From contig NZ_JAGKSQ010000015.1 in assembly GCF_017939705.1 (NCBI RefSeq), forward strand, positions 1 through 39,869: a stretch of DNA of 39,869 nucleotides. Reading direction: 5' to 3'. The position numbers and the translations under genes were made by a program. This document shows, piece by piece, positions 1 to 39,869 of this stretch (position 1 is the stretch's first letter; every line of letters begins with the position of its first letter). This DNA is from Halalkalibacter suaedae. GTDB lineage: Bacteria; Bacillota; Bacilli; Bacillales; Bacillaceae_D. Under the pieces are notes generated by a model that had not been told where the DNA came from, did not search any database, and saw nothing but the letters and a program-made list of their open reading frames with translations.

Positions 1-100
1 AATTACAGTATGTGTATATTAATCTTGGAGGACTGTACTAAAAGTTTTTTTTAAGAGGACAAAAAAAGACGAAGACCCCCGTCAGATCAACTTTCTCTGA

Positions 101-182
101 GGGAGTCTACGTATATTTCATCCGCTACATGATTGCTTTTTGTCGATATTTCAGTTAAACATTTTAGTTATGTCCCAGTCTC
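101..182. repeat. Partial right-end copy of the dispersed 239-bp repeat
   Basis: This segment matches the right third of the full repeats at 1876-2114 and 15991-16229. It has the same run from GTCTACGTATATTTCATCC through TTAGTTATGTCCCAG. The left part is missing or replaced by unrelated sequence (about 40-100). It lies just beyond the end of the yoaT-like gene. It is either a decayed copy or a chimera. Confidence 0.7.
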
Positions 183-212
183 GAACTATATACTTTTTTT
201 ACTCATAACTGT

Positions 213-1004
213 TTATAAAGATCGATCGATATTTACGCTAGTCGATTCCTTTATCTTAACCTGCTTCAATGAAGCTACGATAAGAAAACTTACGATCACA
301 AGCAGAAGCCATGAACTAACCTTTCCTAAATGGACGAGACTCCAGGCATTAGTTTGGTTGGGATACTCCCAGGCTCCAAAAAACGTTGCAATATTCTCGG
401 CGATCCAGATAAAGAAACCAATTAGTGCAAAAGAAAAAACGATTGGCATACGGTAACGGCTACCACCAACCTCATAGGAAACCGATGATTTCCAAAAAAC
501 GATGAGTACAAGTCCAGATAACCACCAACGAATATCAATCCAAAAATGATGGATGAAGAAATTGAAATAAATTGCTGCAGCAAGGGGGACAACGATCAAA
601 AACGGTGGCCATCTAATTAATTCGACATTCAACCTTCTCCACGCCTGGCACAAATAACTCGCTACACTTGCATACATGAACCCACTATATAAAGGTACTT
701 CAAATAATTTGAAATATCCTTCCTCTGGATACGACCACGAGCCCATATGTACCTTGAACACCTCGAGAACAAGCCCAATCAGGTGAAATAATGTAATAAC
801 CTTTAACTCATCCCTTGTTTCAAGTCCAGAACGCAACATCCACCACTGCATTAGAAGGCAAATAATAAGTAGCCAATCATACCTTGGTAGGAAGGGAAGC
901 TCGATGATTTGTGTAATAGCCAGAGAGGCAAAAATAACAACAGGAAACAAGCATGACAGAGCCTGCTCCCAACCGAAACGAATAAGCTGTTTTAGTGCTC
1001 TCAT
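213..1004 (-). CDS. yoaT: YoaT-like DUF817 integral membrane protein
   Basis: A 263-residue protein with about eight hydrophobic segments spread over its whole length. It resembles B. subtilis YoaT (DUF817, about 264 aa), whose function is unknown. Conserved-looking aromatic and charged patches lie between helices (HMGSWSYPEEGYFKLFEVPL near residue 90 and FFGAWEYPNQTNAWSLVHLGK near residue 210). A GGGAGG ribosome binding site precedes the ATG. It is the last gene of a three-gene operon with the HTH regulator (18-bp gap) and the DUF2975 protein, the order remembered from the B. subtilis yoaS-yozG-yoaT region. The family call rests on recall of sequence and synteny. Confidence 0.85.
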   Translation of the reverse strand: MRALKQLIRFGWEQALSCLFPVVIFASLAITQIIELPFLPRYDWLLIICLLMQWWMLRSGLETRDELKVITLFHLIGLVLEVFKVHMGSWSYPEEGYFKLFEVPLYSGFMYASVASYLCQAWRRLNVELIRWPPFLIVVPLAAAIYFNFFIHHFWIDIRWWLSGLVLIVFWKSSVSYEVGGSRYRMPIVFSFALIGFFIWIAENIATFFGAWEYPNQTNAWSLVHLGKVSSWLLLVIVSFLIVASLKQVKIKESTSVNIDRSL

Positions 1005-1022
1005 ATTACGCCTCCCAATCTA

Positions 1023-1244
1023 TTACTCCTGTATGTCATCATCACTTCGATACTCTAAAACATCTCCAGGTTGACAATCCAGTGCTTTACAGATCGCCTC
1101 AAGTGTTGATAATCGAATCGCTTTTGCCTTGCCATTTTTCAAAATAGAAAGGTTAGCCATTGTAATTCCCACTCTTTCTGAAAGCTCAGTTACGCTCATT
1201 TTCCTTTTAGCTAGCATCACATCAATATTAATTATAATTGCCAT
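1023..1244 (-). CDS. yozG: YozG-like XRE-family transcriptional regulator
   Basis: A 73-residue single-domain Cro/CI-type HTH protein. The helix-turn-helix spans roughly residues 15-60 (SVTELSERVGITMANLSILK), followed by the typical LSTLEAICKALDCQPGDVLEY tail of this small-regulator group. A GAGGTGAT ribosome binding site precedes the ATG. The gene lies between a DUF2975 membrane protein and yoaT, a pairing common in Firmicutes. It probably regulates its own operon. A perfect 8-bp inverted repeat in the upstream promoter region (1785-1803) is a candidate operator. Confidence 0.9.
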   Translation of the reverse strand: MAIIINIDVMLAKRKMSVTELSERVGITMANLSILKNGKAKAIRLSTLEAICKALDCQPGDVLEYRSDDDIQE

Positions 1245-1255
1245 ATTGTATCACC

Positions 1256-1738
1256 TCAGACTATTAAGTCATTCTCTGATTTTATATCGATCGCTTCTTG
1301 TAATAGCCTTTGTAGAACAGCAGCAAAGACCGTAATTACCATTGAAGCAAAAATAACGATCAAACCAATAACGATGATACCTGGTGCATCGTCGAATTCC
1401 GCCATAAAATAAAAGAGCGGCATACCTATTACATACAGGATACTAATCGTCATTGCACAATGTTTAATCGTTTTTAAAGCCTTTGTAGATAATTCTGAGA
1501 AAGCCTTGTTCTTGTCAATATAACTTAAAAGTTTAAAAGCTTGATATAGAGCAAAGTAAAAAGGAATTGCTGTTACATAGAAATAGATGAAAACGAGAGG
1601 CTTAAGGTAGGTAATATTAGGCATTAACTCAGCTGCAAATTCAGCTATATTCGGAACCACAAAGACGCATAAAGCAAGAATAGGCATTCCGATAAGAATA
1701 ACCGCTATCTTCAGAAATAGAGTTGACACTTGATTCAT
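1256..1738 (-). CDS. yoaS: YoaS-like DUF2975 membrane protein
   Basis: A 160-residue protein with four predicted membrane segments (about residues 8-30, 44-66, 93-113 and 120-145). It is the size and layout of DUF2975 proteins such as B. subtilis YoaS. DUF2975 genes are typically followed by a small YozG-type HTH gene, as here (11-bp gap). It is the first gene of the operon, with a GGGGTG ribosome binding site five bases before ATG. Its biochemical role is unknown. It may pass a membrane signal to the HTH partner, which is inference from gene pairing. Confidence 0.85.
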   Translation of the reverse strand: MNQVSTLFLKIAVILIGMPILALCVFVVPNIAEFAAELMPNITYLKPLVFIYFYVTAIPFYFALYQAFKLLSYIDKNKAFSELSTKALKTIKHCAMTISILYVIGMPLFYFMAEFDDAPGIIVIGLIVIFASMVITVFAAVLQRLLQEAIDIKSENDLIV

Positions 1739-1784
1739 AAAAACACCCCACTTATTTTTTATCCATTTGAATTTACCACATTAT

Positions 1785-1803
1785 TTATTGTTTTACAATA
1801 AAA
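1785..1803. promoter_or_regulatory. Inverted repeat upstream of yoaS, candidate operator
   Basis: TTTATTGT-TTT-ACAATAAA is a perfect 8-bp inverted repeat with a 3-bp centre. It lies 47 bp upstream of the yoaS start in very AT-rich DNA. A further half site (ATTATTGT) follows at about 1806-1813. It is a plausible site for the YozG-like repressor encoded in the operon. Confidence 0.4.
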
Positions 1804-1875
1804 CATTATTGTTATTTATAGTTTTATTATCGTTTCATCTCACTTTAAACAGATATCATTCCAGAACAAGAAAAT

Positions 1876-2114
1876 GAGGCTGGGACAAAAGTGATTTAAC
1901 TAATGGAAAATCCGAACAATAGTGGTTGGCGGACGTAAACCGCTCCTGAAATATACTTCGCTTTCCGCGGGAAGCCGGTGAGCCTCCTCGTGCTTCGCAC
2001 TGCGGGGTCTCACCTTTGGCTTTTAGGTCCCGCAGGAGTCTACGTATATTTCATCCGCTACATAATTGCTTTGTTCGGCATTTCAGTTAAACACTTTAGT
2101 TATGTCCCAACCTC
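1876..2114. repeat. Full copy of the dispersed 239-bp repeat with inverted ends
   Basis: The copy starts GAGGCTGGGAC and ends GTCCCAACCTC, an 11-bp imperfect terminal inverted repeat. Inside lies a nested imperfect palindrome: GAAATATAC and GTATATTTC flank a GC-rich core (CCGCGGGA, GTGAGCC, TCTCAC, TCCCGC). It is almost identical in sequence and length to 15991-16229. There is no coding capacity of its own. It behaves like a miniature inverted-repeat element or a Bacillaceae intergenic repeat. Confidence 0.85.
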
Positions 2115-2168
2115 ATTTTTTCAAATTCATCAAATCCTACAGACACCCATAAGTAATATTTTAAGCAT

Positions 2169-2453
2169 CTACTTCCCATCAGATTCATAAATCTCTGATC
2201 CTGAGTAATTCAATTTCGCCTTTGTACCCCTAAGAAATAATACTCCTAGAATTAAAAGACTCAAAACAATTATAATTCCATTTGTTAGTATAGTGCGTAC
2301 TCCACTATTTATCCGAAACCCAATTTTAGATGAGCTAGTCACGTCTGTTGCTACGTGATTGCTCGAGGAAGATAGTCGTTCCTTAATAACTACTTGCAAA
2401 ACCGTTTGCAAGTATATGGAAACAAGTTTAATGCAATAAACCATTTTTTTCAT
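2169..2453 (-). CDS. Hypothetical small membrane protein
   Basis: I do not recognise this 94-residue protein. It has a hydrophobic N-terminal stretch (residues 1-22), a Ser/Thr-rich middle and one clear transmembrane segment near residues 57-75, followed by a short hydrophilic tail. A good ribosome binding site (AAGGGGAC) lies four bases before the ATG, which is the main reason to believe in it. It sits alone beside a repeat element, and I see no terminator directly after it. Confidence 0.45.
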   Translation of the reverse strand: MKKMVYCIKLVSIYLQTVLQVVIKERLSSSSNHVATDVTSSSKIGFRINSGVRTILTNGIIIVLSLLILGVLFLRGTKAKLNYSGSEIYESDGK

Positions 2454-2761
2454 ATTCGTCCCCTTCTGGATTTCCCATGCATCTCTCTATTAAAAAGACG
2501 ATCTAATACCTCGATGCTATAAAAAGTATAAAAAAGGAACCTTAAAAAATCCTTAAGAAAAATATTTAATTGTTAAATGAATCAGTACAAGCAGTATCAA
2601 TAGAGATCTTAAAAAAACACAAAAAAACTGCCTATTACGGGCAGTTTCAGCTCATTCGTCGTATTGGTTAGAATTATCATAACAAGATACTGCAAGTCCG
2701 CTAACGGGATGGTGGACATATTTTTAAAATAACAATTATCTCATTAGGAAGCCTTCTAATC
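2454..2761. other. Intergenic region holding one terminator
   Basis: AT-rich DNA between two small minus-strand genes. The only structure seen is the terminator at 2625-2647. No further gene with a convincing ribosome binding site was found. Confidence 0.5.
2618..2647 (-). terminator. Intrinsic terminator downstream of the split lipoprotein gene
   Basis: AAACTGCC and GGCAGTTT form an 8-bp stem around a 7-nt loop. On the minus strand a run of T follows. It lies about 115 bp past the TAA at 2762, so it probably ends the lipoprotein transcript. Confidence 0.7.
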
Positions 2762-2935
2762 TTAAAAAATCTCAATCATCTCTAAGACATGTGACCGTAC
2801 TCTTTCTTTTTCTTCCTCTGTTAATTCCATTTCTTGCAAGTCTCTTTTCTCTATATCAAACTCAAAATATTCCTGCAAAAGAATGGTAGATGGTTCTTCC
2901 ACCTGTTCAATTTCCTCATTAGTCTCCATCGTCAT
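2762..2935 (-). pseudogene. In-frame continuation of the lipoprotein gene beyond a TAG
   Basis: This is a 57-codon acidic reading frame from ATG at 2935 to TAA at 2762. It is in the same frame as the lipoprotein ORF that stops with TAG at 2968-2966, and ten open codons join the two. No good ribosome binding site precedes this ATG. The residues across the junction (LKTEI, stop, QITANNSKVIMTME) read like one protein. I interpret it as the C-terminal part of a gene of about 159 residues broken by a nonsense codon. A separate small gene is the alternative. Confidence 0.5.
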
Positions 2936-2965
2936 TATAACTTTTGAATTATTAGCAGTGATTTG

Positions 2966-3241
2966 CTAAATTTCAGTCTTAAGGTATTGTCCATCTAGAT
3001 CATAGAAATCTTCCACTTGTTTCTGATCAGTTTTCAAATGATTTTTCCCTTCTTCGATCGTTGTAATCGAATTGACCTTTTTATAACCACTCACTTCACT
3101 AATACTATTATCTTGTTCTGTAAATGTCGGAGTTATAAAAACCTCTATATGTTGTACTGATTCCGTTGAACTACACGCCCCTAGAAGAATGACAGCTACG
3201 ATCGATACACTGACCTTCCACAATGAATCTGTTAACTCCAT
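2966..3241 (-). CDS. Putative lipoprotein, N-terminal part before an in-frame TAG
   Basis: A 91-residue protein with an N-terminal hydrophobic signal (about residues 8-21) and a lipobox, LLGAC, with the acceptor Cys at residue 23. This is followed by Ser-Ser-Thr and a hydrophilic, presumably extracytoplasmic domain. I recognise no family. A GGTGGG ribosome binding site lies about ten bases before ATG. The ORF ends in TAG, but the frame stays open for 67 more codons (to 2762), so the annotated end is probably a disruption of a longer lipoprotein. Confidence 0.55.
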   Translation of the reverse strand: MELTDSLWKVSVSIVAVILLGACSSTESVQHIEVFITPTFTEQDNSISEVSGYKKVNSITTIEEGKNHLKTDQKQVEDFYDLDGQYLKTEI

Positions 3242-3274
3242 GTCATGTCATCCCACCATCTCTCTATAATGTAA

Positions 3275-3329
3275 AAAAGCATGATGCCATATTCAATATG
3301 AGACAATATTGAATATACATTATGCTTTT
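3275..3329 (-). terminator. Long hairpin terminator after the small membrane protein gene
   Basis: A stem of about 24 bp with few mismatches (AAAAGCATGATG pairing with CATTATGCTTTT, and ATTCAATAT with ATATTGAAT) closes over a 6-nt loop. On the minus strand it ends in a T run. The stem overlaps the last codons of the gene at 3320. The following lipoprotein gene therefore needs its own promoter. Confidence 0.7.
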
Positions 3330-3538
3330 CTTTTAACCACTTTCATTAATCCAAGTACTATTATCGAAACCAGAACCAGTGAGAACAGTATGGCAAACTT
3401 ACTCCCTTCGCCAAATAACTCAACTAACACAACATCGTAAGTTGGAACACCTAACATTTTAAGCAACGGTAAGATTAACAGTGGTATTGATAGACCGGCT
3501 AGAAATAGTAAAAACAGGTTATTTTTCTTCATTGTCAT
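3320..3538 (-). CDS. Hypothetical two-helix membrane protein
   Basis: A 72-residue protein with two hydrophobic segments (about residues 8-30 and 47-66) and a basic C-terminus (KVVKRKA). This is the usual form of very small Firmicutes membrane proteins. I do not recognise a family. A GGGAGGGGAATT-type ribosome binding site lies just before the start (around 3541-3552). It has its own strong terminator. Confidence 0.5.
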   Translation of the reverse strand: MTMKKNNLFLLFLAGLSIPLLILPLLKMLGVPTYDVVLVELFGEGSKFAILFSLVLVSIIVLGLMKVVKRKA

Positions 3539-3693
3539 TAAAATTCCCCTCCCTTACTTAAATAAGCCAATAAAAAACCTAAAAGTTAATATATGGATAA
3601 TTAATTATAACATCGATTCCTTCTTGGCGATAGTTACGATAAACTTAAACGGCCTGTATAAATTAATATACAGACCATTTCCAACGTATCAAT

Positions 3694-5319
3694 TTAATTT
3701 CTACTAATTGCCCATTGTTGATTTGCACCACTGTTAGATGTCCACTGAACGACGTTTCCACCGTCAGATACCGATTTACCTTCTACATCAAGGGCTTTGC
3801 CGCTGTTGCGGTTAATAAGCATGAAGTAGCCTGCACTGTTTGGTTTTAATTTCCATTGTTGCATTTGACCGCCATGATGAGTCCATTGAACGACATTTGC
3901 ACCGTCAGTGGTATTTCCATTATAGACATCAAGTGCTTTGCCACTATTGGCATTAACAATACCAAAATAACCGTCGTTATTCTCAACCAAGTTCCACTGT
4001 TGACAACTACAATTAGTTTGTGCCCATTGATTCACATTCGCTCCATCGGTCATATCTGCATTGCCAACCTCTAATAATTTTCCGCTTTGTCGATTTTCAA
4101 ACGAGAAACGACCATTTCCTGAAAAGAAATTACTGTTCCGATTATTCGTGTTGTTACTTCCGCTCTCTATACTAACAAGTGTTCCTGCAGTGTCGATAAT
4201 ATTATCATTTATCATATTGCTAGATGAGGTACCTGTTACACGAATACCAATGTTACTAAATCCATCATAAGTCTGTAAATAATTATATTGAATCTCATTA
4301 TTGTTTCCTGGTGCTAATCGAATCAACGCTTCAGGTTGTAGTGATGAATTTGTTTGTTGGATGTGGTTTCCAGCGATTTTATTTCCATCTGCCTGAATTA
4401 AAATCCCATGAATTCTAGAATTTCGAACAGTATTATCAGTAATTACATTATTTTTGGCACCGGACAATACAAATATACCTCTTGGATAATTCTCGACAAT
4501 ATTGTTGCTTACTGTATTGTGCTCCCCACCATTAGGAATCCTAATGCCACCATATGAATCCGCTTGCTGCACCGAATTAATAACTTGATTATTTGTCACT
4601 GTCGTATAGGTTGCACGTGAAAGATTAATCCCACTACCACCTGTAGAATTTGTAATTATATTATTAGTAATCACATTATTTCTAACATCACCAACAGCGT
4701 GACTTTCACTACCAAAGGCAATAGCATGACCACTCGTTAAATCAAATCGACTATTGCGAATTTCTGAATCTTTTAATCTTCTGAGCAAAGCACCAATCGT
4801 TGCATCACGCACCTCTACACGATCCAAAGTTAGATTACTAACATCAGCATCAATATTCATACCACCAACTTGACCAAGTCCTTGCTGTGCTCTATTCCGT
4901 CGATCAGCATCAAATGTCAAATCAGATATGGTAGCATTTAAATTAGTTGAATTACTGTGTAAAATTGGATTTCCTACAACGTAGTTTGGACTACTTCCTA
5001 TTTTCTTTAAAATCGTCGTACCCATGCCATCTCCAATTAAATTTACATTGGCATGAAAACGAATTGCTTCATCAAAATAATAAGTACCTGCTGGTAGATA
5101 TACCGTTCCCTCTACTCCTCTGTCGTAAAAGTAACGCATTGCAGCATGAAGATCCGCAGTTTGCGAGCTATTCTCATTAGCTGTCACTCCAAAATCTCTT
5201 GCATTTACAACCTCCGCAGCCTTGACGGCATCAGCATTAGCTCCTAGACCAATCGATAGAACTAACATTAAAGCTCCCAAAATAAATACCTTCATTTTTG
5301 CACTGACTCTTCTTTTCAT
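3694..5319 (-). CDS. Secreted beta-helix protein with C-terminal ricin-type lectin domain
   Basis: A secreted protein of about 541 residues. After a basic N-terminus and a signal peptide ending near residue 35 (ADAVKAAEV), the first two thirds are a right-handed parallel beta-helix of the pectate-lyase-3/NosD type. It opens with VNARDFGVTANENSSQTADL and continues with many NNxI/N-x-V turns. From about residue 400 come three ricin B/CBM13 repeats with Q-x-W signatures (QQWNL, QQWKL, QQWAI) and repeated GKALDV loops. The likely role is to bind and modify an extracellular polysaccharide, but catalytic activity is not shown. Frames open to an earlier ATG at 5334. I chose 5319 because AGGAGG at 5331-5326 lies inside the longer version and is 6 nt before this ATG (5322 is also possible). 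A candidate cre site upstream suggests carbon control. Confidence 0.85.
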   Translation of the reverse strand: MKRRVSAKMKVFILGALMLVLSIGLGANADAVKAAEVVNARDFGVTANENSSQTADLHAAMRYFYDRGVEGTVYLPAGTYYFDEAIRFHANVNLIGDGMGTTILKKIGSSPNYVVGNPILHSNSTNLNATISDLTFDADRRNRAQQGLGQVGGMNIDADVSNLTLDRVEVRDATIGALLRRLKDSEIRNSRFDLTSGHAIAFGSESHAVGDVRNNVITNNIITNSTGGSGINLSRATYTTVTNNQVINSVQQADSYGGIRIPNGGEHNTVSNNIVENYPRGIFVLSGAKNNVITDNTVRNSRIHGILIQADGNKIAGNHIQQTNSSLQPEALIRLAPGNNNEIQYNYLQTYDGFSNIGIRVTGTSSSNMINDNIIDTAGTLVSIESGSNNTNNRNSNFFSGNGRFSFENRQSGKLLEVGNADMTDGANVNQWAQTNCSCQQWNLVENNDGYFGIVNANSGKALDVYNGNTTDGANVVQWTHHGGQMQQWKLKPNSAGYFMLINRNSGKALDVEGKSVSDGGNVVQWTSNSGANQQWAISRN

Positions 5320-5378
5320 CATGTACCTCCTCATTTTCTTTAAAAGCGACCTTTCTTATGTCCTTATTACCATAGGAG

Positions 5379-5392
5379 AGAAAGCGTTTTCA
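5379..5392 (-). promoter_or_regulatory. Candidate catabolite-responsive element (cre)
   Basis: On the minus strand this reads TGAAAACGCTTTCT, matching the CcpA consensus TGNAANCGNTNNCA at all but one fixed position. It lies about 60 bp upstream of the beta-helix/lectin gene, overlapping a possible -35 (TTGAAA). Repression by glucose would fit an extracellular polysaccharide-active protein. Confidence 0.6.
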
Positions 5393-5497
5393 AAAAGAAA
5401 GAAAAAACAACGTGTCAATGTAGTTTCTTAGAAGTAACATAATTCTAACTTTCATTATAATAATGGATATTGAAAAAAGGTATATCAAAAAACAACA

Positions 5498-5532
5498 GAT
5501 AACTTAAAAAAACAACGATTTTTTAAGTTATC
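5498..5532. promoter_or_regulatory. Perfect 14-bp inverted repeat between divergent genes
   Basis: GATAACTTAAAAAA and TTTTTTAAGTTATC are separated by 7 nt, in the 328-bp gap between the beta-helix gene (minus) and the LCP gene (plus). No gene converges here, so a terminator is unlikely. An operator or a leader hairpin is more plausible. Function unknown. Confidence 0.45.
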
Positions 5533-5662
5533 AACATTTCTATCTGTTTGTAATTTAGTAAAATGATTGAAAACAAAGCCCTCATTATCCAACTTATGGT
5601 AATATAAAAATGATTTATTAATGACTCTGAGAAAATAACTTATAGAGAAGGACGGAAATAGG

Positions 5663-6604
5663 ATGCCAAGAAAAGATAGAAGAATGAAAAAATCACGGAG
5701 AAGAGTGATTAAGATAGCAGGTACCCTCTTAATCCTATTATTTGCTTTAGTCGGTTATGTATTCTACCAATATTATCAAGGACTCCAAACGGCTGAAACT
5801 TTACTAGACAAAAATATTAATTTAGAGCCTGAAGAATTCAATAGTGCCATACCAAATGAGCTTGGTAAAGTTAATGTCTTGTTATTAGGTGTTGATAAGC
5901 GAAGTGACGAAAAGGCTTCACGTACAGATACAATTATGGTCGCTCAATATGACCCTTCTACAAACGATCTAAAATTGGCTTCATTTATGAGAGATATTCA
6001 AGTAGAGATACCTAATTATAAAAACTACCGAATCAACACCGCCTATTTTTTAGATGGTGCTGAATTACTACGAACTACTATGAAACATAATTTTGATATT
6101 GACCTGCATTATTATGCTCTAGTTGATTTTCAAGGTTTCGAGGCTGCAGTTGACTCTCTTGCACCAGATGGAATAAAAATTGATGTTGAAAAGGCAATGT
6201 CAGAGAAGATAGGCGTTTCTTTACAACCAGGTCTACAGCAGCTGAATGGTAAGGAATTACTTGGCTATGCACGTTTTAGACAAGATAGTCGAGGAGACTT
6301 CGCACGAGTGGAGCGTCAACAAAAGGTAATAAATGCTCTTAAAGATGAGGTCTTAAGCTTTGTCGGCATTTCAAAAATTCCAAAAGTTGTCGGTACAGTT
6401 CAACCGTTTGTTGAAACCAATCTAGGAAACATAGAAATTATCGGTCTCTTATCTGATTTTATTTTAAACAAGCCCAATGACATTCAGACTCTTCGTATCC
6501 CCGTTGAAGATTCCTACCAGGAAATAAGAAATGACCTAGGTTCGGTTTTAGAGATTGATTTTGATCAAAATAAGCAAGCTCTACGTGAGTTCTTAGGAGA
6601 ATAA
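5663..6604 (+). CDS. LCP-family (LytR-CpsA-Psr) cell-wall polymer ligase
   Basis: A 313-residue protein that transfers polyprenyl-linked glycopolymers such as teichoic acid to peptidoglycan on the outer face of the membrane. A basic N-terminus (KKSRRR) is followed by one transmembrane helix (residues about 15-35). The LCP domain starts at VNVLLLGVDKRSDEKASRTD (residue about 72), with the arginine/aspartate pyrophosphate-binding motif SRTDTIMV. It continues with SFMRDIQVEIP, RINTAYFLDG and ELLGYARFRQDSRGDFARVERQQ, all diagnostic of the family. The length is typical of TagT/U/V proteins. An AAGGACGG ribosome binding site precedes ATG. It is monocistronic, closed by the terminator at 6679. The exact paralog (TagT, TagU or TagV) cannot be assigned. 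Confidence 0.95.
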   Translation: MPRKDRRMKKSRRRVIKIAGTLLILLFALVGYVFYQYYQGLQTAETLLDKNINLEPEEFNSAIPNELGKVNVLLLGVDKRSDEKASRTDTIMVAQYDPSTNDLKLASFMRDIQVEIPNYKNYRINTAYFLDGAELLRTTMKHNFDIDLHYYALVDFQGFEAAVDSLAPDGIKIDVEKAMSEKIGVSLQPGLQQLNGKELLGYARFRQDSRGDFARVERQQKVINALKDEVLSFVGISKIPKVVGTVQPFVETNLGNIEIIGLLSDFILNKPNDIQTLRIPVEDSYQEIRNDLGSVLEIDFDQNKQALREFLGE

Positions 6605-6907
6605 ATGATAAACATAGGTATCGATTCATACGTAACAAATGTAGAAATATCTTCTAGGAATTAGATTGCATATATAGGAAAAGACAGACTTGAATGTCTG
6701 TCTTTTTTAATTTAAATAAACCCTTCCTTTCCACTCACACTATTTCTTTTTTTAGAGTCGATATAATGTTTTAGAGATAAGTCATCGGGTATACAATCAC
6801 ATAACAAAATTTTTAAAGTTAATGGAGAGATATCCACTGAGTAAACAGTGAATGTACAATGCACCTTCAAACTGCTTCTCTATTAATTATTACAGGAGGC
6901 GATTAAG
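6605..6907. other. Intergenic region: LCP terminator and upstream region of the sortase operon
   Basis: Contains the LCP terminator (6679-6708), a TATAAT-like -10 at 6762-6767 without a clear -35, and a weak CACTG/CAGTG hairpin at 6835-6850 before an AGGAGG ribosome binding site (about 6894). No additional gene seen. Confidence 0.45.
6679..6708 (+). terminator. Intrinsic terminator of the LCP gene
   Basis: AAAAGACAGAC and GTCTGTCTTTT form an 11-bp stem with a 6-nt loop, followed by T residues. It lies 75 bp after the LCP stop. Confidence 0.85.
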
Positions 6908-7861
6908 ATGAGGAAACAATTTTTTCTTTATTCAGTAGTAGCAACTTTAACCTTTGGTTCTACAGCCATTACTGCACAGGCAATTGAACCAGACGAAGCT
7001 AGTGAGCATTTTCCAGCAGTTATTGACTGGTCAGAAACGGATTGGAACAGCTACTTAGATGAAAATTATGGTACAAGCTTAAATGACTACGACACTGTAT
7101 TGGAGCTTGAGGCTGACATAGGTCCTCCAGTAGATTTGGCAGCATTGGGTAACGCCGATACCTCTGATCCAAATGTTTTAGATCTTATCGAAAAATATGA
7201 CATGAGTACTGAAGAACTTGTTATATTCCTAGATAGTTATGATAACGTTGAAAATATTTATTTTCTAGCAGATTTAGAGAATGCATTGGAACAAGATGGT
7301 TTTGTATTAGTAGAAGATGGTGAAAATACAGAAGAACCTGTTAATGAACCTGCTACAGAAGAAGAACAGCCTGAGCAAGACACTGAGGAGCCTACATCAG
7401 AGCAAGAATCAGAATATGCTTTTGACATGACACAGCTTGAGAATGTTTATTTAACGCCTCTAGGTTGGACTCAGGAAGAGTTTTCCACCTATGTAGAAGA
7501 TAATTATGACAAACCTTTGAGTGATTTTGAATCGTTTGAAGCACTTGAAAGCACTGTTGGCCCTGTTTTAACCGATGAAAATCTTCAAGATCTCCTCAAT
7601 TCTTACGGATTATCTCCTGAAGAATACCGTCAGCTATTAGCTGATTACGGGGAAGTTCCTGAAGACTACTACTTTGTTTATGAGTTAACAGAAACTCTCG
7701 ATTATTATACGAGTGATGAAGCAGACAATGCAGATACTGAAACAGGAGCAGAAATGCCAGAAACTGCTACAAATTCTGTCTTGATGACAATGATTGGACT
7801 TGGAGCTGCGGCAACTGGAGCATGTATATTTTTCCGAAGACGTCCATTAGGTGAAAAGTAA
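6908..7861 (+). CDS. Processed acidic surface protein, sortase-anchored (MPETA)
   Basis: A 317-residue strongly acidic wall protein. It has a signal peptide ending near AQA (residue 25). Two related blocks of about 95 residues follow, each with D-W/G-W, E-NY and L-DYD-L-LE patterns (about residues 36-135 and 178-270), joined by a Glu/Thr/Pro-rich linker. The C-terminus carries a sorting signal: MPETATN (residues 283-289), a hydrophobic segment and an RRR tail. This matches the 'processed acidic surface protein' family with an LPXTA-like motif, known next to class D sortases. The TAA of this gene shares its last base with the ATG of the sortase gene, so the pair is translationally coupled. An AGGAGG ribosome binding site lies six bases or so before ATG. 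The function at the surface is unknown; the internal duplication suggests ligand or cation binding. Confidence 0.85.
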   Translation: MRKQFFLYSVVATLTFGSTAITAQAIEPDEASEHFPAVIDWSETDWNSYLDENYGTSLNDYDTVLELEADIGPPVDLAALGNADTSDPNVLDLIEKYDMSTEELVIFLDSYDNVENIYFLADLENALEQDGFVLVEDGENTEEPVNEPATEEEQPEQDTEEPTSEQESEYAFDMTQLENVYLTPLGWTQEEFSTYVEDNYDKPLSDFESFEALESTVGPVLTDENLQDLLNSYGLSPEEYRQLLADYGEVPEDYYFVYELTETLDYYTSDEADNADTETGAEMPETATNSVLMTMIGLGAAATGACIFFRRRPLGEK

Positions 7862-8529
7862 TGAAACTCATTAAGGATAGATCGAGGAAAGAGAAATCTT
7901 TCCTCATTTCTTTTCTTTCCATTCTTTTAATTGCAACAGGACTATATATTGCGGGCAGTCACTCTTATCAATGGGTAAGAGGATATTTCGCAGTTGAGGA
8001 CATAGAAGTCGAGGGAGCGGATGATTCTTTAAGAGGAAAGAGTGCTGGTAATCAAGCTGTACAGTACCCTCTATACGAATCCTATCCTGAAACTAACGAT
8101 CAGTTTGGAACGTTAACTATCCCGAAATTAAAAATTTCAATTCCAATTTTTGAAGGAACCGATCCAGACCAATTAGCAAAAGGAATAGGGCATTTTGAGA
8201 ACAGTGTGTTGCCAGGAGAAAATAATAATAGCGTTCTCTCTGGACATCGAGATACCGTATTCCGGCAGTTAGGAGAAGTTGGTGAAGATGACTTGTTAAT
8301 TGTTACTACTTCGGCTGGTGATTTTACTTATCGTGTCCAAAAAGTTCGGATTGTAGATGCGAATGATCGGACAGTCATAGTACCGAAGCCTCAAGCAACA
8401 TTGACTGTCACCACCTGTTATCCTTTCAACTTTATAGGAAACGCACCTGAACGTTATGTGCTTATAGGAGAATTGATTAAGATGAGGTTATCCGAAAAAT
8501 CAAAAACACAATTAGATTTACTAACTTAA
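7861..8529 (+). CDS. Class D sortase
   Basis: A 222-residue membrane-anchored transpeptidase that cleaves the sorting signal of its substrate and links it to the wall. One N-terminal transmembrane helix (about residues 15-35) is followed by the sortase beta-barrel. Visible catalytic residues are His in LSGHRDTVF, Cys in the TVTTCYPF motif and Arg in NAPERYVLIG. The GTLTIPKLKISIPIFEGTD start and the GIGHFENSVLPGE segment are typical of class D. It starts on the last base of the stop of the acidic surface protein, its presumed substrate. The C-terminal tail after the catalytic Arg is slightly longer than in the second sortase of this window. Confidence 0.93.
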   Translation: MKLIKDRSRKEKSFLISFLSILLIATGLYIAGSHSYQWVRGYFAVEDIEVEGADDSLRGKSAGNQAVQYPLYESYPETNDQFGTLTIPKLKISIPIFEGTDPDQLAKGIGHFENSVLPGENNNSVLSGHRDTVFRQLGEVGEDDLLIVTTSAGDFTYRVQKVRIVDANDRTVIVPKPQATLTVTTCYPFNFIGNAPERYVLIGELIKMRLSEKSKTQLDLLT

Positions 8530-8547
8530 TAGGAGGGTAAAGATGCT

Positions 8548-9291
8548 ATGGAAGCAACAGACAATAAGAAAGCAAGCTTTCCCGCTTTGCTTTTGATCAT
8601 CGGATTGGGAATAGCGAGTCTTTTCGTTTGGTTTTTTGCTGAAATTGCGGAAGATCTTTTGGAAAATGAATTGGTAAGGTTTGATGATGCAATAATTAGT
8701 ATGTTTGAAGCAGTGGAAACTTCTACTCTTGATTCAATTTATATTATTATTACCGAACTCGGATCTGTTTGGTTTCTGATGACGTTGTCGGTTCTAGTTA
8801 TTTTATTACTATGGTTTAAAGCTAAAGATAAATGGGGAATTCTTTTCTTTATAACTGCAGTAGGTGGCAGTGGCCTGCTGACTTGGATATTGAAACATAC
8901 TTACGAAAGAGGTCGACCTTCCATCAATGAAGAAATCGATGCTATTGGTTTTAGTTTCCCGAGCGGCCATTCAATGGGATCGCTTATTTTCTACGGCTTT
9001 ATCGCCTATTTCATTTTACGAAGCAGTCAGAAGAAAATAATAAAATACATTTCTATGGTTGTATTAAGTATATTGATTATTTTAATTGGGACGAGCCGTA
9101 TCTATTTAGGTGCCCACTATCCAAGTGATGTCATTGCAGGTTATGTCGCAGGAACAATTTGGCTGATTCTCTGCTTATTAGCTCTTGAGTGGGTCCAATG
9201 GCAAAGTAATAGCCAAGTACGTCCTGTCTATACTTTAAGAAACTTTTTAGTCTCCACTTTTAAGTCAGTCAAGCAGAAACTTGGAAAGTGA
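8548..9291 (+). CDS. PAP2-family membrane phosphatase
   Basis: A 247-residue integral membrane phosphatase of the type-2 phosphatidic acid phosphatase family. It has about six transmembrane helices. All three motifs are visible: KHTYERGRP (about residue 118), FPSGHS (about residue 139) and SRIYLGAHYPSDV (about residue 185), with the catalytic His in motifs 2 and 3. Substrates of relatives include undecaprenyl-pyrophosphate and phosphatidylglycerophosphate. AGGAGG lies 11 bases before the ATG. It is the third gene in the sortase operon (18-bp gap), so a role in recycling wall lipid carrier is reasonable but inferred. Confidence 0.93.
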   Translation: MEATDNKKASFPALLLIIGLGIASLFVWFFAEIAEDLLENELVRFDDAIISMFEAVETSTLDSIYIIITELGSVWFLMTLSVLVILLLWFKAKDKWGILFFITAVGGSGLLTWILKHTYERGRPSINEEIDAIGFSFPSGHSMGSLIFYGFIAYFILRSSQKKIIKYISMVVLSILIILIGTSRIYLGAHYPSDVIAGYVAGTIWLILCLLALEWVQWQSNSQVRPVYTLRNFLVSTFKSVKQKLGK

Positions 9292-9294
9292 TAA

Positions 9295-10239
9295 ATGGTA
9301 AAGTTAAGGAAAGGAATGGATGTAGTGAAGATATTTAAAAGAATAGTACTCTTTTCGGGTGCTATATTAATGGTTTTACTTATTTGGGGACTGATAGAAC
9401 CTTATTTTGTTAATTTAGAAGAAGAAGAAGCTGCCATTCCAAATTTGCCAAATGCTTGGGAAAATGAAAAAATCGCCGTGATTGGTGATTTTCAAATAGG
9501 AATGTGGCTAGATAATGACTCCACTGTTGAAAAGATGGCTAATCAGCTTGTCGATTTAAATCCAAGTGCTGTTCTTTTTTTGGGTGACTATGTTTATCAT
9601 GCGGTAGATAGCTCGTTAAAAGAACGACAAAGGATGAAAGAATTGATCCAGCCATTAACAGACTCGGACATCTCGGTTTTTGCTGTACTCGGTAATCATG
9701 ATTATGCCATGTCATCAAAAACGAAGGATCCAAATGAAGAATTGGCCCAAGAAACGAAATCAGTGTTGCAGGAGTTAGATATAACGGTTCTTCAAAACGA
9801 AGCCGTTTCACTGACTCAAACAGATGACGGTATTAAAGAAGGAAGCACTTCATCAGAGTCTCTCTATCTAGTGGGGTTAGGGGCAGCTTGGCCAGGAAAG
9901 GCAGATCCTTCAAAAGCCTTTGATGACGTTCCAGAGTCTGCAGCCCGTTTTGTAATGATGCATAATCCCAACACTTTCGAAACATTGCCAGCTGAGTCAG
10001 CACCTGTGTCTGTAGCAGGCCATACTCATGGAGGACAAATGAAAATTCCTGGTACCCCAGAATGGTCATATACTTCCTTGATGTCTGATAGTGAAGCCCA
10101 GCATATCTATGGATGGAGTAATAACGAAGGAGCAGGAGGCAACCAGCTATATATAAATCCTGGAATTGGATTTAGTAATTTTCCGCTTCGCATCAATTGT
10201 CCCCCAGAAATAACGCTATTCACATTGAAATCAGATTAA
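9295..10239 (+). CDS. Membrane-anchored metallophosphoesterase
   Basis: A 314-residue calcineurin-like phosphoesterase, resembling the YkuE/YaeI type. One N-terminal transmembrane helix (about residues 14-34) is followed by metal-binding motifs in the usual order: GDFQ (residue about 63), FLGDYVYH, LGNHDY, a later MMHNP, and AGHTHGGQMKIPG near residue 240. GNHD and GHTH supply the di-metal ligands. The active site faces outward if the helix is an anchor. It follows the PAP2 gene after 3 bp, so the two phosphatases are coexpressed with the sortase system. An internal ATG/GTG around residue 8 is a possible alternative start. The substrate is unknown. Confidence 0.9.
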   Translation: MVKLRKGMDVVKIFKRIVLFSGAILMVLLIWGLIEPYFVNLEEEEAAIPNLPNAWENEKIAVIGDFQIGMWLDNDSTVEKMANQLVDLNPSAVLFLGDYVYHAVDSSLKERQRMKELIQPLTDSDISVFAVLGNHDYAMSSKTKDPNEELAQETKSVLQELDITVLQNEAVSLTQTDDGIKEGSTSSESLYLVGLGAAWPGKADPSKAFDDVPESAARFVMMHNPNTFETLPAESAPVSVAGHTHGGQMKIPGTPEWSYTSLMSDSEAQHIYGWSNNEGAGGNQLYINPGIGFSNFPLRINCPPEITLFTLKSD

Positions 10240-10354
10240 ACTCTTATAGATTTTCTGGGACTTAGTCTTCATTGCTGTAAGCGAAGAATCATCTTTTGTT
10301 TGAAGTACTCCTGAATTGAAGATAATAAAACGAAATAATCTAATGAAAAGAAAT

Positions 10355-10382
10355 AGAGGGCTCTCCGAATGGAAAGCCCTCT
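10355..10382 (+). terminator. Hairpin terminator after the sortase operon
   Basis: AGAGGGCT and AGCCCTCT form an 8-bp stem with a 12-nt loop, 115 bp after the metallophosphoesterase stop. The downstream T content is low on this strand and moderate on the other, so it could serve both converging transcripts. Confidence 0.55.
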
Positions 10383-10460
10383 TATCATTTATTCCACCTT
10401 TCAATTAAGGATACATGATGCAGTTCTGATGTTTTGAAGGACCTTATACAATTACGCTTA

Positions 10461-10907
10461 TCATATCGACAATGCCGCCAATTGTTCTCCCCAAGAAGCT
10501 AACTCACCTTCAACAAACCCTGCCTTTTTATAAACAAACTTAGCTGCAAGATTCTCAGGATGATACCCAATCATAATAAGTGGAATTTGCTGATTATTCA
10601 TGCCTCTGATCTCATCGACAATTCGTTTTACTGCATGTACACCTAGTCCGGTTCCTTGATACTTTTGATCTATCATTAGTCTGTATATCCAATAATTATG
10701 ATCATCAGAGTCTATACCGTACATAGTGAAGCCTATTATCCTATCATCAAGAAATATTCCTTTCGCATAGAAGGAATCTAGGAATTGTACCTCCGCAATT
10801 GAGTAAAGGTTTGAAGCTATAAATCTTTGTTGGTCTTCTCTTACCGATAAATTAATAGCTTCTTCCCAATTGTTTTTGTCAATCGATTTTAACGTTAAGT
10901 TTTTCAA
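10461..10907 (-). CDS. GNAT acetyltransferase, BltD-like (spermine/spermidine type)
   Basis: An acetyl-CoA-dependent N-acetyltransferase of about 148 residues. The GNAT core is visible: WIYRLMIDQKYQGTGLGVHA is the motif A beta4-alpha3 region with the Q-x-x-G-x-G acetyl-CoA loop, and ENLAAKFVYKKAGFVEGE is motif B. The N-terminal ASNLYSIAEVQF stretch is like B. subtilis BltD, a polyamine acetyltransferase, so polyamines are a plausible substrate. The frame opens at TTG 10925, but AAAGGGG lies inside that extension, 8 bases before the TTG at 10907, which I prefer as the start. It is a single gene with no linked efflux pump. Confidence 0.85.
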   Translation of the reverse strand: MKNLTLKSIDKNNWEEAINLSVREDQQRFIASNLYSIAEVQFLDSFYAKGIFLDDRIIGFTMYGIDSDDHNYWIYRLMIDQKYQGTGLGVHAVKRIVDEIRGMNNQQIPLIMIGYHPENLAAKFVYKKAGFVEGELASWGEQLAALSI

Positions 10908-11106
10908 TTTCAATACCCCTTTCAATATTAAGGGGAACCACGCAGTTATGGTCTATTTAAACGTTATCCCCTTATGCTTAGACCCAAAGAAAAATGATAT
11001 ATTTCTCATAAACATCGCCTCCTCTAAAGCTCACTAATATATTTATTAAATCATATTACGTATACTGTTTACTATATATTCTCCACTAACACGCAGCAGG
11101 TAACTC

Positions 11107-11141
11107 AAAAAACGACCCCTCAAAAAAGAAAGTCGTTTTTT
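11107..11141 (-). terminator. Terminator of the NmrA-like gene
   Basis: AAAAAACGAC and GTCGTTTTTT form a 10-bp stem with a 15-nt A-rich loop. A T run follows on the minus strand. It lies just after the stop of the gene at 11152 and could also act on the other strand. Confidence 0.8.
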
Positions 11142-11151
11142 TCTTTAACCA

Positions 11152-12027
11152 CTAACGTAGCCATTTAAGAAATATCTTTAATGATTTGACCCAATGCCCT
11201 ACTATTGGTGTAGCAGGGCGTCCCAAGATCTTTTCAAAGTCATTGCTGCTAACTTCTAGTGTGCCCTCTCTAATCCCTTTTTGGATCGCAACAAGAAAAG
11301 AAATGAGGGAATCCGGAAGGCCAGCACCTTTCATTATGCTAGCGTACCCATCGTCATCAACCTCTTGTAGAGATACTTCCTTACCCAACACATCCCTAAT
11401 TGTTGAGACAAATTCTTCTTGGGTTACTAGCTCACCTGATAGCTCATAGATCTTATTTTCATGACCGTAACTAGATAATACCTTTGCTGCTGCCTCCGCA
11501 TAATCTTGTTGAAGAGCCCATCCTACCTTTCCCTCACCCGCTGATGTCACCCAAGGAGCTCCAGCTAGAACACCTTGAATGCTAGAAACTTCATTTTCCA
11601 AATACCAGTTATTGCGTAAGAAGGAATAAGGAATACCTGTCTTTAAGATTGCCTCTTCAGTTGCTTTATGCGTAGGTGCAAGAATGTTTTGGCTATCCTG
11701 TGCGTTCGCTATGCTAGTATAGGCAATGAATTTAACACCAGCACGAGCTGCTGCTGATACTGCATTGCTATGCTGACGAATTCTAGTTTCATTATCGCCA
11801 TCTGTAGAAATAATTAATAAACGATCGACACCCGCAAAAGCAACGTCAAGTGTGTCTGAATCATCAAAATCTCCTTGACGTACCTCTATTCCTCTCGCTT
11901 GAAATTTCCCCGCCTTTTCTGGATTACGTACACTTATAGCAAGCTGATCTGCGGGGACCGTGTTTAATAAACATTCTACAATTTTAGTCCCTAATTTTCC
12001 TGTTGCACCTGTTACTAATATTTTCAT
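11152..12027 (-). CDS. NmrA-like NAD(P)-binding oxidoreductase (QorB/YtfG type)
   Basis: A 291-residue Rossmann-fold protein of the atypical SDR/NmrA family, close to quinone or azo reductases of the YtfG/QorB kind. Residues 1-14 contain the nucleotide-binding motif (TGATGKLG). VRNPEKAG (about 35-42) is the NADP-discriminating loop, and AYTSIANAQ and FLRNNWYLEN are family hallmarks. The longer frame (to 12084) is rejected because GGAGGAG lies 6-7 bases before the ATG at 12027. It is transcribed away from an Rrf2-type regulator, and the shared region carries repeated operator-like sites and a clear promoter. A redox or electrophile stress function is inferred. Confidence 0.88.
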   Translation of the reverse strand: MKILVTGATGKLGTKIVECLLNTVPADQLAISVRNPEKAGKFQARGIEVRQGDFDDSDTLDVAFAGVDRLLIISTDGDNETRIRQHSNAVSAAARAGVKFIAYTSIANAQDSQNILAPTHKATEEAILKTGIPYSFLRNNWYLENEVSSIQGVLAGAPWVTSAGEGKVGWALQQDYAEAAAKVLSSYGHENKIYELSGELVTQEEFVSTIRDVLGKEVSLQEVDDDGYASIMKGAGLPDSLISFLVAIQKGIREGTLEVSSNDFEKILGRPATPIVGHWVKSLKIFLKWLR

Positions 12028-12047
12028 TGTAAACTCCTCCAAATAGA

Positions 12048-12124
12048 AACTTGAATACATTTCCCTCTCTTTACATGTATTCAAGTTAATTACATGTATT
12101 CATATTAGATACCACCTAGTATCT
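12048..12124. promoter_or_regulatory. Promoter and repeated operator-like sites between the NmrA-like and Rrf2 genes
   Basis: AACTTGAATACAT (12048-12060) and ATGTATTCAAGTT (12075-12087) form a perfect 13-bp inverted repeat. TTACATGTATTCA occurs at 12071-12083 and again at 12090-12102 as a direct repeat 19 bp apart. AGATAC and GTATCT (12107-12124) form another inverted repeat. On the minus strand TTGACA (12131-12126), an 18-bp spacer and TAATAT (12107-12102) make a strong sigma-A promoter for the oxidoreductase, and the last inverted repeat fills its spacer. This arrangement suggests repression by the divergently encoded Rrf2 protein. Confidence 0.65.
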
Positions 12125-12167
12125 TTGTCAATTAATTGAACGTTTTTTAGTTTCATAACTTTTAGGG

Positions 12168-12173
12168 TATAAT
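12168..12173 (+). promoter_or_regulatory. -10 element of the Rrf2 regulator gene
   Basis: A perfect TATAAT hexamer 56 bp upstream of the regulator start. The matching -35 is weak, which fits a regulated or autoregulated promoter. Confidence 0.4.
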
Positions 12174-12229
12174 ATGTTTACTCGAAAATGATCGATAGTT
12201 TTTGATGTAAATAGAGGTAGGTGAAAGAT

Positions 12230-12670
12230 ATGTCGATCAGCAGTCGTTTTACCGTCGGTGTTCATATATTAACTCTAATTGAACTAAATAAAGATGGGAT
12301 TAGTTCCTCCGAATTTCTCGCTGGAAGTGTAAACACAAATCCAACCTTGATTAGGAAAATTATGGGTATGTTAAAAAAATCCGGTTTAATCCATGTACGA
12401 CCTGGTATCGCAGGGACAAAACTAGCGAAAGAACCCTCTAGTATTACTTTGCTTGATGTTTATAAATCGGTTGATGTTTTACAGGAAAATGAATTATTTA
12501 GTGTCCATGAAAATTCCCACGCTGAATGTCTTGTCGGAAAGAATATTCAAGACGCTCTTACACCCGTTTTGTCGGCAGCTCAATTGGCTATGGAAAAAGT
12601 GTTAGGACATGTAACGATTGAGGATATAGTTAACGAAATTGCTGAAAAAGAAAAACCTAACACACAATAA
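12230..12670 (+). CDS. Rrf2-family transcriptional regulator (YwnA-like)
   Basis: A winged-helix regulator of about 146 residues. The start MSISSRFTVGVHIL, the recognition region TNPTLIRKIMGMLKKSGLI and the wing are typical of Rrf2 proteins. The three-cysteine Fe-S cluster of IscR/NsrR is absent; only one Cys (in HAECLVGKNI, near residue 101) is present. It therefore belongs to the cysteine-poor YwnA/HypR-like branch, some members of which sense electrophiles or disulfide stress through a Cys. The frame allows a GTG at 12221, but AGGTG spaced six bases from ATG 12230 favours the latter. It is divergent from the NmrA-like oxidoreductase, its likely target. Confidence 0.9.
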   Translation: MSISSRFTVGVHILTLIELNKDGISSSEFLAGSVNTNPTLIRKIMGMLKKSGLIHVRPGIAGTKLAKEPSSITLLDVYKSVDVLQENELFSVHENSHAECLVGKNIQDALTPVLSAAQLAMEKVLGHVTIEDIVNEIAEKEKPNTQ

Positions 12671-12736
12671 TATTTAGGCAGATGCGGGTTACATTGATTA
12701 AAACCCCGATCAAGATAGATAGTGTGCGAAACCATT

Positions 12737-12782
12737 CTTGAAATATACCTCGCTTTCCGCCGGAAGCGAAGTATATTTCAAG
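12737..12782. repeat. Isolated core palindrome related to the 239-bp repeat
   Basis: A near-perfect palindrome with arms of 21-22 nt. CTTGAAATATACCTCGCTTTCC pairs with GGAAGCGAAGTATATTTCAAG apart from one mismatch and one bulge, around a short centre. The arm shares GAAATATACTTCGCTTTCCG with the inner part of the dispersed repeat. It looks like a mini-derivative. It lies between the Rrf2 gene and the cadA terminator. Confidence 0.6.
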
Positions 12783-12785
12783 ACC

Positions 12786-12817
12786 TAAATAAAAGTTAGG
12801 GAATCTTCTTCCCTAAC
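12786..12817 (-). terminator. Terminator of cadA
   Basis: GTTAGGGAA and TTCCCTAAC form a 9-bp stem with a 5-nt loop. On the minus strand TTTTATTT follows. It is 16 bp past the cadA stop. Confidence 0.85.
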
Positions 12818-12832
12818 TCTCTTAATCAATTA

Positions 12833-14980
12833 TTACTTATCTTTCAATCTCAAAAGCCTTAATCCATTCAGAGTCACAAGTAAAGTTGCACCCATATCTG
12901 CTAGAATGGCAATCCAGAGGGTAAGCCAGCCTGGCACGACTAAGAGCAAGGCAACTATTTTAATCCCTAAAGAAAATGAAATGTTCTGCTTAATAATATT
13001 CAACGCTTTTCGGCTTAATTTGATAGTATATGGTAGCTTTGTTAAATCATCACCCATGAGTGCAACATCGGCTGTCTCAAGTGCAGTATCTGTACCTGCT
13101 CCGCCCATCGCAATCCCAACAGTCGAAGCTGCAAGGGCAGGTGCGTCATTTACTCCATCCCCAACCATAGCTACATTGCCGTATTCTGAGCGAAGTCTTT
13201 TAATATAATTTAATTTTTCTTCAGGCATTAACTCTGCCTGAACATCCGTTACACCTACATGTTCACCAATTGCTTTGGCTGTTCGCTCATTATCGCCTGT
13301 AAGCATAATCGTCATTTTGATTCCTAGACTATGGAGCCTCTTAATAACTTCCTGACTTGTTTCCCTTACTTCATCAGCAACTGCAATGATTGCTAGAACT
13401 TCAAGACGCGTCCCCACGATCATTGCCGTTTTCCCTTGTTCCTGTAGTGTTCTAACGTACTCTGCCACGTTAGAAGCTAAATCTCCCTTGTGTAATTCAG
13501 CAAATAAAGATGGACTGCCAATAAAGAACTCATTGCGATTGACTGTACCTCTGATCCCTTTACCAGTGATCGATGTGAAATCATCCACGGTTAGATCCGT
13601 GTAAGAAACCTTTTCTTCTTCTGCCTTGGCCATGATCGCTGAAGCAAGAGGATGCTGCGAACGATATTCCAATGCAGCTATAATCGCTAATAATTCCGCT
13701 TCATTCATCTCACACTGATACGTAATAAAGTCTGTCACAACAGGCTTTCCTTTTGTCAAAGTCCCTGTTTTATCAAACGCAATTGCTTTTAGAGCACCAG
13801 CTTCTTCTAGATAGATTCCACCTTTAACTAAAATACCATTTTTAGCCGCATTACCAATAGCTGTAACAATGGCTACCGGTGTGGAAATCACGAGTGCACA
13901 TGGGCATCCGACAACGAGCACTGCTAACCCTTGATACACCCATAGCTCCCAACTTGCTTGAAACAATAGTGGTGGAATGATGGCTACAAGTGCTGCTACG
14001 ACCATAATAGCTGGCGTATAGTACTTAGCAAATTTATCTACAAATGCTTGGGACGGAGCACGCTCCCCTTGTGCTTCCTCGACAAGATGAATAATCTTGG
14101 CAATAGTCGAATCATTAACATGCTTTGTTACTTCAACTTCAAGCAATCCTTCTTCATTCAAAGTCCCAGCAAAGATGTCATCATCTACTGTTTTTTCAAC
14201 TGGTACCGATTCCCCGGTAATCGCCGCTTGGTTAACCGCTGAATGACCTTTTCGAACAACACCATCCATCGCAATCTTTTGACCGGGCTTCACAATCATA
14301 ATATCTCCAATTTCAATTTCATCGACCCTGACCATCATTTCCTGAGAACCTCTCCTAATTAGTGCCTCTTTTGGAGCGATATCCATCAATGATCGAATCG
14401 ACTGCCTTGCCTTATCCATAGAAAAGCGTTCAAGAGCTTCACTTATCGCAAACAAGATTACGACAATAGCTCCTTCTGTCCATTCTCCAATAATTGCAGC
14501 ACCAATAACTGCAACGGTCATTAATGTCTTCATATCAAATTGGAACCTTAATAAATTATTTAATCCAACCTTGAAGAGTGAAAATCCCCCGATAATAATC
14601 GAGAACACAAAGAAAAGAATCGAGATAAAATCGTCTTCCCCATACATCGCTTGTGTAATGTACCCAACTATCACAAAAAGAGCAGCTGCAATCACATTCC
14701 AATATTTCAAAACGAATGGTACTTTTTTTTCTTCAAAACCTTCTTGATCGTTTTCGGAGATCAACTTTAAATTTTCAAAAGCCCCTGCTTTTTCTAAATC
14801 TTTAATCGTTGTCTCACCATATACCGTTAGCTTTGATGCTCCGAAGTTCACTTTTGCGTCAATCACACCATCCAGGTGTTTCACGTTCTTTTCAAACGTG
14901 GTAGCACAGCCTGCTCAAGTGAATCCTTGCACACGATAGACTGCTTTTTCTCCTTCTAATCCTTCATCAGTCACGTTCAT
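12833..14980 (-). CDS. cadA: Cd/Zn/Pb-type P1B ATPase CadA with in-frame TGA in the metal-binding motif (candidate selenoprotein)
   Basis: A heavy-metal-exporting P-type ATPase, 715 residues if the TGA at 14917-14915 (codon 22) is decoded. The order is: an N-terminal HMA domain (about 12-75) whose motif reads [15 protein letters not shown], with TGA in place of the first Cys of C-x-x-C; membrane helices; the TGES loop (about 255-258); the metal-site CPC (359-361) in helix 6; the phosphorylation site DKTGT (Asp 403); the HP-type nucleotide-binding region (QHPLASAI); and [10 protein letters not shown]. The full length equals normal CadA length (about 710-730), so the TGA is not a truncation. 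Starting after it (GTG 14884) would destroy the HMA motif. The start at ATG 14980 overlaps the end of cadC by 14 bases, with GGGAGG just before it. A SECIS-like hairpin follows the TGA (14882-14900). Selenocysteine decoding is inference; the ATPase identity is secure. Confidence 0.93.
14882..14900 (-). promoter_or_regulatory. SECIS-like hairpin in cadA
   Basis: On the minus strand CACGTT and AACGTG form a 6-bp stem with a 7-nt loop (TGAAAAG). The loop begins after 20 nt from the TGA, and its second base is G. Further pairing (TG with CA, CAGG with CCTG) extends the stem towards the TGA. Known bacterial SECIS elements have a short upper stem, a G among the first loop bases and roughly this distance. 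Function is inferred. Confidence 0.65.
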
Positions 14981-15350
14981 CCACCTCCCTACCATGTACA
15001 ACCGCTGTTTCCACTAACATTCTTACATGCTCATCATCCAAGGAATAAAAGACTAACTTCCCTTCCTTTCTGCTCTTGGCAATGCCTAAATTCTTTAGAA
15101 GGCGTAAATGATGAGAAACAGTTGCCATCGAAGCACCAACAATATTAGCAACATCACAAACACATAATTCACCTTCTTGAAGTAAGGAGTAGGCAATCTT
15201 CAATCTTGTTTCATCAGATAGTGCTTTAAAAATATTCGCAACCGGAGCCAGATTCTCTGTCTCTATAATAGATGAGATTCGCTTAACCTTTGCCTCGTCA
15301 TAGCAAAAGACTTCACAGGTATCATGATCTTGTTTTATCTTTTGAGTCAC
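14967..15350 (-). CDS. cadC: CadC-type ArsR-family metal-responsive repressor
   Basis: A 127-residue winged-helix repressor that leaves DNA when it binds Cd, Pb or Zn. It has both parts of the alpha3N thiolate site: Cys12 and Cys16 in DTCEVFCYDE, and Cys63 and Cys65 in ELCVCDVANI. The recognition helix region is ATVSHHLRLLKNLGI. Sequence and length match CadC of plasmid pI258. The start is GTG at 15350 with GAGGGTG upstream. The gene ends with tandem TGA TGA stops and overlaps the cadA start, so cadC-cadA is one translationally coupled operon. The same tri-base TGA is therefore a normal stop here but apparently recoded in cadA, pointing to context-dependent decoding. Confidence 0.95.
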   Translation of the reverse strand: MTQKIKQDHDTCEVFCYDEAKVKRISSIIETENLAPVANIFKALSDETRLKIAYSLLQEGELCVCDVANIVGASMATVSHHLRLLKNLGIAKSRKEGKLVFYSLDDEHVRMLVETAVVHGREVDERD

Positions 15351-15379
15351 TTTATCACCCTCACTCTAATAATAATTTG

Positions 15380-15433
15380 ATTATAGTCTATGTTTCGTTT
15401 CGAAAATTGTCAATATTATATTCAAATGAATAT
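15380..15433. promoter_or_regulatory. Divergent cad promoter region with CadC-like operator
   Basis: ATATTCA-AA-TGAATAT (15418-15433) is a perfect 7-2-7 inverted repeat resembling the cad operator of ArsR/CadC proteins. On the minus strand TTGACA (15413-15408) followed by TAGACT after 17 bp is a good cadC promoter. The operator is centred between this promoter and the divergent lipoprotein gene, so CadC may control both directions. Confidence 0.65.
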
Positions 15434-15491
15434 TTAATTATTGTCCATGACTTGTTAAAATAAAGTTGTCTTAACAAAATGGAGGGATGAA

Positions 15492-15980
15492 ATGAAGAAG
15501 TTTACACTAGTGGCTTTAGTAGCTGTTATATTCATAACTGGCTGTGCACAGAGCACTGAACCTGCTCACGAGCATGAGCATAATGTACATGAAAAACCTA
15601 TGCAGCCAACTTTAGAATATACAATTGGTAGTGATGATTGGTCAGTCGTGACTACAATGACTGAGAGTCCTGAGGTTTTGGAAGCATATCAATTTGCTGT
15701 GAGCCATCCTGAGGTCTTGAATTATATGCCTTGTTATTGTGGCTGTTATGAAGAAGACGGCCACACAAGTAATACTAATTGCTTTGTTGAAAATGTAGAA
15801 AATGGAATTGCAACTTTGGATACAATGGGTTTTGGCTGAGGGGTTTGTGTTGATATAGCCCGTGCGGCTAAACAAGAATATGAAAACGGCACTTCGTTAA
15901 AAGACATTCGCACAATGATTGATGAGGCCTATAAAGATAGTGAAGTTCCATCAACTCCAACTTCAATGCCAGAGGTCTAA
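15492..15980 (+). CDS. PCYCGC-motif lipoprotein with in-frame TGA at a conserved Cys position (candidate selenoprotein)
   Basis: An exported metal-binding-type lipoprotein, 162 residues if the TGA at 15837-15839 (codon 116) is decoded. It has a signal peptide with lipobox FITGC (Cys18), a His-rich segment (HEHEHNVHE, residues 26-34) and the family signature PCYCGCYEEDGHTSNTNCF (80-98). It continues through the TGA as MGFG-U-GVCVDIARAAKQEY. In relatives I remember a C-G-V-C motif at this place, so TGA replaces its first Cys. The remaining 46 codons are in frame, keep family character (SLKDIRTMIDEAYK) and end at TAA 15978-15980. A SECIS-like hairpin follows (15856-15870). Stopping at TGA would remove the second thiol motif. 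A GGAGGG site lies 5 bases before ATG. It is divergent from cadC-cadA and shares the operator region. Confidence 0.9.
15856..15870 (+). promoter_or_regulatory. SECIS-like hairpin in the PCYCGC lipoprotein gene
   Basis: TAGCC and GGCTA form a 5-bp stem with loop CGTGC, whose second base is G. The loop begins after 21 nt from the TGA, almost the same as in cadA (20 nt). TTGT and ACAA can extend the pairing below the stem. The geometry fits bacterial SECIS elements, although the two hairpins share no primary sequence. Confidence 0.65.
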
Positions 15981-15990
15981 GAAAATTAAC

Positions 15991-16229
15991 GAGGTTGGGA
16001 CAAAAGTGATTTAACTAATAGAAAATCCGAACAATGGGTGGTTGGCGGACCTAAACCGCTCCTGAAATATACTTCGCTTTCCGCGGGAAGCCGCTGAGCC
16101 TCCTCGTGCTTCGCACTGCGGGGTCTCACCTTTGGCTTTTAGGTCCCGCAGGAGTCTACGTATATTTCATCCACTACGTGATTGCATTAATCGGTATTTC
16201 AGTTAGGCTCTTTAGTTATGTCCCAGCCT
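15991..16229. repeat. Full copy of the dispersed 239-bp repeat
   Basis: The copy starts GAGGTTGGGAC and ends GTCCCAGCCT. It is nearly identical to 1876-2114 and the same length. It lies 10 bp after the stop of the PCYCGC gene, so its structured core may serve as that gene's transcript end. No other terminator is visible there. Confidence 0.85.
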
Positions 16230-16282
16230 AAGACAATAAGTGAGACTCGACTTCTGCCAAGACTCCATTAGGCCACATCTAA

Positions 16283-17716
16283 TTATTCTTCTTCTTTAAT
16301 AATTCCTGTATATACATAACTTACCTCACCTGTATGTGCATTCATCTTTTCGATATGTCCACCGGTTCTTGGGAAACTAACATTATAGGATAAAGTATAG
16401 ACATTCCGATCATCAAAATCCTTAACAGTACGAGATAATTTCATTTCAATTTCGCTAAAAAACCTTTCCTCCGCTTCTAGCAATGAAATGGTAGGTATCA
16501 TACTTAATTTATTGAGTTTAGCAGCTTGTGTCGGACTTAAACTAGTCACCGAGCATTCCCTAATCAATCCTGTGTATAGACCTACATGAACATGTGCTTC
16601 TAAACCTTCAATTCGAACTCCTTGATGTTCTCGGTAAAGCGTAAACATTTGTGTTGGCTCAGAATCAAGAATTATGTATTCCTCGAGGTCTTCTTCATCT
16701 TCACCATCGCATTCTTCCTCATCTTCCAATCCGTCTAGATTATTATCCTGTAATGGTTCTTCTAATACGAACTTTTCATGTATATCACCTTCTACCAGTT
16801 CAAGATATTCCAGTGCCTTACCTGTCAATTTCTCGATAGGTAGCGGCTCCATATCTTCAACCTTTTCAAAAGGTAAGTTCGAATAGCTAAAATGACCAGT
16901 CGTGTTAGGAAAACTAGAGATAAGCGGTTCCTCCTCTCCAATATCGGCAGTTGGATCAAACCAGATAACTGTGTCTTCCTCACCAGCCTTTTTAACCAGT
17001 GTTTGGTTTACCCCTAGCAGCTCTTCTTGCGTTGCAGCTGTATCTATTGACTGTATTTCCCTAACCGGGATTTCCTCAATATCCATGAATTCAGTCGCTG
17101 TTTCAACTTGACCATCAACACCGACTCCCATAATATTATGGCTGGAACGATATATGAGCTCTATCATTTGATCTAAATCTTCTTCATCTTGATTGGGGAT
17201 TTGAACTGCCAGCTGAACATAGCCTGCTTTTCTTAATATTTTTTTGGCTTCCTCTTGTGAAATGATAATTAAGGGATATTCCAATTCAATATCAGTCCGA
17301 CCAATGTTGGCAGAAGATAAAAATCCATCTCTGGTTAAATAGAGTGTACACCCTGTGTGCGGAAGGAGTACTCCGAGTTTGGGATCCCTTTCTTCATAGG
17401 TAACCATATAACTATTTTCACTCCATTCAAGTAACATGCTGAAGTGAACGTCACGCTCAATAAAGGTCTGTACAAATAATTGTGCTGTTTCCATTATCTT
17501 AGTGATATTTGCTGGAGTGTCAAAAGTTACTTGTTCATCCTCGTCTTCAATTTCAATCCTCTCATAACCTTCAAATCTACCTTCATCAAGATGAACGAAA
17601 CCGTATATCTGATCAGTGTTAACATCGACAACCTTGTTTGTATAATCATCTTCAACAATTTTAATATGTGGCTTTCCAGATATAAACTGCTGTATCTTCT
17701 TCGCTAACTCATTCAT
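16283..17716 (-). CDS. YcdB/YcdC (DUF4901)-like cytosolic protein
   Basis: A 477-residue acidic protein with no signal peptide or membrane segment. Residues about 1-200 and 360-475 look like related PepSY-like halves (QEEAKKILRKAGYV and LLEAEERFFSEIEMKLS segments, each followed by beta-strand patterns such as YTLSYNVSFPRTGGHIEKMNAHTGEVSYVY). This is the layout of YcdB/YcdC-repeat (DUF4901) proteins. An acidic linker rich in Asp and Glu lies near residues 330-350. The function of the family is unclear, and the call is by general resemblance. It is a single gene. Confidence 0.6.
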   Translation of the reverse strand: MNELAKKIQQFISGKPHIKIVEDDYTNKVVDVNTDQIYGFVHLDEGRFEGYERIEIEDEDEQVTFDTPANITKIMETAQLFVQTFIERDVHFSMLLEWSENSYMVTYEERDPKLGVLLPHTGCTLYLTRDGFLSSANIGRTDIELEYPLIIISQEEAKKILRKAGYVQLAVQIPNQDEEDLDQMIELIYRSSHNIMGVGVDGQVETATEFMDIEEIPVREIQSIDTAATQEELLGVNQTLVKKAGEEDTVIWFDPTADIGEEEPLISSFPNTTGHFSYSNLPFEKVEDMEPLPIEKLTGKALEYLELVEGDIHEKFVLEEPLQDNNLDGLEDEEECDGEDEEDLEEYIILDSEPTQMFTLYREHQGVRIEGLEAHVHVGLYTGLIRECSVTSLSPTQAAKLNKLSMIPTISLLEAEERFFSEIEMKLSRTVKDFDDRNVYTLSYNVSFPRTGGHIEKMNAHTGEVSYVYTGIIKEEE

Positions 17717-17806
17717 TTTCCTAATCCCTTTCTCTAGACATCCCCTGAAAGATATCCCATAAATTCCCTTTAATATATATTATCATATTACCCATTAGTA
17801 AAAGAA

Positions 17807-17842
17807 AAACAGACCCTATCAGTTATGTGATTGGGTCTGTTT
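17807..17842 (-). terminator. Terminator of moaA
   Basis: AAACAGACCC and GGGTCTGTTT form a perfect 10-bp stem with a 16-nt loop. On the minus strand TTTTTC follows. It is 20 bp after the moaA stop. Confidence 0.85.
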
Positions 17843-17862
17843 ACTAAACTATTAATTATTAA

Positions 17863-18879
17863 CTAGCCACCTATATAAGACATCTCAATTTTCTTTCGAT
17901 TTTTCACCGTTTCTTCTGTTCGCTCTTCTGAATATTTATCCGTTCGCACTCTCCAAATACTAGAAATGACCTCTCCAATCTCCTGATCAGTGACCCCCGA
18001 ACGTAACAGTCCTCTTATGTCATATCCACTTTCTGCGAATAAGCAGGTATACAGTTTTCCATCAGCTGAAACTCTAGCTCTCGTACAATTACCACAAAAT
18101 GTGTCAGATACCGAAGAGATAAACCCTACTAGGACATCTGTACCTTTGTATCGATATTTAGAAGCAACCTCTCCTAGATAATCTCTTTCAACAGGCTCTA
18201 GTTCACCTAGGACAGATACTTTTTCATAGAGTTCTTTTTTTGTGACAACTTGTGAAAAGTCCCATCCATTTGTTTGACCGACATCCATAAATTCAATGAA
18301 TCGTAAGGTGACTTTCTTCCCTTTGCAATAGGAAGCCATTTTCACTACTTCCTGATCATTGACGCCTCTTTTTACGACCATATTAACTTTCACTTCAAGT
18401 CCTGCTTCTAGGGCTGCTTCTAGTCCTTTTAAGACAACAGCCGATTTCACTTTCCGTCCATTCATTTCTTGAAAAACCTCTGTATCTAGTGCATCCAAAC
18501 TTATATTAACACGCATAAGTCCTGCGTTCTTTAGTTGTTTCGCTTGCTTAACGAGAAATACACCATTTGTTGTTAAAGCGATATCCTCAATACCCTCAAT
18601 CTTTGCTAATCTTTCAATTAATAGATGGACATCTTTTCTAAGTAGTGGTTCTCCACCTGTTAGTCTAAGCTTCTTCACACCCAATTTCGTAAATTGAATG
18701 ACCATTCTTTCAATCTCGTCAAAAGAAAGTAATTCAGCTTCTGGTAAAAAAGCATAATCTTCTCCAAATATTTCGGCAGGCATACAGTAGGAACAGCGAA
18801 AATTACATTTATCTATAATAGAAATGCGTAAATCCTGTAATGGTCGCTCATATTGATCATTTACTGGACTGATTTTCAT
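17863..18879 (-). CDS. moaA: GTP 3',8-cyclase MoaA (molybdenum cofactor biosynthesis)
   Basis: A 338-residue radical SAM enzyme that converts GTP to 3',8-cyclo-GTP, the first step of molybdopterin synthesis. The radical-SAM cluster motif [10 protein letters not shown] is near residue 25-34, and the SAM-binding GGEP is near residue 75. The second 4Fe-4S cluster lies in [19 protein letters not shown] (about 261-279). The C-terminal Gly-Gly needed for activity is present (SYIGG). Length is typical. It has its own terminator and no other mo genes beside it. A GGGGGAAGC site precedes the ATG. Confidence 0.97.
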
Positions 18880-19168
18880 AGAGCTTCCCCCTCTAGGATG
18901 TCTGATCCTTTTATAATAGAATTGGATTTTTTGTATATTAGGTTATTTTAACACAAAAAATTGAGACATGTTAACAGCAAGACTGGTGATTATCCACAAA
19001 ACACCTATTAGCTATCTTTGTTAAGGTAAAATATCGAGAGTAAGTTATTTCGAGCTGTGTCAAAAAAGACTCTATCACGAGAGTATCTTAAAGTTTATAT
19101 ATTAGTAAGAATTGCTCTGGTAAGTTGCTCCAAAACCGTTACTAGGATGGGGGCACGCTTTCAGCAGA

Positions 19169-19310
19169 GAGGTTGGGACAGAAGTGATTTAACTAATAGA
19201 AAATCCAAACAATTGTGGTTGGCGGACGTAAACCGCTCCTGAAATATACTTCGCTACGTGATTGCTTTGTTCGGTATCTTAGTTAGAAACATTAGTTATC
19301 TCCCAGCCTC
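19169..19310. repeat. Internally deleted copy of the dispersed repeat
   Basis: A copy of 142 bp starting GAGGTTGGGAC and ending TCCCAGCCTC. It matches both outer parts of the full copies but lacks about 100 bp of the central GC-rich palindrome. The junction is at CTTCGCTACGTGATT (about 19249-19263), where the short word TTCGCT/CGCTAC common to both sides could have promoted the deletion. Confidence 0.8.
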
Positions 19311-19604
19311 GTTCGCTAAGTTAGAGATTAAATTGGAATATACCTCCTTACTATTTAAAACCCATTATAGTCAAACTAGGAGAAGCCTGATCTTCTTTTC
19401 TATCATATGGACAAATTTAAGATTGGGTGAATCGTCAATGATATCAAAAGTGACCGGTAAATGGATTGTGAAATTTAATCAGCTACTTGACCAATTGAAA
19501 GAAAAGGTAAAGTAGCCTTCAGCTAGAAAGTAAGTATGCCTATAAATGTCCAATCGCTCTACCAAGCTCCTTAGGAACAGAATTTGTTATGGTATATAAC
19601 ACAC

Positions 19605-19638
19605 GTAAAAACCCCTTTGAGACGTTTCAAAAGGGGTT
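19605..19638 (-). terminator. Terminator of the catalase gene
   Basis: AACCCCTTT and AAAGGGGTT form a 9-bp stem with an 11-nt loop. On the minus strand TTTTTAC follows. It is about 45 bp after the catalase stop. Confidence 0.85.
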
Positions 19639-19684
19639 AACGAACGTGAGCCAGAATAAGATAACTTATTCTGACTCTACTTAA

Positions 19685-21331
19685 TTAATATGGATCTGCT
19701 TCGTGGCTTTTCTTTACTGCATCTTTTGTTGCTTCATTAGCCGCTAATGAGCCTTGTCCATATTTTGATTGACCTGCTTCACGACCAGGCAGATCCTTTG
19801 GTCCCATACTTTCTAGCTCTTTCGTTTTCTGTTCAATCCCTTCCTTCACACGACGACCATATTCCTCATCTGCTTGTGTGAAGTGTTCGACCATAGCATC
19901 TTGGATTTTCTTGTTACAGGCAGCAAGAGCTTCCGAAAGATTATTAATTAATTCATCACGTTCCCAATCCTCAAAGCTGCGATACGTGTGACCTGCTTGA
20001 CCGTAGTTATTAGGACGGTCAATTGGCGCACTCATTGCCGCTGCATTATAGCTTGGCTGATGTGGGATACGCTCTTCTTTACTTGCTTCCTTGAAACCGC
20101 CAAGCATCGATGGCTCATAATTAATATGTGGATTTTCACCAGACTCTCTCGGATCACGTACATCCATCTGTCCTCGTTCCTGATTTGTACGCACTGGTAC
20201 CTTTGGTGCATTCACAGGAACTTTCAGATAGTTAGCTCCAACACGATAACGTTGAGTATCCGAATAGGAGAAGGTTCGGCCTTGTAACATCTTATCATCT
20301 GAAAAGTCCATTCCATCTACAAGCACTCCTGTTCCAAAGGCTGCTTGCTCGATTTCTGCATGAAAATCAACCGGGTTACGATCTAGCACCATACGTCCTA
20401 CAGGCAACCACGGAAACTTATCTTCTGGCCAAAGCTTCGTATCATCAAGAGGATCAAAATCAAGCTCTGGATGGTAATCATCCTCCATAATTTGCACAAA
20501 TAGCTCCCACTCCGGATAATCTTTGCGATCAATCGCTTCGTATAAATCTTGGGTCGCATGAGCTACGTTCTTCGCTTGAACTTCATTTGCCTCATCCTGT
20601 GTTAAATTTCGAATTCCCTGCTTTGGTTCCCAGTGATACTTAACTAGCACTGCCTCACCTTTTGAATTAACCCATTTATATGTGTTGACACCAGAACCTT
20701 GCATATGGCGGTATGTAGCTGGAATTCCCCATGGTGAAAAGAGAAAAGTAATCATATGTGTCGCTTCAGGCGTACGAGAAACAAAATCAAACATTCGCTC
20801 TGGATTTGCAACATTTGAAGCAGGGTCTACTTTAAATGCGTGAATCATATCAGGAAACTTCATCGCATCTCGAATAAAAAATATTTTTAGGTTATTTCCA
20901 ACGAGATCCCAGTTTCCATCTTCTGTATACATTTTAACAGCGAATCCACGTGGGTCCCGTGCTGTTTCTGGCGAGTCCTTTGCACCTGCTACTGTAGAGA
21001 AACGAACCATCAAAGGTGTTTTCTTCCCGGCCCCAGAAAATACTTTTGCACGTGTGTATTTTTCTACTGGTTCATCACCTACTTTTCCATATGTCTCAAA
21101 ATAACCAAACGCCCCAGATCCTCGAGCATGAACCACTCGTTCAGGAACCTCTTCTCGATCAAAATGGGAAATCTTTTCAATGAAGTGATAGTTCTCAAGT
21201 GTGGCTGGGCCACGATCTCCAATTGTACGGATGTTTTGGTTATCTGTAACGGGATGCCCTTGACGTGTTGTCAAAGTTTCTCGGTTTTCATCTTGCTGAT
21301 TCAAATTACTTTTATCCTTGTTCTCTGCCAA
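19685..21331 (-). CDS. Haem catalase (KatX/KatA-like)
   Basis: A 548-residue monofunctional catalase that removes hydrogen peroxide. Catalytic His is in [16 protein letters not shown] (about residue 68) and catalytic Asn in [15 protein letters not shown] (about 141). The proximal haem Tyr motif is [17 protein letters not shown] (about 350). The length and the hydrophilic N- and C-terminal extensions (ending [18 protein letters not shown]) resemble the spore catalase KatX of B. subtilis more than the shorter KatA, but I cannot settle the paralog. The start is TTG with GGAGG eight bases upstream. It is a single gene with its own terminator; no clear sigma-B or sigma-F promoter could be identified by eye. 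Confidence 0.95.
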
Positions 21332-21426
21332 AAAAATAACCTCCTTATTCTTAATTAGTAATTATTCCCTTAAACACTATGTCCTTTTCTCCAAACATTT
21401 ATAATCGAAATCAAATAAAATCAAAA

Positions 21427-21460
21427 AAAGAAGCTACCTCTAGAAATAGGTAACTTCTTT
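21427..21460 (-). terminator. Terminator of the second sortase gene
   Basis: AAAGAAG-C-TACCT pairs with AGGTA-A-CTTCTTT around an 8-nt loop. A T run follows on the minus strand. It lies 12 bp after the sortase stop. Confidence 0.8.
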
Positions 21461-21471
21461 TACATCACAAA

Positions 21472-22041
21472 CTAAAGATCCTTAGGCTTAGCATACGCAA
21501 CAAAACGGTCAGGAGCAGAACCAACAAAGTTAAAAGGATAGCACGTAGATAATACTAGTATTTCATCAGGAGCAGTGGAACCAATAACGGTGCGATCATC
21601 TGCATCAACAACCTTAGAATCGTACATTACATACGTATAAGTTCCATAAGGCATCTTAATGACAAATTCATCGCCATTTTCTAATTCACCGAACCCTCTA
21701 AAAACAGTATCACGATGTCCTGATAAAAGAATTTGATCGTTTTGTCCAGGAAGAACTGTTGAGGTATAGTGACCAACCCCTTTGCTTAGATCGTCTTCAT
21801 CTGTTCCTGAAACAATTGGTAGTTCTTTATCAAAGCGTGGAATATACAATATCCCAATCACATCGCCTTGATCAATTACCATTTCTTCGGCATTTTTCAC
21901 TGATGAAGCAGGCTTAGAAACCAATTCATTTGCTTGAACTATTGATTCGTTTTGCTTAGTATGGTTTTCAAAAATACTGTACCCACTATATGCAATAAAA
22001 GCCAGTCCAACTAAAATGACAATATTGGCAAATATCTTCAT
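21472..22041 (-). CDS. Class D sortase, stand-alone
   Basis: A 189-residue transpeptidase with one N-terminal membrane helix (residues 4-22) and a sortase barrel. Catalytic His is in LLSGHRDTVFRGFGEL, Cys in LVLSTCYPFNF, and Arg in GSAPDRFVAYAKP. It is closely similar to the class D sortase at 7861-8529 (shared GHRDTVF, DADDRTVI and CYPFNF blocks) but lacks a neighbouring LPXTG-type substrate, so its target is elsewhere. It may be a housekeeping class D enzyme. The gene is monocistronic with a terminator immediately downstream. Confidence 0.93.
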   Translation of the reverse strand: MKIFANIVILVGLAFIAYSGYSIFENHTKQNESIVQANELVSKPASSVKNAEEMVIDQGDVIGILYIPRFDKELPIVSGTDEDDLSKGVGHYTSTVLPGQNDQILLSGHRDTVFRGFGELENGDEFVIKMPYGTYTYVMYDSKVVDADDRTVIGSTAPDEILVLSTCYPFNFVGSAPDRFVAYAKPKDL

Positions 22042-22256
22042 TCATTCAGCCTCCCAAGCTATTCCTATTTCTTATCCCAATGATTATCTAATTCTATAAA
22101 AACATGATGTCGCTTATCACTATATTCAATTCTATTTTATAACAAAAATTAGCCTCTTGTATAGGTCAACCTACTCGCCGTAATTATGTATATTTTTTTG
22201 TAAATATCTTTCTTAACAAATTTACGAAAAATTCAAAAACACGAAAACCTGTTCGG

Positions 22257-22290
22257 TTATCCACTTTATCCACAAATAGCTTGTGGATAA
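22257..22290. promoter_or_regulatory. Cluster of DnaA-box-like sites forming a perfect hairpin
   Basis: TTATCCACA (22266-22274) and its inverse TGTGGATAA (22282-22290) are both exact consensus DnaA boxes. They form the arms of a perfect 10-bp palindrome with a 5-nt centre. TTATCCACT at 22257-22265 differs from consensus by one base. The sites may bind DnaA, or the palindrome may simply be a hairpin at the end of the ilvD transcript. Confidence 0.45.
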
Positions 22291-22344
22291 AAAAAGAATG
22301 ACTCCATTTTAATGGAGTATGCCATTAAATGAGTCATTCTTTTT
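22288..22344 (-). terminator. Terminator of ilvD
   Basis: A long stem in which AAAAAGAATGACTC pairs with GAGTCATTCTTTTT. Inside it CATTTTAATGG pairs with CCATTAAATG with one bulge. A T run follows on the minus strand, 18 bp after the ilvD stop. Confidence 0.88.
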
Positions 22345-22361
22345 ATTAATCAAACGTTTAA

Positions 22362-24050
22362 TTAAAGATCTGTAACTGCCCCTTTAGAAGCAGATGAAAC
22401 TAACTTTGCATATTTATTTAATATACCTCTTTGATATTTGAGCGGTGGAGCAACCCATTCCTTTAAGCGTCGTTCAAGTTCCTCGTTCGTTAAATCGACA
22501 GTCAACGTTTGTGTTTCACTATCAATCGTAATCATGTCTCCTGTTTCTAGCAAGGCGATTGGTCCACCTACCTGAGCCTCTGGAGATACATGTCCAACTA
22601 CTAACCCATGTGTTCCTCCTGAGAAACGTCCATCCGTGATCAACCCTATCGTTTCTCCTAGACCTTTACCGACGATAATGGCTGTAATAGAAAGCATTTC
22701 TGACATACCAGGTCCGCCCTTTGGACCAGCATAACGAATGACAACAATATCTCCAGCACCAACCTCATTATTTAATACCGCTTGAGTAGCTTCAGGCTCA
22801 GAATTAAATACTTTCGCAGGACCAGTCATTTTCTTAACCTTTAAGCCTGACATTTTAGCAACTGCTCCTTCAGGGGCTAAGTTTCCGCGTAACACGAAGA
22901 GAGGTCCTGATTCTCTAATTGGATTATCCATTGATCGGATAATATCCTGTCCTTCCTCCAAAGCCGGTAGCTCAGCTAAGTTCTCTGCTAATGTCTTTCC
23001 TGTGACCGTCAAGCAATCACCGTGTAATAAGCCAGCCTCTAAAAGAAGCTTCATAACAGCTGAGACGCCTCCAACATCATGTAGATTCTGCATAACATAA
23101 CGTCCACTCGGCTTCAAATCAGCTAAATGAGGAACCTTCTTACGGATACGATCAAAATCGTCTAGATCTAGATCAACATCAACTGAATGAGCAATTGCTA
23201 GAAGATGTAAGAACGCATTCGTTGAACCACCGAGGGCCATAACAACTGTAATCGCATTTTCAAAGGCCTTCTTCGTCATAATATCCTTAGGATAAATTCC
23301 TTTTCTAAGTAATTCTACAACAGCCTCTCCCGCTTGATTACAATCAACTAGCTTGTCCGATGATTCACCAGGGTTAGACGCACTTCCAGGTAAGCTCATG
23401 CCCATTGCTTCAATTGCCGAAGCCATCGTGTTCGCTGTATACATCCCACCACAAGAACCTGCACCAGGACACGCATGGCATTCAATGTCCTTAAATGTTT
23501 CGTCATCCATATTTCCGGCACTACGCTTCCCAACTGCTTCAAAAACTGAAACAATATCAAGATCTTTCCCATCTTTTGACTTACCAGGCGAAATGGTCCC
23601 CCCATATGTAAAAATAGACGGAACATTCAGTCTTCCGATCGCAATCATACAACCAGGCATATTTTTGTCACAGCCACCAATTGCAACAAGTGCATCTAGC
23701 CTTTGGGCTCCCATAACTGTCTCAATCGAATCAGCAATTACTTCGCGACTCGGTAACGAATAACGCATGCCCTCATGCCCCATTGAAATACCGTCAGACA
23801 CTGTAATTGTATTAAAGATCATTGGAGAACCACCTCCTGCTCTAGCGCCCGCCTTCGCTTGAATCGCTAACTGATCAATATGCATATTACACGGTGTTAC
23901 CTCACTCCACGTACTAGCAATCCCAATCATCGGTTTCTTGAAATCTTCGTCTGTAAATCCAGTTGCTCGAAGCATCGCTCGGTTAGGTGCTCTATTTTCA
24001 CCTTCACTAATATCAATACTACGAATTCGTAAATCTTTTTCTTCTCCCAT
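22362..24050 (-). CDS. ilvD: Dihydroxy-acid dehydratase IlvD
   Basis: A 562-residue iron-sulfur dehydratase that makes 2-keto acids in valine, leucine and isoleucine biosynthesis. Cluster ligands are visible in [17 protein letters not shown] and [18 protein letters not shown]. The C-terminal [22 protein letters not shown] block is family-defining. The frame is open 51 codons further (to 24203), but AAGGGG lies 8-9 bases before ATG 24050, and the product then has the usual IlvD length. It stands alone, not in an ilv-leu operon. No T-box or leader peptide is seen in the 130 bp upstream. Confidence 0.97.
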
Positions 24051-24137
24051 TTCATCGTCCCCTTTCACAAAAACAGTCCTCATATCTAGCTTACTAGAAA
24101 TATTACCGTCAATCAAATTTTCACCAATAGAATAAGA

Positions 24138-24172
24138 TAAAAAAGCACCCTCTACTAAGTAGAAGATGCTTT
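24138..24172 (-). terminator. Terminator of the solute-binding protein gene
   Basis: AAAGCACCCTCTAC and GTAGAAGATGCTTT pair with two mismatches around a 3-nt loop. A T run follows on the minus strand, 11 bp past the stop at 24184. Confidence 0.85.
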
Positions 24173-24183
24173 GAAGTAAAGAT

Positions 24184-25863
24184 TTATTTCCCTGCAGCCT
24201 CAAGTCTATCTTGAACGACTTGATTTATAAACTCTTCAAATCCAGCAACATCAAGCTCGTTGAATGCTGCAACATACTCATCCCAAATTGCATCGAATTC
24301 TGCAGGATCAGCTAATACTAATTGCGGGAAGTATTGACGTTGGATATCTCCTTTTTTCGTTTGGAAAACATCAGCGTCAGATCCTTGTTCAATATTCGCA
24401 CTCCAAGTTGGGTACCAAGGACGTTCTTGTGGATCTGCGAAAATTTCAGTAAACACTTCTAAATCATATGCTTCTAGGAACTCTTTATCAACATCATTGT
24501 AAGTCTCTTGCACAACAGATGGTTGACGGCGTGGCTCCCATGCGTTGCCATCAGAGAAGACACCATCTCCACGCGGCCAGTACCATTCAAAATAAGTAAA
24601 GCCAAATTCTTCTCTCCATTTTTGATCTGCAGTCATTTCAATTTGCTCAGGTGTACGGTAGAACATACCTTCTTCATCAACTTCGTATGTTTCACCTTCA
24701 ATACCCCACATGATTTGCTTTTGTGTTTCTTCCTTAGCAATATGGTTAAAGAATTCCATAATTCTTTCAGGGTTTTCAGCACTTGTTGTGATTCCTACAC
24801 CGCGGTTTGTAACGAAAGCCGGTGGGTCAAGATATTGATCAGTAATTGAATCATCAAACACGATTGGTAGTGCCATGTACTCTTTATAAAAATCACCATT
24901 GTCTCTGTGGACACGTTTCGCTACGTCTGTTTGCCAACCATAATCAAAGAAACCAAGAAGACGACCAGAAGAGATTTTCGCTAAGTATTCATCATAGTTA
25001 GCTACAAATGCTTCTCTATCAAACAAACCTTTACTATTAATTTCATTTAATTTCTTCAAATATCTCTTTGTTTCTTCTTTATCACCATATACCGTTGCTT
25101 CATGTGTTTCCATATCTACAATAACTTCACCATCATTTGGATATCCTGCAAGATGCATAGGTGCATTTGTTAAAGCAAAGAATCTCCAATCATATGTTAA
25201 AGCAGTGTAACCAATTGTCGTAGCACCGTCCACTTCCGGATATTTCTCAACATATTTTTCAATTAGCTCGAAATATTCATCAAGTGTATTAACCTCTGGG
25301 TAATCGAATTCCTTTAGAACGGCACGCTGTATCCAGAAAGCACCTTGATCTTGGTTAGCTGGAGGAATAAAGCCTTGATTTGCCCCCATAGGAATATAAT
25401 AAATATTCCCATCTTCAGCTTTCATAGAATCTAAGTATGGCTCGTAAAGCGCTTTCAAATCTGGTGCATGTTCATCAATAAGGTCATTTAGTGGAATTAA
25501 AGCTTCAGCATCTAGAAGTGTATCAATAGCCTCATTTGGCTCAATAACATCAGGATATTGACCACTTGCTACCATTGTACCTATTCTTGTGTTAAGATCC
25601 CCTGTGATGTATTCCAAGTCGACTGTCGTGTTTAATTCTTCTTCCCACATTGCACCAAGCTTTGTATCAGCTGAGTTAATGTTAGGGAATGTCGTCGATC
25701 CATTAAAATAAGTGAATTTGAATGGTTCCCTTGTTGTAGTTTCTTCTCCAGTGTCCTCGTTTGAATCATTATTGCTCGTTGAATCATCACTTGAACACGC
25801 TGCGAGAGCTACCATAAGTGCAAACACTAGGCAAAATAATAAGTAATTTTTTCTAAACACCAT
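24184..25863 (-). CDS. Extracellular solute-binding lipoprotein (LplA/YtcQ-like, ABC sugar type)
   Basis: A 559-residue ABC-transporter substrate-binding protein for sugars or oligosaccharides. It has a signal peptide and lipobox ALAACSS (Cys at 23) and a Ser/Asn/Asp/Glu/Thr-rich linker to about residue 45. A large two-lobe binding domain follows (start [46 protein letters not shown]). Size and pattern match the LplA/YtcQ group of Bacillus and Paenibacillus. No permease (LplB/YtcP) or ATPase gene is beside it, so it is an orphan in this window. A GGGGGA site lies 10 bases before the ATG. A 13-bp palindrome lies about 100 bp upstream. Confidence 0.9.
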
Positions 25864-25965
25864 ACTCTAATTCCCCCTTATTTGAATTGCTCACATTGTT
25901 TTTGTAAGCCCTTTCATCTTAGCTTTCAAAACATTGTTTAGTCACCCCACAAAGTATAGTTTAAA

Positions 25966-25997
25966 CCTAAAAAAATTAATTTTCTAATTTTTTTAGG
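25966..25997. promoter_or_regulatory. 13-bp perfect inverted repeat upstream of the solute-binding protein
   Basis: CCTAAAAAAATTA and TAATTTTTTTAGG are separated by 6 nt. The repeat lies between the solute-binding gene (minus) and a small plus-strand gene. It is a candidate operator or leader hairpin; the binding protein is unknown. Confidence 0.4.
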
Positions 25998-26149
25998 CTT
26001 ATTTTTATAATTCTTATTTTTATATCATTATTCTCCAAACACAACGAAAACCGATAATAGCTCAATTAATGATTTCTTATTTACATAAATTCCATCACAA
26101 ACACAAAAAATAAAAATGCTTCAACAAAAAAATAAAGGAAGTGTTACAA

Positions 26150-26275
26150 ATGAGTAAGCATTCAAAATCCAAAAGAAACATGATCAAAAGCAAAGATGCT
26201 GTCCAACCTAGCAATGGACGTGAGCGAATTACCATCTCCAAAAGTGGTGGAGAAGAAGCGGATCGAAAAGAATAG
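26150..26275 (+). CDS. Hypothetical 41-residue basic, hydrophilic protein
   Basis: A short frame with a GGAAGTG ribosome binding site seven bases before ATG. It is rich in Lys, Ser and Arg at the N-terminus (MSKHSKSKRNMIKSKD) and acidic at the end (GGEEADRKE), with no hydrophobic segment. It could be a small spore-associated or nucleic-acid-binding protein, but I recognise no family. Spacing and composition are reasonable for a gene; short length keeps confidence modest. Confidence 0.45.
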   Translation: MSKHSKSKRNMIKSKDAVQPSNGRERITISKSGGEEADRKE

Positions 26276-26350
26276 GCACTAAGTATACTCTTTTCATTAC
26301 TTTGTTATAGCTAAACAAAAAATTATACAAGAAAAATATTACCTAGAAAA

Positions 26351-26393
26351 AAAATTGAGTTCGTCCCAAAAGATTAAACCTTTTGGGACGAAC
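26351..26393 (-). terminator. Terminator of the diguanylate cyclase gene
   Basis: GTTCGTCCCAAAAG and CTTTTGGGACGAAC form a perfect 14-bp stem with a 7-nt loop. On the minus strand a run of eight T follows five bases later. It lies 90 bp after the stop at 26484. Confidence 0.75.
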
Positions 26394-26483
26394 CCCGCAA
26401 CAATTAATACTGGATTGAAGAAGAGCTATGAAAGATCTCTTTTTTGATTCTAAGATGTCCCTCAAAATCAATATTACCCTATC

Positions 26484-27995
26484 CTAACTAACACCATTCT
26501 TCTCTGCATACATCCGCTTATCAGCTATGCTATATAATTGATTTAGTGTCACACCATCCACTGGATAACAACTAACACCAATACTTGCCGACAGAAAGAT
26601 TTCCTCAGAGTTTGATAATAATAACGGGCTACTTATCTCCTTTTGAATCTTTTCAATAATTTTCTCGGTTTCATTAACAGCAAGTAACAGAACAAATTCA
26701 TCCCCACCTAGCCTCGCCGCATGATGGTCCCCGTTACCATCAACAGCTTTTTTAAGGATTGTTGCAATATGCTGTATTGCATGATCCCCAGCTTGATGAC
26801 CATACAGATCATTTATCTGTTTAAGCTTGTTTAAATCAAGTAATAAAAGATTAAACATCTCTTCTCTGTCAAGAAGCTCAGTAATTTGCTTTTCGAAAGC
26901 AGCTCGATTTGACAAACCAGTTAAGATATCATGGTATGCCAAATATTGAACCCGTGCTTCTTTGCTTTTAGCCTCGGTAATGTCTTTCACCATAACAAAC
27001 TGAAGGGTTGTGCCCTCAACATAAATAAAATCAGAATCAATTAATAACGTTTTAGGCTCAAGTAATTTATTTATAAACGATATTTCATAGTTTACCAGCT
27101 TCGTCTGTTCTTTAAATGCCTCACGATGGCGAGCGATAAAGGCTTCTTTATCTACCCCACCTAAAAAAGACAGTACTGATGTCTTAACAAGCTCTTCTCT
27201 ATCCACACCTAGGTATTCAGAAATTTGCGGACTGGCTTCAAGAACAATCGCATCCTGATCCATAATGAGGATTCCTGAGGGGGATCGTTGGAATAAGATG
27301 TTGTAACGTTTCTCATACGACGCTAAATAATCGAATCTTGACATACTTAGAAAGATTGCAATTGCCCAAAACAGAGACCCATGTGGGATAAAATAAAAAA
27401 CGAAATAAAATTTAGTGCTTTGCAATAGTATAGCTCCTGTTAGCATAACGATTGTCCAGAGAAAAAAGGCTAGGATACCTTTAAACCATAGATTAGCAGC
27501 CTTATTTCCCTTCTTCATTTCAATTACAGTTAGAAACAAAGAGATCCCTAAATATGTAAAGTTAATTAACCATAACAAATATAAACCAGTCCCGGGGATA
27601 AATATTGGCTCAAGAGAATTAGGATCCCCCTTCAACATCCATGAATCAAGTGGTGAAGTCGCTAACATAATAATGCCTGGAACAAAGAGGAGTTTAAACC
27701 ATTTCCCATTTTTCTTTTTATACATATTTGCATTTAATAACCAAAGATGAAGAGATATTAAAGAGGCAAGTGTAATCCCCCCGTTCACCCAATAAATCGT
27801 TATCACATCATAATATCTGGGGTACATTACTAGAGTAATAAAAACTCCGGAAAACCACATTGAGGAGAACACATACAGAAGACTACAAGTAATATGTCGA
27901 GCACTATGACGGTTATGACTATATACCATACCAGCCATAAAAATAAAAATACAAGCTGGAACTAGATACAATATACAGTAAATTAAAAATTCCAA
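26484..27995 (-). CDS. Membrane diguanylate cyclase (7TM-PAS-GGDEF)
   Basis: A protein of about 503 residues that makes cyclic di-GMP. Seven hydrophobic segments fill residues 1-220. A PAS domain (about 232-345, ILFQRSPSGILIMDQDAIVLEASPQ) follows, and then a GGDEF domain (about 350-500) with the start signature YHDILTGLSNR, the substrate loop RLGGDEF intact and ASIGVSCYP near the end. An intact RLGGDEF predicts an active cyclase; no EAL domain is present. The frame opens at GTG 28004, but AGGTG spaced six bases from TTG 27995 suggests that start. Its leader carries a c-di-GMP-I riboswitch and terminator, so the enzyme's product probably controls its own expression. Confidence 0.9.
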   Translation of the reverse strand: MEFLIYCILYLVPACIFIFMAGMVYSHNRHSARHITCSLLYVFSSMWFSGVFITLVMYPRYYDVITIYWVNGGITLASLISLHLWLLNANMYKKKNGKWFKLLFVPGIIMLATSPLDSWMLKGDPNSLEPIFIPGTGLYLLWLINFTYLGISLFLTVIEMKKGNKAANLWFKGILAFFLWTIVMLTGAILLQSTKFYFVFYFIPHGSLFWAIAIFLSMSRFDYLASYEKRYNILFQRSPSGILIMDQDAIVLEASPQISEYLGVDREELVKTSVLSFLGGVDKEAFIARHREAFKEQTKLVNYEISFINKLLEPKTLLIDSDFIYVEGTTLQFVMVKDITEAKSKEARVQYLAYHDILTGLSNRAAFEKQITELLDREEMFNLLLLDLNKLKQINDLYGHQAGDHAIQHIATILKKAVDGNGDHHAARLGGDEFVLLLAVNETEKIIEKIQKEISSPLLLSNSEEIFLSASIGVSCYPVDGVTLNQLYSIADKRMYAEKNGVS

Positions 27996-28126
27996 TAAAA
28001 TCACCTACTCACCATGTGGTTATACTAAAATGTCATAAATTTATCTATTTTAAATAGTAAGATTTAGATGATTTCGAACTGAATACTTGAGATCATCATT
28101 TCATCAATGAAATAAAAATTTGCAAA

Positions 28127-28151
28127 TAAAAAAACTGCTATCACAGCAGTT
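28127..28151 (-). terminator. Terminator in the leader of the diguanylate cyclase gene
   Basis: AACTGC and GCAGTT form a stem with a 7-nt loop, followed by T7 on the minus strand. It lies directly after the c-di-GMP riboswitch and before the cyclase gene, so it is the likely expression platform. Confidence 0.75.
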
Positions 28152-28159
28152 CTCTATTG

Positions 28160-28241
28160 TATCTTGCAACCCGGCTATCATACTGTGTTTAGACCCGTGG
28201 CTTTGCGTCCTATGCTTTCACATAGTTTGCCAAAAACTATT
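28160..28241 (-). promoter_or_regulatory. Cyclic di-GMP-I (GEMM-I) riboswitch
   Basis: On the minus strand the conserved GEMM-I blocks appear in order: GGCAAAC, GAAA tetraloop between CTATGT and GCATAG, GACGCAAAGCC, GGTCTAAAC, and ATGATAGCCGGGTTGC. The tetraloop hairpin and the TAGCCGGG receptor/P3 segment are characteristic. It is followed by an intrinsic terminator and the diguanylate cyclase gene. Whether ligand turns the gene on or off cannot be decided by eye. Confidence 0.9.
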
Positions 28242-28446
28242 TAATTGGCGTTACATCTATTCCATTCAATGTACTATAAACCAAACTTATTCTGTCCTAA
28301 AACCTTGTAGAAAACTACTTCTTCACCAATCATTATACTACATAATCAGACCTAATTAATACTAAAATTATCACTATTGAACTATTTCATTTATCCTAGA
28401 AAGGAAAATGAAACAGCACTTCACACTCACTATAACCAAAACAAAT
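28242..28446. other. Intergenic region upstream of the riboswitch
   Basis: AT-rich DNA that should contain the promoter of the riboswitch/cyclase transcript (minus strand). TTATAGTACATTG-like sequence lies near 28270. No gene seen. Confidence 0.35.
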
Positions 28447-28487
28447 AAAAAGGTTAAACCCCTGAAAATCAAAGGTTTAACCTTTTT
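28443..28487 (-). terminator. Terminator of the sugar symporter gene
   Basis: AAAAAGGTTAAACC and GGTTTAACCTTTTT form a perfect 14-bp stem with a 13-nt loop. T residues follow on the minus strand. It lies 46 bp after the stop at 28533. Confidence 0.88.
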
Positions 28488-28532
28488 CTAAACATTATTA
28501 ATCTATCCTTTGCTAATAAATACACTCTCTTA

Positions 28533-29963
28533 CTACTTTCTGACTGTTTCCTGTGAAGGAAGATCAGTGAAAAATTCTTTATTAAACTCGCTAGTATTAT
28601 TCTTTTTCGGTGTCCAAATCCGGCCAATCTCTTCAAGTGTCTTGTTCTTTGTTTCCGGTACAATTGTCATAACAAATAGGAAACAAATTGCGTTGATAAC
28701 AGCGAACATCCAGAAGGTGAATGCTCCACCCATATTGTTAATTAAAATGGGTGTAAACTGCCCGATTGCCCAGTTCGCTCCCCACAGGAACATCGTTGCA
28801 ATACCAACCGCCTTCGCACGAAGATGGTTTGGAAAGATTTCTGGGATCATAATCCAAGGTATTGGTCCCATTGACACACAGAAGGCTGCAGTAAAACCAG
28901 CTACAAATATCACAAGTAACGGACCACTACTAGCAGGTTCAAAGTAGAATACACTTCCAATCAGTACCATGAAAATAGCCATTAAACTTGACCCAATTGC
29001 CATTAGTTTCTTTCGTCCGAGTCTATCAATTAATAGAAGAGCTACGATTGTAAATACAACCTGCACGCTACCGATAATACTTGTTGCCAAGAACTCTGTA
29101 TTATTTTCAAAACCAACGCTACGGAAAATATCTGGACCATAGTATGTGACTGCATTCATCCCGATTACTTGGTTAAATAAGGCAAGGAAGATCCCAACCC
29201 CCATCGCCATCCGCAATCCTGGTTTTAGTAGCTGTTTAACAGATGTATTTTTTTCTGTTTCAATCGACAACTTTATTTCTTTTGCTTCTTGTTTCGCAAC
29301 TGTCTCTCCATTTATTCGTTTAAGAGTTTGCAAAGCTTCGGCTTCTCTTCCTTTTTGCATTAAGAATCGCGGACTTTCAGGAATAAAGAATAATAGAATG
29401 AAAAAGATTAACCCCGGAAAAACACCGTATCCTAGCATCCAACGCCAACCTTCTTCTAGTCCCCATGCATAAGTTCCACTGTTTGCCACAGCATAATTGA
29501 TATAGAAGGTCGCACAAATACCGAAGATCGTAAATAATTGATAAAGTGATCCAAGTCGACCTCGTATCTTAGGAGGTGCACACTCACTAATATAAGTAAC
29601 GGATAATGCAGAAGCAAAGCCAATACCGAATCCACCGATAATCCTAGCAATGACTAGCATCGTCACATCTGTTGCAAAGGCTGACCCTAGTGCTGAAATG
29701 ATAAATAGTATCGCTGATAAAAACATAATATTTTTGCGACCATACTTATCACTTAAGAACCCAGAAATGGCAACACCAAGCACTCCACCAATCATTACAC
29801 AAGAAATGACCCAGCCCTGCATCGCAGGTGATAAATCATATCTTTCCGCTAGAAAACCTATTGCACCTGAAATAACAGCAGTATCAAAACCATACATCAG
29901 CCCGGCAACACCTGCCGCAACTGCAATTAAAATGACGTACCACGAAGAATGTTTATCTAACAT
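28533..29963 (-). CDS. Sugar:H+ symporter of the MFS sugar porter family (AraE/XylE-like)
   Basis: A 476-residue transporter with 12 transmembrane helices. Signatures include GLMYGFDTAVISGAIGFL (helix 1), SDKYGRKNIM (loop 2-3), RIIGGFGIGFASALSVTYISE, PESPRFL at the helix 6-7 loop, and the C-terminal VPETKNKTLEEI. It resembles B. subtilis AraE closely over the first 200 residues, so a pentose such as arabinose or xylose is a likely substrate. The frame starts at 29978, but AGGAGG lies inside that extension, 6 bases before ATG 29963. Two cre-like sites lie about 95-135 bp upstream, and the three-component sugar sensor is directly upstream on the same strand. Confidence 0.93.
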   Translation of the reverse strand: MLDKHSSWYVILIAVAAGVAGLMYGFDTAVISGAIGFLAERYDLSPAMQGWVISCVMIGGVLGVAISGFLSDKYGRKNIMFLSAILFIISALGSAFATDVTMLVIARIIGGFGIGFASALSVTYISECAPPKIRGRLGSLYQLFTIFGICATFYINYAVANSGTYAWGLEEGWRWMLGYGVFPGLIFFILLFFIPESPRFLMQKGREAEALQTLKRINGETVAKQEAKEIKLSIETEKNTSVKQLLKPGLRMAMGVGIFLALFNQVIGMNAVTYYGPDIFRSVGFENNTEFLATSIIGSVQVVFTIVALLLIDRLGRKKLMAIGSSLMAIFMVLIGSVFYFEPASSGPLLVIFVAGFTAAFCVSMGPIPWIMIPEIFPNHLRAKAVGIATMFLWGANWAIGQFTPILINNMGGAFTFWMFAVINAICFLFVMTIVPETKNKTLEEIGRIWTPKKNNTSEFNKEFFTDLPSQETVRK

Positions 29964-30056
29964 AATGATCCTCCTCATTCACTATAATTGGTCCAAAACC
30001 ATCAATGATAGTAATCCCTTCAGATGATTTCGCTTCCATATTTACTTAGCTATTCT

Positions 30057-30096
30057 TTAAAACGTTTACATTGAATTTATCATGATAACGCTTACC
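30057..30096 (-). promoter_or_regulatory. Two candidate cre sites upstream of the sugar symporter
   Basis: On the minus strand GGTAAGCGTTATCA (30096-30083) and TGTAAACGTTTTAA (30070-30057) each match the CcpA consensus TGNAANCGNTNNCA except at one position. The YesN-like regulator encoded upstream could also bind here. Carbon catabolite control of the symporter is inferred. Confidence 0.55.
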
Positions 30097-30151
30097 GAAA
30101 ATCACTTTCGTCTTCACTTTATTGTTAAAATCTAGATTATCTTGTTACAAT

Positions 30152-30178
30152 AAAAAAAAAACAACGCTAAGAGCGTTG
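30152..30178 (-). terminator. Terminator of the YesN-like regulator gene
   Basis: CAACGCT and AGCGTTG form a stem with a 3-nt loop, followed by about ten T on the minus strand. It starts directly after the stop codon at 30180. Confidence 0.85.
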
Positions 30179-30179
30179 C

Positions 30180-31745
30180 TTATTGTTGATAATTATTTCT
30201 ATATTCACTTGGACTATATCCAACTTCTTTTTTGAATACTCGGCTAAAATAATTTGGATCTTTATAGCCGATATTCATTGCGATTTCTTTTAAGGGAGTT
30301 TTTCCATCTAATAATAAATCCTTCGCCTTTTCAATCCTCGTATTTGTTAAATAATCAATGAATGTCTGCTCAAAACGATCTTTGAATAGCTTACTGAGGT
30401 AGTAAGAGCTTAGACCTATCTTGTCAGCCACTTCTTCCAGCGTAATTCCTTTATCATAATGATTGTCAATATAGTCCTTTGCTTCAATAAGTAAGCTCTC
30501 TACACCATTCGCACGCCATCCGCCTAATCGTTCAACAATAGTGCTCACATGCGATTTTGCACGTTCTTTTATTTGTATTGTTGTTTCTAAATGATCAAAG
30601 CTCAGCTGCACATCTTCATTAAATCCAAACTCCCTCATCGACCGAGATAATACGATAAAGAAAGTCTCCACTTCTTTCTTAATCATTTCTACCTTCATTT
30701 CTGAGGCTTGAACAATAAGCTGAAAATACGAATCAAATAAGTGTAAGCCTTGTTGAATATCGCCTTTTTTTATCGCATAGACTAGCTCTTTTTCGACTTC
30801 GAAAGGGATCAATTCAGTCCTTCTTTGTTCTAAAAGATTGCTGTAGGCCAGATAGGATGCACTTGGATGATTATGTACCAATTCAAGAGCATAGATTGCT
30901 TCTTCATAGGACTGAGGAAATTGAGTAACATCGGAAACAACTGTCCCAATTCCAGCCAATACTTTGCAATTGTCTAGCAAATGTTGCGTTTGAGCAATCA
31001 CTGAACGTGTGAGATCCTGTCTTATCTCAAGAGTAGCGTCCTCTCCACGATTCATTAATACAAATACTGGAACTTGAAATCCTGTTAAAGGACCGACTAG
31101 GCAGGGATCATGTTGTTTATGTAAAGTCTGCTTGAGCAGCCTATACCATTCACCTTTTTCCTCTCGGTCTGGTTGCAATTTGCTAGATTCAAAGGAAAAA
31201 ACGACAACAAATCCTTGCTTCTGATCAAGGTCGAGCCATTCATTCCACTCATTATCAAAATCATGGACATGATCTAATAGTAGCGAAACGATAAATTCCA
31301 TTTCTATAAAAGCACTGAACCTCTCAGAGCGTTGATTCATTTCTAGAATTTCAATCCCTTGCTTTCGTTCCGTTTCTATCTCCTCAGTCATCCGATCGAA
31401 CGCACCCAGTACTTCAGAAACTTTACTTGGCTTCAATAAGTATTCCTTAATACCAAACTTCATCGCTTGCCGTGCATAATCAAACGTATCGAAGGCAGAT
31501 ACCATAATACATTTGACGCTGGGATGATTGTCAAGAATTTGCTCAATCGCTTTGAGTCCATCTAATTTGGGCATTTTAATATCCATAAAAATTAAATCTG
31601 GTTTTTCTTTTATTGCGATCTCTACTGCTTCAATTCCATTTCCTGCTTCTCCAATAATTTCAAAGTTCGATCGGTTATTTGCTAGCATTAACATAATTCC
31701 TTCTCTTTCAAGCGGTTCATCATCTACAAGCAAGACCTTGATCAA
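30180..31745 (-). CDS. YesN-like response regulator (REC + AraC-type HTH)
   Basis: A 521-residue transcription activator. The receiver domain (1-120) has the acidic pocket DDE (8-10), the phosphoacceptor Asp55 in FMDIKMP, and Lys in EYLLKPSK (about 105). A long middle region with helical segments follows. The C-terminal AraC/XylS double HTH (about 415-520) has IGLSSYYLSKLFKDRFEQTFIDYLTNTRIEKAKDLL and IAMNIGYKDPNYFSRVFKKEVGYSPSEYR. It lies 14 bp after the sensor kinase gene and is the output of a three-gene sensing system. The likely target is the sugar symporter gene just downstream. Confidence 0.95.
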   Translation of the reverse strand: MIKVLLVDDEPLEREGIMLMLANNRSNFEIIGEAGNGIEAVEIAIKEKPDLIFMDIKMPKLDGLKAIEQILDNHPSVKCIMVSAFDTFDYARQAMKFGIKEYLLKPSKVSEVLGAFDRMTEEIETERKQGIEILEMNQRSERFSAFIEMEFIVSLLLDHVHDFDNEWNEWLDLDQKQGFVVVFSFESSKLQPDREEKGEWYRLLKQTLHKQHDPCLVGPLTGFQVPVFVLMNRGEDATLEIRQDLTRSVIAQTQHLLDNCKVLAGIGTVVSDVTQFPQSYEEAIYALELVHNHPSASYLAYSNLLEQRRTELIPFEVEKELVYAIKKGDIQQGLHLFDSYFQLIVQASEMKVEMIKKEVETFFIVLSRSMREFGFNEDVQLSFDHLETTIQIKERAKSHVSTIVERLGGWRANGVESLLIEAKDYIDNHYDKGITLEEVADKIGLSSYYLSKLFKDRFEQTFIDYLTNTRIEKAKDLLLDGKTPLKEIAMNIGYKDPNYFSRVFKKEVGYSPSEYRNNYQQ

Positions 31746-31759
31746 GTTGTTTCTCCTCT

Positions 31760-33181
31760 CTACTGTTTCTTTAAGCGAATAATAACGGTGGTCCCTTTTC
31801 CTTGCTCAGACTCTATCTCTAGTTGACTCTCTTTATCAAATAACTTCAGACGAGCACTGACATTTTTCATTCCAATCCCTGTAGAGTGACCTGAGCTTTT
31901 TTTAGATAACGATACTTCCTGTTCATGACCGGAGTCCAATAACCTATCTATCGTTTGCTGATCCATACCTACACCGTTATCCTTCACTTCGATACAAATC
32001 ATTTCATCTGTTTGATAGATCTTGAGTGTGATAATAGCTCCTTCAATCATGTCTTCGATACCATGCATAAAGGCATTTTCGATAATTGGCTGAAGTGTTA
32101 GGCACGGAAGAGGAGTTGATAAGCATTCTGAATCAATCTTCTCTTCAAATGTCACCCTGTCACGAAACCGTGTTTTTTGAATAAAAAAATACTCCCTTAC
32201 AATATTTACTTCATCCTCAAGTACAGTCCTTCGATCAAGATTTCCAATATTATAACGAAGCAAAGAAGAGACAGAAGAGATTAAATTAGCCGTTCGCTCT
32301 GCACCTTCAATATACGAAGTCTTTGAAATCGTATTTAAAGTATTAAAAAGAAAATGTGGATTTATTTGATTTTGTAAACTCTTCAGCTCCATTTCCTTAA
32401 GAAGCTGCGAGAGCCTTGCCTTTTCTTCAATTTCAGTTACTGATTGGTTAATATTCTGTTTCATTTCATTAAACGTTTTTGTCAAAAACCATAGCTCATC
32501 CTTTTGCGAAACAACAACATCAGCTCCTGAATAAACTCCTGCAGAAATTTCCTGTGCTTTCCTTGTTAAGCGACCAATTGTACTTGTAATTCCATTTGAA
32601 AACCAAAATGCAAAAGAAATGCTAAGAATGATGATCGACACTATCACGGATGTCCCTAGTTTTTTCGTATTGCTTATTTTTCCGTCGATGAACGGAGATA
32701 ATTCGCTGTACGTTGTTAATTGATTATTAATCAAATCTAGCGTTTTTTCATGAATATAACTAGAGGTTCTTTCTGCTTCATTTAAATGCATCGAATACTG
32801 TTGAATATCTAAATTACTTACACCCGATACTGTTTGATCGGCATGTTCGATGAAGCTACTCAGCATATTTAAATAGTTTTTCTTTGGAATTCCCGCTCTT
32901 TCTTTAACGAGGACTTCCTCCTGAAGTGCTAGAAGCTGCTGCTTATTATTTTCATAAAAAGTTAGATGCTCAGGCAATGGTTCATGTACAAAGATTTGCA
33001 ACGACTGAAACGTCTCATCCGTCATTTTTGTTATTTCATTCAAGAGAAAATAGTACTCACTGTTCTCCTCATATAGATCGATAACATTCTGATTACTTTT
33101 CTCTTGAATGAAAAATACAATGATGATTAATAGAAGAATCGCAACAAAATAAATTAATAATTTTGTCCGAATCTTAATCAA
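31760..33181 (-). CDS. LytS/YesM-type sensor histidine kinase
   Basis: A 473-residue membrane kinase. A transmembrane helix near residues 8-28 and another near 175-195 bracket an extracytoplasmic domain of about 145 residues. A HAMP-like segment and coiled coil (to about 275) follow. The His_kinase domain has the phosphoacceptor His in NPHFLFNTLN. The ATPase domain has the N box (PIIENAFMHG), DNGVGMD, and GIGMKNVSARLKL. The longer frame to 33274 overlaps the upstream gene by 100 bases; TTG 33181 with AGAGGTGG just before it overlaps by 8 bases and is preferred. It probably docks with the sugar-binding protein encoded upstream. Confidence 0.92.
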   Translation of the reverse strand: MIKIRTKLLIYFVAILLLIIIVFFIQEKSNQNVIDLYEENSEYYFLLNEITKMTDETFQSLQIFVHEPLPEHLTFYENNKQQLLALQEEVLVKERAGIPKKNYLNMLSSFIEHADQTVSGVSNLDIQQYSMHLNEAERTSSYIHEKTLDLINNQLTTYSELSPFIDGKISNTKKLGTSVIVSIIILSISFAFWFSNGITSTIGRLTRKAQEISAGVYSGADVVVSQKDELWFLTKTFNEMKQNINQSVTEIEEKARLSQLLKEMELKSLQNQINPHFLFNTLNTISKTSYIEGAERTANLISSVSSLLRYNIGNLDRRTVLEDEVNIVREYFFIQKTRFRDRVTFEEKIDSECLSTPLPCLTLQPIIENAFMHGIEDMIEGAIITLKIYQTDEMICIEVKDNGVGMDQQTIDRLLDSGHEQEVSLSKKSSGHSTGIGMKNVSARLKLFDKESQLEIESEQGKGTTVIIRLKKQ

Positions 33182-34178
33182 GATTTCCACCTCTTTCCCT
33201 TGTCCAGTTGTCAAGATTGGAGGTGCGGATAATAGAAGCATCGGTATGGTAACTATCCTGAATAGGCTTTCCATTAATAATATCCTGGATCAACTCAATA
33301 CTCTTATAGCCCATTTCGAATGGCTGTTGTTCAATGATTGCGTCAATATCTCCCGCTTCTAGTAGTTGAATATTTTCAACTAAAGCATCGAACGTCATTA
33401 TATATAGATCTTCCTGCCTGTTTAGTAAATTAGCAGCTGCGGCAATCCCAATCCCGTCATACGAACTTGTTCCAAAAAAGGCAGTGATATTATCATGCTC
33501 AGTTAACAGCCTATAGGCCTTTTCCTCTGCTTCGACTCGAGTGATATTCGACTCTTCCACAGCGACAATGGAAATTCCTTCAGCCTTTTCTACAGCATCC
33601 TTAAAACCTTTCACACGAAGCTTGTGATGGGCATTTGTGAAGCTTCCTGTAATTATTCCGACGGCGGCCTCGCCATTCGTATCTTCAATTAATGCTTCTC
33701 CTGCTAAACGTCCAGCCATGTAATTATTTGTGCCAATATACGAATTACGGAGGCTCGTTGGTGAATCTGTATCAATCGTTATAACTGGAATGTCGGCTTC
33801 TATCGCCTTATTAATCATTGCTGTAAATGGGTCATTGAGGGCCTGGACAATAATTCCATCCACCTTCGATTTAATAGCCATATCTAATAGCTTCAGCTGC
33901 TCCTCAGGATTTGAACGCTCAGGACCAACATACTCAACAAAAACATCATACACCTGTTCAGTCTGCTTGGCCCCTTCCCCTACTAAACGCCAGTAATCAT
34001 GATTCATTTCTTCACCAATCAAAACAAAATGGTGCTTAGGAATTGAGGATTCTGAAGCAATCCCTTCAGCAATTTTTTGATCATAACTCTGAACTTCGTG
34101 ATAGAAATAGAAGGAGAAGCTTAATGCTGTTATTAATAATGAGATGAATAGGATAGAAACAATTGTTGTGCGATTCAT
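33174..34178 (-). CDS. Membrane-anchored sugar-binding sensor protein (Peripla_BP_4)
   Basis: A 334-residue periplasmic-binding-protein-like sensor. An N-terminal transmembrane helix (about 6-26) with no lipobox anchors it. The ribose-binding-like fold follows: FVLIGEEMNHDYWRLVGEGAKQ, DGIIVQALNDP, ADIPVITIDTDSP, YIGTNNYMAGRLAGEAL and FDALVENIQLLEAGDIDAIIEQQPFEMGYKS. A permanent anchor and the adjacent LytS/YesN genes point to a three-component system such as clostridial XylFII-LytS-YesN, which detects xylose. AGGAGG is three bases from a tightly spaced ATG. Ligand identity here is inferred. Confidence 0.9.
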   Translation of the reverse strand: MNRTTIVSILFISLLITALSFSFYFYHEVQSYDQKIAEGIASESSIPKHHFVLIGEEMNHDYWRLVGEGAKQTEQVYDVFVEYVGPERSNPEEQLKLLDMAIKSKVDGIIVQALNDPFTAMINKAIEADIPVITIDTDSPTSLRNSYIGTNNYMAGRLAGEALIEDTNGEAAVGIITGSFTNAHHKLRVKGFKDAVEKAEGISIVAVEESNITRVEAEEKAYRLLTEHDNITAFFGTSSYDGIGIAAAANLLNRQEDLYIMTFDALVENIQLLEAGDIDAIIEQQPFEMGYKSIELIQDIINGKPIQDSYHTDASIIRTSNLDNWTRERGGNLD

Positions 34179-34283
34179 AGTGCCTCCTAAGCTCTTCTCT
34201 AGTTATCTATAAATAATCACAATTAATTGTATAATACGCTTCTAGCTAACTCAAATCTGACTCATTTATGTAAAATAAATATT

Positions 34284-34329
34284 AAAAAAAGAAAACTCAA
34301 AAACGTCGATCAAACATTTCTGAGTTTTC
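34284..34329 (-). terminator. Terminator of the DHA2 transporter gene
   Basis: GAAAACTCA and TGAGTTTTC (extendable inside) form the stem. A run of T7 follows on the minus strand. It is 43 bp past the stop at 34372. Confidence 0.82.
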
Positions 34330-34371
34330 CTTTTATATGTGATTAAGGCTAGCTTCCTCGAACGACCAAAG

Positions 34372-35796
34372 CTAACTAGCAGCTGCATCCCATTCCTCGT
34401 CTGATGGTTCGGACGTCCGCTTGACCTGAAAAGAAAGAATTAATGCAACAAAGGTTAGAACCCCAATCATTCCGAATGCAACAATTGCTCCAAATATATC
34501 TGGATTGATAATTTTAGAAGAATTGCTTGCTGCTCCTTCAGCAGTTGTCATTGCCGTAACGAGTAACCCAGTACCAATCGATGCTGACATCTGGCGGATC
34601 GTATTCGTTACAGCTGATCCGTGTGGAATTAACTTTCTCGGTATTTGATTTAATCCTGCTGTGTTAACAGGCATCATGACCATTGAGAAGCCAAACATCC
34701 GAATCGCATACATTACGCTTAGATAAACAAGTGACGTCGTTGTATCGATGAACATAAATGCAAACGTAGAAATTGTCATGATAATCAATCCAGGAATCGC
34801 CAAGAAACGGGCTCCATACCGATCAAATATCCGCCCAGTAATAGGTGCCATTATCCCAGTAAGAAAAGCCCCAGGAAGTAAGACAATCCCAGCTTCCACA
34901 GCAGTAAATCCACGCATATTGTGCATATATAACGGAATAATCGTCTCAAGTCCAATCAACCCCAGAAATCCGATACTACAAATAATCGTTGATAGTGTGA
35001 ACATACGTGCTTTAAATACACGAAATTCAAGCATTGGATGTGACATCCCAAGCTGTCTTCTAATGAAAAAGTAGATCGTTATTGCACCAAAGACTAAGAA
35101 AATAAGCGTGAAAGGATCACCCCAGCCATTATTACCTGCACTTGTGAATCCGTAAAGAAGCCCTCCAAAACCTAATGTCGACAACGTAATTGAAATAGGA
35201 TCGACTTTCGGATTTTTGAGTTCGGTTACATTCCTCATTTTGAAAAATGCGACAACTAGCATGATGATTGCAAGTGGGGTAATTCCCCAAAACATATAGC
35301 GCCATTCATAATTCGTGGTCACCCACCCTGATAGCACTGGACCAATCGCTGGTGCAAATGAAATAACAAGACCAATATATCCCATCGCAGCCCCGCGACG
35401 TTCCACTGGGAAAATCAATAAAAAGACTGTCTGCATTAGCGGTATCATCACACCTGCACCAATCGATTGAATGATTCTCGCTGCAAGTAGGCTAGGGAAA
35501 CCAACGGAAAGTGCTGCAAGAACAGTCCCGATCGTAAAGACACCCATCGCACTTAAGAAAAGCTGACGTGTCGTATATTTTTCAATGAGAAATGCAGAAA
35601 TCGGTACCATAATTCCCATAACAAGCATAAACACCGTAGTTAACCATTGTCCCGTATTCGCTGTAATATTCATTTCAATCATCAACGGAGGTATAGCTGT
35701 AATCATTAATGTTTGATTTAAAACGGCAATAAACGAACCTATAAGCAATAAAGCGGCAATCAATACTTTGCTATAATTCTCATTCGTATTTTCCAT
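34372..35796 (-). CDS. MFS multidrug efflux transporter, DHA2 (EmrB/QacA) family
   Basis: A 474-residue drug:H+ antiporter with 14 predicted transmembrane helices. Motifs include LNQTLMITAIPPLMIEM in helix 1, QWLTTVFMLVMGIMVPISAFLIEKYTTRQLFLSAMGVF (motif A region), RIIQSIGAGVMIPLMQT (motif B) and GYIGLVISFAPAIGPVLSGW (motif C of exporters). An AGGAGC site precedes ATG. It has its own terminator. No regulator gene is adjacent, but a 10-bp palindrome lies upstream. The substrate cannot be told. Confidence 0.92.
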   Translation of the reverse strand: MENTNENYSKVLIAALLLIGSFIAVLNQTLMITAIPPLMIEMNITANTGQWLTTVFMLVMGIMVPISAFLIEKYTTRQLFLSAMGVFTIGTVLAALSVGFPSLLAARIIQSIGAGVMIPLMQTVFLLIFPVERRGAAMGYIGLVISFAPAIGPVLSGWVTTNYEWRYMFWGITPLAIIMLVVAFFKMRNVTELKNPKVDPISITLSTLGFGGLLYGFTSAGNNGWGDPFTLIFLVFGAITIYFFIRRQLGMSHPMLEFRVFKARMFTLSTIICSIGFLGLIGLETIIPLYMHNMRGFTAVEAGIVLLPGAFLTGIMAPITGRIFDRYGARFLAIPGLIIMTISTFAFMFIDTTTSLVYLSVMYAIRMFGFSMVMMPVNTAGLNQIPRKLIPHGSAVTNTIRQMSASIGTGLLVTAMTTAEGAASNSSKIINPDIFGAIVAFGMIGVLTFVALILSFQVKRTSEPSDEEWDAAAS

Positions 35797-37519
<1,723 letters not shown>

Positions 37520-37537
37520 GTTGTGAATGAGAAAAGG

Positions 37538-37576
37538 GTACAAGAGTTTAGTATAATCTAATCTCTTGTACTTTTT
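37538..37576 (+). terminator. Terminator of the metY-like gene
   Basis: GTACAAGAG and CTCTTGTAC form a perfect 9-bp stem with a 16-nt loop, followed by TTTTT. It starts 19 bp after the stop. Confidence 0.9.
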
Positions 37577-37913
37577 ATTATCGGATAACGCTGTGCAGAG
37601 TTATTGCCAATCGCAGAACCGATAGCAATATCTCAATCACTGATATATGGATTTCATTCCCTCGTAATCTCTTATTTTTCCATTTCAACAGAGCAACTGG
37701 TCATTAAAGACCGTATTCTATTTTGAAGAGAACAAATAAAATATATTTTTTGTGAGGGACAGCTTTTAAGTCTATCAAAAAGCAGAATCCATATATCTTC
37801 ACTTTGGCTGAATAATTACAATTTAATTTTTCGTAATCTGAACTATGAACTGAAATATATCCCCATAGTAAACCTTTGTAGGTTAGATCCATTTCCCTTC
37901 TGCAAAAACAAAA
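37577..37913. other. Intergenic region between metY and the tRNA cluster
   Basis: AT-rich DNA. A 62-codon minus-strand frame at 37704-37892 (Cys- and Tyr-rich, with AGAAGGG two bases before ATG) is the only candidate, and its composition does not look coding. No other structure seen. Confidence 0.4.
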
Positions 37914-37949
37914 AAATCAAGAACGTTGTTTTATCAACATTCTTGATTT
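37910..37949 (-). terminator. Terminator of the 5S-tRNA operon
   Basis: AAATCAAGAACGTTG and CAACATTCTTGATTT pair with one mismatch around a 6-nt loop. A T run follows on the minus strand. It lies 18 bp past the last tRNA. Confidence 0.9.
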
Positions 37950-37967
37950 ATAGTCTGTATTTACTAA

Positions 37968-38048
37968 TACCTGAGGCCGGACTTGAACCGGCACGCCCGA
38001 AGGCACCGCATTTTGAGTGCGGCGTGTCTGCCATTCCACCACTCAGGC
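37968..38048 (-). tRNA. tRNA-Leu (CAA)
   Basis: A class II tRNA of 81 nt with a short variable arm (GTGCCTTCGGGCGT). The anticodon loop is CTCAAAA with anticodon CAA. No CCA is encoded. It is the last tRNA of the operon. Confidence 0.92.
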
Positions 38049-38057
38049 AAAAAAAAA

Positions 38058-38134
38058 TGGCGCGCCCTGAGAGATTCGAACTCCCGACCTTTTGATTCGT
38101 AGTCAAACACTCTATCCAGCTGAGCTAAGGGCGC
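38058..38134 (-). tRNA. tRNA-Arg (ACG)
   Basis: Acceptor GCGCCCT pairs with AGGGCGC. The anticodon loop has ACG (A34 read as inosine). CCA is encoded. It sits between two Leu tRNAs, a position without an Arg gene in the B. subtilis trnD order I remember. Confidence 0.95.
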
Positions 38135-38170
38135 ATAAAATCTATCTAATAACTATTAAAATTAATAAAG

Positions 38171-38256
38171 TGCCGAGGGCCGGACTTGAACCGGCACGAT
38201 AGTCACCTACCGCAGGATTTTAAGTCCTGTGTGTCTGCCAATTCCACCACCCCGGC
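38171..38256 (-). tRNA. tRNA-Leu (TAA)
   Basis: A class II tRNA of 86 nt with a long variable arm. The anticodon loop is CTTAAAA with anticodon TAA. No CCA is encoded. Confidence 0.94.
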
Positions 38257-38272
38257 AAGGCAGAAAATATTG

Positions 38273-38347
38273 TGGAGGCGGCACCCGGATTCGAACCGGG
38301 GGATAAGGGTTTTGCAGACCCGTGCCTTACCACTTGGCTATGCCGCC
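38273..38347 (-). tRNA. tRNA-Cys (GCA)
   Basis: Acceptor GGCGGCA pairs with TGCCGCC, with discriminator T. The anticodon is GCA and CCA is encoded. It is a normal Cys tRNA and cannot read the in-frame TGA codons of this window. Confidence 0.95.
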
Positions 38348-38364
38348 AAAAATTTACATAAAAA

Positions 38365-38439
38365 TGGAGCGGAAGACGAGATTCGAACTCGCGACCCCCA
38401 CCTTGGCAAGGTGGTGTTCTACCACTGAACTACTTCCGC
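38365..38439 (-). tRNA. tRNA-Gly (GCC)
   Basis: Acceptor GCGGAAG pairs with CTTCCGC. The anticodon is GCC and CCA is encoded. Confidence 0.95.
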
Positions 38440-38441
38440 AT

Positions 38442-38516
38442 TGGCTGGGCTAGCTGGATTCGAACCAACGCATGACGGAATCAAAATCCGTTGCCTTACC
38501 GCTTGGCGATAGCCCA
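38442..38516 (-). tRNA. tRNA-Gln (TTG)
   Basis: Acceptor TGGGCTA pairs with TAGCCCA. The anticodon is TTG and CCA is encoded. Confidence 0.95.
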
Positions 38517-38534
38517 ATACCTATTATAGAAAAA

Positions 38535-38611
38535 TGGGGCGACTGATGGGAATTGAACCCACGAATGCCGGAATCACAATCCGGTGCGTTAACCACTTCG
38601 CCACAATCGCC
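38535..38611 (-). tRNA. tRNA-His (GTG)
   Basis: The anticodon is GTG. The extra 5' G (-1) pairs with discriminator C73, the His identity feature. CCA is encoded. Confidence 0.95.
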
Positions 38612-38640
38612 ATAAAATATTAGATTAAATTGATTTAAAT

Positions 38641-38714
38641 TGGCAGGGGCAGTAGGAATTGAACCCACACCGGAGGTTTTGGAGACCTCTGTTCTACCTT
38701 TAAACTATGCCCCT
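38641..38714 (-). tRNA. tRNA-Trp (CCA)
   Basis: Acceptor AGGGGCA pairs with TGCCCCT. The anticodon is CCA and the 3' CCA is encoded. The standard anticodon argues against TGA being read as Trp. Confidence 0.95.
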
Positions 38715-38723
38715 AAGAATAAA

Positions 38724-38808
38724 TGGTGGAGGGGGACGGATTCGAACCGCCGAACCCGGAAGGAGCGGATTTACAGTCCGCCGCGTTTAGCCACTTCGCT
38801 ACCCCTCC
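38724..38808 (-). tRNA. tRNA-Tyr (GTA)
   Basis: A class II tRNA with a long variable arm. Acceptor GGAGGGG pairs with CCCCTCC. The anticodon is GTA and CCA is encoded. An 83-bp spacer separates it from the Thr gene. Confidence 0.95.
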
Positions 38809-38891
38809 AAAACATAATTACTATATTACACAATATGTTTTGCTTAGTCAATATGTTAAAGCAAATTTCTATAATGTAAATGTAATTAGAG

Positions 38892-38964
<73 letters not shown>

Positions 38965-38967
38965 AAA

Positions 38968-39043
38968 TGGTGGCTTGGGACGGAATCGAACCGCCGACAC
39001 ATGGATTTTCAGTCCATTGCTCTACCGACTGAGCTACCAAGCC
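38968..39043 (-). tRNA. tRNA-Phe (GAA)
   Basis: Acceptor GGCTTGG pairs with CCAAGCC. The anticodon is GAA and CCA is encoded. Confidence 0.95.
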
Positions 39044-39057
39044 TAAATTTTTAAAAA

Positions 39058-39134
39058 TGGCGGTCCGGACGGGACTCGAACCCGCGACCTCCTGCGTGAC
39101 AGGCAGGCATTCTAACCAACTGAACTACCGGACC
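39058..39134 (-). tRNA. tRNA-Asp (GTC)
   Basis: Acceptor GGTCCGG pairs with CCGGACC. The anticodon is GTC and CCA is encoded. Confidence 0.95.
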
Positions 39135-39143
39135 ATTTTGGTA

Positions 39144-39217
<74 letters not shown>

Positions 39218-39379
39218 TCGTTATAAAGTATTCGGATGATGATTACTCGAAGATAGGGACATCTCCTCTACAAGCTTATTCAGCGATGCAATCATGCGTC
39301 GATGTTACTCGTAGGTGATTCACGAAGTAGTGCTCGTTGCTCTACCCGTTTTCTCTTAAAATGACAACTAAGTTATAAA
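39218..39379. other. 162-bp spacer inside the tRNA cluster
   Basis: Separates the Val and fMet genes. The word GTTATAAA occurs at both edges (39220-39227 and 39372-39379). No tRNA, ORF or clear promoter was recognised in it. Confidence 0.5.
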
Positions 39380-39455
39380 TGGTGGAGGATGACGGGATCG
39401 AACCGCCGACCCCCTGCTTGTAAGGCAGGTGCTCTCCCAGCTGAGCTAATCCTCC
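39380..39455 (-). tRNA. tRNA-Val (TAC)
   Basis: Acceptor GGAGGAT pairs with ATCCTCC. The anticodon is TAC and CCA is encoded. Confidence 0.95.
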
Positions 39456-39463
39456 AAATATAA

Positions 39464-39538
39464 TGGTGACCCGTACGGGAATCGAACCCGTGATACCGCC
39501 GTGAAAGGGCGGTGTCTTAACCGCTTGACCAACGGGCC
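39464..39538 (-). tRNA. tRNA-Glu (TTC)
   Basis: Acceptor GGCCCGT pairs with ACGGGTC with one G-T pair. The anticodon is TTC and CCA is encoded. Confidence 0.95.
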
Positions 39539-39557
39539 ATACCTCAGGAAAGGGTAC

Positions 39558-39651
39558 TGGCGGAGAGCGAGGGATTCGAACCCTCGAGACGGTTTTACAC
39601 CGCCTACACGATTTCCAATCGTGCTCCTTCGGCCAGCTCGGACAGCTCTCC
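39558..39651 (-). tRNA. tRNA-Ser (GGA)
   Basis: A class II tRNA with a long variable arm. Acceptor GGAGAGC pairs with GCTCTCC. The anticodon is GGA and CCA is encoded. Confidence 0.95.
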
Positions 39652-39655
39652 ATAT

Positions 39656-39730
39656 TGGCTCCACAGGTAGGACTCGAACCTACGACCGATCGGTTAACAG
39701 CCGATAGCTCTACCACTGAGCTACTGTGGA
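39656..39730 (-). tRNA. tRNA-Asn (GTT)
   Basis: Acceptor TCCACAG pairs with CTGTGGA. The anticodon is GTT and CCA is encoded. It is the first tRNA after 5S rRNA. Confidence 0.95.
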
Positions 39731-39740
39731 ATATTTTTTT

Positions 39741-39857
39741 GTCCGGCAACGTCCTACTCTCACAGGGGGAAGCCCCCAACTACCATCGGCGCTGAAGAGC
39801 TTAACGACCGTGTTCGGCATGGGAACGGGTGTGACCTCTTCGCTATCGCCACCAGAC
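39741..39857 (-). rRNA. rrf: 5S ribosomal RNA
   Basis: The minus strand reads TCTGGTGGCGATAGCGAAGA at the 5' side, contains the conserved CCCGTTCCCATGCCGAACAC core and ends GTAGGACGTTGCCGGAC. The length of about 117 nt is typical of Bacillaceae. The 16S and 23S genes should lie beyond the right edge of the window, upstream in transcription. Confidence 0.97.
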
Positions 39858-39869
39858 TCGAACGTCAGA

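Follow-up and report, generated by a model that had tools for sequence, protein, structure and literature searches.

A conserved in-frame TGA in a PCYCGC lipoprotein gene beside cadC-cadA of Halalkalibacter suaedae: a predicted selenoprotein among metal-handling genes

Introduction

What does a TGA codon do in the middle of a conserved lipoprotein frame? The question is raised by a 39,869-nt contig of Halalkalibacter suaedae (the window, by which we mean the whole stretch of DNA analysed), where a gene of the PCYCGC family is interrupted at codon 116 and lies back to back with a cadC-cadA pair whose ATPase gene has an in-frame TGA of its own. An original prediction, made from the sequence alone, called the lipoprotein gene a candidate selenoprotein next to a first one in cadA, on the strength of the open frame, the position of the TGA in a C-x-x-C motif and a hairpin behind it. 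A 2006 survey gives three selenoproteins in Bacillales (PMC1794560). Here we follow the TGA through homologs, RNA structure, decoding machinery and gene neighbourhood, and weigh what the protein may do.

Results

A lipoprotein frame that continues past the TGA

The gene and its parts are the following.

15481..15486, plus strand: GGAGGG, likely ribosome binding site (from the sequence)
15492..15980, plus strand: PCYCGC selenolipoprotein gene, 162 residues with predicted Sec116; PF13798 matches over the read-through frame
15492, plus strand: ATG start (from the sequence)
15492..15545, plus strand: signal peptide ending in the lipobox ITGC (Cys18) (from the sequence; LPAM_1 13.9 bits, below the cut-off of 20)
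15729..15746, plus strand: PCYCGC motif, residues 80-85, invariant across 47 aligned rows
15837..15839, plus strand: in-frame TGA, codon 116, predicted Sec116 of U-G-V-C, aligned with the Cys of homologs
15846..15848, plus strand: Cys119, the partner in UxxC, invariant across 47 aligned rows
15856..15870, plus strand: predicted SECIS hairpin TAGCC-CGTGC-GGCTA, 5/5 pairs, with covariation
15978..15980, plus strand: TAA, gene end, 46 open codons after the TGA

The frame does stay open from the TGA to the TAA at 15978, as the original prediction had it. Read through, the product scores 118.7 bits against PF13798 (PCYCGC), passing the curated cut-off of 25, with residues 9-160 aligned to positions 3-153 of the 153-position profile. 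The NCBIfam model NF041379 (CYCXC family (seleno)protein) matches the window protein at 71.5 bits, under its equivalog cut-off of 90, over profile positions 13-89 of 90, UGVC lying within the matched residues 61-147. Ten relatives (8 TGA and 2 Cys, some of them partial stretches) score 61-74 bits against this model, 10/10 of them below the cut-off.

Cysteine and TGA alternate at residue 116

Named genomes were scanned with the peptide patterns YMPCYCG and CYEEDGH, a search that leans to this subfamily; among the best 80 of 85 loci, the CGVC position carries TGA in 35 and Cys in 44, and the one left over (L111) has a frameshift. Together with the window and L154 this makes 37 TGA genes, and together with L156-L158 it makes 47 Cys genes, 84 genes from which L111 and the duplicates L151, L152, L153 and L155 had been removed before counting. 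An alignment of homologs across residue 116 was a check named beforehand: in the 47 of the 84 genes that were aligned, all 47 rows have Cys or TGA in this column and none lacks both, in agreement with the motif CGVC given in the original prediction.

The TGA genes come from records titled Halalkalibacter, Cytobacillus, Neobacillus, Mesobacillus, Ammoniphilus and others, and from Chloroflexi and Gemmatimonadetes assemblies as well. A less biased phylum sample of 398 genomes gave eight matches to a subfamily profile, 4/8 with one TGA. Within the window's family, 19/41 genomes have a PF13798 match, and three of the 19 genes have one internal TGA and 16 have none; the same-genus genomes G012 and G023 also have a PCYCGC gene. 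At order level, PF13798 matched in 213/397 genomes, the matches listed excluding a divergent low-scoring type, so that no TGA count was drawn from them. Phage records gave no match in this search, and the 17 plasmid records that matched were every one below 60% identity.

A tree of 47 proteins (30 Sec, 17 Cys) needs three changes of label, with 19/44 inner branches weak. Oceanobacillus, Lentibacillus and Kyrpidia contribute Cys rows that fall inside mostly-Sec groups of this tree, which suggests a reversal from Sec to Cys in those lineages. The motif also varies in length: in a Chloroflexi locus (L149, 6178-6225) the TGA stands in U-GNI-C, with one extra residue between U and C, the same hairpin moved by one codon and a Cys paralog (L148) on the same contig.

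Coding constraint behind the TGA

When 17 of the 37 TGA genes are compared in every pairwise combination and pooled, the 30 codons that follow the TGA give pS 0.586 and pN 0.168, and the 40 that precede it give pS 0.749 and pN 0.123. The window gene and that of H. akibai differ with dS 0.44 and dN 0.082, and dN/dS is 0.06-0.33 in the 12 listed pairs that allow its calculation. The next stop comes 44-47 codons past the TGA in 17/17 genes. Judged by these substitution patterns, the frame downstream of the TGA is under protein-level selection.

A hairpin kept in the TGA genes

The hairpin at 15856-15870 is exactly as first described: its 5-nt loop, CGTGC, begins 21 nt past the TGA, with G as its second and U as its third base. 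Both the distance, within 16-37 nt of the UGA, and a G among the first two bases of the loop are as expected of a bacterial SECIS element. All five pairs form in 36/37 TGA genes (the remaining one has four) and in 0/47 Cys genes (two have four). Covariation was assessed in 36 aligned TGA genes, 33 of them distinct and L149 excluded for its additional codon; 99.4% of cells are paired and 17 cells are altered on both sides. The covariation score is 0.330 versus 0.070 in shuffled alignments, a value reached by 0/500 shuffles, and slid versions of the stem score at most 0.071. RNAalifold independently recovers the identical five pairs, and in the aligned rows the stem is kept by joint changes in Ile, Ala and Glu/Asp codons. 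Two of the five covariation measures are not clearly above shuffles: pairs with both sides changed (2 versus 1.8 shuffled, 409/500 shuffles) and further pair types (5 versus 3.3 shuffled, 24/500 shuffles).

Synonymous-codon resampling, for which the codon usage of the window served for every row, gives the window gene, taken by itself, 5/5 pairs in 18% of trials, so a lone hairpin proves little and is weak evidence. Over the 33 distinct TGA rows, 32 were observed with the hairpin versus 5.6 expected; the TGA gene set, as far as aligned sequences can tell, shows selection on the RNA. The original prediction had drawn its confidence from two neighbouring genes with the same event and from one hairpin: the double event is real, and the argument built on it is weaker than had been thought, given the 18% that codon choice provides; it is the comparison across genes that carries the weight.

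Selenocysteine machinery follows the TGA genes

The window genome encodes a tRNA-Sec with anticodon TCA (60.2 bits), SelA, SelB (359.4 bits, cut-off 242) and SelD (413.6 bits, cut-off 125), the last with its own TGA (AGUGCK); selA, selB, selC and selD, the full decoding set, were thus all found. At least four in-frame TGA genes have so far been met in this genome, namely selD, two cadA genes and the PCYCGC gene. Formate dehydrogenase was considered as an additional selenoprotein and rejected, the sole match in the genome (600 bits, cut-off 666) having no internal stop. Between selB and selD, another locus (L010, 12007-14522) has an ABC transporter of the phosphonate type, made up of a binding protein (PF12974), a permease and an ATPase; perhaps, and this is a guess, it imports a selenium oxyanion.

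In the window's family, tRNA-Sec occurs in 19/41 genomes, identical to the 19 with SelA above 340 bits (two split genes). Across the loci, a strong SelA (>380 bits) was found in 34/36 genomes with a TGA gene versus 4/15 with a Cys gene (Fisher p 1.8e-6, kinship ignored), three of the 15 Cys genomes having weak SelA matches of 39-42 bits that exceed the Pfam cut-off of 22.8 and were left uncounted. A tRNA-Sec above the gathering score is present in 34/36 TGA genomes and 3/15 Cys genomes, L138 barely passing (47.2 against a gathering score of 47). The L126 assembly is without SelA, yet has a tRNA-Sec of 68.6 bits, and the L150 assembly has SelA and a tRNA-Sec only below the gathering score. Searches for SelA and tRNA-Sec found neither in the genome of Bacillus sp. 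B1-b2 (L078), which has a TGA gene; along 12.5 kb its locus shares 97.1% identity with L081, and SelA is present in the genome of L081.

The neighbouring cadC-cadA pair and the gap between

The PCYCGC gene diverges from cadC-cadA across a gap of 141 bp to cadC, with these features.

14967..15350, minus strand: ArsR/SmtB repressor gene, named cadC from its position (NF033788 99.7 bits, cut-off 55)
12833..14980, minus strand: cadA-type heavy-metal P-type ATPase gene with internal TGA (TIGR01525 619.5 bits, cut-off 346.25)
14915..14917, minus strand: TGA at the first Cys of the HMA metal motif, GFT-U-AGC (sequence and 16 aligned TGA cadA genes)
14883..14899, minus strand: candidate hairpin after the cadA TGA, from the sequence, without covariation support
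15365..15380, no strand: CadC-operator-like inverted repeat, 1 mismatch to TCAAATN4ATTTGA
15422..15437, no strand: CadC-operator-like inverted repeat, 1 mismatch to TCAAATN4ATTTGA

The TGA reported next door in cadA is real, and in the read-through profile match the HMA domain extends across it. The window CadA has both marks of the Sec E1-E2 ATPases, a passing TIGR01525 score and UxxC in the HMA domain. In the 16 aligned TGA cadA genes, 85.4% of the hairpin cells are paired versus 84.7% in shuffles, which is not above the shuffled level; a SECIS element in cadA is plausible from the sequence. The window's family has a TGA in ten cadA genes of eight genomes, two of these genes in the window genome, and 7/8 of the genomes have the Sec machinery (Fisher p 0.012). 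The second such gene of the window genome (L061, 292-2511, minus strand, on contig G000:C12) has its TGA at GLH-U-AGC and a candidate hairpin of different sequence. In H. akibai the PCYCGC gene has TGA and CadA has Cys, so the two TGAs are not strictly coupled.

The exception among the eight is G026, in which no tRNA-Sec was found and SelA matches at just 20.5 bits. Its TGA cadA (L066) sits on an 8.7-kb contig (G026:C3) beside cadC-, copC-, copD-, DsbA- and DsbB-like ORFs, and by eye the contig also bears a transposase-like ORF. The TGA genes of L078 and G026 may have arrived by recent transfer.

The sequence TCAAATN4ATTTGA served as the CadC operator consensus. Sites within one mismatch of it number two in the window, both inside the 141-bp gap; 0.47 are expected per whole window and at least two occurred in 11/100 shuffles, a count that refers to the whole window and not to one gap. 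By eye, similar repeats precede cadC in several relatives.

Metal genes around the PCYCGC gene

In 12 TGA loci (window, L071, L072, L074, L076-L081, L086 and L093), cadC-cadA is found upstream on the opposite strand, either as the direct neighbour or separated by further genes. By a motif pattern, the nearby cadA of these loci has TGA in eight and Cys in three (L071, L078, L081), L086 being unmatched by the pattern. A P-type ATPase gene lies within 3 kb in 15/37 TGA loci versus 0/29 Cys loci, the latter being 29 of the 47, many from Sporosarcina or its kin; the flanks of the loci vary in length. Neighbours at the 37 TGA loci include CopC (8), CopD (7), YtkA (5), ZnuA (6) and thioredoxin-like proteins (8), and at the 29 Cys loci CopC (1), CopD (0), YtkA (0), ZnuA (2) and thioredoxin-like proteins (0). 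At least one metal cluster is present at 21/37 TGA loci versus 5/29 Cys loci, and 16/37 TGA loci have none of the clusters counted. The gene order in H. wakoensis is copC-copD-PCYCGC(TGA)-thioredoxin-like-YtkA, and both there and in H. akibai the PCYCGC gene stands between copD and the thioredoxin-like/YtkA genes. Near the PCYCGC gene of the window no member of a copC/copD cluster was found.

Directly 3' of the window gene, at 15990-16232, lies a 243-bp interspersed repeat that occurs at 40 or more genomic places, its own included, with 87-100% identity over nearly its full length, plus one partial copy (203 candidates, 40 scored); inside the repeat, 16063-16088 and 16144-16169 form an imperfect inverted pair of arms, each 26 nt long. 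Elsewhere in the window, at 28162-28241 on the minus strand, a c-di-GMP-I riboswitch (71.7 bits) precedes a GGDEF-type gene (26484-28004; GGDEF by eye).

Predicted structure

An AlphaFold model from the 47-row alignment is confident over residues 41-160, with block means of 95-99. Foldseek gave no match with E at or below 0.001; the top one, weak, was the periplasmic domain of CcmH, a thiol protein with an LRCxxC motif. In a profile comparison with CcmH, 32-33 columns after the motif align with a probability of 18-20% and a pairwise E of about 0.001. Among solved structures, sequence comparison gave no convincing relative (three matches, E 0.35-0.83).

Discussion

The UGA of the window gene very probably encodes selenocysteine, because the TGA is conserved at a Cys position, the hairpin behind it appears selected, coding continues past it, the Sec machinery is present and TGA genes co-occur with SelA. 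The candidate selenoprotein of the original prediction is thus supported by comparative evidence and by the machinery of its genome. Our best explanation of the whole, to which we give a probability of about 0.9, is a lipoprotein with Sec116 whose insertion is directed by the hairpin and whose gene is linked to CadC, handling soft metals together with CadA; Sec insertion itself, control by CadC and the metal role are the steps that we infer. The product would be a lipid-anchored PCYCGC protein on the outer face of the membrane, made with SelB and tRNA-Sec inserting Sec at the UGA (residue 116) under direction of the small hairpin at 15856-15870. The gene would be transcribed away from cadC-cadA, with CadC as its probable repressor, and the protein would work on soft metals alongside CadA, a pump that is also predicted to contain Sec. 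The cysteines of CYCGC, Cys97 and the Sec116/Cys119 pair could form a thiolate-selenolate site on the outer membrane face that captures or redox-cycles ions of the Cd/Zn/Pb/Cu type.

For function taken by itself, extracytoplasmic soft-metal handling is our best guess because relatives sit among cadCA, copC-copD, YtkA and thioredoxin-like genes, and we put it at slightly better than even odds. A lower but appreciable probability goes to a thiol-disulfide oxidoreductase made by the same Sec decoding, with UxxC as its redox centre and a thioredoxin-like partner as its reductant, an enzyme that would hold cysteines in their reduced state in copper proteins or others outside the cytoplasm. Against such an enzyme, the CcmH match is weak and confined to 32-33 columns after the motif, and metal genes are commoner neighbours than thioredoxin-like ones (21 versus 8 of 37 TGA loci). 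Soft-metal handling and thiol-disulfide exchange are compatible. More doubtful, and in our view unlikely as a whole, is a soft-metal module of two selenoproteins under CadC, with Sec at the metal-entry motif of CadA inside and Sec in the PCYCGC lipoprotein outside, in which the selenolate is a metal ligand and not a redox residue, and which has spread through Bacillaceae, moves as a cassette and is a main reason why the Sec machinery is kept.

Readings that dispense with selenocysteine fare far worse. That the TGA is a true stop, the 115-residue lipoprotein being functional and the remainder a relic, would suit L078, which retains the TGA in a genome where Sec machinery was not found and where the product should end there; the coding constraint and conserved length past the TGA (44-47 codons, 17/17 genes) and the covariation of the hairpin make it very improbable. 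Decoding as another amino acid, through a code change or a suppressor tRNA, has nothing found in its favour and is more improbable still, given a tRNA-Sec with anticodon TCA, TGA genes that track SelA across genomes and TGA as the stop of 4/27 window genes examined; these stops do not fit an altered genetic code, and genome-wide reassignment is rejected. An error in sequencing, or a Cys gene decaying into a pseudogene, is the least probable of all; nothing was found in its favour, and it is rejected because 37 genes share this TGA and the 17 of them that were tested show coding selection before and after it. The original prediction had likewise held chance mutation or sequencing error to be very unlikely.

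If the preferred reading of a selenocysteine-containing metal lipoprotein holds, many Bacillus relatives that can be cultured share a Sec lipoprotein gene that has a SECIS hairpin under apparent selection and is associated with genes for cadmium and copper. Such genes can be expected to be truncated at the TGA by standard annotation, and the sole curated (seleno)protein model that matches leaves the window protein and 10/10 relatives below its cut-off. The locus makes the idea of Sec as a metal ligand in resistance proteins testable, and roles of this type need more study according to a 2026 review (PMC13188914).

Four known systems bear comparison. With Cys-type PCYCGC lipoproteins of Bacillales, such as AOT13_14730 of Parageobacillus thermoglucosidasius (PMC13068155), the window protein shares the family, the lipobox and the conserved cysteines; the 47 Cys genes examined, among which AOT13_14730 is not, differ in having Cys for TGA and no hairpin, with a P-type ATPase gene nearby in 0/29. 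In B. subtilis, domains of CopC, CopD and YtkA serve copper import (YcnJ) and oxidase assembly (CtaK), and the paper does not name PCYCGC (PMC13344008); the PCYCGC genes of H. akibai and H. wakoensis resemble this system in lying amid copD and thioredoxin-like/YtkA genes, whereas the window gene has no copC/copD nearby. The neighbouring CadA can be likened to the cation-transporting (E1-E2) ATPase with UxxC listed in the 2026 review (PMC13188914) and, in another source, counted as 32 proteins in 25 organisms (PMC5029168). It shares the TIGR01525 match, its HMA metal motif reads U-A-G-C, and it differs in that its gene is paired divergently with a second predicted selenoprotein gene.

The PCYCGC protein itself has a counterpart in OS_HP4, which reportedly comes from a gutless-worm symbiont and with which it shares the Pfam family PF13798 and the UxxC pattern. 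The 2026 review lists OS_HP4 as a CYCXC family protein of PF13798 with UxxC (PMC13188914), and the motif is also tabulated in PMC9312934. The window protein differs in falling under the NF041379 cut-off and in being a lipoprotein beside cadCA in Bacillaceae. A literature search, outside whose reach most subscription papers lay, found neither PCYCGC selenoproteins reported from Bacillaceae nor a reported link between them and cadCA. The PF13798 family has thus already been published as a selenoprotein family, and its place among the metal-handling genes of Bacillus relatives looks new.
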